From Bradyrhizobium commune (GTDB lineage: Bacteria > Pseudomonadota > Alphaproteobacteria > Rhizobiales > Xanthobacteraceae), in assembly GCF_015624505.1 (NCBI RefSeq), contig NZ_CP061379.1, forward strand, positions 3,038,001 through 3,102,000: 64,000 nt of DNA, in the 5' to 3' direction. The notes under the pieces are model-generated. The model was not told where the DNA came from, made no database searches, and worked only from the letters and a program-made list of their open reading frames with translations. Positions within the stretch are counted from its first letter, which is position 1. Each line of letters opens with the position of its first letter. A program made the position numbers and the translations under genes. Below are positions 1-64,000 of this stretch, piece by piece.

Positions 1-1
1 G

Positions 2-1045
<1,044 letters not shown>

Positions 1046-1098
1046 CAGGGAGAGCCCTGCGGCGCTCCCGACTTGAAGAAACGACAGGGCATGATTGG

Positions 1099-1131
1099 GT
1101 GACCGCTTGACGCAAGTGCGTCAGCGGTTAC
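1099..1131. repeat. Hairpin between dehydrogenase and kinase genes
   Basis: A short imperfect inverted repeat: roughly 15-base arms, a 2-base loop and one bulge. It lies in the 125-base gap between the acyl-CoA dehydrogenase and the phosphotransferase. There is no T-run after it, so it is not an obvious terminator and the two genes may still be co-transcribed. It could stabilise the mRNA or be a small repeat element. Confidence 0.45.
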
Positions 1132-1170
1132 CGATTAGGATCATGTTCGGACTGAAGAGGGAGCGTCACC

Positions 1171-2229
1171 GTGGCTGACGGCGTCAGGAAAGACGAAGAA
1201 TTCTCCGGCACCAAGCCGGTCGAGGAGCGGCATCGTATCGACGAGATGCGGCTCGAGGCCTGGATGCGCGAGAACGTCGCTGGCTTCGAGGGCCCGCTGG
1301 TCGTGCTCCAGTTCAAGGGCGGCCAGTCCAATCCGACCTACCGCCTGAACACGCCGAACCGCTCCTACGTGATGCGCCGAAAGCCGTTCGGCAAATTGCT
1401 GCCGTCGGCGCATGCCGTCGATCGCGAGTACCGCGTCATCGCGGCCCTTGGAAAGCAGGGCTTTCCGGTCGCGCACGCCTATGCGCTGTGCCAAGACGAC
1501 AGCGTAATTGGCGCTGCCTTCTACATCATGTCGATGGAGGAGGGTCGCGTGTTCTGGGATCCGGCACTGCCGAGCCAGACGCCGGAGGATCGCCGCAAAA
1601 TCTTCACCAGCAAGATCGAGACGTTGGCGAAGCTGCACCTGTTCGATCCCACAGCGATCGGGCTCGGCGACTTCGGCAAGCCCGGCAATTATTTTGCCCG
1701 CCAGATCGACCGCTGGACCAAGCAGTACCGCGCGTCCGAGACCCAGCACATTCCCGAGTTCGAGAAGGTCGCCGAATGGCTGCCCAAGACCGTTCCGGAA
1801 CAGGCGCGCGTCTCGATCGTCCATGGCGACTATCGCCTCGACAACATGATTTTCCACCCGACGGAACCGCGCGTGCTGGCCGCGCTGGACTGGGAGCTGT
1901 CGACGCTCGGCGATCCCATGGCCGACTTCACCTATCTGCTGATGCAGTGGGTCATGCCGGGCCTGGCCGGCGTCGATCTCAAGGCGCTCAACATCCCGAG
2001 CGTCGAAGAGGCCGCGCAGATCTATTGCAACGTGACCCAGATGAGCGTGCCGGACCTCAACTGGTACTTCTCCTATAATCTCTTCCGCCTCGCCGGCATC
2101 ACGCAAGGCATCGCCGGCCGCATCCGCGACGGCACCGCCGCGAATGCCAAGGCGCTGGAGTCGGCCAAGCGCACCGTGCCGCTGTCAAAGGCGTCATGGG
2201 AGTACGCGCAGAAGGCGGGCGCGGTTTAG
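1171..2229 (+). CDS. APH-fold phosphotransferase family protein (ACAD10/11 kinase-domain homologue)
   Basis: A 352-residue kinase of the aminoglycoside phosphotransferase/choline kinase fold. The catalytic loop VHGDYRLDNMIFHP and the metal-binding segment LDWELSTLGDPMADF are both intact; the latter wording is typical of the kinase domain of animal ACAD10/11 and of bacterial LvaA-like proteins, not of antibiotic-resistance enzymes. The start is a GTG preceded by a GAGGGAG ribosome site. It follows the acyl-CoA dehydrogenase gene directly. By family knowledge such kinases phosphorylate the hydroxyl of 4-hydroxyacyl-CoAs so that the dehydrogenase partner can move it to the 3-position. The actual substrate here is inferred. 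Confidence 0.9.
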   Translation: MADGVRKDEEFSGTKPVEERHRIDEMRLEAWMRENVAGFEGPLVVLQFKGGQSNPTYRLNTPNRSYVMRRKPFGKLLPSAHAVDREYRVIAALGKQGFPVAHAYALCQDDSVIGAAFYIMSMEEGRVFWDPALPSQTPEDRRKIFTSKIETLAKLHLFDPTAIGLGDFGKPGNYFARQIDRWTKQYRASETQHIPEFEKVAEWLPKTVPEQARVSIVHGDYRLDNMIFHPTEPRVLAALDWELSTLGDPMADFTYLLMQWVMPGLAGVDLKALNIPSVEEAAQIYCNVTQMSVPDLNWYFSYNLFRLAGITQGIAGRIRDGTAANAKALESAKRTVPLSKASWEYAQKAGAV

Positions 2230-2240
2230 GAGAGACAAGG

Positions 2241-2266
2241 GCGCGGCCGGGTGGCCGCGCTTTTTT
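2241..2266 (+). terminator. Rho-independent terminator after phosphotransferase
   Basis: A perfect 8-bp GC stem (GCGCGGCC/GGCCGCGC) with a 4-base loop is followed by six T residues, 11 bases after the stop codon. It ends the dehydrogenase-kinase unit and faces the convergent argE gene. Confidence 0.88.
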
Positions 2267-2343
2267 GTCTCGTGTCCCAGACGCACTGCAACGCCCTTAG
2301 CGTTGCTGCGCAGAGCCCGGACCCAGTTACTTGGCAACGGTGA

Positions 2344-3531
2344 CTACCCCTTCGCGCAATGCGCGATCAGCTTCTTCACGAAGTCTGCGCATTTCTCCAG
2401 CTCCGCCATCTCGACAAATTCGTCCGGCGTGTGCGCCTGCGCGATCGATCCCGGGCCGATCACGACCGAGGGGATATCGGCCATGCCGGCAAACAGGCTC
2501 GCTTCGGTGCCGAAGGCGACCTTGGCGTGGTCGTTGCGGCCGGCGAGCTGCTTGGCCAGCGTAACGATCGCCGCATCGGCCGCGGTGTCGAGCGCGGGAT
2601 AGTCGAGGATTTCCTCGAGATCGATGCCGCATTCCGGATGCCTCGCCTTCATCGCCGGCTCGAGCTCGGCCTTGGCCCAGGCCACGATCGCATCCGTCAC
2701 CTCCCTGGACTCGCTGATGCCGATGCCGCGGCATTCGAAATCCACCGTGCAGGTGTCAGGCACGATGTTGAGCGCCGCGCCGCCATGCACGATGCTGGTG
2801 AGCAGCGTCGAGTGGGGCACGTCATAGAGGCTGTTGCGCTCGACCCGGCCTGCGAGCTTGACGGCGCGGCGACGGATTTCGGTGATCAGCTCGGCGGCGT
2901 ATTCGATGGCGTTGACGCCATCAGGCGCGATCGAGGAGTGGCGGGCGAGGCCACGGAAAGTCGCGCGCACGCCGTGCTTGCCCTTGTGGCCGATGATGAC
3001 CTTCATCTCGGTCGGCTCGCCGATGAAGGCGCCGAGCGGCCTGACTTTCTTCTTGGCGACCTCGGTGAGCATCGGGCGCACGCCGACGCAGCCGACCTCC
3101 TCGTCATAGGAGATCGCGAGATGGATCGGCGTGTTCAGCTTTGCCTCCAGCATCTCCGGCACCATGGCGAGGCACACCGCGACAAAGCCCTTCATGTCGG
3201 TGGTGCCGCGGCCGTAGAGCTTGCCGTCGCGCTCGATCAGCTTGAAGGGATCATGGCTCCAGTCCTGGCCCATGACAGGCACGACATCGGTATGGCCCGA
3301 CAGCACGAGGCCGGGGCGATCCTCCGGCCCGATCGTGACCCAGAGCGAGGCCTTCTGTCCGGTCTCGTCGACGATGCGCTCACCCTTGATGCCGAGGAAG
3401 GCGAGATAGCTCTCGATATGCGCGATCAAAGGCAGGTTGGTGCGATCGCTGATGGTGTCGAAGCCGACGAGGTCGGCAAGCATGTTGCGGATGCGATCGG
3501 GGCGTGAGCTCGGGAAGATCGGGTTGGGCAT
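2344..3531 (-). CDS. argE: Acetylornithine deacetylase (ArgE/M20 family)
   Basis: Zn-dependent amidohydrolase of the M20 family that releases acetate from N-acetylornithine in arginine synthesis. The 395-residue protein shows the first metal ligand in LSGHTDVVPV, the bridging Asp in GRGTTDMKG, the catalytic and metal-binding Glu pair in YDEEVGCVG, and a dimerisation domain around GLARHSSIAPDGVNAI. The frame extends 39 codons further upstream, but the chosen ATG begins MPNPIFPSSRPDRI, where homology to the family starts; the extension runs into repeat DNA. It is a single gene, convergent with the phosphotransferase. Paralogues acting on other N-acyl amino acids are common in rhizobia, so the exact substrate is less certain than the family. 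Confidence 0.87.
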   Translation of the reverse strand: MPNPIFPSSRPDRIRNMLADLVGFDTISDRTNLPLIAHIESYLAFLGIKGERIVDETGQKASLWVTIGPEDRPGLVLSGHTDVVPVMGQDWSHDPFKLIERDGKLYGRGTTDMKGFVAVCLAMVPEMLEAKLNTPIHLAISYDEEVGCVGVRPMLTEVAKKKVRPLGAFIGEPTEMKVIIGHKGKHGVRATFRGLARHSSIAPDGVNAIEYAAELITEIRRRAVKLAGRVERNSLYDVPHSTLLTSIVHGGAALNIVPDTCTVDFECRGIGISESREVTDAIVAWAKAELEPAMKARHPECGIDLEEILDYPALDTAADAAIVTLAKQLAGRNDHAKVAFGTEASLFAGMADIPSVVIGPGSIAQAHTPDEFVEMAELEKCADFVKKLIAHCAKG

Positions 3532-3623
3532 TGTCACGTTCTTGTCAGGGGATTGCAGAGGCTGAGATTGCCTGCATGAACCATACCAACGTCGTACTCC
3601 AATGAGCAAATCAATACAGGTCT

Positions 3624-3709
3624 GTAGCCCGGATGGAGCGCAGCGCAATCCGGGGTCTTTTGCCCGCGCGGATGGATTCCCGGATTACGTTGCGCTCCAT
3701 CCGGGCTAC
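3624..3709. repeat. Palindromic intergenic repeat (GTAGCCCGG family)
   Basis: An inverted repeat with 19-base perfect outer arms starting GTAGCCCGGATGGAGCGCA, and further imperfect pairing inward across a short centre. It lies just upstream of argE. It resembles mobile palindromic elements scattered through Bradyrhizobium genomes; that statement rests on recollection. No coding capacity. Confidence 0.75.
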
Positions 3710-4356
3710 GAGATCTTGCGTTGCCCGTCAGGCAAAACACGCTAAGGCTCGGTCAATCCACGCTCACAAAAATATTCCACTTTACCGAAATTCGGAAACG
3801 GCGTATGTGTCGCCTCACTCCGGCCCAAGGAAGAGGGGCGTATCGCGATCGTCACGAACGCGGGCCGGGCGGCGGTGGACGTGAGCTACATCGGCGCGAA
3901 GGGCTTTGCAGGGCGGGCAACCGTGAGCGAGGCCGTCGCGCACACGACCGGTGCGGCTCGCGTACGGCAAAATCGTGTGGTCCTGACGCCCGGGGTCTGA
4001 GCGTCAAGTCTTGCGGTGATGTGTGTGGCCCGACCGGGCCGGCATGTCAGTCATCCGCAAGGCGACGGGGGCAATAGTGCATCGCTCCCCGGGGAGATCA
4101 CGACATAAGCCGTTCCAACCATCGCGCAGGGAAGGCCGGGATGCTCCGGTTGCCCTGTTACCCGCTGTGCCGAGTAGCGCAATCTGCTCCTTGCATAGCG
4201 GTCAATGGGAGCCAGCCGGCTCCCGGCCTTCCCTGCGCCCTCTTTCATTGGGCGAAACGACGAAGCAAGGCTCGGGCGAGACAAGCCGCGAGAGCGCGAA
4301 GGTGTGTCTGCGATGAAGATGCGAAACGATAGAACGACGCTGCGTCCCCCACACTC
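3710..4356. other. Gene-free tract with decayed or non-coding sequence
   Basis: About 650 bases between two palindromic repeats. Short open frames exist on both strands, but none has a convincing ribosome site or recognisable domain, and several overlap each other. The sequence around 3810-4000 and 4080-4320 resembles spacer DNA I associate with many bradyrhizobial intergenic regions, so it may be a dispersed long repeat or the remnant of an old element. I see no intact transposase, no RNA gene and no clear promoter. Confidence 0.4.
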
Positions 4357-4436
4357 CGTCATTGCGAGCGTAGCGAAGCAATCCAGACTGTCGCCGTGGA
4401 AAGATTCTGGATTGCTTCGCCACGCTCGCAATGACG
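4357..4436. repeat. Palindromic repeat (CGTCATTGCGAG family), copy 1
   Basis: An 80-base inverted repeat with arms of about 31 bases beginning CGTCATTGCGAGCG and carrying GAAGCAATCCAGA inward. It belongs to the same family as the element at 57887-57973. Such elements are common between genes in Bradyrhizobium and Rhodopseudomonas. When transcribed it would fold into a long hairpin. Confidence 0.85.
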
Positions 4437-4474
4437 ATGTTGAGGCAGTTGTGCGCGAAATATCTCCCCACGGT

Positions 4475-4610
4475 CGTCCCGGCGAAGGCCGGGACCCATA
4501 ACCCCAGGGAGTGGTTTTGCGAAGGCTCTTAGTGAAGAATATCCCCGCGGTACTAGCGCCGCCTTTCACCGATAGACCTCGCGGTATGGGTCCCGGCCTT
4601 CGCCGGGACG
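4475..4610. repeat. Pair of inverted copies of a 26-base GTCCCGGC repeat
   Basis: Two identical 26-base units, at 4475-4500 and inverted at 4585-4610, flank about 84 bases. Each unit contains the internal palindrome GTCCCGGCGAAGGCCGGGAC. Together they form a composite inverted repeat downstream of the minus-strand SDR gene that ends at 4661. No coding sequence is evident between them. Confidence 0.8.
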
Positions 4611-4660
4611 ACACCGAGAGTGTGGCGGCGCTGTGCAAACCGGAGGGGAGAACCCCGTTG

Positions 4661-5446
4661 CTAAACCGGCTTCCCCGCATACGGCATCGACGCGGTGAGG
4701 CCACCATCCACCGGGAACGCCTGGCCGTTGACATACGACGCTTCGTCGCTTGCCAGAAACAATCCCATCGCGGCGAGCTCATGCGGCTGGCCGGGGCGCT
4801 TCAGCGGATTGAGCTGGCCGATCTTGTCTTGGGTGCCGCGCTCCTTGGCGCGGTCGAAGATCGGTTTGGTCATGCCGGTCTCGATCAGGCCCGGACAGAC
4901 CGCGTTGATGCGCACGCCGGTGCCGGTGAGCGAATACGCCGTGGTCTGCACCAGCGAGATCACGCCGGCCTTGCTCGCCGCATAAGGATGTCCGCTGGCG
5001 CCGGCCTTGAGGCCTGCGACCGACGCGGTCAGCACGATTGCGCCGGACTGCTGCTTTACCATGTGCGGCATCGCATACTTCACCGCGAGGAACGGTCCGA
5101 TCAGATTGATGCGCAGGATTTCCTGCCAGTGCTCCACCGTCTGCTCGGCGAGCGGAACGAGGCCGCCGGAAACGCCGGCATTGGCCCAGATCACGTCGAG
5201 CCGTCCGTGCGTCTTCACCGCCTTGTCGATCACGGCGATGACATCCTTCTCAGAGCCGGCGTCCGCGATCATTGCCTCGGCGACACCGCCGGCCTTCTTC
5301 ACCTCGTCGACGGTTTCCTTCACCGCCTCGGTGCGATCGACCGCGATCAGCTTGGCGCCTTCCCTGGTGAACAGGTGTGCTGCCGCGCGACCGATGCCGC
5401 TGCCGGCGCCGGTGATGATGACGGATTTGCCTTGCAGGCGGCCCAT
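4661..5446 (-). CDS. SDR family NAD(P)-dependent oxidoreductase
   Basis: A classical short-chain dehydrogenase of 261 residues with a cofactor motif TGAGSGIG near the N-terminus, NAG in WANAGVSGG, and the catalytic Ser and YxxxK (YAASK). The C-terminus carries the usual DGGLTASMP segment. The chosen ATG has a strong GGGAGAAA ribosome site; a 29-codon upstream extension lacks one. It probably oxidises or reduces an alcohol or 3-hydroxyacyl substrate. It is transcribed divergently from the histidine phosphatase gene, with a second SDR beyond that. The exact substrate cannot be read from sequence. Confidence 0.88.
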   Translation of the reverse strand: MGRLQGKSVIITGAGSGIGRAAAHLFTREGAKLIAVDRTEAVKETVDEVKKAGGVAEAMIADAGSEKDVIAVIDKAVKTHGRLDVIWANAGVSGGLVPLAEQTVEHWQEILRINLIGPFLAVKYAMPHMVKQQSGAIVLTASVAGLKAGASGHPYAASKAGVISLVQTTAYSLTGTGVRINAVCPGLIETGMTKPIFDRAKERGTQDKIGQLNPLKRPGQPHELAAMGLFLASDEASYVNGQAFPVDGGLTASMPYAGKPV

Positions 5447-5580
5447 GCGCTTTCTCCCTTTGGTTCGTGCGCGACGCTTGCCGCGCGACGGAATTTCAAA
5501 CAGAATTTGAAACAGTAAAGTGTCTTGAGACACGTTCGCTACTCACGTACAGCGACATCACACGCGATGGAAGGGTTTCG

Positions 5581-6282
5581 ATGATGTCCGACTCCAGCAA
5601 ACCCGATGTGGTCACGACTCGGTGGTGGTGGGTCCGTCACGCGCCGGTGCGCAATGATGGCGGCAACATCTACGGGCAGAGCGATCTCGCTTGCGACACA
5701 AGCGACACTTATGTTTTCAACGCTGTTGCCAAGGTGCTGCCACGCAAGGCGGTCTGGTATTCGAGCAATCTGATGCGCACGCATCAGACCGCCGAAGCGA
5801 TCTGGGAGGCAGGCTACCCGCGGCCCGCATCGATGACATGGGAGGCGGATCTCGCCGAGCAGAATCTCGGCCGCTGGCAGGGCATGAACCGGGCCCAGTT
5901 CATCGCCAGCCGCCCCGTCGGCGCGAGCTGGTTTGCCGACATCAACGAGCCCGCGCCCGGCGGCGAAAGTTTCATGGATCTCTACAACCGCACGCGCCGC
6001 ACCGTCGAGCGGATCAACGGAGAGGCCGCAGGCCAGGACGTGATCGCGGTCGCGCATGGCGGCACCATCAAGGCGGCGATCGGCCTCGCACTCGACGGCC
6101 AGGTGGAGCGGGCACTGTCGTTCGACATCGACAATGTGTCGATCACGCGGCTCGATTATTTCGCGAGCCCCGAGCGGAGCGTCTGGCGCCTGCCGATGGT
6201 CAATCAGCAGCCGTGGATCGCGGATGACGCGCATGCCGAGATGCATCAGCTCGCGGGTCCGGAAGTCAAGAAGCTCGCCTGA
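5581..6282 (+). CDS. Histidine phosphatase family protein
   Basis: A 233-residue member of the phosphoglycerate mutase-like histidine phosphatase superfamily. The phospho-accepting His is in WWWVRHAPVRNDGG, an RHA variant of the usual RHG, and the second catalytic His is in VIAVAHGGTIKAAIG. The acid/base Glu is probably in WEADLAEQNLGRWQG. The start is one of two adjacent ATGs after a GGAAGGG ribosome site; a 38-codon upstream extension is unlikely. It is followed by an SDR gene in the same direction after 69 bases, so they may be co-transcribed. The substrate is unknown; cofactor-biosynthesis or small-molecule phosphates are possible. Confidence 0.85.
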   Translation: MMSDSSKPDVVTTRWWWVRHAPVRNDGGNIYGQSDLACDTSDTYVFNAVAKVLPRKAVWYSSNLMRTHQTAEAIWEAGYPRPASMTWEADLAEQNLGRWQGMNRAQFIASRPVGASWFADINEPAPGGESFMDLYNRTRRTVERINGEAAGQDVIAVAHGGTIKAAIGLALDGQVERALSFDIDNVSITRLDYFASPERSVWRLPMVNQQPWIADDAHAEMHQLAGPEVKKLA

Positions 6283-6351
6283 GCGATTGCCGGCTCGCGC
6301 GACCGCGGCGTAAGCTTCAGGCCAATTCAAATCAACCTCTGGGAGGAAAGC

Positions 6352-7119
6352 ATGACCTTGTTCGACATGAAGGGGAAAGTCGCCGTCATCACGGGATCGA
6401 CGCGCGGCATCGGGCTTGCGATTGCCGAGCGCATGGCCGAGCACGGCGCCAAGGTCGTGATCTCCTCGCGCAAGGCCGACGTCTGCGAAGAGGTCGCCAA
6501 GGGCATCAACGACAAGTTCGGCAAGGGCACCGCGGTCGCGATCGCCGCCAACATCTCGTCCAAGGAAAACCTGCAAAACCTCGTCGACGAGAGCAATCGC
6601 GCCTTCGGCAAGATCGACGTGCTGGTCTGCAACGCCGCGTCGAACCCGTATTACGGTCCGCTCGCCGGCATCTCCGACGATCAGTTCAGAAAGATTCTCG
6701 ACAACAACATCGTCGCCAACAACTGGCTGATCTCGATGGTGGTGCCGCAGATGATCGAGCGCAAGGACGGCTCGGTCATCATCGTCTCCTCGATCGGCGG
6801 CCTCAAGGGCTCGACCATCCTCGGCGCCTACGCGATCTCGAAGGCCGCCGACATGCAGCTCGCACGCAACCTCGCTTGCGAATACGGCAAGCACAATATC
6901 CGCGTGAACTGCATCGCGCCCGGCCTGATCAAGACCGACTTTGCCAAGGCGCTCTGGGACAATCCTGAGAATTTGAAAGCCTCAACCGCGCGCTCGCCGC
7001 TGCTGCGGATCGGCATCCCCGACGAGATCGCGGGCGCGGCGGTGTTCCTGGGCTCTGCGGCCGGCGACTTCATGACCGGCCAGACCATGGTGATCGACGG
7101 CGGCGCGACGATCAGTTGA
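6352..7119 (+). CDS. SDR family oxidoreductase
   Basis: A 255-residue short-chain dehydrogenase with TGSTRGIG as cofactor motif, VCNAASNPYYG in place of NNAG, a catalytic Ser in IIVSSIGG, and YAISK as the active-site Tyr/Lys pair. The C-terminus ends with a GQTMVIDGGATIS segment. A GGGAGGAAA ribosome site precedes the ATG. Its sequence recalls the DHRS4-like/3-hydroxyacyl-CoA group, which would suit an adjacent fatty acyl-CoA pathway, but this is only suggestive. It is followed by a palindromic repeat that may end transcription. Confidence 0.88.
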   Translation: MTLFDMKGKVAVITGSTRGIGLAIAERMAEHGAKVVISSRKADVCEEVAKGINDKFGKGTAVAIAANISSKENLQNLVDESNRAFGKIDVLVCNAASNPYYGPLAGISDDQFRKILDNNIVANNWLISMVVPQMIERKDGSVIIVSSIGGLKGSTILGAYAISKAADMQLARNLACEYGKHNIRVNCIAPGLIKTDFAKALWDNPENLKASTARSPLLRIGIPDEIAGAAVFLGSAAGDFMTGQTMVIDGGATIS

Positions 7120-7135
7120 GGCGTTTGCTGGTGCG

Positions 7136-7254
7136 CTCCCTCTCCCGCTTGCGGGAGAGGGCTGGGGAGAGGGTGCCTCCGCAGAGAGACTCCTGACGAG
7201 GAGAAAGCCCTCACCCGGCGCTACGCGCCGACCTCTCCCGCAAGCGGGAGAGGT
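7136..7254. repeat. Palindromic repeat (CTCTCCCGC family)
   Basis: A compound palindrome. Two copies of a CTCTCCCGC(A/T)(T/A)GCGGGAGAG hairpin frame the element, with a GGTG/CACC inner pairing and a GGCGCTACGCGCC hairpin inside. It fills the gap between two convergent genes and could act as a bidirectional transcription stop. It has no coding content. Confidence 0.8.
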
Positions 7255-7293
7255 TGCACCGAGATTGCGGCTCGATCGTCCAAACTGGTCAGG

Positions 7294-8517
7294 TCAATCC
7301 ACCGCCGCGTAAACCAGATCCCGCACCAGCGTGCGCGTAAAATCGCGCTGTCCCGGGCCCTGGCTCATGAACACCGTGAACAGATCCTCCTTCGGATCGA
7401 TCCAGAAGAACGTCCCGGCGATGCCGCTCCAGAAATACTGGCCGATGCTGCCGGGAAAGGGCGCGATGCCGGCGTCGCGGCGGACCGCAAAGCCGAGGCC
7501 GAAGCCGTGGCCGGGCGACAGCAGCGTGCCGTTGATTGCGACGTGCGGGCCGAGGTGATCGGAGGCCATCAGCTCCAGCGTCTTGCGGCCGATGATCCTG
7601 TTGCCGTCGAGCGTGCCGCCATTGCGCAGCATCAGTGCGAAGCGGGCGTAGTCCATCGTGGTCGAGACGAGGCCACCGCCGCCGGACTCCATCACCGGCT
7701 GCTCCAGCATATTGAAGAGAGCGACCTTGTCGCCGGTCCAGGGATCGTCCGCGAAGGGCTCGGCGAGGCGACCGGCATTGGCCTCGGAGGTCGAGAAGCC
7801 GGTCTCGGCCATCTGCAACGGCGCCAGGATGCGTTCGGCCAGATACGCGCCGAGCGACTTGCCGCTGACGACCTCGATGATACGGCCGAGGATGTCGGTG
7901 GAGCGGCTGTAGTTGAATTCGTCGCCGGGGTGGCAGACGAGCGGGAAGCTTGCCACCAGCGCGGCGTGCTCGGCATTGCTGATCCTGCGGCTGCGCACCC
8001 GCGAGTCCTGGTAGATCTTGTGCACGGGGCCGTCGCCCTGGTGCTCGTAAGTCAGGCCCGAGGTGTGGCGGAGCAGGTCCTGCACCGTCATCGCCCGCTT
8101 TGCTGGAACCAGCTCGAGCTTGCCGCCGCTGACCACGCCGACCTTCTGGTCGGCAAACTCCGGAATGAATTTTGCGACGGGATCGCTGAGGAGGAGATGG
8201 CCGTCCTCGACCAGCGTCATGACGCCGACCGACACGATCGGCTTGGTCATCGAGAAGATGCGGAAGATCGAATCAAGTGCCATCGGCGCGGACGCAGCCG
8301 GGCTCTGCTTGCCGAGCGCCTCGAACCAGCCGATTTGGCCGCGCCGGGCCACCAGCACGGTCATCCCGGGCACGGTTCCCCTGTCGACCTCGCGCCTGAA
8401 GGCGTCCGACATCGCCTGGAGGCGGGGGCGCGACAGGCCTAGCGTTTCCGGCTTGGCATCGGGCAGGGATGGGGTTTTCGGCGTGATCGCGGCGTGAGGG
8501 GCAGCTTGGACAGTCAT
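7294..8517 (-). CDS. Serine hydrolase, class C beta-lactamase/EstB-like fold
   Basis: A 407-residue member of the beta-lactamase-related esterase family. The nucleophile motif SxxK is in RIFSMTKPIVSVG (Ser89, Lys92), and the Tyr motif is YSRS in FNYSRSTDILGRIIEVVSG, as in EstB-type esterases rather than true AmpC enzymes. The C-terminal part has GHGFGLGFAVRR and WIDPKEDLFTVFMSQ. I start it at the second of two possible codons, an ATG with GGAG five bases upstream; a GTG two codons earlier is possible. No clear signal peptide is seen. It probably hydrolyses a carboxylic ester; the substrate is unknown. Confidence 0.87.
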   Translation of the reverse strand: MTVQAAPHAAITPKTPSLPDAKPETLGLSRPRLQAMSDAFRREVDRGTVPGMTVLVARRGQIGWFEALGKQSPAASAPMALDSIFRIFSMTKPIVSVGVMTLVEDGHLLLSDPVAKFIPEFADQKVGVVSGGKLELVPAKRAMTVQDLLRHTSGLTYEHQGDGPVHKIYQDSRVRSRRISNAEHAALVASFPLVCHPGDEFNYSRSTDILGRIIEVVSGKSLGAYLAERILAPLQMAETGFSTSEANAGRLAEPFADDPWTGDKVALFNMLEQPVMESGGGGLVSTTMDYARFALMLRNGGTLDGNRIIGRKTLELMASDHLGPHVAINGTLLSPGHGFGLGFAVRRDAGIAPFPGSIGQYFWSGIAGTFFWIDPKEDLFTVFMSQGPGQRDFTRTLVRDLVYAAVD

Positions 8518-8682
8518 GGGCACTCCCGGTTTCTCATTATTATCGGGAATGAACTGTGGCCCGGAAGCCGCGGGACAAACAAGCGAAGCCGGCGCGCGTC
8601 ACCCTTGCAATCCGTCCTTGCAATCCGGCCGCGCCCTGTGCTTGAAAGCGCCCCTGATCCGCGCGGCGACGTGAGGGTCCGT

Positions 8683-8758
8683 AGGAGTGTAGCTCAATTG
8701 GTAGAGCACCGGTCTCCAAAACCGGGGGTCGCAGGTTCGAGCCCTGCCACTCCTGCCA
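8683..8758 (+). tRNA. trnW: tRNA-Trp (anticodon CCA)
   Basis: A complete 76-base cloverleaf. The acceptor pairs AGGAGTG with CACTCCT, the D stem is GCTC/GAGC, the anticodon stem is CCGGT/ACCGG with loop CTCCAAA, and the T stem is GCAGG/CCTGC with TTCGAGC. The discriminator is G and the 3' CCA is encoded. Its place just before secE-nusG is the common bacterial arrangement. Confidence 0.98.
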
Positions 8759-8900
8759 GCTCATCCCAGCCAATCAGGATCGACAGGCAGGACAGGGACG
8801 AGCTGAAAAGCTCGGACCGTGGGTGATGCTGATCAAGTAAGCCCTTGATCCGGATCAGGTCCGCTGGCGGCGGCCGTGTGTATCCCGGCCTGCCCACACC

Positions 8901-8929
8901 TTGACGTTTGGCCCCATCAGCAGTACATA
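8901..8929 (+). promoter_or_regulatory. Probable sigma70-type promoter before secE-nusG
   Basis: TTGACG, a 17-base spacer, then TACATA. The -35 box is strong (CTTGACG, the alphaproteobacterial preference) and the -10 is moderate. It lies about 145 bases upstream of secE and downstream of tRNA-Trp. Predicted from sequence only. Confidence 0.5.
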
Positions 8930-9072
8930 CCCCGCACTCGCAGCCGGCCCGTTAAACGCGGATCTCCGGCGCGGCTTTGAAATCCCCCGAACAATCGAGC
9001 CCGGTTTTCCGGCTCATCCTTCGAGACAGAGGGCTGGGCCAACGGCGGCTGTTCGGATCCCTGAAATCCTTA

Positions 9073-9279
9073 ATGGCGTCTCAAACGATGGCAGTCAGCC
9101 CGTTCAAATTCTTGCAGGAAGTGCGCTCGGAGACCGCCAAGGTCACCTGGCCGACCCGCCGCGAGACCACGATCACCACCATCATGGTGTTCGTGATGGT
9201 CGCCGTGGCCTCGGTGTTCTTCTTTGCCGCCGATCAGATCATCCGCTACCTCATCACCTTCCTTTTGGGCATTCACTGA
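9073..9279 (+). CDS. secE: Preprotein translocase subunit SecE
   Basis: A 68-residue single-span SecE, the short form usual in alphaproteobacteria. It clamps the SecY channel in the inner membrane. An amphipathic segment FKFLQEVRSETAKVTWPTR holds the conserved KVTWP signature and is followed by one hydrophobic span (TTIMVFVMVAVASVFFFAAD). The start chosen is the ATG beginning MASQTMAVSP; a second in-frame ATG five codons on is also possible. Its stop codon overlaps the nusG start in ATGA. Confidence 0.95.
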   Translation: MASQTMAVSPFKFLQEVRSETAKVTWPTRRETTITTIMVFVMVAVASVFFFAADQIIRYLITFLLGIH

Positions 9280-9839
9280 TGGCAACAGCAGCCGCTGCAA
9301 CCCAATCGACCGACAAGCGCTGGTACATCGTCCACGCCTATTCGAACTTCGAGAAGAAGGTCGCCGAATCGATCCGCGAGCAGGCCAAGCAGCGTGGGCT
9401 CGAGGAGCTGTTCGAGCTGGTGCTGGTTCCGACCGAGAAGGTCACGGAAGTGCGCCGCGGCCGCAAGATCGACGCCGAGCGCAAGTTCTTCCCGGGCTAC
9501 GTGCTGGTGAAGATGAAGCTGACCGACGAGGCGTTTCATCTGATCAAGAACACGCCGAAGGTCACGGGCTTCCTCGGCGCGGAGAACAAGCCGATGCCGA
9601 TCTCGGAAGCCGAGGCGATGCGCATCCTGCACCAGGTGCAGGAAGGCGTGGAACGGCCGAAGGCGTCGGTGTCGTTCGAGATCGGCGAGAACGTGCGCGT
9701 GGCCGACGGCCCGTTCGCTTCGTTCTCAGGTGTGGTCGAGGAGATCGACGAGGCACGCTCGCGCGTGAAGGTCGCGGTGTCGATCTTCGGCCGCGCCACG
9801 CCGGTCGAGCTGGAATTCGGTCAGGTCGAGAAGGTCTGA
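9279..9839 (+). CDS. nusG: Transcription termination/antitermination protein NusG
   Basis: A 186-residue NusG. The NGN domain carries WYIVHAYSNFEKKVAESI and FFPGYVLVKMKL, and the C-terminal KOW domain has ENVRVADGPFASFSGVVEEID and VSIFGRATPVELEFGQVEKV. It binds RNA polymerase and links it to Rho and to the ribosome. The ATG overlaps the secE stop codon, implying translational coupling. The partners RpoB and RpoC are encoded a few kilobases downstream. Confidence 0.97.
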   Translation: MATAAAATQSTDKRWYIVHAYSNFEKKVAESIREQAKQRGLEELFELVLVPTEKVTEVRRGRKIDAERKFFPGYVLVKMKLTDEAFHLIKNTPKVTGFLGAENKPMPISEAEAMRILHQVQEGVERPKASVSFEIGENVRVADGPFASFSGVVEEIDEARSRVKVAVSIFGRATPVELEFGQVEKV

Positions 9840-9847
9840 CCGGGTAG

Positions 9848-9869
9848 GCGTGAGGCTTCGGTCTCACGC
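9848..9869 (+). promoter_or_regulatory. UUCG-tetraloop hairpin between nusG and rplK
   Basis: A 9-bp stem closed by a C(UUCG)G-type tetraloop sits nine bases after the nusG stop codon. There is no T-run, so it is not a classical terminator. It may be a processing or mRNA-stability structure in the L11 operon leader. Confidence 0.5.
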
Positions 9870-9969
9870 GAGCAAGAGGCCGTGGGAGGGAGAGGGCGGT
9901 TGCCAGCCGCACCCGACCCAGACCACGAACCTGAAACCGCCGGCCTGGCCGGCACAACAGGAGTGATAC

Positions 9970-10398
9970 ATGGCAAAGAAAGTGACCGGATACCTGAAGC
10001 TTCAGGTCCCGGCCGGTGCGGCGAATCCCTCGCCCCCGATCGGTCCCGCGCTTGGTCAGCGCGGTCTCAACATCATGGAGTTCTGCAAGGCGTTCAACGC
10101 CCAGACCCAGAAGGAAGAGAAGAACACCCCGATCCCGGTGATCATCACCATCTATGCGGACCGTTCCTTCACCTTCGAGATGAAGACGCCGCCGATGTCC
10201 TTCTTCCTCAAGCAGGCCGCCAAGATTCAGTCCGGCTCGAAGGCGCCGGGCCGTGACAAGGCCGGCTCGGTGACGCGTGCACAGGTGCGCGACATCGCGG
10301 AGAAGAAGATGAAGGATCTCAATTGCGACACCATCGAATCGGCCATGAAGATGGTCGAGGGCTCTGCCCGCTCGATGGGTCTGGAAGTGGCGGGGTAA
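9970..10398 (+). CDS. rplK: 50S ribosomal protein L11
   Basis: The 142-residue L11, the usual length. The N-terminal domain has the proline-rich [20 protein letters not shown] segment that contacts the GTPase-associated centre of 23S rRNA and the thiostrepton site. The C-terminal domain contains [20 protein letters not shown]. The start follows an AGGAG site. It forms a pair with rplA seven bases downstream. Confidence 0.98.
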
Positions 10399-10404
10399 GG
10401 GCTC

Positions 10405-11097
10405 ATGGCAATCGGAAAGCGTTTGAACAAAGCCCGCGAAGGTGTTGACCGCGAAAAGCTTTACCCGCTCGCGGACGCCATCAAGATGGTCAAGGAACGC
10501 GCGAAAGCGAAGTTCGACGAGACCATCGAGGTCGCGATCAATCTCGGCGTCGATCCGCGTCACGCCGACCAGATGGTCCGCGGTGTCGTGACCCTGCCGA
10601 ACGGCACCGGCCGTACGCTCCGCGTCGGCGTGTTCGCCCGCGGCGCCAAGGCCGATGAGGCCAAGGCTGCGGGTGCCGACATCGTCGGCGCCGAGGACCT
10701 GGTCGAGAAGGTGCAGAACGGCACGATCGATTTCGATCGTTGCATCGCCACCCCCGACATGATGCCGCTGGTCGGCCGTCTCGGTAAGGTGCTCGGCCCG
10801 CGCGGCCTGATGCCGAACCCGAAGATCGGCACCGTGACCATGGACGTCACCGGTGCGGTGAAGGGTGCCAAGGGTGGCTCGGTCGAGTTCCGCGTCGAGA
10901 AGGCCGGCATCCTGCAGGCCGGCGTCGGCAAGGCCTCGTTCTCCGAGGAGAAGCTGGTCGAGAACATCAAGGCGCTGGCTGACGCCGTCGCCAAGGCCAA
11001 GCCGGCCGGCTCCAAGGGCACCTACATCCAGCGCGTTGCGGTGTCTTCGACCATGGGTCCGGGCGTGAAGGTCGAGCCGGGCACGATTCTCGGCTGA
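10405..11097 (+). CDS. rplA: 50S ribosomal protein L1
   Basis: The 230-residue L1 of the mobile ribosomal stalk at the E site. It begins [18 protein letters not shown] and has the domain II signature [19 protein letters not shown]. In enterobacteria L1 also represses the L11 operon by binding its mRNA; whether it does so here is not visible. A strong terminator follows 23 bases after the stop. Confidence 0.98.
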
Positions 11098-11120
11098 GGT
11101 TTGGAAATTGCATGAGGCGA

Positions 11121-11153
11121 GGGGCGGAATCGGGCAACCGATTCCGCCCCTTT
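11121..11153 (+). terminator. Rho-independent terminator after rplA
   Basis: A perfect 13-bp stem starting GGGGCGGAATCGG, with a GCAA loop, is followed by TTTCCATTTT. It should end the secE-nusG-rplK-rplA unit. This implies that rplJ-rplL-rpoB-rpoC has its own promoter. Confidence 0.93.
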
Positions 11154-11188
11154 CCATTTTCGACGGCATTTCACCGGAAACAACAACA

Positions 11189-12142
11189 ATGGCTGACAAG
11201 GTCCTGATCTATTCGCGCTTTCCCAAGACGATGGTGGCGCGCTTCGCCGAACGTTTTGATTTGCTCGACAGCGGCGGCAAGCCGGCGCGGGAGGTGTTTT
11301 CGGTCGAAGAGCTCGCAGGCGTCCGCGCCATGCTGACTGCGGGCGGCACGCCGCTCGGCGCAGACGCGATGGACCTGCTGCCGAAGCTCGGCGCCATTGT
11401 CTGCTACGGCACCGGCTATGACGGTGTCGACCTGAAGGCGGCCGCTGCGCGCAACATCGCGGTCGGCCACAGCCCTGGTGCCAATGCCGCCTCGGTCGCC
11501 GATATCGCAATGACTCTGATGCTGGCGGTGACGCGGCGGATCCTGATTGCCGACCACTATGTCCGCAGCGGCGACTGGGCCGCCTCAAGGCAGTCGCCGA
11601 TGATGCGTCCGCAAGCCGGCATGCCCGGCCGCCGCGTCGGCGTCTACGGCATGGGCGAGATCGGTCGCAAGATCGCGGCGCGCTGCGCCGCCTTCGAGAG
11701 CGAGGTCGGGTATTTCAGCCGCACCAAATACGATCTGCCCTATCAATATTTCCCGACGCTGGAGGCGCTCGCCGACTGGTGCAGCGTGCTGATGATCGCC
11801 GTGCGGGCAGGGGCCGACACCCAGCACGCCGTCAACGCCGATATTCTCAAGCGCCTCGGCGAAGACGGCTACGTCGTCAACATCTCCCGCGGCTCGGTCA
11901 TCGACGAGAAGGCGCTGGTTGCGGCCCTGATCGACAAGACCATCGCCGGCGCCGGCCTCGACGTCTACGAGAAGGAACCGCACGCGCCCGACGCGCTGAC
12001 CGCGCTGCCGAACGTGGTGCTCGCGCCGCATCTCGGCGGCCACACGCTGGAGTCCCACGTCGCCATGCAGAACTGCGTGCTGGCGAACCTGACCGGGTTC
12101 TTCGAGGGCAGGCCGCTGCCATACAGGGTCAAATCAGCCTGA
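11189..12142 (+). CDS. D-isomer-specific 2-hydroxyacid dehydrogenase
   Basis: A 317-residue NAD(P)-dependent dehydrogenase of the glyoxylate/hydroxypyruvate reductase type. It shows the VCYGTGYDGVDLKAAAARNI substrate-side segment, the nucleotide motif GRRVGVYGMGEIGRKIA, the catalytic Arg in VNISRGSVIDEKAL, Glu in GLDVYEKEPHAPD and His in LAPHLGGHT. The start used is the ATG giving MADKVLIYSRFP; the frame runs upstream through the terminator, so a longer form is unlikely. It stands between the rplKA and rplJL-rpoBC units, which is not the usual order, and no pathway partner is nearby. Confidence 0.9.
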   Translation: MADKVLIYSRFPKTMVARFAERFDLLDSGGKPAREVFSVEELAGVRAMLTAGGTPLGADAMDLLPKLGAIVCYGTGYDGVDLKAAAARNIAVGHSPGANAASVADIAMTLMLAVTRRILIADHYVRSGDWAASRQSPMMRPQAGMPGRRVGVYGMGEIGRKIAARCAAFESEVGYFSRTKYDLPYQYFPTLEALADWCSVLMIAVRAGADTQHAVNADILKRLGEDGYVVNISRGSVIDEKALVAALIDKTIAGAGLDVYEKEPHAPDALTALPNVVLAPHLGGHTLESHVAMQNCVLANLTGFFEGRPLPYRVKSA

Positions 12143-12722
12143 ATCGGCCCTTGTCAGCCTGCCTCAGGCCCCGCCGGCAATCGATTGGAACTGGTGTGAA
12201 TTTTGCTCTTGGCAATCGGGCTCCGAGCGGTTAAAGAACCGCTTCCGGACGTGCCGGCCTTGGCTGGCGCGTTCGTGCACGCATTCCGAAAACCCGATAC
12301 GGTAGGAGATCATTCCTTTTCAGGACGTCCGCAAGGATTTGCCGAAAAAGGAAGGAAAACCCGTCAGTTCGGTGGGGTGCGGGCAGAGGTCAGGCGGCTC
12401 GCCGGCTGACCTTGTCCTGTCCAAGACTGCAGGCGCCCGCGGGAAATTTCGATTTCTCAACGGCTTAATCGCATGGCCTGCATAGACGGGTGAAGACCGG
12501 ATTTCACTTCGCGTTCCACTTTGGTGGTGGTTGCGGAATGGGTTTGGTTCGGACCTCGACACGCCGTGGGCCTTAGCGGGTTCCCGGAGGGCAGGCTTTG
12601 AATTGTCGTCTTGCCCGGCATGTCCGATGGGTTTTGCCCCTGAGGTTCAAGTTTGGGCGGGACGATGGGTGCAACCCGGCGGTCCCGCTTTCGCGATGAC
12701 CGCCAACCGGAAAGAGCTTGCT
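12143..12722 (+). other. 580-base non-coding region and leader before rplJ
   Basis: No credible gene. Because a terminator follows rplA, this region must hold the promoter of rplJ-rplL-rpoB-rpoC. A candidate at 12209-12236 is TTGGCA, a 16-base spacer and TTAAAG, but the -10 also forms part of a small GCGGTT/AACCGC hairpin. There is also a CATTCCTTTT/AAAAGGAA pairing around 12311-12357. The long leader could fold as an L10-binding autoregulatory structure, as known for rplJL in other bacteria; I could not establish its fold. Confidence 0.45.
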
Positions 12723-13241
12723 GTGGAACGAGCGGCAAAAAAAGAAGCGGTCGAACAGCTCAATGGGGTCTTCAAGACCACGAGCGTCGCGGTCGTTGCT
12801 CAATATTCCGGCCTCACCGTTGCCCAGATGCAGAAGCTGCGCACGCAGATGAAGCAGGCTGGCGCCTCGGTGAAGGTCTCGAAGAACCGTCTCGCCAAAA
12901 TTGCTCTTGAAGGCACCGACGTCGTTGCCATCGGCCCCATGCTGAAGGGACCGACCGTGATCGCCACTTCGAACGATCCGGTAGCGGCGCCGAAGGTCGC
13001 CATCGAATTCGCCAAGGCGAACGAAAAGTTCGTCATCGTCGGCGGCTCGATGGGAAAGACCGTCCTGAATGTCGACGGCGTGAAGGCGCTTGCCTCGCTG
13101 CCGTCGCTTGACGAACTGCGCGGCAAGATCGTCGGCCTGCTTGTGGCCCCGGCGACCAAGCTCGCTCAGCTCGCCAACGCGCCCGCGGGCAAGCTCGCGC
13201 GCGTCATCCAGGCTCATGCCTCAAAGGGCGAAGCGGCCTGA
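12723..13241 (+). CDS. rplJ: 50S ribosomal protein L10
   Basis: The 172-residue L10, base of the L7/L12 stalk. I place the start at a GTG ([15 protein letters not shown]) because GGAAAGAG lies six bases upstream and the resulting length fits rhizobial L10. An in-frame ATG nine codons earlier (MTANRKELA) has no ribosome site. rRNA-binding residues are in the N-terminal part around [15 protein letters not shown], and the C-terminal helix carries the L12 dimer sites. rplL follows after 54 bases. Confidence 0.96.
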
Positions 13242-13295
13242 CGCCCTTCGCAAAACTCAAACCCGAACCAGACTTACATTCAAGGAAACTGAACA

Positions 13296-13673
13296 ATGGC
13301 TGACTTGCAGAAGATCGTTGACGACCTCTCGAGCCTCACCGTGCTCGAGGCTGCCGAACTCGCGAAGCTCCTCGAAGAGAAGTGGGGCGTTTCGGCTGCC
13401 GCGGCCGTCGCCGTGGCCGGCCCGGCTGGTGGTGGCGCTGCCGCCGCTCCGGCTGAAGAGAAGACCGAATTTACGGTCGTTCTGGCCGCCGCCGGCGACA
13501 AGAAGATCGAGGTCATCAAGGAAGTCCGCGCCATCACCGGCCTGGGCCTGAAGGAAGCAAAGGACCTCGTCGAGGGCGCGCCGAAGCCTGTCAAGGAAGG
13601 TGTGAACAAGGAAGAGGCCGACAAGATCAAGGCGCAGCTCGAGAAGGCTGGCGCCAAGGTCGAGCTCAAGTAA
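13296..13673 (+). CDS. rplL: 50S ribosomal protein L7/L12
   Basis: The 125-residue stalk protein. The N-terminal dimerisation helices ([19 protein letters not shown]) are followed by an Ala/Gly-rich hinge near residues 38-55, and a C-terminal domain with the factor-binding segment [19 protein letters not shown]. It recruits EF-G and EF-Tu, both encoded in this window. The gene is followed by a 503-base gap containing two hairpins before rpoB. Confidence 0.98.
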
Positions 13674-14176
13674 CCGCAGGTTACTTGAGCGAGATCCCGG
13701 GCGAGCGTCAGCGAGACCCGGGATCCCGGACCACAGATCTGGTGGCCGTGAGGTCCCGAAAGGCTGGCCCGGATGCAAAAGGCGTGCGACGGATCGTCCC
13801 GACGCAGGCTGAACACGAAAAAGTGTGGGGATTTGAGGGTTTACCCCTCGAATCTCCACTATTGTCGCCCCATATCGGGTCGGCAGCACGAAAGCGCGGT
13901 GGGCAGGGATGCCGGATTTCCCTGTAAGCCGTTGGGAGAGCAGGCTATTTCGGGCTTTTGCAGTCCGTGAAGACAATCGTTGTGACGGGCGGGCGTGCCT
14001 ATGCGCCCCGCGCGTCGTTTTGCGTTTTGAAGGTCTGAAGAACAGATTCAGGACATGACGGCCTGAAACTGGATTTTCGGTCCCCCAAAACGGGTTCGAA
14101 AAATTCAACCCGGGGAGCGGCGGCAGCCGCGTTCCGGACGGCGCGCCCAGAGCGGGCGACGAAATGAGAGGCCACG
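13674..14176 (+). promoter_or_regulatory. rplL-rpoB intergenic region with two hairpins
   Basis: 503 bases without a gene. A first inverted repeat has 8-bp arms ATCCCGGG/CCCGGGAT at 13694-13724. A second, at 13826-13858, has a 14-bp stem with two G-U pairs and a 5-base loop. Neither is followed by a T-run. In Escherichia coli the same gap holds an attenuator and an RNase III processing site that set the ratio of ribosomal protein to polymerase mRNA; an equivalent role here is inferred from position and structure. Confidence 0.5.
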
Positions 14177-18292
<4,116 letters not shown>

Positions 18293-18303
18293 CACGACCC
18301 TTC

Positions 18304-18328
18304 ATGCCCGGCCTTGACGGCCGGGCAT
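18304..18328 (+). promoter_or_regulatory. Hairpin between rpoB and rpoC
   Basis: A perfect 10-bp stem, ATGCCCGGCC/GGCCGGGCAT, with a 5-base loop, 11 bases after the rpoB stop codon. No T-run follows, so read-through into rpoC is expected. It may stabilise the rpoB 3' end or be a small palindromic repeat. Confidence 0.55.
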
Positions 18329-18420
18329 CGGCGCCCCTCCCAAGGCCTTGAGGGCAGGGCGCCCCGCTTAGTGATTTTCGAATTTGCGGCCGGAGGCGAC
18401 CGGCACGCGAGGAGAAGACG

Positions 18421-22617
<4,197 letters not shown>

Positions 22618-22650
22618 TGCCTCATCCGTAAGACTACCGAGGAAAGACAA

Positions 22651-22675
22651 AAGGCCGGCGGAAGCCGGCCTTTTT
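22651..22675 (+). terminator. Rho-independent terminator after rpoC
   Basis: A perfect 9-bp stem AAGGCCGGC/GCCGGCCTT with a 4-base loop, whose descending arm runs into a T-run. It separates the rpoBC unit from the accessory module that follows. Confidence 0.9.
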
Positions 22676-22809
22676 GCTGCTTTGTTTGGTTGCTGCGGTG
22701 CGGGACCAACCTTTGTTCATCTTCCCTTCAGTCTGAAAAGCGCTTCTGGTAGGGGAGCTTAGACCGGTGGTCCCGTGACGGGGGCAGGGCCGGAGACCAC
22801 GGAACTCAA

Positions 22810-24870
22810 ATGCTTGATCTCGCAATCGTAGGCGGCGGCCCCGGCGGGCTGATGAGCGCCTGGTATCTGAAGCGTAAGCTCGGCGACCTCTGCCGCATCA
22901 CCATTTTCGAAGCCTCCGACCGGCTCGGCGGCAAGATCGTCACGCGCAAATTCGATTCCGCGCCGGCGATGTATGAAGCCGGCGTCGCCGAGATCTACGA
23001 CTACTCGATGACCGGGCCCGACCCGCTACGCGAGCTGATCCAGCATTTCGGCTTGCAGACCATTCCGATGGATGCGGAGCAGGTGCAGTTCGGCGGCGAG
23101 CTGCTCAACGACGTCGCCGGCATGCGCCGCAAATACGGCGCCATGACCGCGGCCGCGATCGAGTCGTTTCGCACGCGCTGCGCCGAGAAGATGACGCCGA
23201 TCGAATATTACGAAGGCGTCGGCGCGCACGACAATGAGAACCCCTGGGCCTACAAGACCGCCGAGCAGGTGCTCGACGAAGAGGTCGAGGACGAGACCGC
23301 CAAGCGCTTCTTCAAGGTGATGGCGCGCTCCGACATCGCGACCGAGAGCCACAACACCAACGGCCTCAACGCGCTGAAAAATTACCTGATGGACGTCGAC
23401 GGCTATATCGGCCTCTACTCCATCCAGAACGGCAACGAGCAGATCGTCGAGTGCCTCCAGTCGGAGGTCAATGCCGACATTCAGCTCAATCACCGCGTGC
23501 TCACCGTCGGCAAGGCTGAGACCGGCCGCTATCAGCTCAAGATGATGAACGGCAAGGGACCGGAGACGCGCGACTTCGACCTCGTGCTGGTCTGCCTGCC
23601 GCATTCCTGGCTCGCCACCATGGGGTGGGAGGGCGAGCAGCTCCGCAAGTCGATGGTCAAGCATGTGTCGTATTTCGATCGTCCCGCGCATTACCTGCGC
23701 GTCTCGATCCTGTTCGACACCCCGTTCTGGGGCGACAAGATTTCCGGCGCCTGGTTTATGTCGGAAGCCTTCGGCGGCTGCTGCGTCTACAACGAGGGCG
23801 CGCGCCACGATGTCGGCAAGCACGGCGTGTTGAACTGGCTGATTCCCGGCTCCGACGCGCTCGCTTTCGCCAATCTGTCGGATCAGGAGCTGTTCGACGC
23901 CGCGCTGAAATCGCTGCCGGCTTCGCTCGGCGATGCGCGCGCGCATTTCATGGAAGGCAAGATCCACCGCTGGCTGTCGTCGGTGAACGCAATCCCGGGC
24001 GGCGTGCCGGTGCGCGACGTCATGACCAACCACCGGCCCGAGCCGAAGGAGCACCCCGGCATCGTGCTGGTCGGCGACTATCTGTTCGATTCGACGCTGA
24101 ACGGCCTGCTCGACTCCTCCGATGCCGCGACCGATATCATCCTGACCGAGATGATGCGCCTGCGCCGCGAGCGCGTGCAGGGCGGCAAGCCGGTCTCCGA
24201 CAAGATCGACCGCGACTATTTCGAGAACTATCGCGGCCTCGGTCCCTATGGCGAGGCGTGGCAGCACTTCACCGATCCCGACTATCTGGCCAAGCTGATC
24301 GGCATCGTCTGGGGCAAGGCGAAGGGCGCCAAGCTCCTGGTCGCGGGCTCGGCCAGCGGCGAGCTGGTCGGTGCGCTGCGCGAGCGCGGCATCGATGCCT
24401 GGGGCATCGAGAACAACCGCGCCATCCATGCCAAGACGCCGAAAGCGCTGAAGAAGTACAACAAGCTCGGATCGATCCTGGACATGCCGTTCAAGGACGG
24501 CGCGTTCGACTTCGTGTTCGAGACGAGCCTCTGCCATGTTTCCCCGAAGCAGGTGGTCCGCGCCATCAAGGAGCTGAACCGCGTGGTCAAGACCGGCCTC
24601 ATGTTCGGCTCGATCACCTCTGACATGGCGCCGGCGCTGATCGACCGCTACGACTTGCTGCGCGGCGTGAAGAAGCTCGGCACCTGGTGGGAATGGTCGG
24701 AGCTGTTCTTCGGCAACGGCTTCGATCTCGCGATGCACCGCAACGATTGCACCGATGCGCTTTGGGAAGCGACGCTCGCCGCCAACAAGGGCCCCGGCCA
24801 GTGGTACGCGGACGCCGACTCCTTGCGTTATTCCTTCTTCGACAAGGTCGACGACGAAGACGACGACTAG
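22810..24870 (+). CDS. FAD-dependent amine oxidase-like oxidoreductase fused to a SAM methyltransferase domain
   Basis: A 686-residue two-domain protein. Residues 1 to about 450 look like a flavin amine oxidase/phytoene desaturase-type enzyme: GGGPGG at residues 8-13, the second dinucleotide motif EASDRLGGKIV, and a C-terminal FAD segment GIVLVGDYLFDSTLNGLLDS. After a linker, residues about 500-640 look like a class I methyltransferase: LLVAGSASGELVGAL as SAM loop, GIENNRA as acidic/aromatic region, and LDMPFKDGAFDFVFETSLCH. The GxGxG loop is degenerate (GSASG), so activity is not certain. The tail is acidic. It heads a module with an ABC exporter 135 bases downstream. I do not recognise a named homologue. 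Confidence 0.8.
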   Translation: MLDLAIVGGGPGGLMSAWYLKRKLGDLCRITIFEASDRLGGKIVTRKFDSAPAMYEAGVAEIYDYSMTGPDPLRELIQHFGLQTIPMDAEQVQFGGELLNDVAGMRRKYGAMTAAAIESFRTRCAEKMTPIEYYEGVGAHDNENPWAYKTAEQVLDEEVEDETAKRFFKVMARSDIATESHNTNGLNALKNYLMDVDGYIGLYSIQNGNEQIVECLQSEVNADIQLNHRVLTVGKAETGRYQLKMMNGKGPETRDFDLVLVCLPHSWLATMGWEGEQLRKSMVKHVSYFDRPAHYLRVSILFDTPFWGDKISGAWFMSEAFGGCCVYNEGARHDVGKHGVLNWLIPGSDALAFANLSDQELFDAALKSLPASLGDARAHFMEGKIHRWLSSVNAIPGGVPVRDVMTNHRPEPKEHPGIVLVGDYLFDSTLNGLLDSSDAATDIILTEMMRLRRERVQGGKPVSDKIDRDYFENYRGLGPYGEAWQHFTDPDYLAKLIGIVWGKAKGAKLLVAGSASGELVGALRERGIDAWGIENNRAIHAKTPKALKKYNKLGSILDMPFKDGAFDFVFETSLCHVSPKQVVRAIKELNRVVKTGLMFGSITSDMAPALIDRYDLLRGVKKLGTWWEWSELFFGNGFDLAMHRNDCTDALWEATLAANKGPGQWYADADSLRYSFFDKVDDEDDD

Positions 24871-24884
24871 CTTTAAGGATCGGG

Positions 24885-24913
24885 TGACTTCGCCAATTGT
24901 TTTGCCGAAGTCA
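24885..24913 (+). promoter_or_regulatory. Inverted repeat between fusion gene and ABC gene
   Basis: Eight-base arms TGACTTCG/CGAAGTCA with a 13-base loop containing a T4 run. It follows the stop codon of the oxidoreductase-methyltransferase gene. It is too weak to call a terminator and may be an operator or a stability structure. Confidence 0.3.
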
Positions 24914-25005
24914 TCGTGATCGCATAGACTCGGGGGCAGTAGCGGTGTGCCGCTATTTCCCTGCTTTCTCTGCGGTCATGCCGGCCGTCAGCATCGGTTG
25001 GTTTC

Positions 25006-27030
25006 ATGGCGTCCAGGCCTCTCTCTCCCGACAAACAGAAGCTCGCTGTGCAAGAGGCGGCCGAGCTCGAAGACAAGCTCGTCTCCGGCGAGAAGCCCGA
25101 GCTGGCAGAGGACGACGAGGACGAAGACCAGGACGACGAGCTTGAACTCGACGACGACGATGAGGACGAGGACCTCGTCGTCTTTACCGCCCGCGAAGCC
25201 GCCGGCGCGCTCGCGACCATCTGGGGTTTCGTCAATCCCTATCTCGCCAACTACAAGCGGACATTGTCGTACGTCGCGTTCGGCGTGACGGTCGAGACGC
25301 TGTTCAACGTCATCATGCCGCTCAGCCTGAAATTCCTCATCGACGACGCGCTCGGCGAGGAAGATTTTCAGGCGCTCTACAAGATTCTCGGCGTGCTCGC
25401 GGTCGCCGGCATCTTCACCTCGATCGTCGCTGTCTGGTACGAGCGCTGGGACGCGCGGTTGGCCGCCTGCATCATCTCAGACGTCCGCAAGCGGTTGTTC
25501 GAGCACGTCCAGGACCTGCCGGCGGCCTATTTCGGCCGCACCAAGCGCGGCGAGATCCTGTCGCGCTTCTCGGTCGATCTTTCGGCCTTCGAAGGTTCGG
25601 TCAAGACATTCGTCAACAGCGCCGCGTTGCCGTTTCTGGAATTGATTGCCGGCATCATCCTGATGGTGTTTTTGAACTGGCAGCTCGCGGTCGTTGCACT
25701 TCTGGTGTTCCCGATTACGCTGATCGGCCCCCGCATCCTGACGCCGAAGGCGGTCCAGGCCAATTACGAGCAGAAGCTCAACGAGAGCGCGCTGCTCGGC
25801 ATGGTGCAGGAGAACGTGGCGGCGCAGGCCGTCATCAAGGCGTTCAGCCTGCAGCGCAAGATGTTCGGCTTCTTTACCTTCCGCAACGACGAGACGCGTA
25901 ACAGGATTGCCGCAGCCGCGTTCCTGTCGACCATGGTGGAGCGGACCGTCACCATCTCTGTGCTGCTGCTGCACCTCGTGGTGCTGGCGATCGGCGCTTA
26001 TCTGGCTACCAAGGGCCAGATCACCATCGGTACTTTCGTCACCTTCGAGAGCGCGTTCTGGGAGGTCTCCTACAACATCGCCCATGTGATGCACTTCATC
26101 CCGGTGTCGATCTCCTCGGCTGCCGCGATCCGTCACATCCAAGAGCTCCTCGACGAGCCCACGCGCGGCGCCGACCGCCCCGGCGCGCCCGATCTGCCGC
26201 GCATCACCCACGACATCACCTTCGATCATGTCACGTTCCAGTACGACGGCAGCCAGACGCCGGTGCTGGACAATCTCAGCCTCAAGCTCAATGTCGGCAA
26301 GAGCATCGCCATCGTCGGCCCGTCGGGCTCCGGCAAGAGCACGCTGCTCAACCTGATCCTGCGGCTCTACGTGCCGGACGAAGGGCGCGTCACGATCGAC
26401 GGTGTCGACGTGCGCAAGGTGACGCTGGATTCGCTGCGCCGGAGCATGGCGGTCGTGTTCCAGGAGAACATGCTGTTCAACATGTCGATCCGCGAGAACA
26501 TCCGGCTCGGCAAGGAGGGCGCGACCGACGAGGAGGTGGAGGAGGCGGCCAGGAAGGCCGAGATCCACCGCTACATCATGAGCCTGCCGCAGCGCTACGA
26601 CACGCCGGTCGGCGAGCGCGGCGATACGTTGTCGGGCGGCCAACGCCAGCGCATCGCGATCGCGCGCGCGGTCATCCGTAATCCCTCCGTGCTGCTGCTC
26701 GACGAAGCCACCTCGGCGCTGGACCAGACCACGGAGGCCGCGATCAACCGCACGCTGCTCAAGGTCGCGAAGGGCCGCACCATGATCTGGTCGACCCATC
26801 GCCTGACCTCGGTGGTCGAGATGGACGAGATCATCGTGATCTCGGGGGGCAGGGCGATCGAGCGCGGCTCGCATGCCGAGCTGCTCGCCAGGAACGGTAG
26901 CTATCGCAAGCTGTGGAACGACCAGATCCACCAGCCGCATGGCGCGGTGGCTCAGGCCGACGACGACAGCGACGATGACGACGAGGAAGACCTCGAGGAT
27001 GATGAGGACGAGGACGACGAGGAGGAGTGA
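25006..27030 (+). CDS. ABC transporter, fused membrane/ATPase half-exporter with acidic termini
   Basis: A 674-residue ABCB-type half-transporter that should dimerise in the inner membrane and export a substrate. Six membrane segments lie between about residues 75 and 370. The ATPase domain has Walker A GPSGSGKS near 438, signature LSGGQRQR near 542, Walker B LLLDEATSALD near 565, and switch His in STHRL near 598. Residues about 34-58 and the last 23 residues are almost pure Asp/Glu, which is unusual for this family. The last 79 bases overlap a convergent gene on the other strand. The substrate is unknown; the flavoenzyme neighbours suggest a modified small molecule or lipid. Confidence 0.9.
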   Translation: MASRPLSPDKQKLAVQEAAELEDKLVSGEKPELAEDDEDEDQDDELELDDDDEDEDLVVFTAREAAGALATIWGFVNPYLANYKRTLSYVAFGVTVETLFNVIMPLSLKFLIDDALGEEDFQALYKILGVLAVAGIFTSIVAVWYERWDARLAACIISDVRKRLFEHVQDLPAAYFGRTKRGEILSRFSVDLSAFEGSVKTFVNSAALPFLELIAGIILMVFLNWQLAVVALLVFPITLIGPRILTPKAVQANYEQKLNESALLGMVQENVAAQAVIKAFSLQRKMFGFFTFRNDETRNRIAAAAFLSTMVERTVTISVLLLHLVVLAIGAYLATKGQITIGTFVTFESAFWEVSYNIAHVMHFIPVSISSAAAIRHIQELLDEPTRGADRPGAPDLPRITHDITFDHVTFQYDGSQTPVLDNLSLKLNVGKSIAIVGPSGSGKSTLLNLILRLYVPDEGRVTIDGVDVRKVTLDSLRRSMAVVFQENMLFNMSIRENIRLGKEGATDEEVEEAARKAEIHRYIMSLPQRYDTPVGERGDTLSGGQRQRIAIARAVIRNPSVLLLDEATSALDQTTEAAINRTLLKVAKGRTMIWSTHRLTSVVEMDEIIVISGGRAIERGSHAELLARNGSYRKLWNDQIHQPHGAVAQADDDSDDDDEEDLEDDEDEDDEEE

Positions 27031-28196
27031 CCGAGGAAATTCGGCTCCAGATGGAACGCTCCTCCAAGCCGCCGCAACAATCCCTGGGCTGACCAAGCCA
27101 GGAAGCGGGCCCAGCGCTGCGCCGTCCAGTACGGGTTGGTGGCGACCGATACAGAGCGGAAGTGGAACGCCTTCGCGGCTGACCATTCGTCGCAGGCCCG
27201 CTTGACCGGATCGGCGTAGAAGGCTGCGATCTTGCCTGCATCCATCCCGTCGGACGCCAGCCATTGCGGGATGTAGACGTTGCAGAGCCGCTCGACGTCG
27301 GTGAAGACCTTGTCGCAACCTGTGCCGGCGACAGGGCAGGAGGTCGAAAAGGCGTCACCGACCAGCACCAGGCCATTCTGATGGCTGGCATCATTCACAT
27401 AGAGATCGACGGGGCGGATCTTCATCTCGCCTGCGATGTCGAACGGGCCGGTGATGCGCTTCAGTCGCGGCAGCGCGGCGTGCAATGTCTCGCTGGGCGC
27501 GCGGCGCAGTTCGCGCAGCCAGGGATCGTCGAAGCTGCGATAGACAAACAGATTGGCACGCATCCGCGTACCGATCGGAAACAGCGTGATGTAGGGGATG
27601 CGGTCGCTCGGCCGCTCCGAGAAATAGGTCAGCGCGGGGAAATCGAATGAGGCTCGCCCCGCCGGCACGATATCGAACCCGACCGAGATCGAATGGCAGG
27701 CGCTGATGACGTTGCGGGTGATGCCGAGCTGGTGGCGCAGGCCGACATTCAATCCATTGGCGAGCACGACCAGGCGGGCGGATACGGTCCCTTCGTTGGA
27801 GATCGTGATCCGCTGCCGCTCCGGGCTGGTCTCGATCGACACCGCCTTGGCCCAGATGCGTTCGACAGTCTCGGGAATCTCGTCGCGGATCGCGTTGACC
27901 AGGCAATCGTAGAGGATGTTGAACTGGCGGCTCGGCGCCTTGTCGAGGAGACGGCCGAAGCGCGCGATCCAGTTCTCGCCGGCAAAGGTCGCGCGGCGCA
28001 GCACCGGGTCGGCTACCCCAGTTCGCTCGAATCGCTCGACCTGCCCGTGGCCGCTGATCTTTTCGACGCGAAAATCGGCCGGATAGGTTGCGTGCGGATC
28101 GATCAGAATCGCCGAAATGCCGGCGCGGCCGAGCATCGCGGCGGCGGTTGAGCCGGACAGTCCGCCGCCGATAATGGCAATGTCGGTGTACCGCAT
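26952..28196 (-). CDS. FAD-dependent monooxygenase/halogenase-like oxidoreductase
   Basis: A 414-residue flavoprotein of the p-hydroxybenzoate hydroxylase/geranylgeranyl reductase type. It starts MRYTDIAIIGGGLSGSTAAA (dinucleotide fold), has an EKISGHGQVERF segment and the second FAD motif NGLVLVGDAFSTSCPVAGTG. The body ends near FHLEPNFLGH. The remaining residues are nearly all Ser because they are read antisense to the acidic tail of the convergent ABC transporter. The true C-terminus may still be this one, since no earlier stop exists. It is convergent with the exporter, so it needs its own promoter, shared with the 675-base region before rpsL. Substrate unknown. Confidence 0.82.
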   Translation of the reverse strand: MRYTDIAIIGGGLSGSTAAAMLGRAGISAILIDPHATYPADFRVEKISGHGQVERFERTGVADPVLRRATFAGENWIARFGRLLDKAPSRQFNILYDCLVNAIRDEIPETVERIWAKAVSIETSPERQRITISNEGTVSARLVVLANGLNVGLRHQLGITRNVISACHSISVGFDIVPAGRASFDFPALTYFSERPSDRIPYITLFPIGTRMRANLFVYRSFDDPWLRELRRAPSETLHAALPRLKRITGPFDIAGEMKIRPVDLYVNDASHQNGLVLVGDAFSTSCPVAGTGCDKVFTDVERLCNVYIPQWLASDGMDAGKIAAFYADPVKRACDEWSAAKAFHFRSVSVATNPYWTAQRWARFLAWSAQGLLRRLGGAFHLEPNFLGHSSSSSSSSSSSRSSSSSSSLSSSA

Positions 28197-28871
28197 GGCG
28201 CTTGTCTCTGCCGAAGGTGGCAGATTGCCGCATCAAGAGGAAAAAAAGCCTTAGCGGGAGTTATAAAAGTATATTTCTCCCGGGTATAAATTGGTTTAGG
28301 GCTGGCGGAACCGGGGCCTCGTTCCCATATGGGCGAGGCGCGGTGAGGGCGGCCAAGAGGCGATTTCGGCAGGCACTAGAAGCGCTTTGTGACTGTCGTT
28401 TCGCCTTGACTTGATCGATTCTCACTTATAGAAAGCGCCTCACTTAACGACAGGCGGTGAGCATCGCCAACGTCGGAACGGGCCACCCGTTTTGACCCTT
28501 TCAGGGGTCGCAGAGACGGGCACCAACCTCGACGAATGCCGCTCAAACGCTGTCGATTATAGCTAGGCAATGCCAGGCGATTTTAGTTCTCTTGAGCAAG
28601 TTCTCTTGAGATCGAACTCGGATGCATGACCTCGGTATGCGGGCTGACGGCGTTTTTCGCTGATTGGCCCAAAGACTGTGGTCCTCTGTGCGTCGAAGCG
28701 CTTTCCGCTCAGTGATGGAGCGGTTGGCGCGATTTCGCTTTGTGCGGATTGTTCCGTGCGAGGCGGCCTCATCGGATGGGTCGTCCGAATAGAATTTGCG
28801 GTCCCGGCAACGGGCCGCGGCAAGACAGCGGGCCCGGAAGGGGCCGCGATAGAACAAAGGGTAAGGCCAGG
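28197..28871. other. 675-base divergent intergenic region before rpsL
   Basis: No credible gene. It separates the minus-strand flavoprotein gene from rpsL. The first 120 bases are AT-rich, with stretches such as TATAAAAGTATATTT, and are the likely promoter for the minus-strand gene, though no clear pair of boxes stands out. The rpsL promoter candidate lies at 28406-28432. The remaining 440 bases form a long str-operon leader without any recognisable structure. Confidence 0.5.
28406..28432 (+). promoter_or_regulatory. Probable promoter of the rpsL-rpsG-fusA-tuf operon
   Basis: CTTGAC, a 16-base spacer, then TATAGA. Both boxes match the alphaproteobacterial housekeeping consensus well. It lies about 440 bases upstream of rpsL, leaving a long leader. 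Predicted from sequence only. Confidence 0.55.
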
Positions 28872-29243
28872 ATGCCGACGATCAACCAGCTGATCGCTCA
28901 ACCGCGTGAAGTGCAGAAGTCGCGCAAGAAGGTGCCGGCGCTGCAACAGTCGCCGCAGAAGCGCGGCGTTTGCACGCGCGTCTACACCACGACCCCGAAG
29001 AAGCCGAACTCGGCGCTTCGTAAGGTTGCCAAGGTGCGCCTGACCAACGGCTTCGAGGTGATCGGCTACATCCCGGGTGAGGGCCATAACCTCCAGGAGC
29101 ACTCGGTGGTCATGATCCGCGGCGGCCGCGTCAAGGACTTGCCTGGCGTGCGCTACCACATCCTCCGCGGCGTTCTGGATACCCAGGGCGTCAAGAACCG
29201 TAAGCAGCGTCGTTCGAAGTACGGCGCGAAGCGTCCGAAGTAA
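28872..29243 (+). CDS. rpsL: 30S ribosomal protein S12
   Basis: The 123-residue S12 of the decoding centre. [19 protein letters not shown] carries the two lysines whose replacement gives streptomycin resistance elsewhere, here in the sensitive form. The second key loop reads [21 protein letters not shown] with the Asp that is methylthiolated in many bacteria. The start ATG follows AGGCCAGG; a longer in-frame extension upstream is not S12-like. First gene of the str operon. Confidence 0.98.
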
Positions 29244-29729
<486 letters not shown>

Positions 29730-29762
29730 CGGCGAAACAAACGGACTCGCAAGGAACACCCC

Positions 29763-31835
<2,073 letters not shown>

Positions 31836-31875
31836 TTGTCGTCGGTCTCGAACTGACGATTGAACGGAGAGTCAA

Positions 31876-33066
<1,191 letters not shown>

Positions 33067-33084
33067 TCAAGCGAATAGGGAATG

Positions 33085-33134
33085 GTGAGTGGCGAATAGG
33101 GAAATCCATTCGCTACTCGCTACTCGCCACTCAC
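33085..33134. repeat. Palindromic repeat (GTGAGTGGCGAATAG family), copy 1, tuf-rpsJ gap
   Basis: Inverted arms GTGAGTGGCGAATA and TACTCGCCACTCAC (one mismatch) with the short tandem CGCTACT in the centre. A longer copy of the same family is at 45908-45970. It lies inside the translation superoperon, 16 bases before the rpsJ start, and partly overlaps the space where the ribosome site lies. Confidence 0.8.
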
Positions 33135-33150
33135 TAAAGAAAGAACGGCA

Positions 33151-33459
33151 ATGAACGGCCAAAACATTCGTATCCGTCTCAAGGCGTTCGACCATCGTAT
33201 CCTCGATACGTCGACCCGCGAGATCGTGAACACGGCGAAGCGCACCGGTGCGCAGGTTCGCGGACCCATTCCGCTGCCCACCCGCATCGAGAAGTTCACC
33301 GTGAACCGTTCGCCGCACGTCGACAAGAAGAGCCGCGAGCAGTTCGAGATGCGCACTCACAAGCGCCTGCTCGACATCGTCGATCCGACCCCGCAGACCG
33401 TCGATGCTTTGATGAAGCTCGACCTCGCCGCCGGTGTCGATGTCGAGATCAAGCTCTGA
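33151..33459 (+). CDS. rpsJ: 30S ribosomal protein S10
   Basis: The 102-residue S10 (also NusE, part of antitermination complexes and a NusG partner). It begins [19 protein letters not shown] and contains [19 protein letters not shown], with the loop that reaches the 30S head. A GAAAGAACGG segment is the ribosome site. Its stop codon runs straight into a palindromic repeat. First gene of the S10 cluster. Confidence 0.98.
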
Positions 33460-33505
33460 GCATGACCCCGAAAGTGGGCACCGGTTTTCGGACCGGGTCA
33501 TGCTC
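33458..33505. repeat. Palindromic repeat (GAGCATGACC family), copy 1, rpsJ-rplC gap
   Basis: Arms GAGCATGACCC and GGGTCATGCTC (11 bp perfect), around a centre with AAAGTGGGCACCGG and CCGGTTTTCGG. The first base of the element lies in the rpsJ stop codon. The copy at 61258-61306 has the same relation to its upstream gene. Confidence 0.85.
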
Positions 33506-33553
33506 ACAAAGATTAGCTAGTCCGCAAGGACAGAAAGAACAGGAAGCAAGCCG

Positions 33554-34267
33554 ATGCGCTCCGGAGTGATCGCACAAAAGGTCGGGATGACGCGGGTCTT
33601 TACAGAGGCCGGCGAACATATCCCCGTGACCGTGCTGAAGCTCGGCAATTGCCAGGTCGTAGGCCACCGCACCGAAGAGAAGAACGGTTACGTCGCGCTC
33701 CAGCTTGGTTCTGGCAGCCGCAAGACCGTTTACATGCCCAAGGCCGAGCGCGGCCAGTTCGCGGTCGCCAAGGTCGAGCCGAAGCGGCAGGTCGAGGAGT
33801 TCCGCGTCACTGCGGATGCCATGATCCCCGTGGGCGCCGAGATCCTCGCCGACCATTTCGTCGTCGGCCAGTTCGTCGACGTCACCGGTACCTCGGTCGG
33901 TAAGGGCTTTGCCGGCGGTATGAAGCGCTGGAATTTCGGCGGTCTGCGCGCCACGCACGGTGTGTCGATCTCGCATCGTTCGATCGGTTCGACCGGTGGT
34001 CGTCAGGACCCCGGCAAGACCTGGAAGAACAAGAAGATGCCCGGCCACATGGGTGTCGATCGCATCACCACGCTCAACCTTCGCGTCGTCCAGACCGATG
34101 TCGAGCGCGGCCTGATCCTCGTCGAAGGCGCCGTTCCCGGCTCCAAGGGCGGCTGGATCCGCGTGCGCGACGCCGTCAAGAAGCCGCTGCCGAAGGAAGC
34201 TCCGAAGCCCGGCAAGTTCAAGGTTGCTGGCGACGCGGAAGCCGCCCCGGCCGCGCAGGAGGCGTGA
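33554..34267 (+). CDS. rplC: 50S ribosomal protein L3
   Basis: The 237-residue L3, slightly longer than the Escherichia coli protein because of a C-terminal Ala/Lys tail. It begins [20 protein letters not shown]. The loop approaching the peptidyl-transferase centre reads [20 protein letters not shown], with the Gln that PrmB methylates in other bacteria. Start ATG after AGGAAGC. One base separates its stop codon from the rplD start, suggesting coupling. Confidence 0.98.
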
Positions 34268-34268
34268 G

Positions 34269-34889
34269 ATGGAATTGAAGGTCACGACCCTCGAAGGTAA
34301 GGAAGCCGGCTCCGTCCAGCTGTCCGACGCCATTTTCGGCCTCGAGCCGCGCGAAGACATCATCGCGCGCTGTGTGCAGTGGCAGCTCAACAAGCGCCAA
34401 GCCGGCACGCACAAGGCCAAGGGCCGCGCCGAGATCTGGCGCACCGGCAAGAAGATGTACAAGCAGAAGGGCACCGGCGGCGCTCGTCACGGCTCGGCCC
34501 GCGTGCCGCAGTTCCGTGGCGGTGGCCGTGCCTTCGGGCCGGTGGTGCGTTCGCACGCCACCGACCTGCCGAAGAAGGTCCGCGCGCTCGCCCTCAAGCA
34601 TGCGCTGTCGGCCAAGGCCAAGGACGGCGATCTGCTGGTGATCGACAAGGCCGCGCTGGAAGCCGCCAAGACCAAGGCGCTGCTCGGCCACTTCTCGGGC
34701 CTGGGCCTGACGAACGCGCTGATCATCGACGGTGCCGAGCTCAACAACGGCTTCGCCGCTGCGGCCCGCAACATCCCGAACATGGACGTGCTGCCGATCC
34801 AGGGCATCAACGTTTATGACATTCTGCGCCGTCAGAAACTCGTTCTGACCAAGGCCGCCATCGATGCGCTGGAGGCGCGCTTCAAATGA
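34269..34889 (+). CDS. rplD: 50S ribosomal protein L4
   Basis: The 206-residue L4. The extended loop that lines the exit tunnel is [20 protein letters not shown]. The start is placed at the ATG giving [14 protein letters not shown], preceded by GGAGG inside the end of rplC; a 15-codon upstream frame is an artefact. In enterobacteria L4 represses the S10 operon. The stop overlaps the rplW start by four bases. Confidence 0.97.
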
Positions 34890-35188
34890 CGAAGAACATC
34901 GAGGCTCGCCATTACGACGTGATCGTCGCTCCGGTCGTCACCGAAAAGGCGACGCTGGCGTCCGAGCACAACAAGGTCCTGTTCAAGGTGGCCGCGAAGG
35001 CGACCAAGCCGCAGATCAAGGAAGCGATCGAGAAGCTGTTCGACGTCAAGGTCAAGAGCGTCAACACGCTGGTCCGCAAGGGCAAGACCAAGATCTTCCG
35101 CGGCAATCTCGGCTCGCAGTCGAACACCAAGCGCGCGATCGTGACCCTCGAAGAGGGCCACCGGATCGACGTCACCACCGGTCTGTAA
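34886..35188 (+). CDS. rplW: 50S ribosomal protein L23
   Basis: The 100-residue L23 at the exit of the peptide tunnel, the docking site for trigger factor and SRP. It begins [20 protein letters not shown] and has the [17 protein letters not shown] segment. Translation is coupled to rplD through the ATGA overlap. Confidence 0.97.
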
Positions 35189-35200
35189 GGTCGTACGACG

Positions 35201-36034
35201 ATGGCACTGAAGACATTCAATCCTACGACGCCGGGCCAGCGCCAGCTGGTCATGGTCGATCGTTCGGCGCTCTACAAGGGCAAGCCGGTCAAGGCGCTCA
35301 CCGAAGGCAAGCACTCTTCCGGTGGTCGCAACAACACCGGTCGCATCACCGTCCGCTTCCGCGGTGGTGGTCACAAGAGGACGCTGCGCACCGTCGACTT
35401 CAAGCGTGAGAAGGTCGACGTTCCCGCGACCGTCGAGCGGCTGGAATACGATCCGAACCGCACCGGCTTCATCGCCCTGATCAAGTATCAGGACGGCGAG
35501 CAGGCCTACATCCTGGCGCCTCAGCGCCTGGCCGTGGGTGACACTATCGTCGCCGGCAACTATGTCGACGTGAAGCCAGGCAACGTCATGCCGCTCGGCA
35601 ACATGCCGGTCGGCACGATCATCCACAACATCGAGGTCAAGATCGGGAAGGGCGGTCAGCTCGCCCGTTCCGCCGGCACCTATGCCCAGCTGGTCGGTCG
35701 CGACCAGGATTACGTCATCATCCGCCTGAACTCGGGCGAGCAGCGCCTGGTCCACGGCCGTTGCCGCGGCACGATCGGTGCGGTGTCGAATCCGGACCAC
35801 ATGAACACCTCGATCGGCAAGGCCGGCCGCAATCGCTGGTTGGGCCGTAAGCCGCACAACCGGGGCGTCTCGATGAACCCGATCGACCATCCGCACGGCG
35901 GTGGTGAAGGTCGTACCTCGGGCGGTCGCCACCCGGTTACTCCGTGGGGCAAGCCGACCAAGGGCAAGAAGACCCGCACCAACAAGTCGACCAACAAATT
36001 CATTCTCCTAAGCCGCCACAAGCGGAAGAAGTAA
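35201..36034 (+). CDS. rplB: 50S ribosomal protein L2
   Basis: The 277-residue L2, needed for subunit joining and peptidyl transfer. It starts [17 protein letters not shown] and carries the near-invariant segment [20 protein letters not shown] with the conserved His close to the catalytic centre. It ends in a basic tail, LLSRHKRKK. It follows rplW by 12 bases. Confidence 0.98.
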
Positions 36035-36046
36035 GGAACGCCGGAC

Positions 36047-36325
36047 ATGGTTCGTTCAGTCTGGAAAGGCCCGTTCGTCGAGGGTTCTCTGCTCAAGAAG
36101 GCAGATGCCGCGCGCGCGTCCGGCCGTCACGACGTCATCAAGATCTGGAGCCGTCGCTCGACGATCCTGCCGCAGTTCGTCGGCCTGACCTTCGGCGTCT
36201 ACAACGGTCAGAAGCACGTGCCGGTGGCCGTCAACGAGGAAATGGTCGGTCACAAGTTCGGCGAGTTCTCGCCGACCCGGACCTTCCATGGCCACTCCGG
36301 CGACAAGAAAGCCAAGAAGGCTTGA
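36047..36325 (+). CDS. rpsS: 30S ribosomal protein S19
   Basis: The 92-residue S19 of the 30S head. It starts [20 protein letters not shown] and contains the signature [20 protein letters not shown]. It binds with S13, encoded later in the window. Start 12 bases after rplB with a GGAACG site. Confidence 0.98.
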
Positions 36326-36335
36326 GGATTAAACG

Positions 36336-36725
36336 ATGAGCAAACCTAAGCGCGAACGGAGCCTCGCCGAGAACGAGGCCAAGGCGGTCGCCCGGATGCT
36401 GCGGGTGAGCCCGCAGAAGCTCAACCTGGTCGCCCAGCTCATTCGCGGCCGGAAAGCGGCTGCTGCGCTCGCCGACCTGCAGTTTTCGCGCAAGCGGATC
36501 GCGATCGACGTGAAGAAGTGCCTGGAATCGGCTATCGCAAACGCCGAGAACAACCACGACCTCGACGTCGACGATCTCGTCGTGGCGCAGGCCTTCGTCG
36601 GCAACGGCCTCGTGATGAAGCGCTTTGCCGCCCGCGGCCGTGGTCGCTCGGGCCGTGTCTACAAACCATTTTCGCAGCTGACGATCATTGTTCGTCAGGT
36701 CGAAGCCGAAGCAGCAGCGGCTTAA
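36336..36725 (+). CDS. rplV: 50S ribosomal protein L22
   Basis: The 129-residue L22. The N-terminal globular part has [20 protein letters not shown]. The C-terminal beta-hairpin [20 protein letters not shown] reaches into the exit tunnel next to the L4 loop, where macrolide-resistance changes occur. It is 10 bases after rpsS. Confidence 0.98.
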
Positions 36726-36743
36726 GGGTCGCAGGAGAAAACG

Positions 36744-37463
<720 letters not shown>

Positions 37464-37495
37464 CGCCAGCACAGAGAATTTGAGGGCTTACAGCC

Positions 37496-37909
37496 ATGAT
37501 GCAACCTAAGAAAACGAAGTTCCGGAAGGCGCATAAGGGCCGCATTCACGGCGTTGCGACTTCGGGCGCGACGTTGGCGTTCGGCCAGTTCGGGCTGAAG
37601 GCGACCGAGCCTGAGCGCGTCACCGCGCGCCAGATCGAGGCCGCCCGCCGTGCGCTGACCCGCCACATGAAGCGCGCCGGCCGCGTCTGGATCCGCGTGT
37701 TCCCCGACGTTCCGGTGTCGAAGAAGCCGGCCGAAGTCCGCATGGGCTCCGGCAAGGGTTCGCCGGAATTGTGGGTCGCGCGCGTCAAGCCGGGCCGGGT
37801 GCTGTTCGAGATCGACGGCGTCAACACCCAGACGGCGCGTGAAGCGCTGACGCTGGCGGCCGCCAAGCTGCCGATCAAGACGCGCTTCGTCGAGCGCATT
37901 GCGGAGTAA
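37496..37909 (+). CDS. rplP: 50S ribosomal protein L16
   Basis: The 137-residue L16 near the A site of the 50S subunit. It starts [20 protein letters not shown]; there are two successive ATG codons. The signature [20 protein letters not shown] holds the Arg that is hydroxylated in some bacteria. Its stop abuts the rpmC start region. Confidence 0.98.
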
Positions 37910-37914
37910 TGGCC

Positions 37915-38121
37915 ATGGCACAGATGAAGATCGAAGACATCCGCGCGATGAGCCCCGACCAGCAGGACGACGCCGTCCTCAACCTGAAGAAGGAGCGCTT
38001 CAACCTGCGCTTCCAGCGCGCCACCGGGCAGCTCGAGAACACCTCGCGCCTGCGCGAGGCTCGCCGCGACATCGCCCGCATCAAGACCATCGCCGCGCAG
38101 AAGCGCGCGAAAGAGAAGTAA
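37915..38121 (+). CDS. rpmC: 50S ribosomal protein L29
   Basis: A 68-residue L29 made of helices only, at the tunnel exit beside L23. I start at [19 protein letters not shown] because a GGAG lies eight bases upstream, inside the end of rplP. An ATG two codons earlier overlaps the rplP stop codon and is too close to the same ribosome site. The core reads [20 protein letters not shown]. Confidence 0.95.
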
Positions 38122-38134
38122 GGGGCTTACGAAT

Positions 38135-38383
38135 ATGCCGAAACGTACTCTGCAAGGCGTGGTCGTCAGCGACAAGACTGCCAAGACCGTCGTGGTGCGC
38201 GTCGATCGCCGCTTCACGCACCCGATCTACAAGAAGACGATCCGCCGTTCGAAGAACTACCACGCACACGACGAGAACAACGAGTTCAAGCCGGGCGACA
38301 TGGTGTGGATCGAGGAATCGAAGCCGATTTCGAAGTTGAAGTGCTGGATCGTGATCCGGGGCGAACACAAGAAAAGCGCCTGA
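38135..38383 (+). CDS. rpsQ: 30S ribosomal protein S17
   Basis: The 82-residue S17, an OB-fold primary 16S rRNA binder. It starts [20 protein letters not shown] and has the loop segment [26 protein letters not shown] site lies before the ATG. It is followed by an 84-base gap, larger than others in this cluster, without a clear terminator. Confidence 0.98.
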
Positions 38384-38467
38384 TCTGTTGGCCTTGGCCG
38401 ACTGACTTCAGGGAAATGTTGAGCGCCGGCTAGGCTGGCGCAAAGAGAAAGAGGACGAGGTGCATCA

Positions 38468-38836
38468 ATGATTCAGATGCAGACCAACCTCGACGTGGCC
38501 GATAATTCTGGCGCACGCCGTGTCATGTGTATCAAGGTGCTCGGAGGCTCCAAGCGCCGCTACGCCACGATCGGCGACATCATCGTCGTCTCGATCAAGG
38601 AAGCGATTCCGCGTGGCAAGGTGAAGAAGGGCGACGTGATGAAGGCCGTCGTGGTGCGGGTCCGCAAGGACATCCGCCGCGCCGACGGTTCGGTCATCCG
38701 CTTCGACCGCAACGCCGCCGTCCTGATCAACAACCAGGCCGAGCCGGTCGGCACCCGTATCTTCGGGCCCGTGCCGCGCGAGCTGCGCGCCAAGAACCAC
38801 ATGAAGATCATTTCGCTCGCGCCGGAGGTGCTGTGA
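38468..38836 (+). CDS. rplN: 50S ribosomal protein L14
   Basis: The 122-residue L14 at the subunit interface. It starts [20 protein letters not shown] and has the signature [20 protein letters not shown]. Its stop codon TGA overlaps the rplX ATG. First gene of the classical spc group. Confidence 0.98.
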
Positions 38837-39150
38837 TGGCCGCGAAGATCCGCAAGGGCGACAAGGTCGTCGTGCTGACCGGCCGCGACAAGGGTCGCAC
38901 CGGCGAGGTGTTCGAAGTGCGCCCCGACGCCGGCACGGCGCTGGTGCGCGGCATCAACATGGTCAAGCGTCACCAGAAGCAGACGCAGGCCCAGGAAGGC
39001 GGCATCATCTCGAAAGAGTCGCCGATCCAACTGTCCAACGTCGCCTATGTCGGCAAGGACGGAAAGCCGACGCGCGTCGGATTCAAGATTCTGGCGGACG
39101 GCAAGAAGGTTCGCATCGCCAAGAGCTCGGGAGCTGAGATCGATGGCTGA
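38836..39150 (+). CDS. rplX: 50S ribosomal protein L24
   Basis: The 104-residue L24, an assembly initiator with a KOW motif ([20 protein letters not shown]). The start is the ATG overlapping the L14 stop codon; the long frame upstream is a shadow of rplN. Its end overlaps rplE by eight bases. Confidence 0.97.
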
Positions 39151-39700
39151 GACCGCTTACACCCCGCGCCTGCGCGCGGAATACGATGCGAAGATCCGCA
39201 CGGCGATGACCGAGAAGTTCGGTTATGAGAACGTCATGCAGGTTCCGCGCCTGGACAAGGTCGTGCTGAACATGGGCGTTGGCGATTCCGTCAACGACCG
39301 CAAGAAGGCCGAGACCGCCGCCGCCGAACTGACCCAGATCGCCGGTCAGAAGGCGATCGTGACCTATTCGCGTATTGCAATTGCGACCTTCAAGCTGCGT
39401 GAGAACCAGCCGATCGGCTGCAAGGTCACGCTGCGCAAGGCCCGCATGTACGAGTTCATCGATCGTCTGGTGACGGTCGCGCTGCCGCGCGTCCGCGACT
39501 TCCGCGGCCTGAACCCGAAGAGCTTTGACGGCCGCGGCAACTACTCGCTCGGCATCAAGGAGCATATCATTTTCCCCGAGATCGACTTCGACAAGGTCAC
39601 GGAAGCCCGCGGTATGGACATCACCGTCTGCACCACGGCGAAGACCGACGAAGAGGCGAGGGCCTTGTTGACCGCTTTCAATTTCCCGTTCCGGCAGTGA
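39143..39700 (+). CDS. rplE: 50S ribosomal protein L5
   Basis: The 185-residue L5, which binds 5S rRNA and contacts P-site tRNA. It begins [20 protein letters not shown] and has [20 protein letters not shown]. The start lies inside the last codons of rplX with GGGAG upstream, so translation is probably coupled. It ends AFNFPFRQ. Confidence 0.97.
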
Positions 39701-39746
39701 GACGCTGACCTAAAGCCTCTCAAACGCGGATACCCAGGAGCCAAGC

Positions 39747-40052
39747 ATGGCAAAGAAGAGTTCAGTCGAGAAGAACAACCGGCGCAAGCGGATGGCGAAG
39801 AACGCCGCCCCCAAGCGCGAGCGGTTGAAGGCGATCATCGCCGACAAGACGCTGCCGATGGAGGAGCGTTTCGCTGCGACGTTGAAGCTGGCGGAAATGC
39901 CGCGCAACTCGTCGCCGACCCGCATCCGCCTGCGTTGCGAGCTGTCGGGCCGCCCGCGCTCGAACTACCGCAAGAACAAGCTGTCCCGTATCGCGCTGCG
40001 CGACCTTGGCTCCAAGGGCATGGTCCCGGGCCTCGTGAAGTCCAGCTGGTAA
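39747..40052 (+). CDS. rpsN: 30S ribosomal protein S14 (zinc-free long form)
   Basis: The 101-residue S14. It lacks the CxxC pairs of the short zinc form and has the insertion typical of the long form. It starts [20 protein letters not shown] and has the signature [20 protein letters not shown]. The usual position between L5 and S8 is kept. Confidence 0.98.
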
Positions 40053-40066
40053 GGAGGGTCGTTTAG

Positions 40067-40465
40067 ATGTCTACGCACGATCCAATCAGCGATCTGATCA
40101 CCCGCATCCGCAACGCGCAGATGCGCGCGAAGAGCAAGGTCTCCACGCCTGGCTCGAAGATGCGCGAGAACGTCCTCGAAGTGCTGAAGAGCGAGGGCTA
40201 CATCCGCGGTTACGCGACGCTCGAGCATGCCTCGGGCCGCAGCGAGATCGAGATCGAGCTGAAGTATTTCGACGGCGAGCCCGTCATCCGCGAGATCGAA
40301 CGTGTCTCCAAGCCCGGGCGTCGCGTTTACGCCTCGGTAAAGAACCTGCCGCGGGTCAATAACGGACTCGGCATTTCGGTGTTGTCGACGCCGAAGGGGA
40401 TCATGGCCGACCACAGTGCGCGCGAAGCGAACGTGGGCGGCGAAGTCCTCTTCACGGTGTTCTGA
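40067..40465 (+). CDS. rpsH: 30S ribosomal protein S8
   Basis: The 132-residue S8, a primary 16S binder and, in enterobacteria, the repressor of the spc operon. It starts [20 protein letters not shown] and ends with [20 protein letters not shown], close to the family signature. Start after AAGGAGGGTCG, a very strong ribosome site. Confidence 0.98.
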
Positions 40466-40481
40466 GAAGGATTTTTGATCC

Positions 40482-41015
40482 ATGTCACGTGTTGGCAAAA
40501 GGCCTGTGGCGGTGCCGTCCGGTGTGACCGCGACCGTCGACGGGCAGACCGTCAAGATGAAGGGGCCGAAGGGCCAGCTTCAGTTCGTCGTCCATGACGA
40601 CGTCGAGGTAAAGCTCGAGAGCGGCCAGGTGAAGGTCAAGCCGCGGACCGAGACCAATCGCGCGCGGGCGCTGTACGGCACCGCCCGCGCCCAGGTCGCT
40701 AACCTGGTCGAAGGCGTCACCAAGGGTTTTGAGAAGAAGCTCGAAATCACCGGCGTCGGTTATCGCGCCGCGATGCAGGGCAAGAACCTGCAGCTCGCGC
40801 TCGGCTACAGCCACGACGTGATCTATCCGATCCCGGAAGGGATCACGATCACCGTGCCGAAGCCGACCGAGATCACGGTGACGGGCAGCGACATCCAGCG
40901 TGTCGGCCAGGTCGCCGCCGAGATTCGCTCCTATCGTCCGCCGGAGCCCTACAAGGGCAAGGGCGTGAAGTATGTTGGCGAATTCATCTTCCGCAAGGAA
41001 GGCAAGAAGAAGTAA
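40482..41015 (+). CDS. rplF: 50S ribosomal protein L6
   Basis: The 177-residue L6, a two-domain protein near the factor-binding centre. It starts [20 protein letters not shown] and carries the C-terminal signature [16 protein letters not shown]. It follows rpsH by 16 bases. Confidence 0.98.
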
Positions 41016-41026
41016 CGGAGCCGGTC

Positions 41027-41389
41027 ATGTCGAAAGCCAAGGTTACGAATGCCCGGCGCAAGCGGAGTGTGCGGCTGAAGCTGCGCCGCTCGGCTGGCGG
41101 CCGTCCGCGCCTGTCGGTGTTCCGTTCGTCCAAGCACATCTACGCCCAGGTCATCGACGACCTGAAGGGCGAGACGCTGGCCTCTGCCTCGTCGCTCGAG
41201 AAGTCGATGCGCGACGGCGGCAAGACCGGCGCCGACATCGATGCGGCGAAGGCGGTCGGCAAGCTGCTGGCCGAGCGCGCTGCGGAGAAGGGTGTCAAGG
41301 AAGTCGTGTTCGATCGCGGCAGCTACCTCTATCACGGGCGCGTCAAGGCTCTCGCCGACGCTGCGCGTGAGAGCGGGCTGAGCTTCTAA
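41027..41389 (+). CDS. rplR: 50S ribosomal protein L18
   Basis: The 120-residue L18, which binds 5S rRNA together with L5. It starts [20 protein letters not shown] and has [18 protein letters not shown] and [20 protein letters not shown]. The gap to rpsE is 44 bases. Confidence 0.98.
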
Positions 41390-41433
41390 CAGAATTTGAG
41401 GATTGAGGCGCAAGCCTCTGAAGGATTGGAAAA

Positions 41434-42027
41434 ATGGCAGAACGCGAACAACGTGGTGGACGCGATCAACGCGGCGGCGGACGCGAACGCAAGGAGCGCG
41501 AGGAGCGCGACAGCGAGTTCGTCGACAAGCTCGTCCACATCAACCGCGTAGCCAAGGTCGTCAAGGGCGGCAAGCGCTTCGGTTTCGCAGCGCTGGTCGT
41601 GATCGGCGACCAGAAGGGCCGCGCGGGTTTCGGTCACGGCAAGGCGCGCGAAGTGCCTGAGGCGATCCGCAAGGCCACCGAGTCCGCCAAGCGCAACCTG
41701 ACCCGCGTCTCGCTGCGCGAGGGCCGCACGCTTCATCACGACATCGCCGGCCGTCATGGCGCGGGCCGTGTCTATCTGCGTGCAGCTCCGGCCGGTACCG
41801 GCATCATCGCCGGTGGCCCGATGCGCGCCGTGTTCGAGACGCTCGGCGTCCAGGACGTGGTGGCGAAGTCGATCGGCTCGTCGAACCCGTACAACATGGT
41901 GCGCGCGACCTTCGATGCGCTCAAGCACCAGGATTCACCGCGTTCGGTCGCAGCCCGCCGCAACATCAAGGTGTCCACTCTGCAGTCCCGCCGTATCGGC
42001 GGCGATGCCGAGGCGGCTGCCGACTAA
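41434..42027 (+). CDS. rpsE: 30S ribosomal protein S5
   Basis: A 197-residue S5, longer than the Escherichia coli protein because of a charged Arg/Glu/Gly N-terminal extension of about 30 residues. The double-stranded-RNA-binding domain starts [20 protein letters not shown], and the second domain has [20 protein letters not shown]. It helps decoding fidelity. Ribosome site GAAGGA before the ATG. Confidence 0.98.
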
Positions 42028-42050
42028 CGGAAGTTTCGGAGTAGACTCCC

Positions 42051-42245
42051 ATGGCCAAGGCCGCAAAGACGATCAAGCTCGAGCAGACCGGCAGCGCGAT
42101 CCGCCGCCATCACTCGCAGCGCTCGACGCTGATCGGGCTCAAGCTCAACAAGATCGGCCGCGTCAGCGAGCTGCCGGACACCCCGGCAGTCCGCGGCATG
42201 ATCGAGAAGGTTCACCATCTCGTCCGTATCGTCGACGAGAAGTAG
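42051..42245 (+). CDS. rpmD: 50S ribosomal protein L30
   Basis: The 64-residue bacterial L30. It starts [20 protein letters not shown] and contains [20 protein letters not shown], the family signature. It lies between S5 and L15 as in other bacteria. Confidence 0.97.
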
Positions 42246-42261
42246 GATAAGGAGAAGGGCG

Positions 42262-42747
42262 ATGAAGCTCAGCGATATCGCCGACAACGCCGGCTCGCGC
42301 AAGAAGCGTATGCGCGTCGGCCGCGGCATTGGTTCGGGCAAGGGCAAGCAGTCCGGCCGCGGCGGCAAGGGCCAGACCGCGCGTTCGGGCGTGCGCATCA
42401 AGGGTTTCGAGGGCGGCCAGATGCCGATGCATCGCCGTCTGCCGAAGCGCGGCTTCAACAACATCTTCCGTGTGGAGTTCGTCGAGATCAATCTCGACCG
42501 TCTCCAGGACGCGGTCGATGCCAAGAAGATCGACACCGGCAGCGTCGTGAACGTCGAGGCGCTGGTGAAGGCCGGCGTGCTGCGCCGCGCCAAGGCCGGC
42601 CTGCGGCTGCTCGGCCGCGGCGAGCTCAAGGCCAAGCTCAACATCGAAGTGCACGGCGCCACCAAGTCCGCGATCGAGGCGGTCGAGAAGGCCGGCGGCT
42701 CGGTGAAGATCCTCGCCCCTGCCAAGGAAGAGGGCGAGGCGGCGTAA
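42262..42747 (+). CDS. rplO: 50S ribosomal protein L15
   Basis: The 161-residue L15. The N-terminal Gly/Arg/Lys-rich segment [20 protein letters not shown] penetrates the 50S subunit, and the C-terminal globular part contains [21 protein letters not shown] terminator-like hairpin follows within 15 bases. Confidence 0.98.
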
Positions 42748-42760
42748 CAACTGCGTCATC

Positions 42761-42782
42761 GGCCCGCGCCTCGCGGGCCTTT
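42761..42782 (+). terminator. Terminator-like hairpin between rplO and secY
   Basis: An 8-bp GC stem GGCCCGCG/CGCGGGCC with a 3-base loop, followed by only three T residues. It probably gives partial termination or attenuation before secY, which must still be expressed at some level. Confidence 0.55.
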
Positions 42783-42897
42783 ACGCGTGCCGGACGATGG
42801 ACTTATCGAAGCCGAAGCCCCAGATAGTGTCCGGCGTCCGCTAGACTAGCCCGGCCGCGGGCATGTCGGCGCAAAAGGCGGCGGGAGAAAGTCCAAT

Positions 42898-44229
42898 ATG
42901 GCCTCTGCAGCGGAACAACTGGCAGCCAATCTCAATTTCGGCGCGTTCGCCAAGGCCGACGAGCTGAAGAAGCGCATCTGGTTCACCCTGGGTGCGCTGC
43001 TCGTTTATCGCCTCGGCACCTACATCCCGCTGCCCGGCATCGACCCCAACATCTGGGAACAGGTGTTCCGCTCGCAGGCGGGCGGTATCCTCGGCATGTT
43101 CAACATGTTCGCCGGCGGCGGCATCCACCGCATGGCGATCTTCGCGCTGAACATCATGCCGTACATCTCGGCCTCGATCATCATTCAGCTCCTGACCACG
43201 GTCTCGCCGCAGCTCGAGGCGCTGAAGAAGGAAGGTGAGGCGGGCCGCAAGTTGCTGAACCAGTACACCCGCTACCTCACCGTGATCCTGGCCGCGTTCC
43301 AGTCCTATGGCATCGCGGTCGGCCTCGAAGGCGCCGGCAACGTCGTCAGCGACCCCGGCATGTTCTTCCGGATCTCCACCGCGATCACGCTGACCGGCGG
43401 CACCATGTTCCTGATGTGGCTGGGCGAGCAGATCACCTCGCGCGGCATCGGCAACGGTATCTCGCTGATCATTCTCTCCGGCATCGTCGCCGAGCTGCCG
43501 GCTGCGCTCGCCAACATGCTCGAGCTGGGCCGTCAGGGCGCGATGTCGACCGGCCTGATTCTGGTCGTCATCATCATGGCGGTCGCGGTGATCGCCTTCA
43601 TCGTGTTCATGGAGCGCGCGCAGCGGCGGCTTCTGATCCAGTACCCAAAGCGCCAGGTCGGCAACAAGATGTTCGAGGGCCAGTCCTCGCATCTGCCGCT
43701 CAAGCTCAACACCTCGGGCGTGATTCCGCCGATCTTCGCGTCCTCGCTGCTGCTGCTGCCGACCACGGTTGCGAATTTCAACGCGGGCTCGGGGCCCGAG
43801 TGGTTCCAGTGGATCACGACCCAGCTCGGCCACGGCCGGCCGCTGTTCCTGGTGCTCTATCTCGCGCTGATCGTGTTCTTCGCCTTCTTCTACACTGCGA
43901 TCGTGTTCAACCCGACCGAGACTGCGGATAATCTGAAGAAGCACGGCGGCTTCATCCCGGGCATCCGTCCCGGCGAGCGCACCGCGGAATATATCGACTA
44001 CGTGCTGTCGCGCATCACCGTGCTCGGCGCGATCTATCTCGCGATCGTCTGTCTGATCCCGGAAATCCTGATCTCCTACGCCTCGGTGCCGTTCTATTTC
44101 GGCGGCACGTCGCTGCTGATCGTCGTCAGCGTCACCATGGACACGGTGGCGCAGGTGCAGGGCTATCTGCTGGCGCATCAGTACGAAGGCCTGATCCGGA
44201 AGTCGAAGCTGCGCGGCCGCCGTCGCTAG
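42898..44229 (+). CDS. secY: Preprotein translocase subunit SecY
   Basis: The 443-residue channel of the Sec translocon, with ten predicted membrane spans. It starts MASAAEQLAANLNFGAFAKA. It has the plug/TM2 region MFAGGGIHRMAIFALNIMPY, the signature RGIGNGISLIILSGI, and cytosolic basic loops such as ERAQRRLLIQYPKRQVGNKM that contact the ribosome and SecA. SecE is encoded at 9073. The gap to adk is 279 bases. Confidence 0.98.
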   Translation: MASAAEQLAANLNFGAFAKADELKKRIWFTLGALLVYRLGTYIPLPGIDPNIWEQVFRSQAGGILGMFNMFAGGGIHRMAIFALNIMPYISASIIIQLLTTVSPQLEALKKEGEAGRKLLNQYTRYLTVILAAFQSYGIAVGLEGAGNVVSDPGMFFRISTAITLTGGTMFLMWLGEQITSRGIGNGISLIILSGIVAELPAALANMLELGRQGAMSTGLILVVIIMAVAVIAFIVFMERAQRRLLIQYPKRQVGNKMFEGQSSHLPLKLNTSGVIPPIFASSLLLLPTTVANFNAGSGPEWFQWITTQLGHGRPLFLVLYLALIVFFAFFYTAIVFNPTETADNLKKHGGFIPGIRPGERTAEYIDYVLSRITVLGAIYLAIVCLIPEILISYASVPFYFGGTSLLIVVSVTMDTVAQVQGYLLAHQYEGLIRKSKLRGRRR

Positions 44230-44379
44230 GGCCGCGGCGTTCCTCTCAGGCGGCGCGCCCGCGCCGCCGATTCGCTGCGCGAGCAAGGCGAGACGCTCGC
44301 AGAGGCAATCGGCCAGTCATTCGGTCGCATCGACAGAACTGCTTTCACAGCAACACAATCGCTGATTTCGACGGCCTTC

Positions 44380-44409
44380 TTGGCGTCCGGGCACTTGCTC
44401 CCCTATGAT
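44380..44409 (+). promoter_or_regulatory. Possible adk promoter
   Basis: TTGGCG, an 18-base spacer, then TATGAT, about 100 bases before the adk start. The -10 is good and the -35 partial. The 279-base gap after secY and a GGCGGCGC/GCGCCGCC hairpin at 44249-44268 fit the idea that adk has its own promoter. Confidence 0.35.
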
Positions 44410-44508
44410 ATGGGTAGCGGTGCGGCGCTGATTATGATTTGCACTGTTACTCAACTTTCAAACACAGGTGCGCGACGTATCGCTCACCAATCCGGGGGGC
44501 GTACGCCG

Positions 44509-45345
44509 ATGAGAATTATACTTCTGGGACCGCCGGGGTCGGGCAAGGGGACCCAGGCGCAGCTGCTGGTGCAGCGCTATGGCATCGTTCAGCTCTCGAC
44601 CGGCGAAATGTTGCGTGCAGCGGTTGCGGCCGGCACGCCGGTCGGTCTCAAGGCCAAGGAGATCATGGCCGGCGGCGGTCTCGTGCCCGACGAAATCGTG
44701 GTCGGGATCATCTCGGACCGTATTGACGAGGAGGACGCCAAGCATGGCTTCATCCTCGACGGCTTCCCGCGTACCGTGCCGCAGGCCGAAGCGCTGGACG
44801 AGCTGCTCCGCCACAAGCACCTCAAGCTCGACGCCGTGATCGAGCTCCGCGTCAACGAGAGCGCGCTTTTGAGCCGCGTCGAGACCCGCGTCGCCCAGAT
44901 GCGGGAGCGTGGCGAGGAGGTCCGGGTCGATGACACCCCGGAGGTCCTGACCAAGCGACTCGCCAGCTACCGTAGCCAGACGGAACCCCTGATTCACTAC
45001 TATTCCGAGCGTCGGAAGCTTTCGACCATCGACGGCATGATGACCATCGACGAGGTCACCCGTGCCATCCACCGCCTGTTGCTGGCGCTGGGTGCGGTCG
45101 AGCCCAGGACGCATGCCCGGAGCGCGGCCAAGGCGGCACCGGCCAAGACAGGGGCAAAGAAGGCCAAAAAGCCGGCGAAAACGGCCCAAAAAGCCACAAA
45201 ACCCACCAACAAGGCCGCCAAGAAGGCCGCAAAGGGTGTCAAGAAGGCGGCCAGGAAAGTCGCGAAAAAGGCGGCCAAAAAGGCAGTCAAAAAAGCTTCG
45301 AAGAAGGGTCCAAAAAAGGTCACGAAAAAGCGAGCCAAACGCTAG
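44509..45345 (+). CDS. adk: Adenylate kinase with histone H1-like C-terminal tail
   Basis: Interconverts ATP + AMP and 2 ADP. The core of about 195 residues has the P-loop [16 protein letters not shown], the AMP site [21 protein letters not shown], and the short alphaproteobacterial LID (no zinc-finger insertion). After [13 protein letters not shown] the protein continues for about 80 residues made almost only of Lys, Ala, Pro and Thr, with repeated AKKA units, like histone H1 tails. Total 278 residues. The start ATG follows a G6 run; a 43-codon upstream frame is rejected. The position between secY and rpsM is the normal one; the tail is not universal. Confidence 0.95.
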
Positions 45346-45352
45346 CGGCGGT

Positions 45353-45380
45353 TGACGAAAGCCCCCTGAATCCCTTAATA
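45353..45380 (+). promoter_or_regulatory. Probable promoter before rpsM-rpsK-rpoA-rplQ
   Basis: TTGACG, a 16-base spacer and CTTAAT. It begins eight bases after the adk stop codon and lies about 150 bases upstream of rpsM. It would allow the alpha group to be transcribed independently. Sequence-based prediction. Confidence 0.5.
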
Positions 45381-45532
45381 AGCCCCGCATCCAAGTCGGA
45401 TAGTTTCAGACGATGCCGGGCCCCAGGAAGACCGGGGGTGGGCGTCGTGTTCGCGTTTGCGGACACCTGCCCGAGAACACAAGCACTTAAAGCCCGATTC
45501 CTGACGAGGGATCGGCGACAGGAGAGAAGGCC

Positions 45533-45901
45533 GTGGCCCGTATTGCCGGCGTGAACATTCCCACCAACAAGCGCGTGCTGATCGCGCTCCAGTACATCCA
45601 TGGCATCGGCCAAAAGATCGCCGGTGAAATCCTGGAGAAGGTCAAGATCCCGGAGGATCGTCGCGTCAATCAGCTCAGCGACGCCGAAGTGCTCCAGATC
45701 CGCGAAGTGATCGACCGCGACTATCTCGTCGAGGGCGATCTGCGTCGCGAGGTCGGCATCAACATCAAGCGTCTGATGGACCTCGGCTGCTATCGCGGCC
45801 TGCGTCATCGTCGCGGTCTGCCGGTGCGCGGCCAGCGTACCCACACCAATGCGCGTACGCGCAAGGGCCCGGCCAAGGCCATCGCCGGCAAGAAGAAGTA
45901 A
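45533..45901 (+). CDS. rpsM: 30S ribosomal protein S13
   Basis: The 122-residue S13 at the inter-subunit bridge in the 30S head. It uses a GTG start ([20 protein letters not shown]) preceded by an AGGAGAGAAGG site. The C-terminal tail [20 protein letters not shown] contacts P-site tRNA. A long palindromic repeat follows seven bases after the stop. Confidence 0.98.
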
Positions 45902-45907
45902 TTCGAC

Positions 45908-45970
45908 GCGAATAGGTGAGTGGCGAATGGCGAGTGGTCATCCACTCGCTATTCGCCACTCACCATTCGC
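45908..45970. repeat. Palindromic repeat (GTGAGTGGCGAATAG family), copy 2, rpsM-rpsK gap
   Basis: A nearly perfect hairpin: arms of 30 and 29 bases with a TCAT loop, only a single bulge and a couple of mismatches or G-U pairs. It shares GTGAGTGGCGAAT with the copy at 33085-33134. It lies in the 131-base gap between rpsM and rpsK within one transcription unit. Confidence 0.85.
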
Positions 45971-46032
45971 ATTTTCACAGGTGTAGCCGCTGGCATTACG
46001 GCGGCGTTTGAGATCTCCAGGAAAGGTACTCT

Positions 46033-46422
<390 letters not shown>

Positions 46423-46431
46423 TACCAAGTT

Positions 46432-46462
46432 GCGGGCGCGTGGTCGCCCGCGATGACTTTTT
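46432..46462 (+). terminator. Terminator-like hairpin between rpsK and rpoA
   Basis: A 7-bp stem GCGGGCG/CGCCCGC with a 6-base loop, then GATGAC and five T residues. The T-run is set off by six bases, so termination is probably weak or partial. Confidence 0.4.
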
Positions 46463-46547
46463 ACGAAGCCGTGGGAAATGATCTGCGGCCTTTCTCCAAC
46501 GCCAGTATTTGAGTTCTCAAATCGACTGGCCCGTATGGGTGAAAACA

Positions 46548-47567
46548 GTGACGATCCAGAAAAATTGGCAAGAACTGATCCGGCCGAACAAGCTCCAGGT
46601 GATTGCTGGTAGCGATCCGGCCCGTTTTGCGACCGTCGTTGCCGAGCCGCTCGAGCGCGGTTTCGGCCAGACGCTCGGCAACGCGCTGCGCCGCATCCTG
46701 CTCTCCTCGCTCCAGGGCGCGGCGGTGCAGTCGGTGCACATCGACGGCGTGCTGCACGAGTTCTCCTCGATCGCGGGCGTCCGTGAGGACGTCACCGACA
46801 TCGTGCTGAACATCAAGGACATCGCGATCAAGATGCAGGGCGAAGGCCCCAAGCGCATGGTCGTGAAGAAGCAGGGCCCGGGCACCGTCACCGCCGGCGA
46901 CATCCAGACCGTTGGCGACGTCGTCGTGCTCAACCCGGACCTCCAGATCTGCACCCTCGACGACGGCGCCGAGATCCGCATGGAGTTCACGGTCTCGACC
47001 GGCAAGGGCTACGTGCCCGCCGAGCGCAATCGTCCCGAGGATGCGCCGATCGGCCTGATCCCGGTCGACAGCCTGTACTCGCCGGTCCGCAAGGTCTCCT
47101 ACAAGGTCGAGAACACCCGCGAGGGCCAGATCCTCGACTACGACAAGCTGACCATGACGATCGAGACCAACGGCGCGATCTCGCCGGATGACTCGGTGGC
47201 TTACGCCGCCCGCATTCTTCAGGATCAGCTCAACGTGTTCGTCAACTTCGAAGAGCCGCGCAAGGAAGTCGCCCAGGAGATCATCCCGGACCTCGCCTTC
47301 AACCCGGCCTTCCTCAAGAAGGTGGACGAGCTCGAGCTGTCGGTGCGTTCGGCCAACTGCCTGAAGAACGACAACATCGTCTACATCGGCGACCTCGTGC
47401 AGAAGTCGGAAGCGGAAATGCTCCGCACCCCGAACTTCGGCCGCAAGTCGCTGAACGAGATCAAGGAAGTGCTGGCCCAGATGGGTCTGCACCTCGGCAT
47501 GGAAGTGCCGGGCTGGCCGCCAGAGAACATCGACGAGCTCGCCAAGCGCTTCGAGGATCACTACTGA
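46548..47567 (+). CDS. rpoA: DNA-directed RNA polymerase subunit alpha
   Basis: The 339-residue alpha subunit. The N-terminal domain that dimerises and binds beta and beta' has [20 protein letters not shown]. The C-terminal domain, which touches UP elements and activators, has [20 protein letters not shown] and [14 protein letters not shown] use the GTG giving (M)[13 protein letters not shown], where family homology begins; an upstream in-frame codon would add 13 residues unlike known alpha subunits. The ribosome site is weak (GGGTG). Confidence 0.97.
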
Positions 47568-47581
47568 TCCTTTTTTCACTG

Positions 47582-47610
47582 TCGCGGTCGGGCCTCCGGC
47601 CGCGATTTTT
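47582..47610 (+). terminator. Terminator-like hairpin between rpoA and rplQ
   Basis: Stem TCGCGG/CCGCGA with further inner pairing, followed directly by five T residues, 15 bases after the rpoA stop codon. rplQ follows without another evident promoter, so this is probably a partial terminator that lowers rplQ expression. Confidence 0.6.
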
Positions 47611-47688
47611 ATGGGCGAACGCAGGAAGCCCACCTGAGCAACTGATCCGACGAACCATCGCGGCAGTTCATACGTAAGGAATAGACAC

Positions 47689-48105
47689 ATGCGTCACGGC
47701 AAGGTTCATCGGAAGCTCAACCGCACGGCCGAGCACCGCAAGGCGATGTTCGCCAATATGGCGGCCGCGCTGATCAAGCACGAGCAGATCGTCACCACGC
47801 TGCCCAAGGCCAAGGAGCTTCGCCCGATCGTCGAGAAGCTCGTGACCCTCGGCAAGAAGGGTGGGCTCGCCATGCGCCGCCAGGCGATCTCCGAAATGCG
47901 CGACAAGGACCAGGTCAAGAAGCTGTTCGACGTGCTGGCTGCCCGGTACAAGGATCGCCAGGGTGGTTACACCCGCATCATCAAGGCGGGCTTCCGCTAC
48001 GGCGACAACGCCGCGATGGCTGTCATCGAATTCGTCGATCGCGACGTCGATGCCAAGGGCCAGGACTCCGGTCCGGTGCAGGAAAAGGAAGCCGAGGCGG
48101 CGTAA
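47689..48105 (+). CDS. rplQ: 50S ribosomal protein L17
   Basis: The 138-residue L17 near the tunnel exit. It starts [20 protein letters not shown], contains [20 protein letters not shown], and has a Glu/Ala-rich C-terminal tail. It is the last gene of the superoperon. Confidence 0.98.
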
Positions 48106-48128
48106 GCCGACCGGTATTGAGTTTCGGA

Positions 48129-48156
48129 AAGCGGCGCCCTTGGGCGCCGCTTTTTT
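48129..48156 (+). terminator. Strong terminator after rplQ
   Basis: A perfect 10-bp stem AAGCGGCGCC/GGCGCCGCTT with a CTTG loop, running into six T residues. It ends the ribosomal superoperon. Confidence 0.95.
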
Positions 48157-48226
48157 GTATCCCGCAGCCATTTCTCATGCTGCGCACGATGATTTTCCAC
48201 AAAAGCATTTTGATTGGGAGGCTTCG

Positions 48227-49063
48227 ATGAAGATGGTCTTTGGCATCGTGCTGGCGCTCTCGGTGTCGCCGGCTGCCGCCGAGACACTGGTCGAGCGTGG
48301 CGCCTATCTCGTCAACAGCGTGATGGTCTGCCACAACTGCCACACCCCGCGCGGCCCACAGGGCCTCGACATGTCGCGGGCGCTCTCGGGAGGGCAAACG
48401 TTCGACGAGCCTGCCTTCAAGGTCACCGGCTCCAATATCACGCCAGACAAAGACACCGGGATCGGCAACTGGACCGACGCCGAGCTGAAGCACCTTCTCG
48501 CCAGCGGTATCCGGCCGAACGGGACCAAGGTCGCGCCGATCATGCCGACCGAGTTCTACACGGTGCTCACGGCCCGCGATCTCGATGCGCTCGCAGCTTA
48601 CCTGCGCTCGGTGCCGGCCGTGCGGCACGAGACGCCGGCGCCGGAATACAAGATCCCGCTGAAGCCGGAGACGCCGACCTATGCCGGCAAGCAGGCCGCC
48701 GAGGCCGAGCTCGCCGACAAGCTCGCGCGCGGCCGCTATCTCCTGACCATCGCCCATTGCCTGGAGTGTCACACGCCGGAAGGTCCGTCCGCGGTGCACG
48801 ATTTTGCCGCAGCAAGCGGCAAGGGCGGCCGGACCTTCAAGGGGCCGTGGGGTGAATCCATCTCCCCCAACATCACCCCGGATCCGGTGGCGGGTCTCGG
48901 CCAATGGAGCGACGACGAAATCAAACGTGCGATTACGCAAGGCATCGCGCGCGACGGCCACAAGCTGAAGCCACCGATGGCCTATGCTGGCTACGCCACC
49001 ATGACGGCCCAGGATCTCGATGCCATCGTCGCGTTTCTCCGGACGCTACCCCCGCGGGGCTGA
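48227..49063 (+). CDS. Diheme cytochrome c
   Basis: A 278-residue exported protein with two c-type haem sites: CHNCH (residues 35-39) and CLECH in the second half. An N-terminal signal peptide MKMVFGIVLALSVSPAAA is cleaved before ETLVERG. Each half has an ITPD segment (SNITPDKDTGIG, SPNITPDPVAGLG) and a methionine region, as in cytochrome subunits of alcohol, aldehyde or gluconate dehydrogenases. It stands alone: no dehydrogenase partner is next to it. A TTGGGAGG ribosome site precedes the ATG. It should pass electrons in the periplasm. Confidence 0.9.
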   Translation: MKMVFGIVLALSVSPAAAETLVERGAYLVNSVMVCHNCHTPRGPQGLDMSRALSGGQTFDEPAFKVTGSNITPDKDTGIGNWTDAELKHLLASGIRPNGTKVAPIMPTEFYTVLTARDLDALAAYLRSVPAVRHETPAPEYKIPLKPETPTYAGKQAAEAELADKLARGRYLLTIAHCLECHTPEGPSAVHDFAAASGKGGRTFKGPWGESISPNITPDPVAGLGQWSDDEIKRAITQGIARDGHKLKPPMAYAGYATMTAQDLDAIVAFLRTLPPRG

Positions 49064-49143
49064 ATCCTCACGCGTCGGTGAGGGACGATTGAAGCTGCTT
49101 GAGCAGCGCACGATATCTCCGTCAACCTCAATGGAGATGATTC

Positions 49144-49932
49144 ATGAATATCGACCTTTCCGGAAAGACCGCCCTCGTGACCGGCTCGACCGCCGGCATC
49201 GGCCACGCCATCGCCAAGGGCCTGCTCGGGTCCGGCGCGAGCGTCGTCATCAACGGGCGCGGCCAGGACAAGGTCGATGCGGCCGTCCGCAAGCTGGAAG
49301 GCGCGGGGGCCAAGGTCCGTGGCATCGCCGCCGACGTCTCGACCGCCGCCGGCTGCAAGGCGCTGGTGGCAGCGCTGCCGGAGGTCGATATCCTCATCAA
49401 CAATGCCGGCATCTTCGAGCCGAAAGACTTCTTCGACATTCCGGACGAGGACTGGAGCCGCTTCTTCGAGGTCAACGTCATGAGCGGCGTTCGGTTGTCG
49501 CGCGCTTACCTGAAGGGAATGCTCAAGCGCAACTGGGGCCGCATCGTCTTCATCTCTTCGGAGTCCGGGCTCAACATTCCCGTCGAGATGATCCATTACG
49601 GCACGAGCAAGACGGCGCAGCTCTCGGTCGCGCGTGGTCTCGCCCAGCTCACGCGCGGCACCGGCGTCACCGTGAATTCGGTGCTGCCCGGCCCGACCAT
49701 GTCCGAAGGCGTCGCGACCTTCGTGAAGGATCTCGCCAAGCAGAACGGGCAGTCGGTCGATGAAGCCGCCGCAAGTTTCGTCAAGCAGCACCGCCCGAGC
49801 TCGCTGATCCAGCGCTTCGCCAGTGTCGACGAGATTGCCAACATGGTGGTCTACGTCGCTTCGAAGGAGGCGTCAGCGACCAATGGCGCAGCGCTGCGCG
49901 CGGAAGGCGGCATCGTCAATACGATCGCGTAG
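49144..49932 (+). CDS. SDR family NAD(P)-dependent oxidoreductase
   Basis: A 262-residue short-chain dehydrogenase. The cofactor motif is TGSTAGIG, the NNAG motif is ILINNAGIF, the catalytic Ser lies in IVFISSESG, and the Tyr/Lys motif is YGTSK. The C-terminus ends with LRAEGGIVNTIA, the place of the usual DGG. An AATGGAGATG site precedes the ATG. It is followed nine bases later by a DUF1330 gene, a common small-protein companion. The substrate is not evident. Confidence 0.88.
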   Translation: MNIDLSGKTALVTGSTAGIGHAIAKGLLGSGASVVINGRGQDKVDAAVRKLEGAGAKVRGIAADVSTAAGCKALVAALPEVDILINNAGIFEPKDFFDIPDEDWSRFFEVNVMSGVRLSRAYLKGMLKRNWGRIVFISSESGLNIPVEMIHYGTSKTAQLSVARGLAQLTRGTGVTVNSVLPGPTMSEGVATFVKDLAKQNGQSVDEAAASFVKQHRPSSLIQRFASVDEIANMVVYVASKEASATNGAALRAEGGIVNTIA

Positions 49933-49941
49933 GAGCGGCGC

Positions 49942-50247
49942 ATGGCAGCTTATGTGATTTCGGAAGTCGAGGTGCGCGACCCCGATGGATTCGGGGCTTA
50001 TCGCGCGCTTGCCGCGAAGACGATTGCGCAGTTTGGCGGACGATATCTCGTCCGCGGAGGCAGGGCAGAGCTGGCGGAGGGCAACCTTCCGCCGAAGGCC
50101 ATCGTCATCGTCGAATTCCCGTCGATGGCGCGGCTGAAGGAATGGTACGCCTCGCCGGAATACGCCGAGGCGCTGAAGATCCGTGCCGATGCGCTGGAAC
50201 GGCGGCTGCTGTTCGTCGAGGGCGTCGACCCATCGCAGCTATTGTAG
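49942..50247 (+). CDS. DUF1330 domain-containing protein
   Basis: A 101-residue small protein of the DUF1330 family with a ferredoxin-like dimeric fold. It starts MAAYVISEVEVRDPDGFGAY and has VIVEFPSMARLKEWYASPEY, both typical. Function of the family is unknown. It is probably co-transcribed with the preceding SDR gene. A palindromic repeat begins in its stop codon. Confidence 0.87.
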   Translation: MAAYVISEVEVRDPDGFGAYRALAAKTIAQFGGRYLVRGGRAELAEGNLPPKAIVIVEFPSMARLKEWYASPEYAEALKIRADALERRLLFVEGVDPSQLL

Positions 50248-50334
50248 GGTGGCAAAGCGAAAACGTGCTCACCACCCTTTCGCGCCGTCGCGAGATGGTG
50301 GGCACGGCGCGAGTACGCCTTTGCCCACCCTGCG
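50244..50334. repeat. Palindromic repeat (GTAGGGTGG family), copy 1
   Basis: An imperfect inverted repeat starting GTAGGGTGGCAAAGCG and ending CGCCTTTGCCCACCCTGC, with inner GTGCTCACCA/TGGTGGGCAC arms. It overlaps the stop codon of the DUF1330 gene and fills the gap to the convergent MDR gene. A second copy is at 62218-62306. Confidence 0.8.
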
Positions 50335-50348
50335 GCACCGCGCGTGCC

Positions 50349-51362
50349 TTACCACCCCTCCAGCACGATCTTGCCGCGCGACTTGCCGCTCTCGAGCAGC
50401 GCGTGCGCACGCTTGAGATTGCGGGCGTTGATGGTGCCAAAGCTCTGGTCCAGCGTGGTGCGCAGCACGCCTTTGTCGAGGAGGTCGGCGACGTCGTTGA
50501 GCAGATGATGCTGCGCGATCATGTCCGGCGTCTGGAACGAGGAGCGCGTGAACATCGATTCCCAGTGCACCGAGATCGCCTTGCCCTTGAACGTGCTCAT
50601 GGTGAATTCCGGCGGATCGTCGATCAGGCCGAACCTGCCCTGCGGCGCCATGAACTCCGCGATCGCCTTGTAGTGCTGCTCGGTGAAGGTGAGGCTCGCC
50701 ACCAGCGCGACCGGCGGCAGCTTCAGCTTCTCGATCTGCTGCTTCATCGGCTTGCCGTGATCGATGACCGCATGCGCGCCGAGATCGAGACACCATTTTT
50801 GCGATTCCGGCCGCGTCGCGGTCGCGAGCACGGTGAGGCCGGTGAGGCGGCGGGCGAGCTGGATCAGGATCGAGCCGACGCCGCCGGCACCGCCGGTGAT
50901 CAGCAGCGTGCGCGGATCGACGCTCTTGCCGGGCACCGCGCCGAGGCGATCGAACAGCAACTCCCAGGCGGTGATGGAAGTGAGGGGAAGGGCGGCGGCT
51001 TGCGCAAACGAGAGCGACTTCGGCTTGTTGCCGACGATGCGCTCGTCGACCAGGTGGAATTCGGAGTTGGTGCCCTGACGCAGGATCGAGCCTGCGTAAA
51101 ACACCTCGTCGCCCGGCTTGAACAGCGTGACCTCGGGCCCGACGGCATCGACCACGCCGGCCGCGTCATAGCCGAGAATCTTCGTCTCGCCTTCGGGCGG
51201 GACGGCGCGCTTGCGCACCTTGTAGTCGACCGGATTCGCCGAGATCGCCTTCACGGCAACGCGGATGTCGCGCCCCATCGGCTCGGGTTTGGCAGCCTCG
51301 AAATCAATCAGTGACTCCGCATCCTCGATCGGAAGAGATTGTTTGTAGCCGACGGCCTTCAT
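50349..51362 (-). CDS. MDR superfamily alcohol dehydrogenase/quinone reductase
   Basis: A 337-residue medium-chain dehydrogenase/reductase of the 'zinc-binding alcohol dehydrogenase family' group. It starts MKAVGYKQSLPIEDAESLID. It has the GYDAAGVVDAVGPEVTLFKP segment and the NADPH site LLITGGAGGVGSILIQLARR, and lacks the full set of structural-zinc cysteines, as quinone oxidoreductases do. It is divergent from an HxlR-type regulator gene, an arrangement known for quinone- or aldehyde-responsive reductases. Precise substrate not evident. Confidence 0.88.
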   Translation of the reverse strand: MKAVGYKQSLPIEDAESLIDFEAAKPEPMGRDIRVAVKAISANPVDYKVRKRAVPPEGETKILGYDAAGVVDAVGPEVTLFKPGDEVFYAGSILRQGTNSEFHLVDERIVGNKPKSLSFAQAAALPLTSITAWELLFDRLGAVPGKSVDPRTLLITGGAGGVGSILIQLARRLTGLTVLATATRPESQKWCLDLGAHAVIDHGKPMKQQIEKLKLPPVALVASLTFTEQHYKAIAEFMAPQGRFGLIDDPPEFTMSTFKGKAISVHWESMFTRSSFQTPDMIAQHHLLNDVADLLDKGVLRTTLDQSFGTINARNLKRAHALLESGKSRGKIVLEGW

Positions 51363-51442
51363 GGCTTGGGTCTCCGTTGCTGGCGGCGATTGCCTGCCGT
51401 CTAACTGTCGCGCTGGCCCCCATTTGGCAAGTACTGTAAATT

Positions 51443-51459
51443 CGGGGAACTAGTCCCCG
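51443..51459. promoter_or_regulatory. Candidate operator between MDR and HxlR genes
   Basis: The inverted repeat CGGGGA-ACTAG-TCCCCG lies in the 122-base divergent gap, 25 bases before the regulator's ATG. It is flanked by TACT at 51431 and 51466. Members of the HxlR family bind such palindromes next to their own gene; binding here is inferred. Confidence 0.5.
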
Positions 51460-51484
51460 TTTGGATACTATTGGGAAAAATCCG

Positions 51485-51862
51485 ATGAAACGGAAGAATT
51501 TTGCCCGTCGACCCGGGTGCGCGGTCGAGGCGGCACTCGACCTGATCGACGGCAAGTGGAAGGGCGTAATCCTCTATCATCTGCAAAGCGGCACCCAGCG
51601 CTTCGGTGAATTGCGCCGGAGAATGCCCGGGATCACACAGCGCATGTTGACCAAGCAGCTGCGCGCGCTCGAGGACGACAAGCTCGTCGTCCGCAAGGTC
51701 TATGCTGAAGTGCCGCCGCGCGTCGAATATACGCTGTCCGAACTCGGCGAGAGCCTGCGTCCGGTGATCGATATCCTGAAAGCCTGGGGCGAGGGCCATC
51801 AGGAGCGGCTGTCCTGCGCGCCCGAGCCGGTGGTCGTGAGAACGCCGAAACGCGCGGCGTAG
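51485..51862 (+). CDS. HxlR-family helix-turn-helix transcriptional regulator
   Basis: A 125-residue winged-helix DNA-binding protein of the HxlR family. The N-terminus MKRKNFARRPGCAVEAALDL has a conserved Cys (residue 12) at the place where redox-sensing members such as YodB and QorR carry theirs. It is followed by the HTH with RFGELRRRMPGITQRMLTKQ and the wing VPPRVEYTLSELG. The ATG is preceded by GGGAAAA; a TTG eight codons upstream is less likely. It is divergent from the MDR reductase that it probably controls. Confidence 0.9.
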   Translation: MKRKNFARRPGCAVEAALDLIDGKWKGVILYHLQSGTQRFGELRRRMPGITQRMLTKQLRALEDDKLVVRKVYAEVPPRVEYTLSELGESLRPVIDILKAWGEGHQERLSCAPEPVVVRTPKRAA

Positions 51863-51903
51863 ATGTCCGGGAGCGGACGATGCCGCCCCCGGAAGAGATC
51901 GCA

Positions 51904-53529
51904 TCAGAACGCGAACTGCGTGCGCATCGCGACCGCGTCGAACCTCGAGCCCGTATCCGCCGCCGAGACTGGCGAGGCCTGCTTGGAGATATTGCCATGC
52001 AGGTAGTCGAGCATGAAGCGGACGTTGCCGTTGACGTACCAGTTGAGCGCGAGCGTGTAGACCGTCTGGCGGCCGCCGGCGATGCCGGCGGCGGTCGCGA
52101 GCTGATCGTTGAGATCCATCTGACTCACGCGGCCCGCGACTTCCCAGGCACCCCAGCCGCCACCTTCGAGCGAGAACGGATGCACCGGCTTGACGCCGCC
52201 ATAGGCGGCGTTGCCCGGATTGTACTTGCGGGATTCACCGGTCAGGACGTAGGCCGCCTGCGCGTAACCGCCCTGGAATTTCAGGCTCGACGTGCCGATC
52301 GGTACCACGGCGGTATTGGCATTGCGATCGATGTTGAACCAGTAGTATTCGCCCTGGACCCAGAGCGGTCCATAGGTGCCTGCGGCTTCCACACCATACA
52401 CCTGCGCGCCCGAGACATTTGCAATCGCACCGGTCGAGATCAGTGTCGTCGGGTCGATGCGCAGTTCGGGCCGGTCGCTGAGCGTAAGGGTTTGCGTGTT
52501 CGCGACCAGATTGCGTGGCGGCTGGATCAGCCACTGCGCGTCGGCGCCGAGATGCACCGAATAGTCGTTGCCGCTGACGACCTGGCCTGCAACGCGGGCG
52601 GTCGCGCCGTATTGCTCGCTGGTGCCGGCAGGTACGGCGCTTGACGCCGAGTGAATGGCACCCGTGGTTGGGCCCGTCGCGTAGGCGCCGGCGTAGAACA
52701 CGTCGTTGTACCAGCGGGCGCCGGCAGCAGAACGGAAGTCGCCGGCGGCGATGTTTTGCGCAACCACGCCGACCGAGGCACGTTCCATGAAGGCGATGTC
52801 GTTGGAGCTCGTGGACTCATCCATGGTCCAGGCGAGGTCCATGACGCCGGCTTCGATGGCCATCTTGCCGCCAAAAGGCTTCAGTCCGGTATAGCTCACG
52901 AACGCGTTCTCGATGCCGGACGTGCCGCCCCCGGGCAGCAGTCCGACGGTGGGGGGAGTCGTAGAGGAGCCCACGGTGCCGCCGAAGCCATCAGCCGTAC
53001 CGCCGAAATCGTAGATCAGCGCGAAATTCCAGTCCTCGAGGAATTTACCGACGACACCGATGCGCGCGCGGCGGACGTTCTCGCCGCTGTCGAGTTTCTG
53101 CGGCACCGTTCCCGCGGTGTTGGGACGGTAGTCGTAGCCGCCGACGTCCCAGTGCACGCGGCTCGTGATCGCGACGCAGTTGGCTCCGTCCGCCGTGCAG
53201 ATGGTCGGCCGGTTGTTCGGCATCGTCACCACAACGCCGGATGCAGGCGGCGGGCTCTTCATTGGGATCGCCGCATTGGCATTGGCGACGACGGCCTTCG
53301 CTTCGGAGCGTGCTTCAGCCTTTGCTTCGGCTTTGGCCTTCGCGGTCGCCACCGTGTTCGCGGCGGTTTGACTCTGTAGCTTGTCCAGTTTCTGCTCAAG
53401 CATCTTCAGCTGCTGCTTCAGGAGTGCGATCTCCTGCTCGCTGCTGCTGGCTGATTGTGCCTGCGCCTGCGAGGCCGCCAGCACGCCGGCGAGACCAATC
53501 GCCGTGGCTGCAATTCTTGTCCTGCTCAC
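51904..53529 (-). CDS. Outer-membrane porin, OprO/OprP-like
   Basis: A 541-residue exported protein. The signal peptide MSRTRIAATAIGLAGVLAAS ends at AQA. A coiled-coil segment (SSSEQEIALLKQQLKMLEQK) follows, then an Ala/Lys-rich linker, and then a beta-barrel domain with alternating residues (RARIGVVGKFLEDWNFALIY) that ends in Phe (MRTQFAF), as outer-membrane barrels do. This arrangement fits the phosphate/carbohydrate-selective porin family. It is convergent with the HxlR gene and divergent from the Deg protease gene. Substrate selectivity unknown. Confidence 0.85.
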   Translation of the reverse strand: MSRTRIAATAIGLAGVLAASQAQAQSASSSEQEIALLKQQLKMLEQKLDKLQSQTAANTVATAKAKAEAKAEARSEAKAVVANANAAIPMKSPPPASGVVVTMPNNRPTICTADGANCVAITSRVHWDVGGYDYRPNTAGTVPQKLDSGENVRRARIGVVGKFLEDWNFALIYDFGGTADGFGGTVGSSTTPPTVGLLPGGGTSGIENAFVSYTGLKPFGGKMAIEAGVMDLAWTMDESTSSNDIAFMERASVGVVAQNIAAGDFRSAAGARWYNDVFYAGAYATGPTTGAIHSASSAVPAGTSEQYGATARVAGQVVSGNDYSVHLGADAQWLIQPPRNLVANTQTLTLSDRPELRIDPTTLISTGAIANVSGAQVYGVEAAGTYGPLWVQGEYYWFNIDRNANTAVVPIGTSSLKFQGGYAQAAYVLTGESRKYNPGNAAYGGVKPVHPFSLEGGGWGAWEVAGRVSQMDLNDQLATAAGIAGGRQTVYTLALNWYVNGNVRFMLDYLHGNISKQASPVSAADTGSRFDAVAMRTQFAF

Positions 53530-53845
53530 GTCACCACTCCATCGGTTAGACCAACTTCCCCAAGTCGCAACGGGAGAGCCTAAGAACGATCGATGACTGT
53601 CCCGCGACGGCGCGCCACGGCTGCTGCGGTTCCACCTGATGTAAATTCGCCGCAGCCGAATCCGCCATCAGGCAGCATGCAAGATGATGCGCGTCATGCC
53701 AATGAGCGGCGCCGGCCGGATTGTCATTTTGCACGCCGGGCTTGCATGCCGGTCACACCGGGGAGAGGCCGAATATTGCCATCTCGCGCCCTTCTATTGG
53801 GTGGCGAACGCGCCTATATTCCGTCGTCTTTTCCAAGAGGTAGGA
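53530..53845. other. 316-base divergent region between porin and Deg protease genes
   Basis: No credible gene. It should hold promoters for both flanking genes. An interrupted GGCTGC...GCAGCC inverted repeat lies around 53621-53658. A TTGCCA box at 53776 and a TATATT box at 53815 are visible, but their spacing does not make one standard promoter, and I see no clear stress-sigma boxes. Confidence 0.4.
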
Positions 53846-55252
53846 ATGTTTCGATCGATCTGTACGGCCGTCATCACTGCACTTTGCGTAGGCTTTTCGG
53901 GCCACCTCGATCCGGCCTCGGCGCAGGACCGGCGCGTGCCCTCGTCGCCAGCCGAGCTGCGGCTCTCTTATGCTCCGATCGTGCAGCGGGTGCAGCCGGC
54001 GGTCGTGAATGTCTACGCGGCGAAAGTGGTGCAGAATCGCAACCCGCTGCTGGACGATCCGATCTTCCGCCGCTTCTTTGGCGTTCCGGGCCAGCAACAG
54101 GAGCAGGTGCAGCGCTCGCTCGGTTCGGGTGTGATCATCGATGCGTCCGGCCTCGTGGTCACCAACGTCCACGTCATCGAAGGCGCCGACCAGGTCAAGG
54201 TGTCGCTGTCGGACAAGCGCGAGTTCGAGGCCGAGATCGTGCTGAAGGATCCGCGCAGCGATCTTGCGGTGTTGCGCCTCAAGGACACGAAAGAGAAGTT
54301 TCCGGCTCTCGAATTCACCAATTCTGACGAGCTGATGGTGGGCGACGTCGTGATGGCGATCGGCAATCCCTTCGGTGTCGGCCAGACCGTGACCCACGGC
54401 ATCATCTCGGCGCTCGCGCGCACACAGGTTGGCATCACCGACTACCAGTTCTTCATCCAGACCGACGCTGCGATCAATCCCGGCAATTCCGGCGGCGCGC
54501 TGGTCGACATGACCGGCAAGCTTGCCGGTATCAACACCGCGATCTATTCGCGCTCCGGCGGCTCGCAGGGCATCGGCTTTGCGATTCCCGCCAACATGGT
54601 GCGCGTCGTCGTCGCCTCCGCCAAGAGCGGCGGCAAGGCAGTGAAGCGGCCGTGGCTCGGCGCCAAGTTGCAAGCCGTGACGCCCGAGATCGCCGAAAGC
54701 CTCGGCCTGCGCTCGCCGACCGGCGCGCTGGTCGCAAGTGTCGTGCCGAACGGCCCCGCGGCGAAGGCGGGCTTGAAATCCTCCGACCTCATCACCGGCA
54801 TCGATGGCCAGACCGTCGACGACCCTAACGCCTTCGATTATCGGTTCGCCACGCGTCCGCTCGGCGGCACGGCGCAGATCGACGTGCAGCGCGGCGGCAA
54901 GCCGGCGAAGCTGACCGTGGGGCTGGAGACCGCGCCTGACGCCGGCCGCAACGAGCTCGTCATCACGGCGCGCTCACCGTTCCAGGGCGCAAAGGTCTCG
55001 ACCATCACGCCGGCCGTGGCCGACGAGCTGCATCTCGATGCAGACACCGAGGGCGTCGTCATCACCGAGCTCGGCGACGATTCGCCGGCCGCCAATGTCG
55101 GCTTCCAGAAGGGTGACATCATCCTCGCCGTCAACAACCAGAAGATCGGAAAGACCGGCGACCTCGAGAAGGCCGCCGGCGCGAGCCAGCGGCTCTGGCG
55201 CATTACGCTGGTGCGCGGCGGCCAGCAGATCAACGTCACGCTGGGCGGATGA
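53846..55252 (+). CDS. Periplasmic Deg/HtrA-type serine protease
   Basis: A 468-residue trypsin-like protease/chaperone for misfolded envelope proteins. The start MFRSICTAVITALCVGFSGH gives a signal peptide ending near ASAQ; the upstream in-frame extension is rejected because AAGAGGTAGGA lies right before this ATG. The catalytic triad is His109 (TNVHVIEG), Asp139 (SDLAVLRL) and Ser215 (NPGNSGGALVD). Two PDZ domains follow, with substrate-binding segments near KRPWLGAKLQAVTPEIAESL and after ITPAVADELHLD. The stop codon overlaps the rarA start. Confidence 0.93.
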   Translation: MFRSICTAVITALCVGFSGHLDPASAQDRRVPSSPAELRLSYAPIVQRVQPAVVNVYAAKVVQNRNPLLDDPIFRRFFGVPGQQQEQVQRSLGSGVIIDASGLVVTNVHVIEGADQVKVSLSDKREFEAEIVLKDPRSDLAVLRLKDTKEKFPALEFTNSDELMVGDVVMAIGNPFGVGQTVTHGIISALARTQVGITDYQFFIQTDAAINPGNSGGALVDMTGKLAGINTAIYSRSGGSQGIGFAIPANMVRVVVASAKSGGKAVKRPWLGAKLQAVTPEIAESLGLRSPTGALVASVVPNGPAAKAGLKSSDLITGIDGQTVDDPNAFDYRFATRPLGGTAQIDVQRGGKPAKLTVGLETAPDAGRNELVITARSPFQGAKVSTITPAVADELHLDADTEGVVITELGDDSPAANVGFQKGDIILAVNNQKIGKTGDLEKAAGASQRLWRITLVRGGQQINVTLGG

Positions 55253-56586
55253 GTCCGAAGCGACCACAGGAGACGCCAACTCTCTTTGCCGCGGCGGGGC
55301 TCGACCACGACGCTCCGCATCCGCTGCCGGACCGTTTGCGGCCGCGCGAATTGTCGGAGGTGGTGGGCCAGGATCACATCCTTGGTCCCGACGGCGCGTT
55401 GACGCGCATGCTGGAGACGCGCACGCTCGGCTCGCTGGTGTTCTGGGGCCCGCCCGGCACCGGCAAGACCACGGTGGCGCGGCTGCTGGCAGACGCGACC
55501 GACCTGCATTTCGAGCAGATATCAGCGGTGTTCTCTGGCGTCGCCGACCTGAAGAAGGCCTTCGATGCCGCACGCGCCCGCCGCGAGATGGGCACCGGCA
55601 CGCTGCTGTTCGTCGACGAGGTGCACCGCTTCAACCGCGCCCAGCAGGACTCGTTTCTGCCGGTGATGGAGGACGGCACGGTGGTGATGGTCGGCGCCAC
55701 CACCGAAAACCCGTCCTTCGAGCTCAACGCGGCGCTTCTGTCGCGCGCCCGTGTGCTGGTGTTTCGTTCGCTCGATGCCGCCGCGATCGAAAAACTGTTC
55801 GCGCATGCCGAGGAGGTCGAGGGCCGCAAGCTGCCGCTCGATGCCGAGGCGCGCGCCGTGCTGGTGCGCATGGCCGATGGCGATGGCAGGGCCTCGCTGA
55901 CGCTCGCCGAAGAGGTCTGGCGGTCGGCAAGGGCGGACGAGATTTTCAACGCCGCGCAGTTGCAGGACATCCTGCAGCGTCGCGCGCCGATCTACGACAA
56001 ATCCGCCGACGGCCATTACAATCTGATCTCGGCGCTGCATAAGTCGGTGCGCGGCTCCGATCCGGACGCTGCGCTGTATTATCTCGCGCGCATGCTCGAT
56101 GCCGGCGAGGATCCGCTGTTTCTCGCGCGCCGCGTCGTGCGCATGGCGGTCGAGGACATCGGGCTTGCCGATCCGCAGGCGCTCGTGATTGCGAATGCGG
56201 CGAAAGACGCCTTCGACTTCCTCGGCCATCCCGAAGGCGAGCTCGCGATCGCGCAGGCCGTGGTCTATCTCGCCACCGCGCCGAAATCGAACGCGGTCTA
56301 TACGGCCTTCGGCACGGCGATGCAGGTCGCCAAACAGGCCGGCTCGCTGCTTCCGCCAAAGCACATCCTGAATTCGCCGACCAAGCTGATGAAGTCCGAG
56401 GGCTACGGCGCAGCTTACGAATACGACCACGACACGCCGGATGCCTTCTCTGGCCAGGACTACTTCCCGGAAGCGCTGGGCCGCCAGACTTTCTACGATC
56501 CGCCCGAGCGCGGTTTTGAGCGAGAGATCCGGAAACGGCTGGATTATTGGGCCAAGCTGCGGAAAGAGCGGGGCGGCTCGCGCTAG
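55249..56586 (+). CDS. rarA: Replication-associated recombination protein A (MgsA/RarA AAA+ ATPase)
   Basis: A 445-residue clamp-loader-like AAA+ ATPase that acts at stalled replication forks. Walker A is GPPGTGKTTVARLL (from residue 67), Walker B LLFVDEVHRFNRAQQDSFLP, sensor 1 GATTENPSFELN. The C-terminal tetramerisation part has ALYYLARMLDAGEDPLFLAR and LPPKHILNSPTKLMK. It overlaps the protease gene by four bases, so translation is coupled, and is followed by an RluC-type synthase gene. Named by family; highly characteristic. Confidence 0.95.
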   Translation: MSPKRPQETPTLFAAAGLDHDAPHPLPDRLRPRELSEVVGQDHILGPDGALTRMLETRTLGSLVFWGPPGTGKTTVARLLADATDLHFEQISAVFSGVADLKKAFDAARARREMGTGTLLFVDEVHRFNRAQQDSFLPVMEDGTVVMVGATTENPSFELNAALLSRARVLVFRSLDAAAIEKLFAHAEEVEGRKLPLDAEARAVLVRMADGDGRASLTLAEEVWRSARADEIFNAAQLQDILQRRAPIYDKSADGHYNLISALHKSVRGSDPDAALYYLARMLDAGEDPLFLARRVVRMAVEDIGLADPQALVIANAAKDAFDFLGHPEGELAIAQAVVYLATAPKSNAVYTAFGTAMQVAKQAGSLLPPKHILNSPTKLMKSEGYGAAYEYDHDTPDAFSGQDYFPEALGRQTFYDPPERGFEREIRKRLDYWAKLRKERGGSR

Positions 56587-56637
56587 AAACGGCCTTTCGC
56601 CGTGACGGGAGCCGGCTTTTAGGGTAGGCAGGCAATC

Positions 56638-57864
56638 ATGAGCCGCCGCATCAAGAGAATGAATCCAAAGCCCCGTTCGCGTGACGAGCGCGACGATTCG
56701 CGTCCGTTCAAGGCGCGCACAGCGAAGAAGGCCGGGCCGCGGCCGGGCGGTAAGCCAGGCTTCCAACCGGGCGCGAAGCCGCCGCGCTTTGCCGGCGAGC
56801 GTGCTGAGCGGCGTCCGCCCAAAGCTGCGCCGGAAAGGGCTGCGCCGGCAAAACCCGTCGAGGCGCTGCTGCCGACCAAGGTCCAGACCGTCAAGGTGTC
56901 GGCCGACGAGAACAACATGCGCGTCGATCGTTTCCTCGAGGCGCGCTTTCCCGGTCTGTCGTTCTCGCACATCCAGCGCGTCGTCCGTAAAGGCGAGCTG
57001 CGCGTCGACGGCAAGCGCGTCGACAGCAAGGATCGGCTGGAGGAGGGGCAGAGCGTCCGCATTCCGCCGCTGAAGCTCGACACGCCGAAGGCCGTCGGCG
57101 AGCTGTCGGAAGGTGCGCAAAAGACGCTTGCTACGCTGAAGGAGATGACGATCTACGAGGATGACGACGTCCTCGTGCTGAACAAGCCCGCTGGCCTCGC
57201 CGTTCAGGGCGGCTCGGGCATGACGCGCCACATCGACCAGATGCTGGAGGTGATGCGCGATTCCAAGGGCCAGAAGCCGCGCCTCGTCCACCGTATCGAC
57301 AGGGAGACGTCGGGCTGTCTCCTGATCGCGAAGACGCGCTTTGCCGCCTCGCATCTGACCGGCGCGTTTCGCTCGCGCTCGGCGCGTAAGACCTATTGGG
57401 CGCTGGTGCCGGGTCTGCCGAAGCCGAAGCAGGGCCGTATCTCGACCTTCCTGGCGAAAGAGGAGAGCGAGGACGACACCATCATGCGCATCGCCCAGCA
57501 TGGCGACGAGGGCGCAAGCCACGCGGTGACCTACTACGCGGTGGTCGAGACCGCCGGCAACAAGCTGACCTGGGTGTCGCTGAAGCCGGTGACGGGCCGC
57601 ACCCACCAGCTCCGCGCCCACATGGAACATATTGGCCATCCCATTGTCGGCGATCCCAAATATTTCAACATCGAGAACTGGCAGTTGCCGGGCGGCCTGC
57701 AAAACCGGCTGCACCTGCTCGCACGCCGCATCGTGATCCCGCATCCGCGCGGCGGCGTGATCGATGCCACCGCGCCCTTGCCGCCGCACATGCAGCAGTC
57801 GTGGAATTTGCTGGGGCTCGACGCGAGCCGGTTCGATCCGATCGAGAACGCTCCGGAAGAGTAG
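56638..57864 (+). CDS. RluC/RluD-type pseudouridine synthase with long basic N-terminal extension
   Basis: A 408-residue RNA pseudouridine synthase. Residues 1 to about 85 are rich in Arg, Lys, Pro and Gly and are probably disordered. An S4-like domain follows (VDRFLEARFPGLSFSHIQRV), then the catalytic domain with the active-site Asp221 in VHRIDRETSGCLLIAKT, and GRTHQLRAHMEHIGHPIVGD. The likely target is 23S rRNA, RluC-type by similarity; the exact uridines cannot be told. It lies 51 bases after rarA. Confidence 0.92.
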   Translation: MSRRIKRMNPKPRSRDERDDSRPFKARTAKKAGPRPGGKPGFQPGAKPPRFAGERAERRPPKAAPERAAPAKPVEALLPTKVQTVKVSADENNMRVDRFLEARFPGLSFSHIQRVVRKGELRVDGKRVDSKDRLEEGQSVRIPPLKLDTPKAVGELSEGAQKTLATLKEMTIYEDDDVLVLNKPAGLAVQGGSGMTRHIDQMLEVMRDSKGQKPRLVHRIDRETSGCLLIAKTRFAASHLTGAFRSRSARKTYWALVPGLPKPKQGRISTFLAKEESEDDTIMRIAQHGDEGASHAVTYYAVVETAGNKLTWVSLKPVTGRTHQLRAHMEHIGHPIVGDPKYFNIENWQLPGGLQNRLHLLARRIVIPHPRGGVIDATAPLPPHMQQSWNLLGLDASRFDPIENAPEE

Positions 57865-57886
57865 GGCTGAGCTCCGCTGCCAACCC

Positions 57887-57973
57887 CGTCATTGCGAGGA
57901 GCCCTTGCGACGAAGCAATCCAGAATCCCTCCGCGGAGAGATACAGGATTGCTTCGCTACGCTCGCAATGACG
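57887..57973. repeat. Palindromic repeat (CGTCATTGCGAG family), copy 2
   Basis: An inverted repeat with arms CGTCATTGCGAGGAGC...GAAGCAATCCAG and the matching right arm ending CGCTCGCAATGACG. It is the same family as 4357-4436. It fills the gap between two convergent genes. Confidence 0.85.
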
Positions 57974-58000
57974 GTGTCGAGACAGCGGTGATGGCGCCCC

Positions 58001-58447
58001 TCAATTCCGAAACTGCTCCAGAAACATCCGCAGACTGTCATGCGGGCTCTCGACGTCCGTGATCAGCCAGCCCTCCGGTCCGTTGACCAGGATGAAGTTC
58101 AGCGTCACCCGTCGGCCGTGATTGTCGAAATTGGCCGCGACATAGGTCTTGTCGAATTGCTTGCGGATGATCGCGATCGCGACCGGGCCGAGCTTCCAGC
58201 TCGGGCTCTGCACGATGAAGTCATAGGGTTCGGTCCGCGGCGCGGACCATACCTTGCGCAAGGAGGGGTCGAAGAATTGCCGGGCGGTCGCGGCGTCCCG
58301 CGGCAGGCCCTTGGACAGCTCCGGCGCGCCCTCGCCATAATAGGCGTAGACGTTGCGGACCAGCGATTCCGGGGTGCGGAAGCCTGCCTCGGCTGCACCC
58401 AGCCAAAGCCCGGCGAAAAGGGCCCCAATGCCCAGAAGTTCCCTCAT
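58001..58447 (-). CDS. Secreted DUF3828-like hypothetical protein
   Basis: A 148-residue protein with an N-terminal signal peptide (MRELLGIGALFAGLWLGAAE, cleavage near EAG). The mature part, with ESLVRNVYAYYGEG, FDPSLRKVW and a C-terminal TLNFILVNGPEGWLITDVES, has the look of the DUF3828 family, an NTF2-like fold of unknown role. It is convergent with the pseudouridine synthase and divergent from the ATP12-type gene, whose start is 77 bases away. Confidence 0.75.
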   Translation of the reverse strand: MRELLGIGALFAGLWLGAAEAGFRTPESLVRNVYAYYGEGAPELSKGLPRDAATARQFFDPSLRKVWSAPRTEPYDFIVQSPSWKLGPVAIAIIRKQFDKTYVAANFDNHGRRVTLNFILVNGPEGWLITDVESPHDSLRMFLEQFRN

Positions 58448-58523
58448 GCCCCGCCGCTCGCTTTATCGGCCGCCGGTCTTATCGTACAAGCCTAGCATTG
58501 AGCGACCGGGACCGAAAACTCAC

Positions 58524-59303
58524 ATGCGCGAATTGTTCGATGAAGCTGCGGGCCAGCCCCCGCGCGATCCGTACGAGGCGGCCCGCCAATCGGCGCGCAC
58601 GCCGCTGCGCAAGCGCTTCTACAAGGAGGCAGGCGTCACTGAAGCCGAGGACGGCTTTGCCATCACGCTCGACGGCAAGCCGATCCGCACGCCCTCCGGC
58701 CGCCAGGTCGCGATCCCCTCGCGCCCGCTCGCAGATGCCGTGGCCGCGGAATGGAGGGCCCAGGGCGAGACGATCGATCCCGTGGCCATGCCGCTGACGC
58801 GGATCGCCAACAGCGTGGTCGAGGGCGTCGTCGACCGTGTCGCGCTCGTCAGCGACGACCTCGCAAAATACTTCGAGAGCGACCTGCTGTTCTACCGCGC
58901 CGGCCACCCCGAGGGCCTGGTCGCCCGCGAGGCCGCGCATTGGGACCCCGTGCTGTTCTGGGCCGCGGAGCGGCTCGGGGCGCATTTCATCCTGTCCGAA
59001 GGCGTCATGCAGGTAAAGCAGCCGGACGAGGCCGTTTTGGCCGCGCGCGCCGCGCTCCCCGGCGATGCCTGGTCGGTCGCAGCCCTTCACGTGGTCACGA
59101 CCCTGACCGGCTCGGCGCTGTTGGCGCTGGCGCTGGCCCATGGTGTGCGCGATGCCGACCAGGTCTGGGCTGCTGCGCATGTCGACGAGGACTGGAACGC
59201 GGAGAAATGGGGGGTGGACGAGGAGGCGGCCGTCCGCCGGGCCGCCCGCCTGAAGGATTTCCAGGCCGCGGTGACGGTTTTGGCGGCGGCCAAAGGTCCT
59301 TAA
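58524..59303 (+). CDS. ATP12-family F1-ATPase assembly chaperone
   Basis: A 259-residue homologue of ATP12, which in mitochondria helps the F1 alpha subunit assemble; the bacterial family is largely alphaproteobacterial. It contains RKRFYKEAGVTEAEDGFAIT, LDGKPIRTPSGRQVAIPSRP, the conserved MPLTRIANSVVEGV, and YFESDLLFYRAGHPEGL. The start is the ATG giving MRELFDEAAGQPPRDPYEAA; no strong ribosome site is visible and the upstream frame lacks family similarity. It is not near the atp genes here. Confidence 0.9.
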   Translation: MRELFDEAAGQPPRDPYEAARQSARTPLRKRFYKEAGVTEAEDGFAITLDGKPIRTPSGRQVAIPSRPLADAVAAEWRAQGETIDPVAMPLTRIANSVVEGVVDRVALVSDDLAKYFESDLLFYRAGHPEGLVAREAAHWDPVLFWAAERLGAHFILSEGVMQVKQPDEAVLAARAALPGDAWSVAALHVVTTLTGSALLALALAHGVRDADQVWAAAHVDEDWNAEKWGVDEEAAVRRAARLKDFQAAVTVLAAAKGP

Positions 59304-59360
59304 CGAGAGGTTTACGAGGGCGGCCTTAGGGTGGGGGCAGCGTTCTGCTGGGCCCTCAAA

Positions 59361-60998
59361 ATGCCAACGCCGATAAGCTCGATCGTTCCCGTCAGTGCTG
59401 CCAGCCCTGTGGCTGATGCGGCGACGCCCGATCTCGTGCTTCAGGCCGGCAGCGTGGTCGACGCCAGGGTGGTCAGCGTGCTCGCCGACAATCTGGTGCG
59501 GATCGCGATTGCCAACCTCTCCCTCGACGTGACGTCCGAAGTCGCGCTCACGCCGGGCCAAAACCTTCAGCTCGCGGTGTCGCAGAACGACGGTACGATC
59601 CGGCTCGCCGTCGTCAATAGCGCAGGCGGGACGGCGGCCGATCAGGTGACGCTGACGCCCACGGCTGCGTCGCTGGTGGACAGTCCCTCGCTCGTGCCGT
59701 CCGCGACCGCGGCGCGCAATCCCCTGACGCCGTCGGAGCAAGTCGCCGTCACATTGGCCTCGGCTGAGGCTGTCACGAAGCAGGGCAGCCAGGCGCCGCT
59801 GTTCGCCAACCTCGCCGCGGTCGTCACCGGCAGCGATTTGCCGGCGGGACTGAAGCAGGCGGTGCTTGATGTGCTGACGCAGCAGACGCCGCTCAACACC
59901 GCCCTCGACGGCGCGGACATCGCATCCGCATTCCAGAAGTCCGGGCTGTTCCTCGAGGCTTCGCTGGCCGCAGGCGTGACGCCTTCATCGGGAGCAGTGC
60001 CGGACCTGAAGGCGGCGCTGCTGGTGCTGCGGCAAACTCTGGCGGCCGCTTCTGGCACGCTCGAGGCCGGCGTGCCGCAGACACCGGTGCAGGGCGCCGC
60101 ACGACCGGCGAGCACCGCGGCCGCGCCGCAGGCCGCAACGACTGCGGCTCAAGTCTCGGCGACCGTACAGGCGGCCGCGCAGCCATCCGACGCGGAGGTC
60201 GCCCAACCAGCACAACTGCCGCGCGGCGCGGCGCTTGCAGCCGCCGTTCTCGCCGACCTCGCGACCGAAGCCCCGCAGGCGGCACTTCCGCGGACAGCGG
60301 CCGCGGGCCTTGCCGCGAGCCTGCTGCAAGAGGTCACGCAAAACCTGCCGCGCGTGATCGGCAATGTGCCGGGCTCCAACAAGGCCGTACCTGATGGCCA
60401 TGTCTTCGAGGCGGCCGCGCGCACGACCACGCCGCCGCCGTTTCGCGGCGCGCTGCCACAGCCGCAATCCATCGCCTCGCCATCGCTTGCGCCGGACACG
60501 CCGCTCGCTGCCACCGTGCACCGCCTGCTCGACGACACCGATGCCGCGATCGCGCGGCAGACCTTGCTCCAGGTCGCTTCGCTTCCGGATCGCGTCGATG
60601 CCAGCGGGCACCGGATCGACCCGACCGTGCCGCAGTGGAATTTCGAGATCCCCTTCGCGACCCCGCAAGGCACCGCGATGGCGCAATTCGAGATCTCGCG
60701 CGATGGCGGTGGCGAGTCGGCCGATCCCGCCAAGCGGGCCTGGCGCGCGCGCTTCTCGCTCAATGTCGAGCCGACCGGCCCCGTGCACGCGCTGATCACG
60801 CTCAACGGCGACAAGACCTTCGTGCGGATGTGGGCGGAGCGGCCGGCGACCGCGCAACAGCTCCGTGCCGGCATCGGCGAGCTCAGCCAGGCCCTGACCA
60901 AGGCCGAGCTGAAGCCCGGCGACATCGTGGTGCGCGACGGCACCCCGCCGCAGCCGCTACCTGCCCGCGCCGGGCATTTTCTGGATCGCGCCACATGA
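59361..60998 (+). CDS. FliK-like flagellar hook-length control C-terminal domain protein
   Basis: A 545-residue protein. The N-terminal 100 residues form a small beta-rich domain (LVLQAGSVVDARVVSVLADN). The middle is a long Ala/Pro/Gln-rich, low-complexity stretch. The C-terminus (VHALITLNGDKTFVRMWAER, then LRAGIGELSQALTKAELKPG) resembles the FliK/Flg_hook domain that signals the switch of the type III export gate. I start at the ATG giving MPTPISSIVPVSA; a GTG ten codons upstream is possible. Its last bases overlap the next gene, which encodes an FlhB C-domain homologue, supporting an export-related role. No other flagellar gene is visible nearby. Confidence 0.8.
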   Translation: MPTPISSIVPVSAASPVADAATPDLVLQAGSVVDARVVSVLADNLVRIAIANLSLDVTSEVALTPGQNLQLAVSQNDGTIRLAVVNSAGGTAADQVTLTPTAASLVDSPSLVPSATAARNPLTPSEQVAVTLASAEAVTKQGSQAPLFANLAAVVTGSDLPAGLKQAVLDVLTQQTPLNTALDGADIASAFQKSGLFLEASLAAGVTPSSGAVPDLKAALLVLRQTLAAASGTLEAGVPQTPVQGAARPASTAAAPQAATTAAQVSATVQAAAQPSDAEVAQPAQLPRGAALAAAVLADLATEAPQAALPRTAAAGLAASLLQEVTQNLPRVIGNVPGSNKAVPDGHVFEAAARTTTPPPFRGALPQPQSIASPSLAPDTPLAATVHRLLDDTDAAIARQTLLQVASLPDRVDASGHRIDPTVPQWNFEIPFATPQGTAMAQFEISRDGGGESADPAKRAWRARFSLNVEPTGPVHALITLNGDKTFVRMWAERPATAQQLRAGIGELSQALTKAELKPGDIVVRDGTPPQPLPARAGHFLDRAT

Positions 60999-61258
60999 GT
61001 GATGACTCCAAGCTCGCGATTGCGCTGCATTACGAGAAGGGGAGCGGCGCGCCTGTGGTCGTCGCCAAGGGCAAGGGCACGATCGGCGCAAAAATCGTCG
61101 AGATCGCCAAGGCGCACGACATCCCGATCGAGGAGAACGAGGTGTTGGCCGGCGCGCTGTCCAAGGTCGAGCTCGGCGAGGAGATCCCGCCGGACCTCTA
61201 CAAGGCCGTCGCCGAGGTGCTGGTGTTCGTGCTGCGGCTGTCGGGCCGGGCGCGGTAG
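60995..61258 (+). CDS. FlhB C-terminal-domain-like protein (FhlB/YlqH type)
   Basis: An 87-residue stand-alone homologue of the cytoplasmic domain of FlhB, the flagellar export-gate protein. LAIALHYEKGSGAPVVVAKG and IPIEENEVLAGALSKVELGE match the part of FlhB after its self-cleavage site; the NPTH site and the membrane domain are absent. It overlaps the FliK-like gene by four bases, so translation is coupled. By family knowledge such pairs (ylqG-ylqH in Bacillus) are FliK/FlhB relatives of unclear function. A palindromic repeat begins in its stop codon. Confidence 0.88.
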   Translation: MSDDSKLAIALHYEKGSGAPVVVAKGKGTIGAKIVEIAKAHDIPIEENEVLAGALSKVELGEEIPPDLYKAVAEVLVFVLRLSGRAR

Positions 61259-61306
61259 AGCATGATCCGGAAAAGTGTGTAGCGGTTTTCCGAAAAGATC
61301 ATGCTC
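61258..61306. repeat. Palindromic repeat (GAGCATGAYC family), copy 2
   Basis: Arms GAGCATGATC and GATCATGCTC with an inner CCGGAAAAGTG/TTTTCCG-type pairing. It starts at the last base of the upstream stop codon, like the copy at 33458-33505. It is followed 41 bases later by the beta-lactamase start. Confidence 0.85.
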
Positions 61307-61346
61307 AAAAAATGCCCTGTCATCGTTTCAACACGATGGCGGCTGC

Positions 61347-62198
61347 ATGGTCGTGCTATATTCCTCAATTCGACGGACGTTTCGCTTGCTGACCCGCCGC
61401 TTCACCCTCGGTCTTTTCGCCGCAGCCGCGGCGTTGCCGTCGCGTGCATTTGCCAACGTCGCGCCGCCACGCAACGAGATCCGCGAGAGCCTGGCGAAGC
61501 ACTTTACCGATCTCGGCACCGCCGGCACCTTCGTCGGCTACAAGGTCGAGGACTATCTGATCGTCGCGAGTGACCGTGAGCGCTCGGGCGAGGGCAAGCT
61601 GCCGGCCTCGACCTTCAAGATCCCGAACTCGCTGATCGCGCTCGAGACCGGCGTCGTCGCCGACCCCGACAAGGACGTGTTTCCGTGGGATGGCGTGAAG
61701 CGGCCGATCGAAGCCTGGAACAAGGACCACACGCTGCGCAGTGCAATCGCTGTCAGCGCCGTGCCGGTCTATCAGGAGATCGCGCGCCGGATCGGGCAGG
61801 AGCGGATGCAGAAATATGTCGATCTGTTCGACTACGGCAATCGCGACATCGGCGGCGGCATCGATCAGTTCTGGCTGTCCGGCGCGCTGCGCATCGATCC
61901 GATCGAGCAGATCGATTTCGTCGATCGGCTGCGCCGTCGCGCACTGCCGATCTCCAAGCGCAGCCAGGATCTCGTGGCCGACATCCTGCCGGTGACCAAG
62001 GTCGGCGACAGCGTCATCCGCGCCAAGTCGGGATTGACCGGGCGCGAGCAGGGCTCGCTCGGCTGGATGGTCGGCTGGGCCGAGAAGGGCGAGGCACACA
62101 CCGTGTTCGCGCTCAACATGGACTGTCCCGAACAGCGTCACATCGAGGCGCGCATGAGCCTGACGCAAGCCTGCCTTGCCGATATCGGCGCGGTCTGA
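61347..62198 (+). CDS. Class D (OXA-type) beta-lactamase family protein
   Basis: A 283-residue serine beta-lactamase-fold protein. All class D motifs are present: STFK with Ser88 (PASTFKIPNSLIAL), SAV at 137-139, YGN at 163-165, and KSG from Lys227 (IRAKSGLTGREQGSLGW). The N-terminus holds a twin-arginine-like signal (LTRRFTLGLFAAAAALP), so export may be by Tat. The start giving MVVLYSSIRR has no strong ribosome site; a TTG 13 codons later, at LLTRRF, is possible. Chromosomal OXA-like genes are known in many rhizobia; hydrolytic range cannot be told from sequence. Confidence 0.9.
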   Translation: MVVLYSSIRRTFRLLTRRFTLGLFAAAAALPSRAFANVAPPRNEIRESLAKHFTDLGTAGTFVGYKVEDYLIVASDRERSGEGKLPASTFKIPNSLIALETGVVADPDKDVFPWDGVKRPIEAWNKDHTLRSAIAVSAVPVYQEIARRIGQERMQKYVDLFDYGNRDIGGGIDQFWLSGALRIDPIEQIDFVDRLRRRALPISKRSQDLVADILPVTKVGDSVIRAKSGLTGREQGSLGWMVGWAEKGEAHTVFALNMDCPEQRHIEARMSLTQACLADIGAV

Positions 62199-62217
62199 TT
62201 GTTGCGCGGACACAGAA

Positions 62218-62306
62218 GTAGGGTGGGCAAAGGCGCATAGCGCCGTGCCCACCATCTCTCCATACGATGAGCTGTTGGTGGGCACGCTTCGCTTTGCCCA
62301 CCCTAC
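62218..62306. repeat. Palindromic repeat (GTAGGGTGG family), copy 2
   Basis: An inverted repeat starting GTAGGGTGGGCAAAGGCGC and ending TTCGCTTTGCCCACCCTAC, with inner GTGCCCACCA/TGGTGGGCAC arms. It is the same family as 50244-50334 and lies between two convergent genes. Confidence 0.85.
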
Positions 62307-62336
62307 GGCATCGCTGTCAATTTTGCGCGCGCGCCC

Positions 62337-62933
62337 TCACGCCTTGTCGGCCGGCTTCTTCGCCGTCAGCGCCTGGTCGATGGCAAAGCCGCCGATCTCG
62401 CTCATCGCCTGCGAGATCACGTCGCCCTTTCGTGCAAAGCCGCTGGAGAGATAGTCGAACTGGGTTCGCGCCAGCCGCAGCACCTCGATCGGCACGGAGA
62501 CGACGGTTTCGTTGAAATTGTCGACGGAGGCGCGCAGGCTGTCGAGCTCGGTGGTGAGCTTGCCGATGTGGCTTTCCGCGTCCTGCATCAGGGCGAGCAG
62601 CTTGCTGCGCTCGGCGTCGAATGCGGTCCGTTCGGCCGCCGCCGCCGTGGTGACCTCGGCAAGCTGCGCGCGCAACGCCTCGATCTGGCTGACCATGGCA
62701 TCGGAGGCAATCTCGGTAGCCACGCGCAGCTCGGTGCTGCGCGTGCTCTCTTCCTGCGCCTCATGAAAGAGCCGCTCGGCCGACATCGCCCGCTGCGCCA
62801 GCGACTCGATCAGCGCGGCCGCGCGCAGCAGCATCTCGCCGTTACGCCCCGACACCATGCTGGCCATGCGCCGCAGGAAGTCGACGGTTTCGGACGATGG
62901 GGTCGGCGGCAGGGGGACGACCGTGGCGGACAT
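62337..62933 (-). CDS. Coiled-coil hypothetical protein
   Basis: A 198-residue soluble protein that I do not recognise. It is almost all helical: about residues 65-140 have the heptad pattern of a coiled coil (EALRAQLAEVTTAAAAERTA, LMQDAESHIGKLTTELDSLR). The C-terminal part PIEVLRLARTQFDYLSSGFA recalls phasin-like helices but is not a clear match. No signal peptide or membrane span. It stands alone, convergent with the beta-lactamase gene. Confidence 0.75.
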   Translation of the reverse strand: MSATVVPLPPTPSSETVDFLRRMASMVSGRNGEMLLRAAALIESLAQRAMSAERLFHEAQEESTRSTELRVATEIASDAMVSQIEALRAQLAEVTTAAAAERTAFDAERSKLLALMQDAESHIGKLTTELDSLRASVDNFNETVVSVPIEVLRLARTQFDYLSSGFARKGDVISQAMSEIGGFAIDQALTAKKPADKA

Positions 62934-63094
62934 GGTGATACTTGCAGCCAGACGTGATGACCGCCGCCGTACCGACTGGGCTCACGCAACATTCGGCGCC
63001 TGATCGCTGGCTCGGAGCAAGCCTGAATCGCCTGAAACGGTCAACCGCCCCGCACGGGTAAAATCGCGGCAATCCCCGCTATCAAGCCCGGCGA

Positions 63095-63499
63095 TCAGGC
63101 GTCCTTCTGCCGGCCGATCCGCCCGAGATGGGTGAAGCCGAAGCCGGCCGAATATTTCAGGCCATAACCGAGTGCCCGGTCGATGCCGATATGGGCAAGC
63201 CAGATCAAGGCGATGGACAGGGTGAGGGGCGAGGCGAAGCCGAACCCCAGCGTCATCAGCGTCACCGGCGCCATGTAGCTGTGGGCGGCATTGTAGGCCA
63301 GCGCACCGAATTTGGCGTCGGACAGATAGGCCAGGAAGCTCAGATCGGGCACCAGGAAGAGCAGCAGATAGACCGTCCAGGAGCCGCCCCAGGCCGCATA
63401 GAGCGCCGTCATCCCGGCGAACAGAGCGAGCCCCTCGAGCCGCAGCAGGGTCCTGACGCCGCCGGTCACCGCGCCGGTTTCGGCCATCGCTTGGTCCAT
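63095..63499 (-). CDS. DUF4260 family membrane protein
   Basis: A 134-residue integral membrane protein with about four hydrophobic segments. It has GALAYNAAHSYMAPVTLMTL and LIWLAHIGIDRALGYGLKYS, which are typical of DUF4260. The start chosen is the ATG giving MDQAMAETGAVTGG, preceded by CTGGGAGG; the frame extends upstream but overlaps the divergent carboxylase gene. Function of the family is unknown. Confidence 0.85.
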   Translation of the reverse strand: MDQAMAETGAVTGGVRTLLRLEGLALFAGMTALYAAWGGSWTVYLLLFLVPDLSFLAYLSDAKFGALAYNAAHSYMAPVTLMTLGFGFASPLTLSIALIWLAHIGIDRALGYGLKYSAGFGFTHLGRIGRQKDA

Positions 63500-63649
63500 C
63501 GTCGCCTCCCAGGCAAAACTTTGTAATTCCTTGCGCTTTCCCGCTGCCTCAGGGCAGCCCCTGCGGCGCCGAAAGCGGCTTCCCGGTTCGTAAAATGCCG
63601 TGTTAGAACCCCCGGCAATCGCATTTAGGCTAAGAACTGGCGGGAGCAA

Positions 63650-64000
63650 ATGAAGAATATCCTGGACGCCCTTGAAGACCGTCGTGCCGGCGCAAAGCTC
63701 GGCGGTGGCGAGAAGCGCATCGAGGCGCAGCACGCCCGCGGCAAGCTGACCGCGCGCGAGCGCATCGAGCTGCTGCTCGACAAGGGATCGTTCGAGGAGT
63801 TCGACATGTTCGTCGAGCACCGCTCCACCGAGTTCGGCATGGAGAAGACCAAGGTGCCCGGCGACGGCGTCGTCACCGGCTGGGGCACGGTGAATGGCCG
63901 CAAGACGTTTGTCTTTGCCAAGGATTTTACCGTGTTCGGCGGCTCGCTGTCCGAGACCCATGCGCTGAAAATCACAAAGCTCCAGGACATGGCGATGAAG
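63650..64000 (+). CDS. pccB: Acyl-CoA (propionyl-CoA) carboxylase beta subunit, 3' end outside window
   Basis: The first 117 residues of a carboxyltransferase subunit. It begins [20 protein letters not shown] and has the family hallmarks [36 protein letters not shown] and [19 protein letters not shown]. These transfer CO2 from biotin to propionyl-CoA in the methylmalonyl-CoA route. GGGAG lies just upstream of the ATG. The window ends before the stop codon. The propionyl assignment follows from similarity; methylcrotonyl-CoA or another acyl-CoA carboxylase is less likely. Confidence 0.93.

Follow-up and report, generated by a model that had tools for sequence, protein, structure and literature searches.

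The nearest described counterparts of the genes considered here are the flavoprotein amine oxidoreductases, the class I S-adenosylmethionine (SAM)-dependent methyltransferases, the type IV ABC exporters and the UbiH/VisC-type FAD monooxygenases. According to the accessible part of PMC12224317, a lysine at flavin N5 is near-universal in the flavoprotein amine oxidoreductase superfamily and is retained by the dehydrogenases of the superfamily as well, and the slow-O2 example given there bears Glu, not Arg, at the lysine position. Within the 64,000-nucleotide stretch of DNA that we analysed (the window), taken from a 7.62 Mb single-contig genome whose nearest relatives are labelled Bradyrhizobium, a fusion of a flavoprotein with a methyltransferase is encoded next to an ABC exporter, between rpoC and rpsL. 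The original prediction recognised no described pathway with this combination, and in agreement with this we found no functional description of the fusion-exporter unit, by title or abstract, in the open-access literature. The best explanation, to which we give a probability of roughly 0.5, is a bifunctional enzyme that oxidises and methylates, together with a dedicated exporter of a perhaps amphipathic molecule.

Organization of the rpoC-rpsL interval

The original prediction placed rpoC and rpsL about 6.2 kb apart with three genes between them, and ORF coordinates and domain calls confirm this: the gap is 6254 bp and the ORF map shows the fusion, the exporter and an FAD monooxygenase-like (FMO) gene (Table 1). 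For comparison we ranked 247 relatives by similarity to the window's fusion and took the top 80, of which 79 are labelled Bradyrhizobium and one (L014) Frankia.

Table 1. Features of the rpoC-rpsL interval, in window positions.
Feature	Position	Strand	Basis or description
rpoC, upstream flank	18421..22617	+	ORF; matched 5' of the fusion in 80/80 loci (L009-L088)
Hairpin and T-tract 3' of rpoC, intrinsic terminator	22649..22679		11-bp stem; folding, locus comparison
Fusion gene, 686 aa	22810..24870	+	FAD domain of amine-oxidase fold, ~1-453; SAM methyltransferase domain, ~490-680
Inverted repeat between fusion and exporter genes, 8 bp with 13-nt spacer	24885..24913		Repeat scan
Partner ABC exporter, 674 aa, acidic N- and C-terminal tails	25006..27030	+	Fused TMD-NBD, MsbA/Sav1866-like half transporter
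Convergent overlap, 79 nt	26952..27030		Exporter acidic tail on +, FMO poly-Ser tail on -
FMO-like gene, FAD_binding_3 (UbiH-like), 414 aa	26952..28196	-	Accessory neighbour, outside the core pair
Promoter-like motif TTGACT, 15 nt, TATAGA	28406..28432	+	Upstream of rpsL, conserved
rpsL, downstream flank	28872..29243	+	ORF

The terminator proposed for rpoC is borne out, as positions 22618-22700 have a folding energy of -36.8 kcal/mol (z=-4.15), and the 160 nt that follow rpoC contain a perfect stem of 8 bp or longer in 79/80 loci, compared with 17 of 240 random stretches. The promoter candidate proposed for rpsL finds similar support, with TTGAC-N-TATAGA occurring in a 700-nt span upstream of rpsL at 78/80 loci and in 10 of 400 random stretches of that length, about 460 nt from the gene and with a short spacer of 15 nt, although the motif was chosen post hoc from the window and its conservation could have other causes. 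Generic scans performed at chance, returning one promoter where 1.4 were expected and seven terminators where 5.6 were expected. An inverted repeat with arms of at least 7 separates the fusion and exporter genes in 60/80 loci (16/80 controls), and because its arms vary between loci we do not claim it as an operator. An Rfam scan of the window gave tRNA-Trp alone at the gathering score, and GC content is ordinary (0.59-0.65), so that composition does not suggest a recent acquisition.

The spacing between rpoC and rpsL varies greatly among relatives. Six genomes of other genera that lack the fusion-exporter pair have spacings of 526, 784, 1219, 2163, 2266 and 4784 bp, and three pair-less genomes of the genus g118 that retain FMO there have 5246, 5780 and 6506 bp; FMO is broken in the g118 genome G257. 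Pair-bearing loci of other genera span 5.4 to 14.4 kb in the seven that are measurable out of eight. These counts are without three relatives (L220, L221, L224) and one pair-bearing locus (L211) in which rpoC is outside the fetched stretch. Other contents of the interval vary, and include an Acetyltransf_6 protein, a Crp-like regulator, glycosyltransferases, a Wzx-like protein, Wzy_C (below cut-off) and FkbM. The interval resembles an accessory region whose one invariant component, among the pair-bearing loci inspected, is the pair. In Bradyrhizobium diazoefficiens USDA110 the interval genes would correspond to bll5408, bll5407 and blr5406, judging from bll5409, an RNA polymerase subunit, and bll5404, ribosomal S7, tags taken from published work that includes the Tn-seq paper PMC8225791; the three tags were not found named in the open-access literature.

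A flavoprotein-methyltransferase fusion without the flavin-adjacent lysine

The fusion matches Amino_oxidase (E=1.3e-27) and Methyltransf_11 (E=4.7e-9) in a single ORF. Its flavin half has the amine-oxidase fold and an FAD-binding Rossmann motif, as expected for the superfamily. The aligned lysine position, which we take to be the flavin-N5 lysine by MAO-B/LAAO numbering, is occupied by Arg297, and arginine is found there in all 71 aligned sequences (the window's protein plus 70 taken from 241 identified). It is therefore unlikely that the fusion acts as an O2-using amine oxidase. As a pointer to an acceptor other than O2, loss of the lysine is suggestive only, because superfamily dehydrogenases keep it too (PMC12224317, accessible part). 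Arg300 of rice phytoene desaturase was considered as a parallel to Arg297 and rejected: the accessible part of PMC5703498, together with a printed primer from it that we translated by hand, suggests that this arginine precedes the conserved GG motif and so occupies a different position. The database name HemY (protoporphyrinogen oxidase) falls short of its curated family cut-offs, with scores of 35.7 of 97.85 bits for TIGR00562 and 41.5 of 517 for NF008841.

The methyltransferase half scores 37.2 bits against PF08241 (cut-off 21.2), and the residues G513, S514 and G517 of its glycine-rich SAM motif are present in 71/71 sequences. The best solved methyltransferase by profile is LahSB (6uak, E=2.4e-10), and fold matches to 3ege and TleD came from a weak model and served only as a hint; folded alone this half gives a poor model (pLDDT 59.5), but it is confident within the full-length model. 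A methyltransferase of the furan/cyclopropane fatty-acid type finds no support, as PF02353, presumably the cyclopropane-fatty-acid synthase domain, is absent from the eight Pfam families that the fusion matches at E<=0.01.

The fusion and the exporter occur together

A close full-length fusion (at least 74% identity) is present in 44 of 149 genomes of the family, with a distant fusion in three more; in one pair genome (G035) the fusion is split over two frames. The exporter (E<=1e-150) is found in the identical set of 44 genomes, always adjacent to the fusion, 58-616 bp downstream of it and sharing its contig and strand. These genomes span 12 of 47 genera, within which 44 of the 48 sampled genomes carry the pair, including 7/7 of the window's genus; the four without it all belong to g118 (four of its six genomes). 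The gene rpsL is on the exporter's contig, 0.8-13.8 kb away, in 40/44 pair genomes, the remainder having it on another contig (G242, G305, G267) or giving no rpsL match (G321).

Beyond the family, 34 of 397 genomes of the order match the fusion family, and 12 of these belong to f20, a family that is Phreatobacter-like by its inferred name. In all 12 an exporter 43-45% identical adjoins the fusion, and the fetched stretch contains neither rpoC nor rpsL. Co-occurrence of the genes away from rpoC-rpsL, which the original prediction had proposed as a check, thus holds for the pair, but FMO is separable. Neighbours of the f20 loci inspected are genes resembling TRAP transporters (identified by eye) and a gene that has a metallo-beta-lactamase fold or resembles FabI (the latter also by eye). 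In G1075, of family f42, the fusion and exporter are 63% and 57% identical and sit between rpoC and rpsL. Seven loci (L154, L160, L161, L162, L168, L169, L260) of distantly related lineages (Xanthobacter-like g138, f50, f2 and two further families) carry a fusion that lacks an exporter of that type over 18-20 kb, and in the six inspected a different gene of 278-300 aa follows; the exporter is therefore not obligatory for the enzyme family. The short contigs L152 and L229 are left out of this adjacency count. Thin phylum- and class-wide samples gave 8 of 299 genomes, all eight of the window's own family, and 3 of 337.

The pair is under purifying selection, with dN/dS against the window (16 of the 80 loci) of 0.09-0.22 for the fusion and 0.07-0.23 for the exporter core; values for FMO and rpoC are 0.11-0.43 and 0.08-0.13. 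The linkage can stem from co-expression, not a common substrate.

The partner exporter

The exporter has ABC_membrane and ABC_tran in one chain, the domain content of a type IV exporter. In all 80 loci an acidic stretch precedes the membrane domain, with 9-18 Asp/Glu per 20 residues, and the range is 7-18 in a further eight f1 loci and 10-14 in f20 (12/12), with 18 in f42. Seven exporter paralogues in the window's own genome have 0-6 and lack the acidic tail. The C-terminal end is also acidic, with 8-19 per 20 residues in 80/80 loci with or without FMO. In an exporter tree the window's protein clusters with its counterparts from f20 and f42, separate from six paralogues of its own genome (branch support 100/99), although the outgroup consists of own-genome paralogues only, with very long branches, and the short paralogue L005 and duplicates were left out.

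A different explanation is that the exporter is a general MsbA-like flippase of lipid A or lipids, with the fusion an unrelated neighbour kept by operon position. The best two NCBIfam matches do point that way, TIGR02204 (MsbA_rel) and TIGR02203 (MsbA), but both are far under their cut-offs (378 of 602 and 384 of 780 bits; TIGR02203 scores 378.4 of 602). None of the eight own-genome exporters matching TIGR02203 reaches its cut-off and therefore none is marked out as MsbA; however, the window's exporter ranks fifth among them (379 bits) and two others fit better (486 bits). Its naming as MsbA is accordingly not supported, and with the pair adjacent at two unrelated loci, a general flippase beside an unrelated neighbour seems unlikely.

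We give the same low weight to the pair modifying and exporting an envelope polysaccharide or glycolipid. In some relatives the interval does include a glycosyltransferase 2, a Wzx-like flippase, a sub-cut-off Wzy_C, an FkbM methyltransferase or Acetyltransf_6, but no such gene recurs across the loci inspected, none lies between rpoC and rpsL of the window, and the f20 loci have the quite different neighbours described above.

FMO is an optional neighbour

The FMO product matches FAD_binding_3 (PF01494, E=1.1e-16, 61.4 bits against a cut-off of 22) and scores 68.7 of the 224.65 bits needed for TIGR01988, the ubiquinone-biosynthesis-type hydroxylases. Its gene is full in 47 of the 80 pair loci, fragmentary in eight and absent in 25, leaving 33 without an intact copy. 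A search of the family at E<=1e-100 finds it in 41/149 genomes, comprising 24 of the 44 with the pair and 17 of the 105 others (Fisher P=4.8e-6, uncorrected for phylogeny). Of the 24 genomes with both, 15 have FMO no more than 2 kb from the exporter and the other nine do not. G312 and G296 hold FMO between rpoC and rpsL without the pair. FMO is thus an optional neighbour, neither necessary for nor restricted to the pair.

The original prediction of an insulated tailoring-and-export module stands for the fusion and exporter, which share the same 44 genomes and are always adjacent, and not for FMO; by its own test of independent occurrence, the three-gene unit fails. A pathway in which fusion, exporter and FMO act on one molecule could draw on the enrichment of FMO in pair genomes and on its proximity to the exporter, but 20 pair genomes are without a close FMO, the gene is absent or fragmentary at many pair loci and occurs elsewhere without them, and its dN/dS is higher; we regard this as slightly less probable than either alternative above.

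At 42 of the 47 loci with a full FMO, its frame overlaps the exporter end by 46-97 nt on the opposite strand, with no overlap in the other five. The tail-to-tail arrangement and the antisense origin of the serines were not part of the original prediction. In the overlapping examples shown, the FMO end reads as poly-Ser, the antisense of the exporter Asp/Glu tail. Since the exporter tail is acidic in all 80 loci regardless of FMO, and the overlap is so frequent, the poly-Ser tail is best seen as a by-product of the overlap, showing how an acidic tail can impose a poly-serine end on the gene opposite it.

A role of the enzyme family in tailoring the poly- or oligo-amino acids made by non-ribosomal peptide synthetases of the Pls/PosA type is very improbable, and for this clade we disfavour the link. 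It draws on the metagenomic relative P0225 (1307 aa), in which a TIGR02353 region, the terminal region of such a synthetase, precedes the flavin domain (336 bits where 423 are required, E=3.8e-100), and on the fold of amine and amino-acid oxidases in the flavin half of the fusion. Against it, TIGR02353 (E<=1e-20) occurs in 21/149 family genomes, and the 44 pair genomes, the window's included, are all without it.

A proposed pathway and its relation to known systems

In the preferred reading, an oxidising and methylating enzyme with its own exporter, the fusion would be bifunctional and probably cytosolic. Its FAD domain would take two electrons from the substrate, by dehydrogenation or desaturation, and pass them to an acceptor other than O2, and the C-terminal domain would transfer a methyl group from SAM to the same molecule or its product. 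The exporter, presumably a homodimer with acidic cytosolic tails, would then carry the finished small molecule or lipid, perhaps amphipathic, across the inner membrane; a lipid-like or amphipathic substrate is a guess from the exporter class. Where present, FMO may add a hydroxyl in some strains, and it would not be needed.

We would put it somewhat short of even odds that these genes represent an undescribed small-molecule or lipid pathway, in which a bifunctional dehydrogenase-methyltransferase that has abandoned the lysine and a dedicated acidic-tailed exporter are held by selection between RNA polymerase and ribosomal genes, throughout most sampled genomes of the 12 genera around Bradyrhizobium and sporadically in other families of the order. 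The pair suggests a molecule that alphaproteobacteria of soil and symbioses may produce and release, and its two genes form a clean target for comparing metabolites. The change from Lys to Arg within an amine-oxidase fold provides a specific test of how the fold controls its electron acceptor.

The fusion is 13-21% identical to members of the flavoprotein amine oxidoreductase superfamily (monoamine oxidase, putrescine oxidase, L-amino-acid oxidase, VioA, protoporphyrinogen oxidase), and differs from them in having Arg for the flavin-N5 lysine and in its attached methyltransferase domain. Through PF08241 it resembles the class I SAM-dependent methyltransferases (Methyltransf_11; LahSB, TleD, RebM, UbiE-like), but here the domain forms the C-terminal half of a flavoprotein and is followed by its own conserved Trp-rich part. 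FMO resembles the UbiH/VisC-type FAD monooxygenases in matching PF01494 and, weakly, TIGR01988, and is set apart by its score below the TIGR01988 cut-off and its antisense-derived poly-Ser tail. The exporter, a fused TMD-NBD half transporter matching Sav1866, TM_0288 and MsbA, is similar to the type IV (MsbA/Sav1866-like) ABC exporters, yet it departs from them in falling under the MsbA and MsbA_rel cut-offs, in its acidic N-terminal tail and, in family f1, in a C-terminal acidic tail.

Genes flanking the fusion and the exporter

The exporter gene and the convergent FAD monooxygenase-like gene overlap at their 3' ends, and the shared stretch encodes a poly-Asp/Glu tail on one strand and poly-Ser on the opposite strand (Table). 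Among the loci compared, the acidic exporter tail is also kept where the monooxygenase-like gene is missing. At the Bradyrhizobium macuxiense locus (L087, 14337-18046), a fragmented second monooxygenase-like gene lies alongside a full copy.

In the window, the monooxygenase-like gene and rpsL are separated by a stretch of about 675 bp (28197-28871) that has no obvious gene and gives no Rfam match at the gathering score. It contains a promoter-like motif approximately 460 nt upstream of rpsL, from which the rpsL leader would be long.

The rpoC-rpsL interval holds other genes in several relatives. Genes of about 365-432 codons are present there at six loci (L209, L210, L212, L213, L218 and L259), including L218, where the fusion-exporter pair is absent. 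Their products have in common, as judged by eye, the N-terminal motif I-Y-E-A-A-x-V-P-x-x-W-P, and they are possibly regulators; the single copy scanned (L213) has no Pfam match. At L209, L212 and L213, polysaccharide-type genes lie between the exporter and rpsL, encoding glycosyltransferase 2, Wzx-like, Wzy_C (below the cut-off) and FkbM proteins.

In six distant relatives with a fusion and no exporter of this kind, a gene of 278-300 codons is positioned immediately 3' of the fusion. The copies are similar by eye, and the three scanned (L154, L160, L168) have no Pfam match.

Table. Coordinates of the 3' gene of the exporter-less loci and of the overlap in the window.
Feature	Coordinates	Remark
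3' gene, L154	8169-9062	
3' gene, L160	11094-11996	
3' gene, L162	10159-11031	
3' gene, L168	11057-11908	
3' gene, L169	11312-12154	
3' gene, L260	10002-10838	
Convergent exporter/monooxygenase overlap	26952-27030	Poly-Asp/Glu, opposite poly-Ser

Atypical loci and forms of the fusion

Locus L014, at 95% identity and in the Bradyrhizobium arrangement, lies on a contig whose label is Frankia sp. RB7; this assembly is probably mislabelled or mixed. The fusion gene of L163 (genome G035) is in two reading frames with a junction near residue 349, either because the gene is disrupted or through an error in sequencing. Among metagenomic relatives of the fusion, P0121 and P0131 have a second methyltransferase stretch in their C-terminal parts, and P0225 has a terminal region of Pls/PosA NRPS type at residues 1-504.
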